From Acidaminobacter sp. (lineage in GTDB: Bacteria; Bacillota_A; Clostridia; Peptostreptococcales; Acidaminobacteraceae), in the NCBI GenBank assembly GCA_009881125.1, contig WXFH01000331.1:1-8926 (forward strand): a DNA stretch of 8,926 bases, written 5' to 3'. The notes beneath the pieces are model-generated. The model was not told where the DNA came from. It ran no database searches and saw only the letters and a program-made list of their open reading frames with translations. Positions 1-8,926 of the stretch are shown one piece after another (the stretch's first letter is position 1; each line of letters begins with the position of its first letter). The position numbers and the translations under genes are program-made.

Positions 1-75
1 ATTATCTGTAGAACCTTTTGATGAACTGCATGCATGTAATGCGAAGGAGATCACAAACCCAAGTCAAAAACAAAG

Positions 76-120
76 ACAAGCTGCCGATGGTCATTCCCCT
101 CCATTGGCAGCTTGTGTTTT
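76..120. terminator. Intrinsic terminator hairpin, probably bidirectional
   Basis: Positions 76-90 pair with 101-115 over 15 bp (one G-T wobble) around a 10-nt loop. On the plus strand GTTTT follows, so it can end a gene lying left of the window. On the minus strand a T-rich tract (CTTTGTTTTTG, plus coordinates about 65-75) follows the stem. It also forms the distal end of repeat copy 1. The hairpin is seen directly; which transcript it ends is inferred. Confidence 0.8.
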
Positions 121-174
121 AATTTATGTTTCAATTTTCAACTTTATTTGACGTTGACGTTCCAAAAAACGTGA
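76..174 (-). repeat. Dispersed intergenic element, copy 1 (short form)
   Basis: The core at 139-174 matches 4843-4878 at 28 of 36 positions without gaps. Read on the minus strand, the core is followed by a short AT-rich stretch and then the hairpin at 76-115, the same order as in copies 2 and 3. The middle block (ATTTCATCATCTTCAC and AATGAAGTTG) present in the other two copies is missing here. The function is unknown. It could be a decayed mobile-element end, a mobile terminator module or a small RNA family. Confidence 0.6.
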
Positions 175-215
175 CAGGTGCGGGTGGTCGAAAGTCAAGC
201 CCGTCAGTATCAAGT

Positions 216-229
216 TTACAATATTGTAA
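216..229. promoter_or_regulatory. Perfect 14-bp palindrome, candidate operator
   Basis: TTACAATATTGTAA is a perfect inverted repeat that abuts the candidate -35 box at 230-235. The half-site TTGTAAT occurs at 224-230 and again at 239-245, inside the promoter spacer. The placement suits a repressor or activator site for the signalling operon. It does not match any family box that I can name with confidence. The palindrome is observed; the operator role is inferred. Confidence 0.45.
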
Positions 230-258
230 TTTTCATTTTTGTAATAATAATATATAAT
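230..258 (+). promoter_or_regulatory. Candidate sigma-A promoter of the HD-GYP operon
   Basis: TTTTCA (230-235) and a perfect TATAAT (253-258) are separated by 17 nt, about 50 nt upstream of the first gene of the operon. The -35 matches consensus at four of six positions. The region is very AT-rich, so chance matches are possible. Confidence 0.5.
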
Positions 259-309
259 AGTGAAAACTAAACACGTTAAGTATACTAATAATTTTTTAGA
301 GGAGTACAA

Positions 310-1347
310 ATGAGCGAATATGTCTATGATATAAAAAACAAAAAAAATAGTTATAAAAAGTATGCATATATATCCGTTACCTATTTATCGTCAATATTTA
401 TTGCCTACCTTGTATTTACTTTTGGAGGGACAAAGACCGTTTTTCCAAGTTTTATGTTCATTCCTATCGTTTTTTTATCGACATTCCATAGTAGGAATTT
501 TGGCGCTTTAATTGCTCTGTTTTGCGGTATTCTTCTCGGACCCTTAATGCCACTAAGTACAAGTGACATGATCATGCAAGAAACATTTAATTGGGCAGTA
601 AGAATTGTAATTTATGTTTTCGTCGCGATTGTAGTGGGACATTACTCTGACAAATATAAGAATTTCATGAATCAAATGATTGAGAAAGAAAAAGAAATCG
701 TTGAGTCAAGACTAGCAACGATTTATTCACTTGTTAAACTTGCTGAAATGCGTGATGATGATACCGGTGCTCACATAGTTAGGGTTTCAAAGTTTAGTAG
801 ATTGATTGCAGAAAAGATGAAATCAAATGAAAAGTACAAAGAATATTTAAGTGATACAAATATTGATGACTTGGCTAAAGCAGCCCCGCTTCATGATATT
901 GGTAAAGTAGGTATACCTGATTATATTTTAAGTAAACCAGGAAAGCTTTCTGATGAAGAGTTTGATATAATGAAAAAACATACAACCATTGGCGCAAGTA
1001 CTCTTAATGAAGTCCGCAAGAAATTTCCTGATAACAATTTTATTATTCTAGGCGCTAAAATAGCGTTAACGCATCATGAAAAGTGGGATGGTACAGGGTA
1101 TCCCAACGGACTCGTGGGTGAAGAAATACCACTTTCGGGGAGAATTATGGCCATTGCAGATGTGTATGATGCTCTTAGGTCAAAACGTGCCTATAAGCCC
1201 CCCTATTCACATATGGAAACCATTGAAATAATTAGAAATGATTCAGGAAAACATTTTGATCCTGAGATCGTTGAGGTTTTTCTGAAAAACGAAGCAGAAT
1301 TTGAATTTATTTACAAATATACTACCTATCAAGATTTCGAATACTAA
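310..1347 (+). CDS. Membrane-anchored HD-GYP domain cyclic-di-GMP phosphodiesterase
   Basis: The protein has 345 residues. Four hydrophobic segments (about residues 20-38, 43-60, 64-82, 94-112) place the N-terminus in the membrane. A short helical linker (about 113-145) leads to a cytoplasmic HD-GYP domain. Its motifs are complete: DDDTGAHIVR near 149-158, HD at 195-196 within PLHDIGKVGIP, H224, the HH pair at 255-256, GYP at 263-265, ADVYDAL at 283-289 and KHFDP at 314-318. The family hydrolyses c-di-GMP to pGpG or GMP at a di- or tri-metal centre, so the enzyme is predicted active. AGAGGAG (298-304) lies 5 nt before the ATG. No known sensor domain is recognised; the membrane segments may sense a ligand or simply anchor the protein. 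It is first in a five-gene run that also encodes a diguanylate cyclase, so opposing enzymes share an operon. Confidence 0.92.
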   Translation: MSEYVYDIKNKKNSYKKYAYISVTYLSSIFIAYLVFTFGGTKTVFPSFMFIPIVFLSTFHSRNFGALIALFCGILLGPLMPLSTSDMIMQETFNWAVRIVIYVFVAIVVGHYSDKYKNFMNQMIEKEKEIVESRLATIYSLVKLAEMRDDDTGAHIVRVSKFSRLIAEKMKSNEKYKEYLSDTNIDDLAKAAPLHDIGKVGIPDYILSKPGKLSDEEFDIMKKHTTIGASTLNEVRKKFPDNNFIILGAKIALTHHEKWDGTGYPNGLVGEEIPLSGRIMAIADVYDALRSKRAYKPPYSHMETIEIIRNDSGKHFDPEIVEVFLKNEAEFEFIYKYTTYQDFEY

Positions 1348-1416
1348 CAAATATCAGATCATTATTAATGACATCATAAGAACTTCATTTTTTGATCCAG
1401 CGAGAGGATGAAAATA

Positions 1417-1893
1417 TTGTCAAATATACAATTTCTCAAAATTGAATTACAAAGTGATTTGATGAGTCGTTTTAACATGGCGTTAGCCTTAAAAAACGAA
1501 AATCCAAATACTGTATTGAATGAACTTATTTCGCAATACATAGTATTTGCCTTCAAAAGTGAAGCATCAAAAATAAAGTGCAAAACGGATCACTCTTATC
1601 AAAATTTAAATTCAAACTGCTTTCATTTTAAGTCAAAAAAGAATAATATTGGTCAGACTGATCAAATTAGAGCCTATATCACCGAAATCCTGAATAAAGC
1701 GAAGGAAGAAGGTTTTGAGAGTTTTGACGTGCAATCTGGTGATATACATAGAGAAATGGGACTACTAAATCGAATTCCATCTGTATGTGCTGCGATGGAG
1801 TCTCTACATAATTATTCAGATTATGAAGTGATATATGATACACAAAGCAAAAGAAGTTCTACTCGAGTGTTTAGATATCAGTTAAACAAATAA
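1417..1893 (+). CDS. Unrecognised small protein, ribbon-helix-helix-like N-terminus and possible winged-helix C-terminus
   Basis: I do not recognise this as a named family. From the TTG start it has 158 residues. Residues about 5-45 (strand FLKIEL, a helix, then NTVLNELISQYI) have the spacing of a ribbon-helix-helix DNA-binding fold. A polar linker (about 50-80) follows. The C-terminal part (about 82-158) has a helix, the segment SGDIHREMG, then PSVCAAM, and ends in two probable beta strands, which fits a winged-helix-like domain. The start is ambiguous: an ATG at 1408 directly abuts GAGAGG (1402-1407) and is too close to use it, whereas TTG at 1417 has 9-nt spacing. It sits between the HD-GYP and B12-sensor genes and is probably co-transcribed. 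Regulation of the operon or of c-di-GMP targets is a guess. The domain reading is by eye. Confidence 0.75.
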   Translation: MSNIQFLKIELQSDLMSRFNMALALKNENPNTVLNELISQYIVFAFKSEASKIKCKTDHSYQNLNSNCFHFKSKKNNIGQTDQIRAYITEILNKAKEEGFESFDVQSGDIHREMGLLNRIPSVCAAMESLHNYSDYEVIYDTQSKRSSTRVFRYQLNK

Positions 1894-1919
1894 ATGTAAT
1901 CGCGATAGGAGCAAAGACT

Positions 1920-2990
1920 ATGAGTTTATTAATAAATTATAATGACCCAAAGTTTATTGAAATTACAAAAATTATATTTGAAAGTCATTTTTTGAAAGAT
2001 CCAAAGCTGCATTCAGAACTTGATGATCGCAGAAAAAAATTAATGTATGATGATGTTGTCTATAATTTAAGCTTTTTGTTCACAGCTGTTTATTTTAGGG
2101 ATCAGAAGATTTTTACAGACTATGCAGTTTGGATATTCAAACTATTATGTAATATCATGAAAGATTTCGATCGAACCAGGATCATGCAAATGATGGTAGA
2201 TCATTACGCCATCATGTCAGACTCAATTAGCAATCAACTTATTGGCCTATTAAGCGACCAGGAAATTCATCTATCAACTGAGTATTTAGAAAGTGCAATT
2301 AATGCTACTAAAAATGCTGTCTTATATGTTCCGGAATCAACTGATTTTGATAAAGGCAGCTATGCACAATTAAGAGATAACTATCTTGAATCACTACTGC
2401 TCAACAATACCCGAGATGCGTATGCGATCATTAACGAGGCATATAAATCAGGTGTTCCAATTATTGATATCTATGAAGAGGTTCTAACTTATGTCATGCA
2501 CGAAATTGGTGAATTATGGCATAAAAACATCATTTCTGTTGATAAGGAGCATTTTGCTACTTCAGTTACTCAAACAGTAATGGGTCAGTTTTATGACGAT
2601 ATTTTTTCACAACCGCGTAAACAAAAAACGTTAGTTGCTTGCGCAATTGGGAGTGAACTACATGAAATTGGAATCCGTATGTTATCTGACATGTTTGAAT
2701 TTCACGGATGGGATTCTTATTATCTTGGTGCAGCGTTGCCTACGGAGTCAATTCTAAAATCAATTGATGAACATAAACCCAACTTGATTGCCTTATCCGT
2801 TACAATGCCTCCATATCTTAAGGTTTGTGAGACAATAGTAATGGAAATTAGAAACAAGTATCCTGAAGTCAAAATTGCAGTGGGGGGTCAAGCATTTCTT
2901 AGAACTGACTCACTTTGGGAAAAAATGAATATTGATTTTTACTCCCCATCAGCAATAGAATTAGTAAAGTGGACAGAAAAGAATATATAG
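1920..2990 (+). CDS. Cobalamin-binding sensor protein, CarH/MetH-type B12 domain with unassigned helical N-terminus
   Basis: The protein has 356 residues. Residues about 150-225 form the four-helix cap found before B12 domains and carry W200, E210 and H211, exactly the W-x9-EH signature of CarH-type adenosylcobalamin photoreceptors. Residues about 235-350 form the Rossmann-like B12 domain: ELHEIG (246-251), with H248 as the expected lower cobalt ligand, then YLGAALP (268-274), SVTMP (293-297) and VGGQAF (321-326). The usual DxHxxG motif has Glu in place of Asp. The first ~140 residues are helical and unassigned, and there is no MerR-type DNA-binding domain. It therefore probably signals through protein contacts rather than on DNA. 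AGGAG (1907-1911) lies 8 nt before the ATG. It lies just upstream of a GGDEF gene, which suggests control of c-di-GMP synthesis by light or B12. A corrinoid methyltransferase partner protein is an alternative, but no methyltransferase gene is present. Confidence 0.88.
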   Translation: MSLLINYNDPKFIEITKIIFESHFLKDPKLHSELDDRRKKLMYDDVVYNLSFLFTAVYFRDQKIFTDYAVWIFKLLCNIMKDFDRTRIMQMMVDHYAIMSDSISNQLIGLLSDQEIHLSTEYLESAINATKNAVLYVPESTDFDKGSYAQLRDNYLESLLLNNTRDAYAIINEAYKSGVPIIDIYEEVLTYVMHEIGELWHKNIISVDKEHFATSVTQTVMGQFYDDIFSQPRKQKTLVACAIGSELHEIGIRMLSDMFEFHGWDSYYLGAALPTESILKSIDEHKPNLIALSVTMPPYLKVCETIVMEIRNKYPEVKIAVGGQAFLRTDSLWEKMNIDFYSPSAIELVKWTEKNI

Positions 2991-3023
2991 GTGTCGATTC
3001 CACACTACTTTAAGGAGAAACTC

Positions 3024-4061
3024 ATGAATAATCAGCTTCACTCATTTCTGATACAATGCGATAGGAAGTTGAACATAGTAACCCGATATTGGAATCGCCC
3101 ACTACATTCAATTTCTCCTTATCAAAAAAATCTATTAAACCTTTTTGAAGAGAAGTTTGAACATGAAATCGTAGCTGCTGTAGCTGAGTCGTTTAATAAT
3201 AAAGATATTGTCTTTAGCCAAAACACATGGACTTTTAAAAATCCCCGGATTGAGCTGTCTGTGTGTCTTTTAGTATTAGACAATAATCTTCTCGTTCACG
3301 GCATTGAATCATTTTGCAGTGATACTGATCAGAAGAAAGAGATTTTGAATGTGATTTTATTTGATTTTATGAATGTGATCAAAGAGTCAAATAAACTGAT
3401 TCTATCAGAAAATGAACAAACGGTTAGGAATCAGTTTGAACAAATCCAAAAGTTGAACAACGAACTTTTAAATGTTCAGCGGGATCTTAGAAAAGCGAAT
3501 ATTCAAATGAATCAACTCAATAAGGAATTAAACAACAGATTAGTCAAAGATGCTCTGACGGGATTAGTAAGCAGGTATCAATATCGACAAGAAATTGAGC
3601 ATCTTATTAAAGTTGATCCTTATCAATTAGGTGTATTTTTATTTATAGATATTGATGATTTCAAGGTAATAAATGATACTCACGGCCACAGAACTGGTGA
3701 TCTATATTTAATCTCTTTTGCAGAAAGATTGAAAACACTTAAATTCGAATCATTTATTGCAATGCGGATCTCCGGTGATGAGTTTGGCGTTTATATTCAT
3801 GGCTACAGACAAATTTCACAAAATGAGATAGCAAGAATATGGAATGAATTTAAATCTTCTGTTCTTAACAAGCCAATTGAAATTGAGAATTCTGTTTTAG
3901 ACTTAGGCTGCAGTGTCGGCATGGCCATTTACGGTATGGATACTACTGAAGTGTATGACTTAATTGAATATGCTGACTTTGCAATGTATCAGGCCAAAAA
4001 CAACGGTAAAAATACTTTTTCAGTCTTTGATATAGATGAATACAGATTAAGAAAAAAGTAG
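3024..4061 (+). CDS. GGDEF domain diguanylate cyclase
   Basis: The protein makes c-di-GMP from two GTP. From ATG 3024 it has 345 residues. Residues about 5-120 form an unassigned, possibly PAS-like input domain. Residues about 125-173 are heptad-rich and probably a coiled coil. The GGDEF domain starts at DALTGL (176-181), with metal and GTP residues in DIDDFKVIND (209-218), the signature as SGDEF (250-254), and YADFAMYQAKNNGKN (316-330). Ser for the first Gly occurs in active cyclases. The RxxD inhibitory site expected five residues upstream is absent (FESF there), so product inhibition at that site is unlikely. The start rests on AAGGAG (3012-3017) 6 nt before the ATG; an in-frame GTG at 2991 directly after the previous stop has no such site. 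There are no membrane segments. The tight link to the B12-sensor gene implies that the two act together. Confidence 0.9.
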   Translation: MNNQLHSFLIQCDRKLNIVTRYWNRPLHSISPYQKNLLNLFEEKFEHEIVAAVAESFNNKDIVFSQNTWTFKNPRIELSVCLLVLDNNLLVHGIESFCSDTDQKKEILNVILFDFMNVIKESNKLILSENEQTVRNQFEQIQKLNNELLNVQRDLRKANIQMNQLNKELNNRLVKDALTGLVSRYQYRQEIEHLIKVDPYQLGVFLFIDIDDFKVINDTHGHRTGDLYLISFAERLKTLKFESFIAMRISGDEFGVYIHGYRQISQNEIARIWNEFKSSVLNKPIEIENSVLDLGCSVGMAIYGMDTTEVYDLIEYADFAMYQAKNNGKNTFSVFDIDEYRLRKK

Positions 4062-4091
4062 CAGCTATCGTTTAAGTAAAGGATGAAATCA

Positions 4092-4625
4092 GTGAAAGAA
4101 TTAAGTGGAGTTCGGTCAATCTCTTATTCAGCAATTTCTATTTGTTTATGTATGGCATCTCTTCTCTTATTCAGAGGATCTGTTAGTCTTATCTCAGCAG
4201 TGACCATTCCATTAATAATAGCCACATTGTCAATTAGGTTGCACCTGCGTTATGATCTCCTAATTGCAGCTGGTCTATCTATAATAACGGGATTGTTTTT
4301 TACAACGCAGCTCATCTTTGTCATAACCTACTTATTAATGGGACTTTTAATCCAATTGATTTTTCGTTTAAAGACATCTAATGTGATTTCACTCTGGATG
4401 GTGCGTTTATTATATGTAATGTCTACTGGGATTCTGCTCTATCTGGGAATTCGACTGACTGAAGCGATATTTTATATTCCGCTTCACGAAATGATGCTCA
4501 GAATGTCAAATGGCAACGTGGGCGTATATAGTTTAATAATCCTTGCGGAAGCACTATTCGTGAGCGTCATACATTTTGTTTTCATACAGGTTATTAGAAA
4601 ACGGATCCCACTTCAAACTTATTAA
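4092..4625 (+). CDS. Unrecognised multi-pass membrane protein
   Basis: The protein has 177 residues from GTG 4092 and is highly hydrophobic, with about six predicted membrane segments (roughly residues 11-27, 31-49, 55-70, 72-92, 103-121, 146-168) and a short basic tail. No catalytic or binding motif is visible. It loosely resembles small integral membrane proteins such as DUF2232/MreD-like or ECF substrate-binding types, but I cannot assign it. An ATG at 4083 overlaps the AAAGGA ribosome site (4078-4083), so GTG 4092 with 8-nt spacing is preferred; the alternative adds only three residues. It begins about 30 nt after the GGDEF stop and is probably the last gene of the signalling operon. It could be a membrane partner, transporter or output of the c-di-GMP module. 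Confidence 0.75.
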   Translation: MKELSGVRSISYSAISICLCMASLLLFRGSVSLISAVTIPLIIATLSIRLHLRYDLLIAAGLSIITGLFFTTQLIFVITYLLMGLLIQLIFRLKTSNVISLWMVRLLYVMSTGILLYLGIRLTEAIFYIPLHEMMLRMSNGNVGVYSLIILAEALFVSVIHFVFIQVIRKRIPLQTY

Positions 4626-4662
4626 TAGATAAATATTTAAATCGCATAACCGCATATACATC

Positions 4663-4723
4663 TCCTCTCTAAAAGAAAACAGCCTCCGGTGATCATAAAG
4701 GGAGCATATCAAATCAACGGAGG
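4663..4723 (-). terminator. Minus-strand terminator hairpin inside repeat copy 2
   Basis: Positions 4683-4693 pair with 4713-4723 (11 bp, one mismatch) around a 19-nt loop. The T-rich run lies on the minus-strand side (TTTTCTTTT, read from plus AAAAGAAAA around 4672-4680). On the plus strand the stem is not followed by a T-tract, so it is a poor terminator for the operon ending at 4625. No minus-strand gene is visible just upstream of it. Confidence 0.5.
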
Positions 4724-4880
4724 TCGTTCAATTTACATTATATACAATTTCATCATCTTCACGGTTTCTACCTGGCGTTTTCGATAGCGACATAAAAGAT
4801 AATGAAGTTGCTTTTGTTAGAGCAATGTCATTGCAGACTTCTCAACTTTATTTAACGTTAGACTTGCGAAAAACGTGCAA
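4682..4880 (-). repeat. Dispersed intergenic element, copy 2 (long form)
   Basis: It shares three blocks with copy 3 in the same order: ATTTCATCATCTTCAC (4747-4762, identical to 7868-7883), AATGAAGTTG (4801-4810, identical to 7913-7922) and the core starting at 4842. The second block and the core are separated by exactly the same distance (41 nt between starts) in both copies. The core (4843-4878) also matches copy 1. Read on the minus strand the order is core, middle blocks, hairpin, T-rich tract. One minus-strand frame shows peptide-like similarity to copy 3, interrupted by stops at a similar place, so a decayed coding origin is possible. Confidence 0.7.
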
Positions 4881-4920
4881 GTTAGATGTTAGAGGCCCAT
4901 CTTGACGCCAACTGCAGCCA

Positions 4921-4951
4921 ATTATAAAATATACTTGGCACAATAAGTAAA
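4921..4951 (-). promoter_or_regulatory. Weak candidate minus-strand promoter for repeat copy 2
   Basis: On the minus strand TTTACT (plus 4946-4951) and a perfect TATAAT (plus 4921-4926) are 19 nt apart, just outside repeat copy 2. If used, a transcript would start near 4914 and end at the hairpin at 4683, about 230-250 nt. The spacing is long and the region AT-rich, so this is tentative. Confidence 0.22.
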
Positions 4952-4964
4952 GTTATGGTATGAT
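4935..4964 (+). promoter_or_regulatory. Sigma-A-type promoter of the riboswitch-ATPase transcript
   Basis: TTGGCA (4935-4940) and TATGAT (4959-4964) are 18 nt apart, and TGG directly before the -10 makes it an extended -10. Transcription would start near 4971, just before the riboswitch aptamer. Confidence 0.75.
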
Positions 4965-4970
4965 ATTCAT

Positions 4971-5065
4971 GCATTCTGAGGGAGTAACTACCTTTACGGA
5001 CCTGCTATCGTCATTACAGTGAAAACTCGGTAGCGGTAATACATTTATGTATTCTGTGAGACTCA
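4971..5065 (+). promoter_or_regulatory. yybP-ykoY family (Mn2+) riboswitch aptamer
   Basis: The leader carries the two conserved strands of this class: GGAGTA (4981-4986) near the 5' end and GTGAGA (5056-5061) near the 3' end. They are flanked by a P1 pairing of TGAG (4977-4980) with CTCA (5062-5065). Between them CTACC (4988-4992) can pair with GGTAG (5029-5033), and 5038-5053 forms a 6-bp hairpin. The 3' strand of P1 is also the 5' strand of the terminator at 5058-5096, so ligand-stabilised P1 would block termination. In the family Mn2+ turns on exporters, including P-type ATPases, which fits the gene that follows. The motif match is by eye, without a covariance model. Confidence 0.85.
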
Positions 5066-5096
5066 AGAGCCAAAGGGCTTTTTGGGTCTCTTTTTT
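5058..5096 (+). terminator. Riboswitch expression-platform terminator
   Basis: Positions 5058-5071 pair with 5076-5090 (14 bp with two wobbles and one bulge) around the loop AAAG, followed by TTTTTTA (5091-5097). It sits 25 nt before the ATPase start codon and shares CTCA (5062-5065) with aptamer helix P1, giving mutually exclusive folds. Confidence 0.9.
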
Positions 5097-5120
5097 ATTA
5101 CAAAAAATGGAGGAATCAGT

Positions 5121-7730
5121 ATGAACAAATTTTATCAATTGCCTTATAAGGAAGTAATGAATGAGGTACAAACACGGATCACGGGACTCAGCCAGACAGA
5201 AGTCGAAAGACAAAGAGAAATTTATGGCCTTAATCAACTGGAAGAGGCAAAAAAAATATCCCCTGTCAAAGTGTTCTTCTCACAGTTTAAAGATTTCTTG
5301 GTGTTGATTCTGATCATAGCCTCAGTAATTTCTGCATTGATGGGAAAATTCGAAAGCACCATCGTCATCATCTTTGTTCTGTTATTGAATGCTTTGCTTG
5401 GAACTTTTCAGCATATAAAAGCGGAGCAGGCAATCAAAAGTTTGAAATCGTTATCCACGCCGACTTCGAGAGTAATGCGCGATGGCAGAGTTGTCGAGCT
5501 GCCTTCTTCAGAAATTGTCGTAGGCGATATAATGGTCATCGAAGCCGGAGACTTTATCGCCGCGGATGCACGACTCATAGAAAGTAATAGTCTTCAGATC
5601 ATTGAAAGCGCATTGACAGGTGAATCTGTCAGCGTTGATAAGCTTTCTGAACCAATCGCTGAAGATGAAGTGGCGATTGGCGATCAAAGAAATATGGTAT
5701 TCATGAGCAGCCACGTTACCTACGGACGTGGAAAAGCAGTCGTTACTGGCGTCGGTGCCTCAACGGAAATTGGTAGAATTGCGGACCTCTTGAATTCTGC
5801 GAAAGAGAAAGCGACACCACTTCAGGAAAACCTCGACCGGTTCGGAAAGCGTCTTGCACTGATCATTCTGCTGATTTCCGCGTTTATGTTTGCAATGAGC
5901 TTGTATAGAGGAACACCAATCATGGACGCTCTGATGTTCGCCATCTCATTAGCGGTAGCGGCGATCCCGGAAGCGCTCAGCTCAATTGTGACGATCGTCT
6001 TGTCGCTCGGAACGCGAAAGCTGGCTGATGAAAATGCCATCATCAGAAAATTGCACTCTGTGGAAAGTCTCGGCAGTATATCGATCATCTGCTCAGATAA
6101 GACGGGAACACTGACACAAAATAAAATGACCGTGCAAAAGATCTTTGTCGACAATAAAATCACCGATGTTGAGGACATTCGAGCGGACGACAAGCTGCAT
6201 ATCAAGCTGCTGACTGCCGGATTGCTTTGCAGCGATGCGATTACTTCGGAGGACAAGACCATCGGCGATCCCACTGAAATCGCCCTGGTAGATCTGGGTG
6301 AGCGTCTGCATATGGATGAACTGATTATTCGCGACAGAATCCCGCGTATTTCCGAGCTGCCCTTTGATAGTGACCGCAAGCTGATGACCACGCTTCAGGA
6401 AATCGACGGCCGACGTGTCGTGTTTACGAAAGGGGCGATGGATGTCCTCCTCACGAGATCGACGCATGTTGAGACCTCGGATGGGATTCGAGCTATCACC
6501 CCTGAGGATATTGACCTCTACAAAAGAGTTAACAACGATCTATCGAGCCAAGGATTACGGGTGCTGGCTTTTGCATGGAGAGAAATCGACGCAGATTCGC
6601 TTTCCTTCTCACATGAAGACCACTTGACGTTGTTCTCTTTGGTCGCGATGATGGATCCGCCCCGAGTCGAGTCTGCTGACGCGGTTAAAAGCTGTCGCGC
6701 CGCAGGGATCAAGCCTGTCATGATCACGGGCGACCATAAAATCACGGCATCGGCAATCGCAGCCCAAATCGGCATCCTTCAGGAGGGTGATATGGCGGTT
6801 GAAGGCTCTGAAATCGAACATCTTTCTGAAAATGAGCTGATTGCCTTGGTCCCAAAAGTCAGTGTTTACGCGCGCGTATCGCCGGAGCACAAGATCAGAA
6901 TCGTCAGCGCCTGGCAATCTCTGGGTCACATTGTCGCAATGACGGGAGACGGCGTCAATGATGCGCCAGCGCTTAAACGTGCTGATGTAGGCATCGCCAT
7001 GGGCATCACCGGAACTGAAGTTGCCAAGGACGCAGCAAGTATGGTGCTCACAGACGATAATTTCTCAACCATAGTAAAGTCCATAAGAAACGGCCGCAGC
7101 ATCTACATGAATATCAAAAACGCCATCAAATTTCTCTTATCCGGAAATACAGCCGGCATCCTCGCTGTTCTCTATGCATCTGTGACGGGCTTATTAGTCC
7201 CATTTTCACCAGTGCACCTATTATTTATTAACCTGTTGACGGACAGCTTACCAGCGATTGCCATAGGTCTTGAGCCCGCACACGGCGAGCTCATGAAAGA
7301 CAAGCCAAGAGATGCCGGAAAGCCCATCCTCGACAGAGCTTTCGCAGCTTCAGTGCTCACGGAGGGCACCATCATCGCGGCAGTCACCATGATTGCCTAC
7401 ACGATTGGCTTGAATTCAAGCGGACACGGTGAAGCAATGACCATGGCTTTCGCAACGCTGAGTCTGTCACGACTCGTTCATGGCCTAAATTGTCGAACTG
7501 AAGCACCGCTTACTTTTAATACGATCTTTAAAAATCCTTCGATCTTCCTCGCGCAGCTCCTTGGCGTGCTCCTCTTGTCCGCCGTTTTATTCATCGAACC
7601 TCTTCACGTTACTTTTGAAGTCACCCCATTGACGCAGGAACAGTACACTTTGATAGCAGGTTTATCTCTTATTCCTTTAGTGCTTATTCAGATTTACAAG
7701 CGCATTGTTCAGATCGTTAAACACGGATGA
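5121..7730 (+). CDS. P2A-type cation-transporting ATPase, probable Mn2+/Ca2+ exporter (MgaP/YoaB-like)
   Basis: The protein has 869 residues, the usual length for bacterial PacL/SERCA-type pumps. In order: N-terminal cation-ATPase domain (about 5-60), M1-M2 (about 58-97), A domain with TGES (166-169), M3-M4 (about 245-300) with PEAL (283-286), phosphorylation motif DKTGTLT (D326), GDPTE (382-386), KGA (437-439), DPPR (512-515), TGD (536-538), hinge TGDGVNDAP (608-616), and M5-M10 from about 665. Compared with SERCA, the site II residues are kept (AVAAIPE in M4; N704 and D708 in M6), while the M5 Glu of site I is Gly679, so one ion per cycle is likely. GGAGGA (5109-5114) sets the ATG; an upstream in-frame TTG at 5082 lies inside the terminator and is rejected. 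The leader is a Mn2+-type riboswitch, which favours Mn2+ export, with Ca2+ as the alternative. Confidence 0.93.
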   Translation: MNKFYQLPYKEVMNEVQTRITGLSQTEVERQREIYGLNQLEEAKKISPVKVFFSQFKDFLVLILIIASVISALMGKFESTIVIIFVLLLNALLGTFQHIKAEQAIKSLKSLSTPTSRVMRDGRVVELPSSEIVVGDIMVIEAGDFIAADARLIESNSLQIIESALTGESVSVDKLSEPIAEDEVAIGDQRNMVFMSSHVTYGRGKAVVTGVGASTEIGRIADLLNSAKEKATPLQENLDRFGKRLALIILLISAFMFAMSLYRGTPIMDALMFAISLAVAAIPEALSSIVTIVLSLGTRKLADENAIIRKLHSVESLGSISIICSDKTGTLTQNKMTVQKIFVDNKITDVEDIRADDKLHIKLLTAGLLCSDAITSEDKTIGDPTEIALVDLGERLHMDELIIRDRIPRISELPFDSDRKLMTTLQEIDGRRVVFTKGAMDVLLTRSTHVETSDGIRAITPEDIDLYKRVNNDLSSQGLRVLAFAWREIDADSLSFSHEDHLTLFSLVAMMDPPRVESADAVKSCRAAGIKPVMITGDHKITASAIAAQIGILQEGDMAVEGSEIEHLSENELIALVPKVSVYARVSPEHKIRIVSAWQSLGHIVAMTGDGVNDAPALKRADVGIAMGITGTEVAKDAASMVLTDDNFSTIVKSIRNGRSIYMNIKNAIKFLLSGNTAGILAVLYASVTGLLVPFSPVHLLFINLLTDSLPAIAIGLEPAHGELMKDKPRDAGKPILDRAFAASVLTEGTIIAAVTMIAYTIGLNSSGHGEAMTMAFATLSLSRLVHGLNCRTEAPLTFNTIFKNPSIFLAQLLGVLLLSAVLFIEPLHVTFEVTPLTQEQYTLIAGLSLIPLVLIQIYKRIVQIVKHG

Positions 7731-7797
7731 AAAGCTGTGGATGCACCACACAATTTACTTAATCCAACGGACTATGCGAATTAGTGAATAATTGGAC

Positions 7798-7840
7798 GAA
7801 TAGAAAAGCAGCCTCCATGATAAAATACCTGAGAGGCTGC
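7798..7840 (-). terminator. Minus-strand terminator hairpin downstream of the ZIP gene, in repeat copy 3
   Basis: GCAGCCTC (7808-7815) pairs perfectly with GAGGCTGC (7833-7840) around a 17-nt loop. On the minus strand TTTTCTATTC follows (plus 7798-7807). It would end the ZIP transcript about 170-210 nt after its stop codon. The plus strand lacks a T-tract after the stem, so it is a weak stop for the ATPase mRNA; no better plus-strand terminator is visible. Confidence 0.65.
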
Positions 7841-7992
7841 ACGAAGATTTGTGATAAATTCTAAATCATTTCATCATCTTCACCATTTTTACCTGGTGAC
7901 AGCTGTGAAGTAAATGAAGTTGATTTTGCAGATATCATGTGATTTGAAATATGTCAAAATATTTGCACGTTAGTGTTCCGAAGAAGGTACAG
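7808..7992 (-). repeat. Dispersed intergenic element, copy 3 (long form)
   Basis: It holds the same blocks as copy 2: 7868-7883 and 7913-7922 identical, and the core at 7954-7992 more diverged but alignable (ATTTG.ACGTT and GTTCC shared with copy 1). The order and orientation match the other copies, with the hairpin and T-rich tract at the minus-strand 3' end. It fills almost all of the space between the two convergent genes, so it would form the 3' untranslated region of the ZIP mRNA. Confidence 0.65.
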
Positions 7993-8012
7993 GCGGTCAA
8001 CTTTACGCTCCC

Positions 8013-8837
8013 CTACCCCAGCGCCACATCCAGCATCATCATGATACTGAAGCCCACCAGTGCCCCCAGCGTCGCGATATCCGTCTTGGAGCCCCCTTCA
8101 TCATGCTGTGCCTCCGGGATCAACTCTTCAATGACTACATAAATCATTGCGCCTGCCGCAAATGCCAGTGCATAGGGTAAAATGGAGCGGATCCTGAGAA
8201 CCGCGAAGGCACCAATAACGCCCGCAATTGGTTCCACAATGCCGGAAGCCTGGCCGTACAAAAAGGCTTTTGTCCTGCTGAAACCTTCGCGCCTCAGTGG
8301 AATCGATACCGCCGCCCCTTCAGGAAAGTTCTGCAGTCCAATGCCTATTGACAGCGCCACCGCGCCGGCCAAGGTAGCCCCGGAAATACTGCCGCTGGCT
8401 GCCGCGCCAAACGCGACGCCTACCGCCAAACCTTCCGGGATATTGTGCAGTGTTATGGCAAGCACCAGCAGCACGCTTCTGTGCCAGGAAGTCTTAGGAC
8501 CTTCCGCTTTTTCAGTGTCAAGTCCAAGATGAAGGTGCGGCATCAGCTTGTCCACCGCGTATAAGAAACCCCCGCCCAGAAGAAATCCCGTCACGGCGGT
8601 GATCCAGGCTACTTGTCCCAGCTCTTCCGCCATAGCGATCCCCGGCGCTAGAAGCGACCAAAAACTCGCTGCAATCATGACCCCCGCCGCAAAGCCAAGC
8701 ATGCCGTTAAGCACAGTCTTATTGATGCTTTTGAAGAAGAAAACGAGCCCGGCGCCTAAGGCCGTAACGCCATAGGTAAACAAAGTTCCAATCAAAGCCT
8801 GCTGTACCGGATGAAATTGTGCGAAAAATGTCAGCAT
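8013..8837 (-). CDS. ZIP family divalent metal transporter (GufA-like subgroup)
   Basis: The protein has 274 residues and about eight hydrophobic segments. The two metal-site motifs of ZIP proteins are present: HNIPEG (131-136) in the fourth segment and QNFPEG (169-174) in the fifth, followed by [12 protein letters not shown] (195-206), typical of GufA/ZIP11-like members. A loop between segments 3 and 4 contains PHLHLGLD (100-107), a possible metal-binding histidine pair. ZIP proteins move Zn2+, Fe2+ or Mn2+ into the cytoplasm; the substrate cannot be told from sequence, though the neighbouring Mn2+-type riboswitch and pump make Mn2+ worth testing. GGGAGG (plus 8845-8850) lies 7 nt before the ATG. 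The gene converges on the ATPase gene and is much more G+C-rich than the signalling operon. No clear promoter is visible in the 89 bases upstream. Confidence 0.92.
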
Positions 8838-8926
8838 GACGGTTCCTCCCTCAGGGTAATTTGGCAGAACGTGAGAGCCAGAGTGAATTGGCTGAACGCT
8901 TCCTATGAATTTAGATCCTTGCTATC

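Follow-up and report, generated by a model that had tools for sequence, protein, structure and literature searches.

A putative split photocobilin-type B12 sensor and its next-gene diguanylate cyclase partner

The window analyzed here, a stretch of 8,926 nucleotides, has at its core two adjacent plus-strand genes that we interpret, with a probability of roughly 0.6, as a split photocobilin-type sensory system made up of two proteins and acting on c-di-GMP in trans. The first encodes a globin-B12 sensor (positions 1920 to 2990, 356 amino acids), and the second encodes a diguanylate cyclase (3024 to 4061, 345 amino acids) that is probably switched by the sensor through a coiled-coil receiver. 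Judged from sequence, this split sensor/partner arrangement recurs in many bacteria. For a large clade of standalone photocobilin-type sensors, the partner is named by the genome as the next gene, and because of this, trans control by a B12 photoreceptor is directly testable with two proteins.

The initial annotation had described a cluster of five closely spaced plus-strand genes, and the open reading frames bear this out. An HD-GYP phosphodiesterase (310 to 1347, 345 amino acids with a hydrophobic N-terminal part) and a 161-amino-acid protein (1408 to 1893) precede the sensor and cyclase genes, and a small membrane protein (4083 to 4625) follows them, with intergenic gaps of 60, 26, 33, and 21 nt. 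From this spacing, all five genes may be co-transcribed. For the cyclase, the ATG at 3024 (with AAGGAG at 3012 to 3017) is a more likely start than the GTG at 2991, which is also open, and the membrane protein may alternatively start at GTG 4093. Neither promoter-like sites (20 versus 23.7 in shuffled sequences) nor terminator-like sites (1 versus 2.1) exceeded chance, and an Rfam search of the whole window gave nothing at the gathering threshold, just two snoRNA-type matches (E = 1.5 and 3.5).

The sensor matches Pfam B12-binding_2 (E = 7e-13) and B12-binding (E = 5e-18), which make up a four-helix cap and Rossmann B12 module (2373 to 2939). The W-x9-EH motif and lower-ligand His reported initially are present as W200 (2517 to 2519), E210-H211 (2547 to 2552), and H248 (2661 to 2663), with H201 beside the Trp; this Trp/Glu-His cap with a lower His ligand is what marks the B12 module of a photocobilin. 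As also reported, a DNA-binding domain is absent (no HTH match in Pfam or NCBIfam). The N-terminal part (1920 to 2360) has no Pfam match and is predicted to fold as a five-helix bilin-type globin ("photoglobin"). When residues 1 to 147 were modeled separately, the best structure matches were 8j2w/8j2x, smURFP, and phycobiliproteins, and by sequence this domain matched photocobilins with E values of 0.003 to 0.008. For the whole protein, the best structural and sequence matches were likewise photocobilins, which are B12 and biliverdin photoreceptors, with the domain order reversed. The bilin-site residues D45 (2052 to 2054) and W71 (2130 to 2132) align with SasPcob Asp270 and Trp296, the numbering offset of 6 being fixed by Trp61, Glu71-His72, and His108. 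The sensor is therefore not a member of the CarH family, since it has a globin instead of a MerR-type DNA-binding domain and scores 47.7 bits against an NCBIfam CarH cut-off of 400. The earlier label "CarH-like" was apt for the retained CarH-type adenosylcobalamin (AdoCbl) residues but imprecise, as photocobilins are closer and the N-terminal globin had been overlooked.

Three elements of the SignatureFinder signature for light-responsive B12 proteins, GxxW, EH, and GxxxP, are found in the sensor (G197-ELW, E210-H211, and G270-AALP). The published GxxH at the lower ligand is replaced by GSELH, i.e., G-x3-H. This GSELH loop is shared by the window and 41 of the 42 readable loci among L001 to L043 (L005 has GNELH, also G-x3-H), although conservation of the VGSELHE.. 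and ..GxLW motifs is partly selected, because the homologues were collected with those two peptide patterns; E210, H211, H201, D45, and W71 lie outside both patterns.

The second gene was correctly recognized as a GGDEF cyclase (Pfam GGDEF, E = 1.3e-31 on the 2991 to 4061 frame). Its active site reads SGDEF (3771 to 3785), the first Gly being replaced by Ser, and all 33 aligned partners have Ser or Ala at this position, with the metal/GTP residues D209, D211, and N217-D218 invariant. The protein thus has the residues of an active diguanylate cyclase and is predicted to be active. An RxxD inhibitory site five residues before SGDEF is absent from the translation; RxxD is not known to be needed for diguanylate cyclase activity. 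Upstream of the catalytic domain lies the receiver region (3024 to 3545), comprising an N-terminal domain of about 115 amino acids without a Pfam match and a coiled coil (approximately 3435 to 3539) with the motif F-E-x-IQKLNNEL-x2-VQRDL-x2-AN-x-QMN-x-LN, in which N145, R153, and N166 are invariant in an alignment of the window and 32 partners from other loci. The N-terminal domain looks PAS-like by eye, but no PAS family was among the 25 families listed of the 40 matched by the 33 aligned partners, and a search of the PDB with a 20-row profile gave nothing at E values up to 1. We therefore refer to it as a domain of unknown family.

Conservation of this gene order among relatives was strong. 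In all 43 close loci, the gene after the B12 gene encodes a signaling enzyme, mostly GGDEF proteins, with GGDEF-EAL proteins in one clade and PP2C once. The 37 remoter loci include 13 kinases and 10 GGDEF proteins next to the B12 gene, and at one locus (L060) no partner lies within 300 nt. For comparison, 448 further ORF pairs from the 80 loci, co-directional and no more than 100 nt apart, included none with a GGDEF gene downstream and one with a kinase gene there, so the order of B12 gene and then signaling gene is far beyond chance. The lack of a conserved neighborhood in relatives, which the initial annotation had set as a refuting condition, was thus not observed. Partner classes were assigned by regular expressions; Pfam confirmed GGDEF in 33 of 33 aligned partners, window included, and on 17 further partners it gave no output family for L063, L066, L068, L073, L077, and L078. 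Two stretches in viral contigs matched a collection pattern, but neither encodes a relative, and a viral origin was rejected.

Most close partners have in common the N-terminal domain and the LNNEL..QR.L coil. By hhalign, the receiver is related to the input regions of kinase partners (E = 1.2e-18) and GGDEF-EAL partners (E = 1.1e-15). Exceptions are the L034 partner, which starts with a receiver (REC) domain in place of the coil receiver, and three Paenibacillus kinase partners with the coil at the start and no N-terminal domain. The pairing is nearly exclusive: in 26 genomes the receiver occurs 28 times, 27 times directly behind a B12 gene and once at a contig edge, although remote receivers elsewhere could be missed because the reach of the search was limited (GGDEF-EAL partners were found only with E values of 1e-6 to 1e-8). 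Two natural fusions combine B12 domain, coil, and output in one protein, with a coil of receiver type directly behind the B12 domain (candidate scoring took in the 7992 candidates with most words in common; the P0124 coil match is weak, at 13.5 bits). Outputs have been swapped repeatedly, with 10 changes on the B12 tree versus a shuffled mean of 26.6, and the starred branches force at least three changes for HK and at least four for DGC; this is a quick tree in which 27 of 70 inner branches are open, and its deep forks are unsure because of long branches (L073, L059, and L067).

We infer AdoCbl binding, a light trigger, contact between sensor and partner, and the direction of effect as follows. 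The globin-B12 protein would bind AdoCbl in the base-off form, with H248 as the lower ligand and W200 and E210-H211 as the cap, and its globin domain may hold a bilin. Light-driven breakage of the Co-C bond, or else AdoCbl loss or exchange, would rearrange the four-helix cap and change the dimer state. The changed sensor would then act on its dedicated partner through the N-terminal receiver region and the conserved coiled coil, which would set the geometry of the GGDEF dimer and hence c-di-GMP synthesis.

The nature of the signal invites the foremost alternative, namely, that the same pair responds not to light but to how much AdoCbl is present, to its form, or to redox damage to it, with apo, AdoCbl-bound, and hydroxo-bound sensor setting the cyclase differently. 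Light fits poorly with the members from Blautia, C. citroniae, and C. asparagiforme, because these are gut species and keep the full cap motif. Nor do the genomes point to a source of biliverdin: in a search that covered heme oxygenase (PF01126) and HutW (anaerobic heme degradation, a possible bilin source), neither PF01126 nor HutW over its cut-off was found in any of the 26 host genomes. Sub-threshold HutW matches were rejected as a bilin source and taken as general radical-SAM relatives, because all 14 control genomes have them too. A known adenosyltransferase family was found in 20 of the 26 genomes and neither tested family in the other 6, though several of these are MAGs. The DGC activity of AbDPcob fell below that of the apo form on AdoCbl binding alone (PMC10979010). 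On the other hand, CarH relies on the same W, EH, and upper His for its photochemistry, and a plain level sensor would not need the bilin-site residues D45 and W71. We therefore regard an AdoCbl-level signal as possible but doubtful, and binding of AdoCbl and biliverdin and a light response remain putative properties of the window sensor.

The initial annotation had further proposed a five-gene circuit in which the B12 state controls c-di-GMP synthesis and hydrolysis in opposite directions. Its link to the GGDEF enzyme is supported, but the opposing HD-GYP link is not. The HD-GYP gene is complete, as had been stated (HDIGK and HHE-x2-DGTGYP; Pfam HD_5, E = 8.2e-32), and the tight same-strand gaps, with no terminator-like site between genes, would suit such a circuit, as would the HD-GYP genes lying upstream in L003, L009, L024, and L032. 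However, HD-GYP matches occur in only 6 of the 80 loci and at scattered positions: immediately upstream and co-directional only in L003, where the input domain differs (MEDS); upstream but on the opposite strand in L009, L024, and L032; roughly 4 kb upstream in L033; and roughly 5 kb downstream in L076. Of the 43 closest loci, 37 include 2 kb or more of upstream sequence. For the small ORF, tblastn detected no homologue in any of the 80 loci (E ≤ 1e-3), and its product matches no Pfam or NCBIfam family above cut-off; the DNA binding formerly ascribed to it is only suggested, by a sub-threshold match to DUF7557 (E = 0.054). In 11 of the 80 loci, a gene for a homologue of the membrane protein immediately follows the GGDEF gene, so that some members of the family have it as the unit's third gene; the membrane protein of the window matches no Pfam family, and as one of nine family members matches DUF2232 weakly (E = 0.0015), we left it unnamed. 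The conserved unit includes neither the HD-GYP gene nor the small ORF, a five-gene circuit is unlikely, and the HD-GYP phosphodiesterase and the transmembrane protein are probably co-expressed accessories in this lineage.

Two-gene order alone does not prove contact, and sensor and cyclase might be co-transcribed for a common purpose without touching. A receiver found almost only behind B12 genes and kept while outputs are swapped, together with the coil directly behind the B12 domain in the fusions, makes this very improbable. A methyl-transfer corrinoid identity for the B12 protein, which might be suggested by the common PF02607 and PF02310 domains, database names of the "methanogenic corrinoid protein MtbC1" type, and weak NCBIfam matches, can be dismissed, given scores far under the curated cut-offs (pyl_corrinoid, 51.6 versus 215.3; MtbC, 44.1 versus 350), the adjoining signaling partner, the CarH cap residues, the globin domain, and a structure nearer photocobilins.

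The receiver of the split system is a module that could be moved between outputs. Tentatively, and at somewhat less than even odds, we speculate that standalone globin-B12 sensors act through a universal trans plug, namely, a dedicated receiver made of the N-terminal domain and the LNNEL..QR.L coil, which evolution has combined with cyclase, phosphodiesterase, kinase, or PP2C outputs. In the same scenario, the globin pocket of anaerobes that lack heme oxygenase, its bilin residues intact, would serve another tetrapyrrole or have become a new binding site, so that B12 would gate second-messenger control where oxygen is near absent. The split system also prompts the questions of what leads bacteria of gut and sediment to retain a B12 site of the light type and which ligand occupies the bilin pocket.

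Photoglobin-B12 proteins, in which a globin is coupled to a B12-binding protein in a predicted signaling context, were reportedly described by Schneider et al. 2022. The BBAG-2 gene pairs resemble the window sensor in this coupling and predicted context but, according to PMC10151467, are separate globin and B12 genes beside bilin-synthesis genes, whereas the window has one protein. In the titles and abstracts of the matches listed, a scope outside which Schneider et al. 2022, the likeliest source, falls, a split globin-B12 and receiver unit was not described, and the part of PMC8612252 available does not mention B12.

The closest known systems are the photocobilins SasPcob and AbDPcob (8J2W, 8J2X, and 8J2Y; PMC10979010), which likewise join a CarH-type B12 module with the Trp and Glu-His cap to a bilin-type globin; the aligned bilin-site residues are those of SasPcob, and AbDPcob also has a DGC as output. 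AbPcob has His in an aligned bilin-site column, according to both the paper and the alignment (PMC10979010). Unlike the photocobilins, the window sensor has the globin first, its lower-ligand loop has one extra residue, sensor and DGC are separate proteins, and PF01126 was found in none of the 26 genomes searched. The upper His is as in CarH, whereas SasPcob has Gln and AbDPcob has Tyr (PMC11796333). For photocobilins, a bound AdoCbl spectrum at 540/560 nm that gives way to a 356-nm peak under 530-nm light is reported (PMC11796333). An earlier study had already listed predicted photocobilins whose B12 domain lies at one end or the other, and its authors called the role of standalone ones "less clear" (PMC10979010). 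CarH, LitR, and CtMerR (5C8A, 3WHP, and 8JBS) have the same W-x9-EH cap, lower His ligand, and B12 fold, but the window sensor has an N-terminal globin instead of a DNA-binding domain and would have its enzyme output in trans. In this last respect it would resemble AerR/AppA SCHIC (7TE2 and 4HEH), in which a standalone or sensor-type B12 fold acts on a partner protein.

The five plus-strand genes described in the initial annotation are all present at 310-4625. Genes for HD-GYP (310-1347), 161-aa (1408-1893), B12-binding (1920-2990), and GGDEF (starting at 2991 or, more likely, at 3024 and ending at 4061) proteins are followed by one for a small membrane protein (4083-4625). The intergenic gaps of 60, 26, 33, and 21 nt represent operon-like spacing; promoter and terminator scans of the window gave counts no higher than those in shuffled sequences. 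The small membrane protein, which has no Pfam match, belongs to a multi-transmembrane family tied to the cluster, in which Gln76 and Thr126 are invariant inside hydrophobic stretches. Of the 80 loci with homologues of the B12 protein, 11 have a gene of this family immediately behind the GGDEF gene.

The cluster is followed by the gene for a P-type cation ATPase and by a minus-strand ZIP transporter gene. The leader of the ATPase gene (4970-5104, plus strand) has a more stable predicted fold than any of 200 shuffled versions (z = -3.24), and at its end is a terminator-like hairpin with a T run. By eye it resembles an Mn/yybP-ykoY-type leader; an Rfam search of this leader gave no Mn/yybP-ykoY match, only SurA far below threshold on the opposite strand, plus a snoRNA match attributable to chance. 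Two similar intergenic segments (4734-4775 and 7855-7896, 81%; 4796-4816 and 7908-7928, 86%) occur in the same order after the sensor cluster and again after the ATPase gene, perhaps as a repeated intergenic element.

The pairing of the B12 sensor with a signaling enzyme proved to be conserved in relatives. A signaling protein is encoded directly after the B12 gene in all 43 of the closest loci (L001 to L043; spacing, -53 to +47 nt), as against no GGDEF gene (0/448) and a single kinase gene (1/448) downstream in the other codirectional pairs with gaps of ≤100 nt across the 80 loci. The [SAG]GDEF motif is intact in 31 of the 43 partners. Six partners are GGDEF-EAL proteins, with a further one in L031 whose frame is cut; that in L035 is a GAF-SpoIIE protein; and four (L006, L010, L021, and L037) are short or contig-cut and match the window GGDEF protein by BLAST. 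Among the 37 more distant loci (L044 to L080, with L070 and L071 from one assembly), 13 partners are kinases and 10 are GGDEF proteins. In the remaining 14 loci the B12 gene is followed by a LuxR protein gene (L067), by genes for small or unassigned proteins, by sequence that is masked or cut, or by no nearby ORF. Further down the list, the relative in L060 (39% identity) looks damaged in its B12 reading and lacks a partner up to 300 nt away.

In 33 aligned GGDEF partners (the window and 32 loci), a variable domain of ~115 aa and then a strongly conserved coiled coil, with N145, R153, and N166 invariant, precede GGDEF. The input regions of kinase partners (7 rows; hhalign, 99.1%, E = 1.2e-18, 164 columns) and of GGDEF-EAL partners (5 rows; 98.6%, E = 1.1e-15, 151 columns) match this receiver. 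At the sequence level, one input region is common to all three partner types, the exceptions being the L034 partner, which starts with a REC domain, and Paenibacillus kinase partners, which start with the coil. Across the 26 host genomes of the close loci, the receiver profile matched 28 places and no others, despite 356 GGDEF matches (E ≤ 1e-15) in 17 of them. Compared with the B12 matches, 26 of the 28 places lie directly behind a full-length B12 gene; one lies behind an additional B12 gene, lacking the globin, that one of these genomes carries (L081, 1126-3127; a 218-aa B12 protein, then a 429-aa receiver protein reading as a histidine kinase), and the last belongs to a GGDEF gene truncated where its contig ends, so that what precedes it lies outside the sequence. 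Fifteen of the 26 genomes gave a row to the profile and match it by construction; telling for the pairing are the 11 other genomes and the absence of further receiver matches.

The initial annotation had also set an opposing HD-GYP enzyme within the unit, and this part did not hold: the only other HD-GYP gene directly upstream on the same strand is in L003 (8621-9922, 78 nt away), where the protein carries a MEDS input domain. HD-GYP genes otherwise lie upstream on the opposite strand (L009, L024, and L032), ~4 kb upstream (L033), or ~5 kb downstream (L076), and none of the 80 loci encodes a homologue of the 161-aa protein. The HD-GYP gene and the 161-aa protein are outside the conserved B12-partner unit.

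PF01126 heme oxygenase was found in 0 of the 26 close genomes (heme-degrading families covered, PF01126 and HutW) and in 6 of 24 distant genomes, and adenosyltransferases (two families combined) were found in 20 of the 26; these absences are weak because many of the genomes are MAGs. Most hosts are presumably anaerobes, going by their names, and some member-bearing species are gut bacteria. Members from the latter keep the cap motif, and their partner output is a degenerate GGDEF plus EAL (by Pfam in L030 and by translation or motif in the others), perhaps giving c-di-GMP hydrolysis. In clostridial loci L029, L030, L031, L040, L042, and L043, the partner GGDEF is degenerate, with EAL where the frame is whole, so the output may affect c-di-GMP with the opposite sign; these six loci and L034 make up one starred clade in the B12 tree.

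A joined-query search, in which scoring was limited to the 7992 candidates with the most words in common, gave natural fusions. P0123 reads (partial globin)-B12-coil-HisKA-HATPase-REC and P0124 reads B12-coil-SpoIIE, with the coil at residues 380 to 412 (24.7 bits) and, as a weak match, 241 to 287 (13.5 bits), respectively (E values refer to a search of five sequences). The coil is C-terminal to the B12 domain in both, the position at which a partner in trans would need to act. Another output type appears in P0125, a GntR-type HTH (PF00392) with the B12 domain fused behind it.

The photocobilin AbDPcob carries a fused DGC; its dark AdoCbl form is less active than the apo form, and turnover rises >10-fold in light; isolated photocobilins act on AbDGC in trans, in a direction set by bound biliverdin (PMC10979010). 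By analogy, the window sensor, with light as a possible natural signal, would probably act by setting the coil register of its partner and hence the GGDEF dimer.

Photocobilins, the DGC fusion, and in vitro trans effects are already known, and reversed-order members have been predicted (PMC10979010). A dedicated split sensor-receiver unit was not seen among the papers listed by the literature searches; a 2022 photoglobin paper may describe one. BBAG-2 globins with B12 proteins are known (PMC10151467). Compared with the light signature of B12 proteins (GxxW/EH/GxxH/GxxxP; PMC11796333), the window B12 family misses GxxH by one residue and may therefore have escaped that screen.
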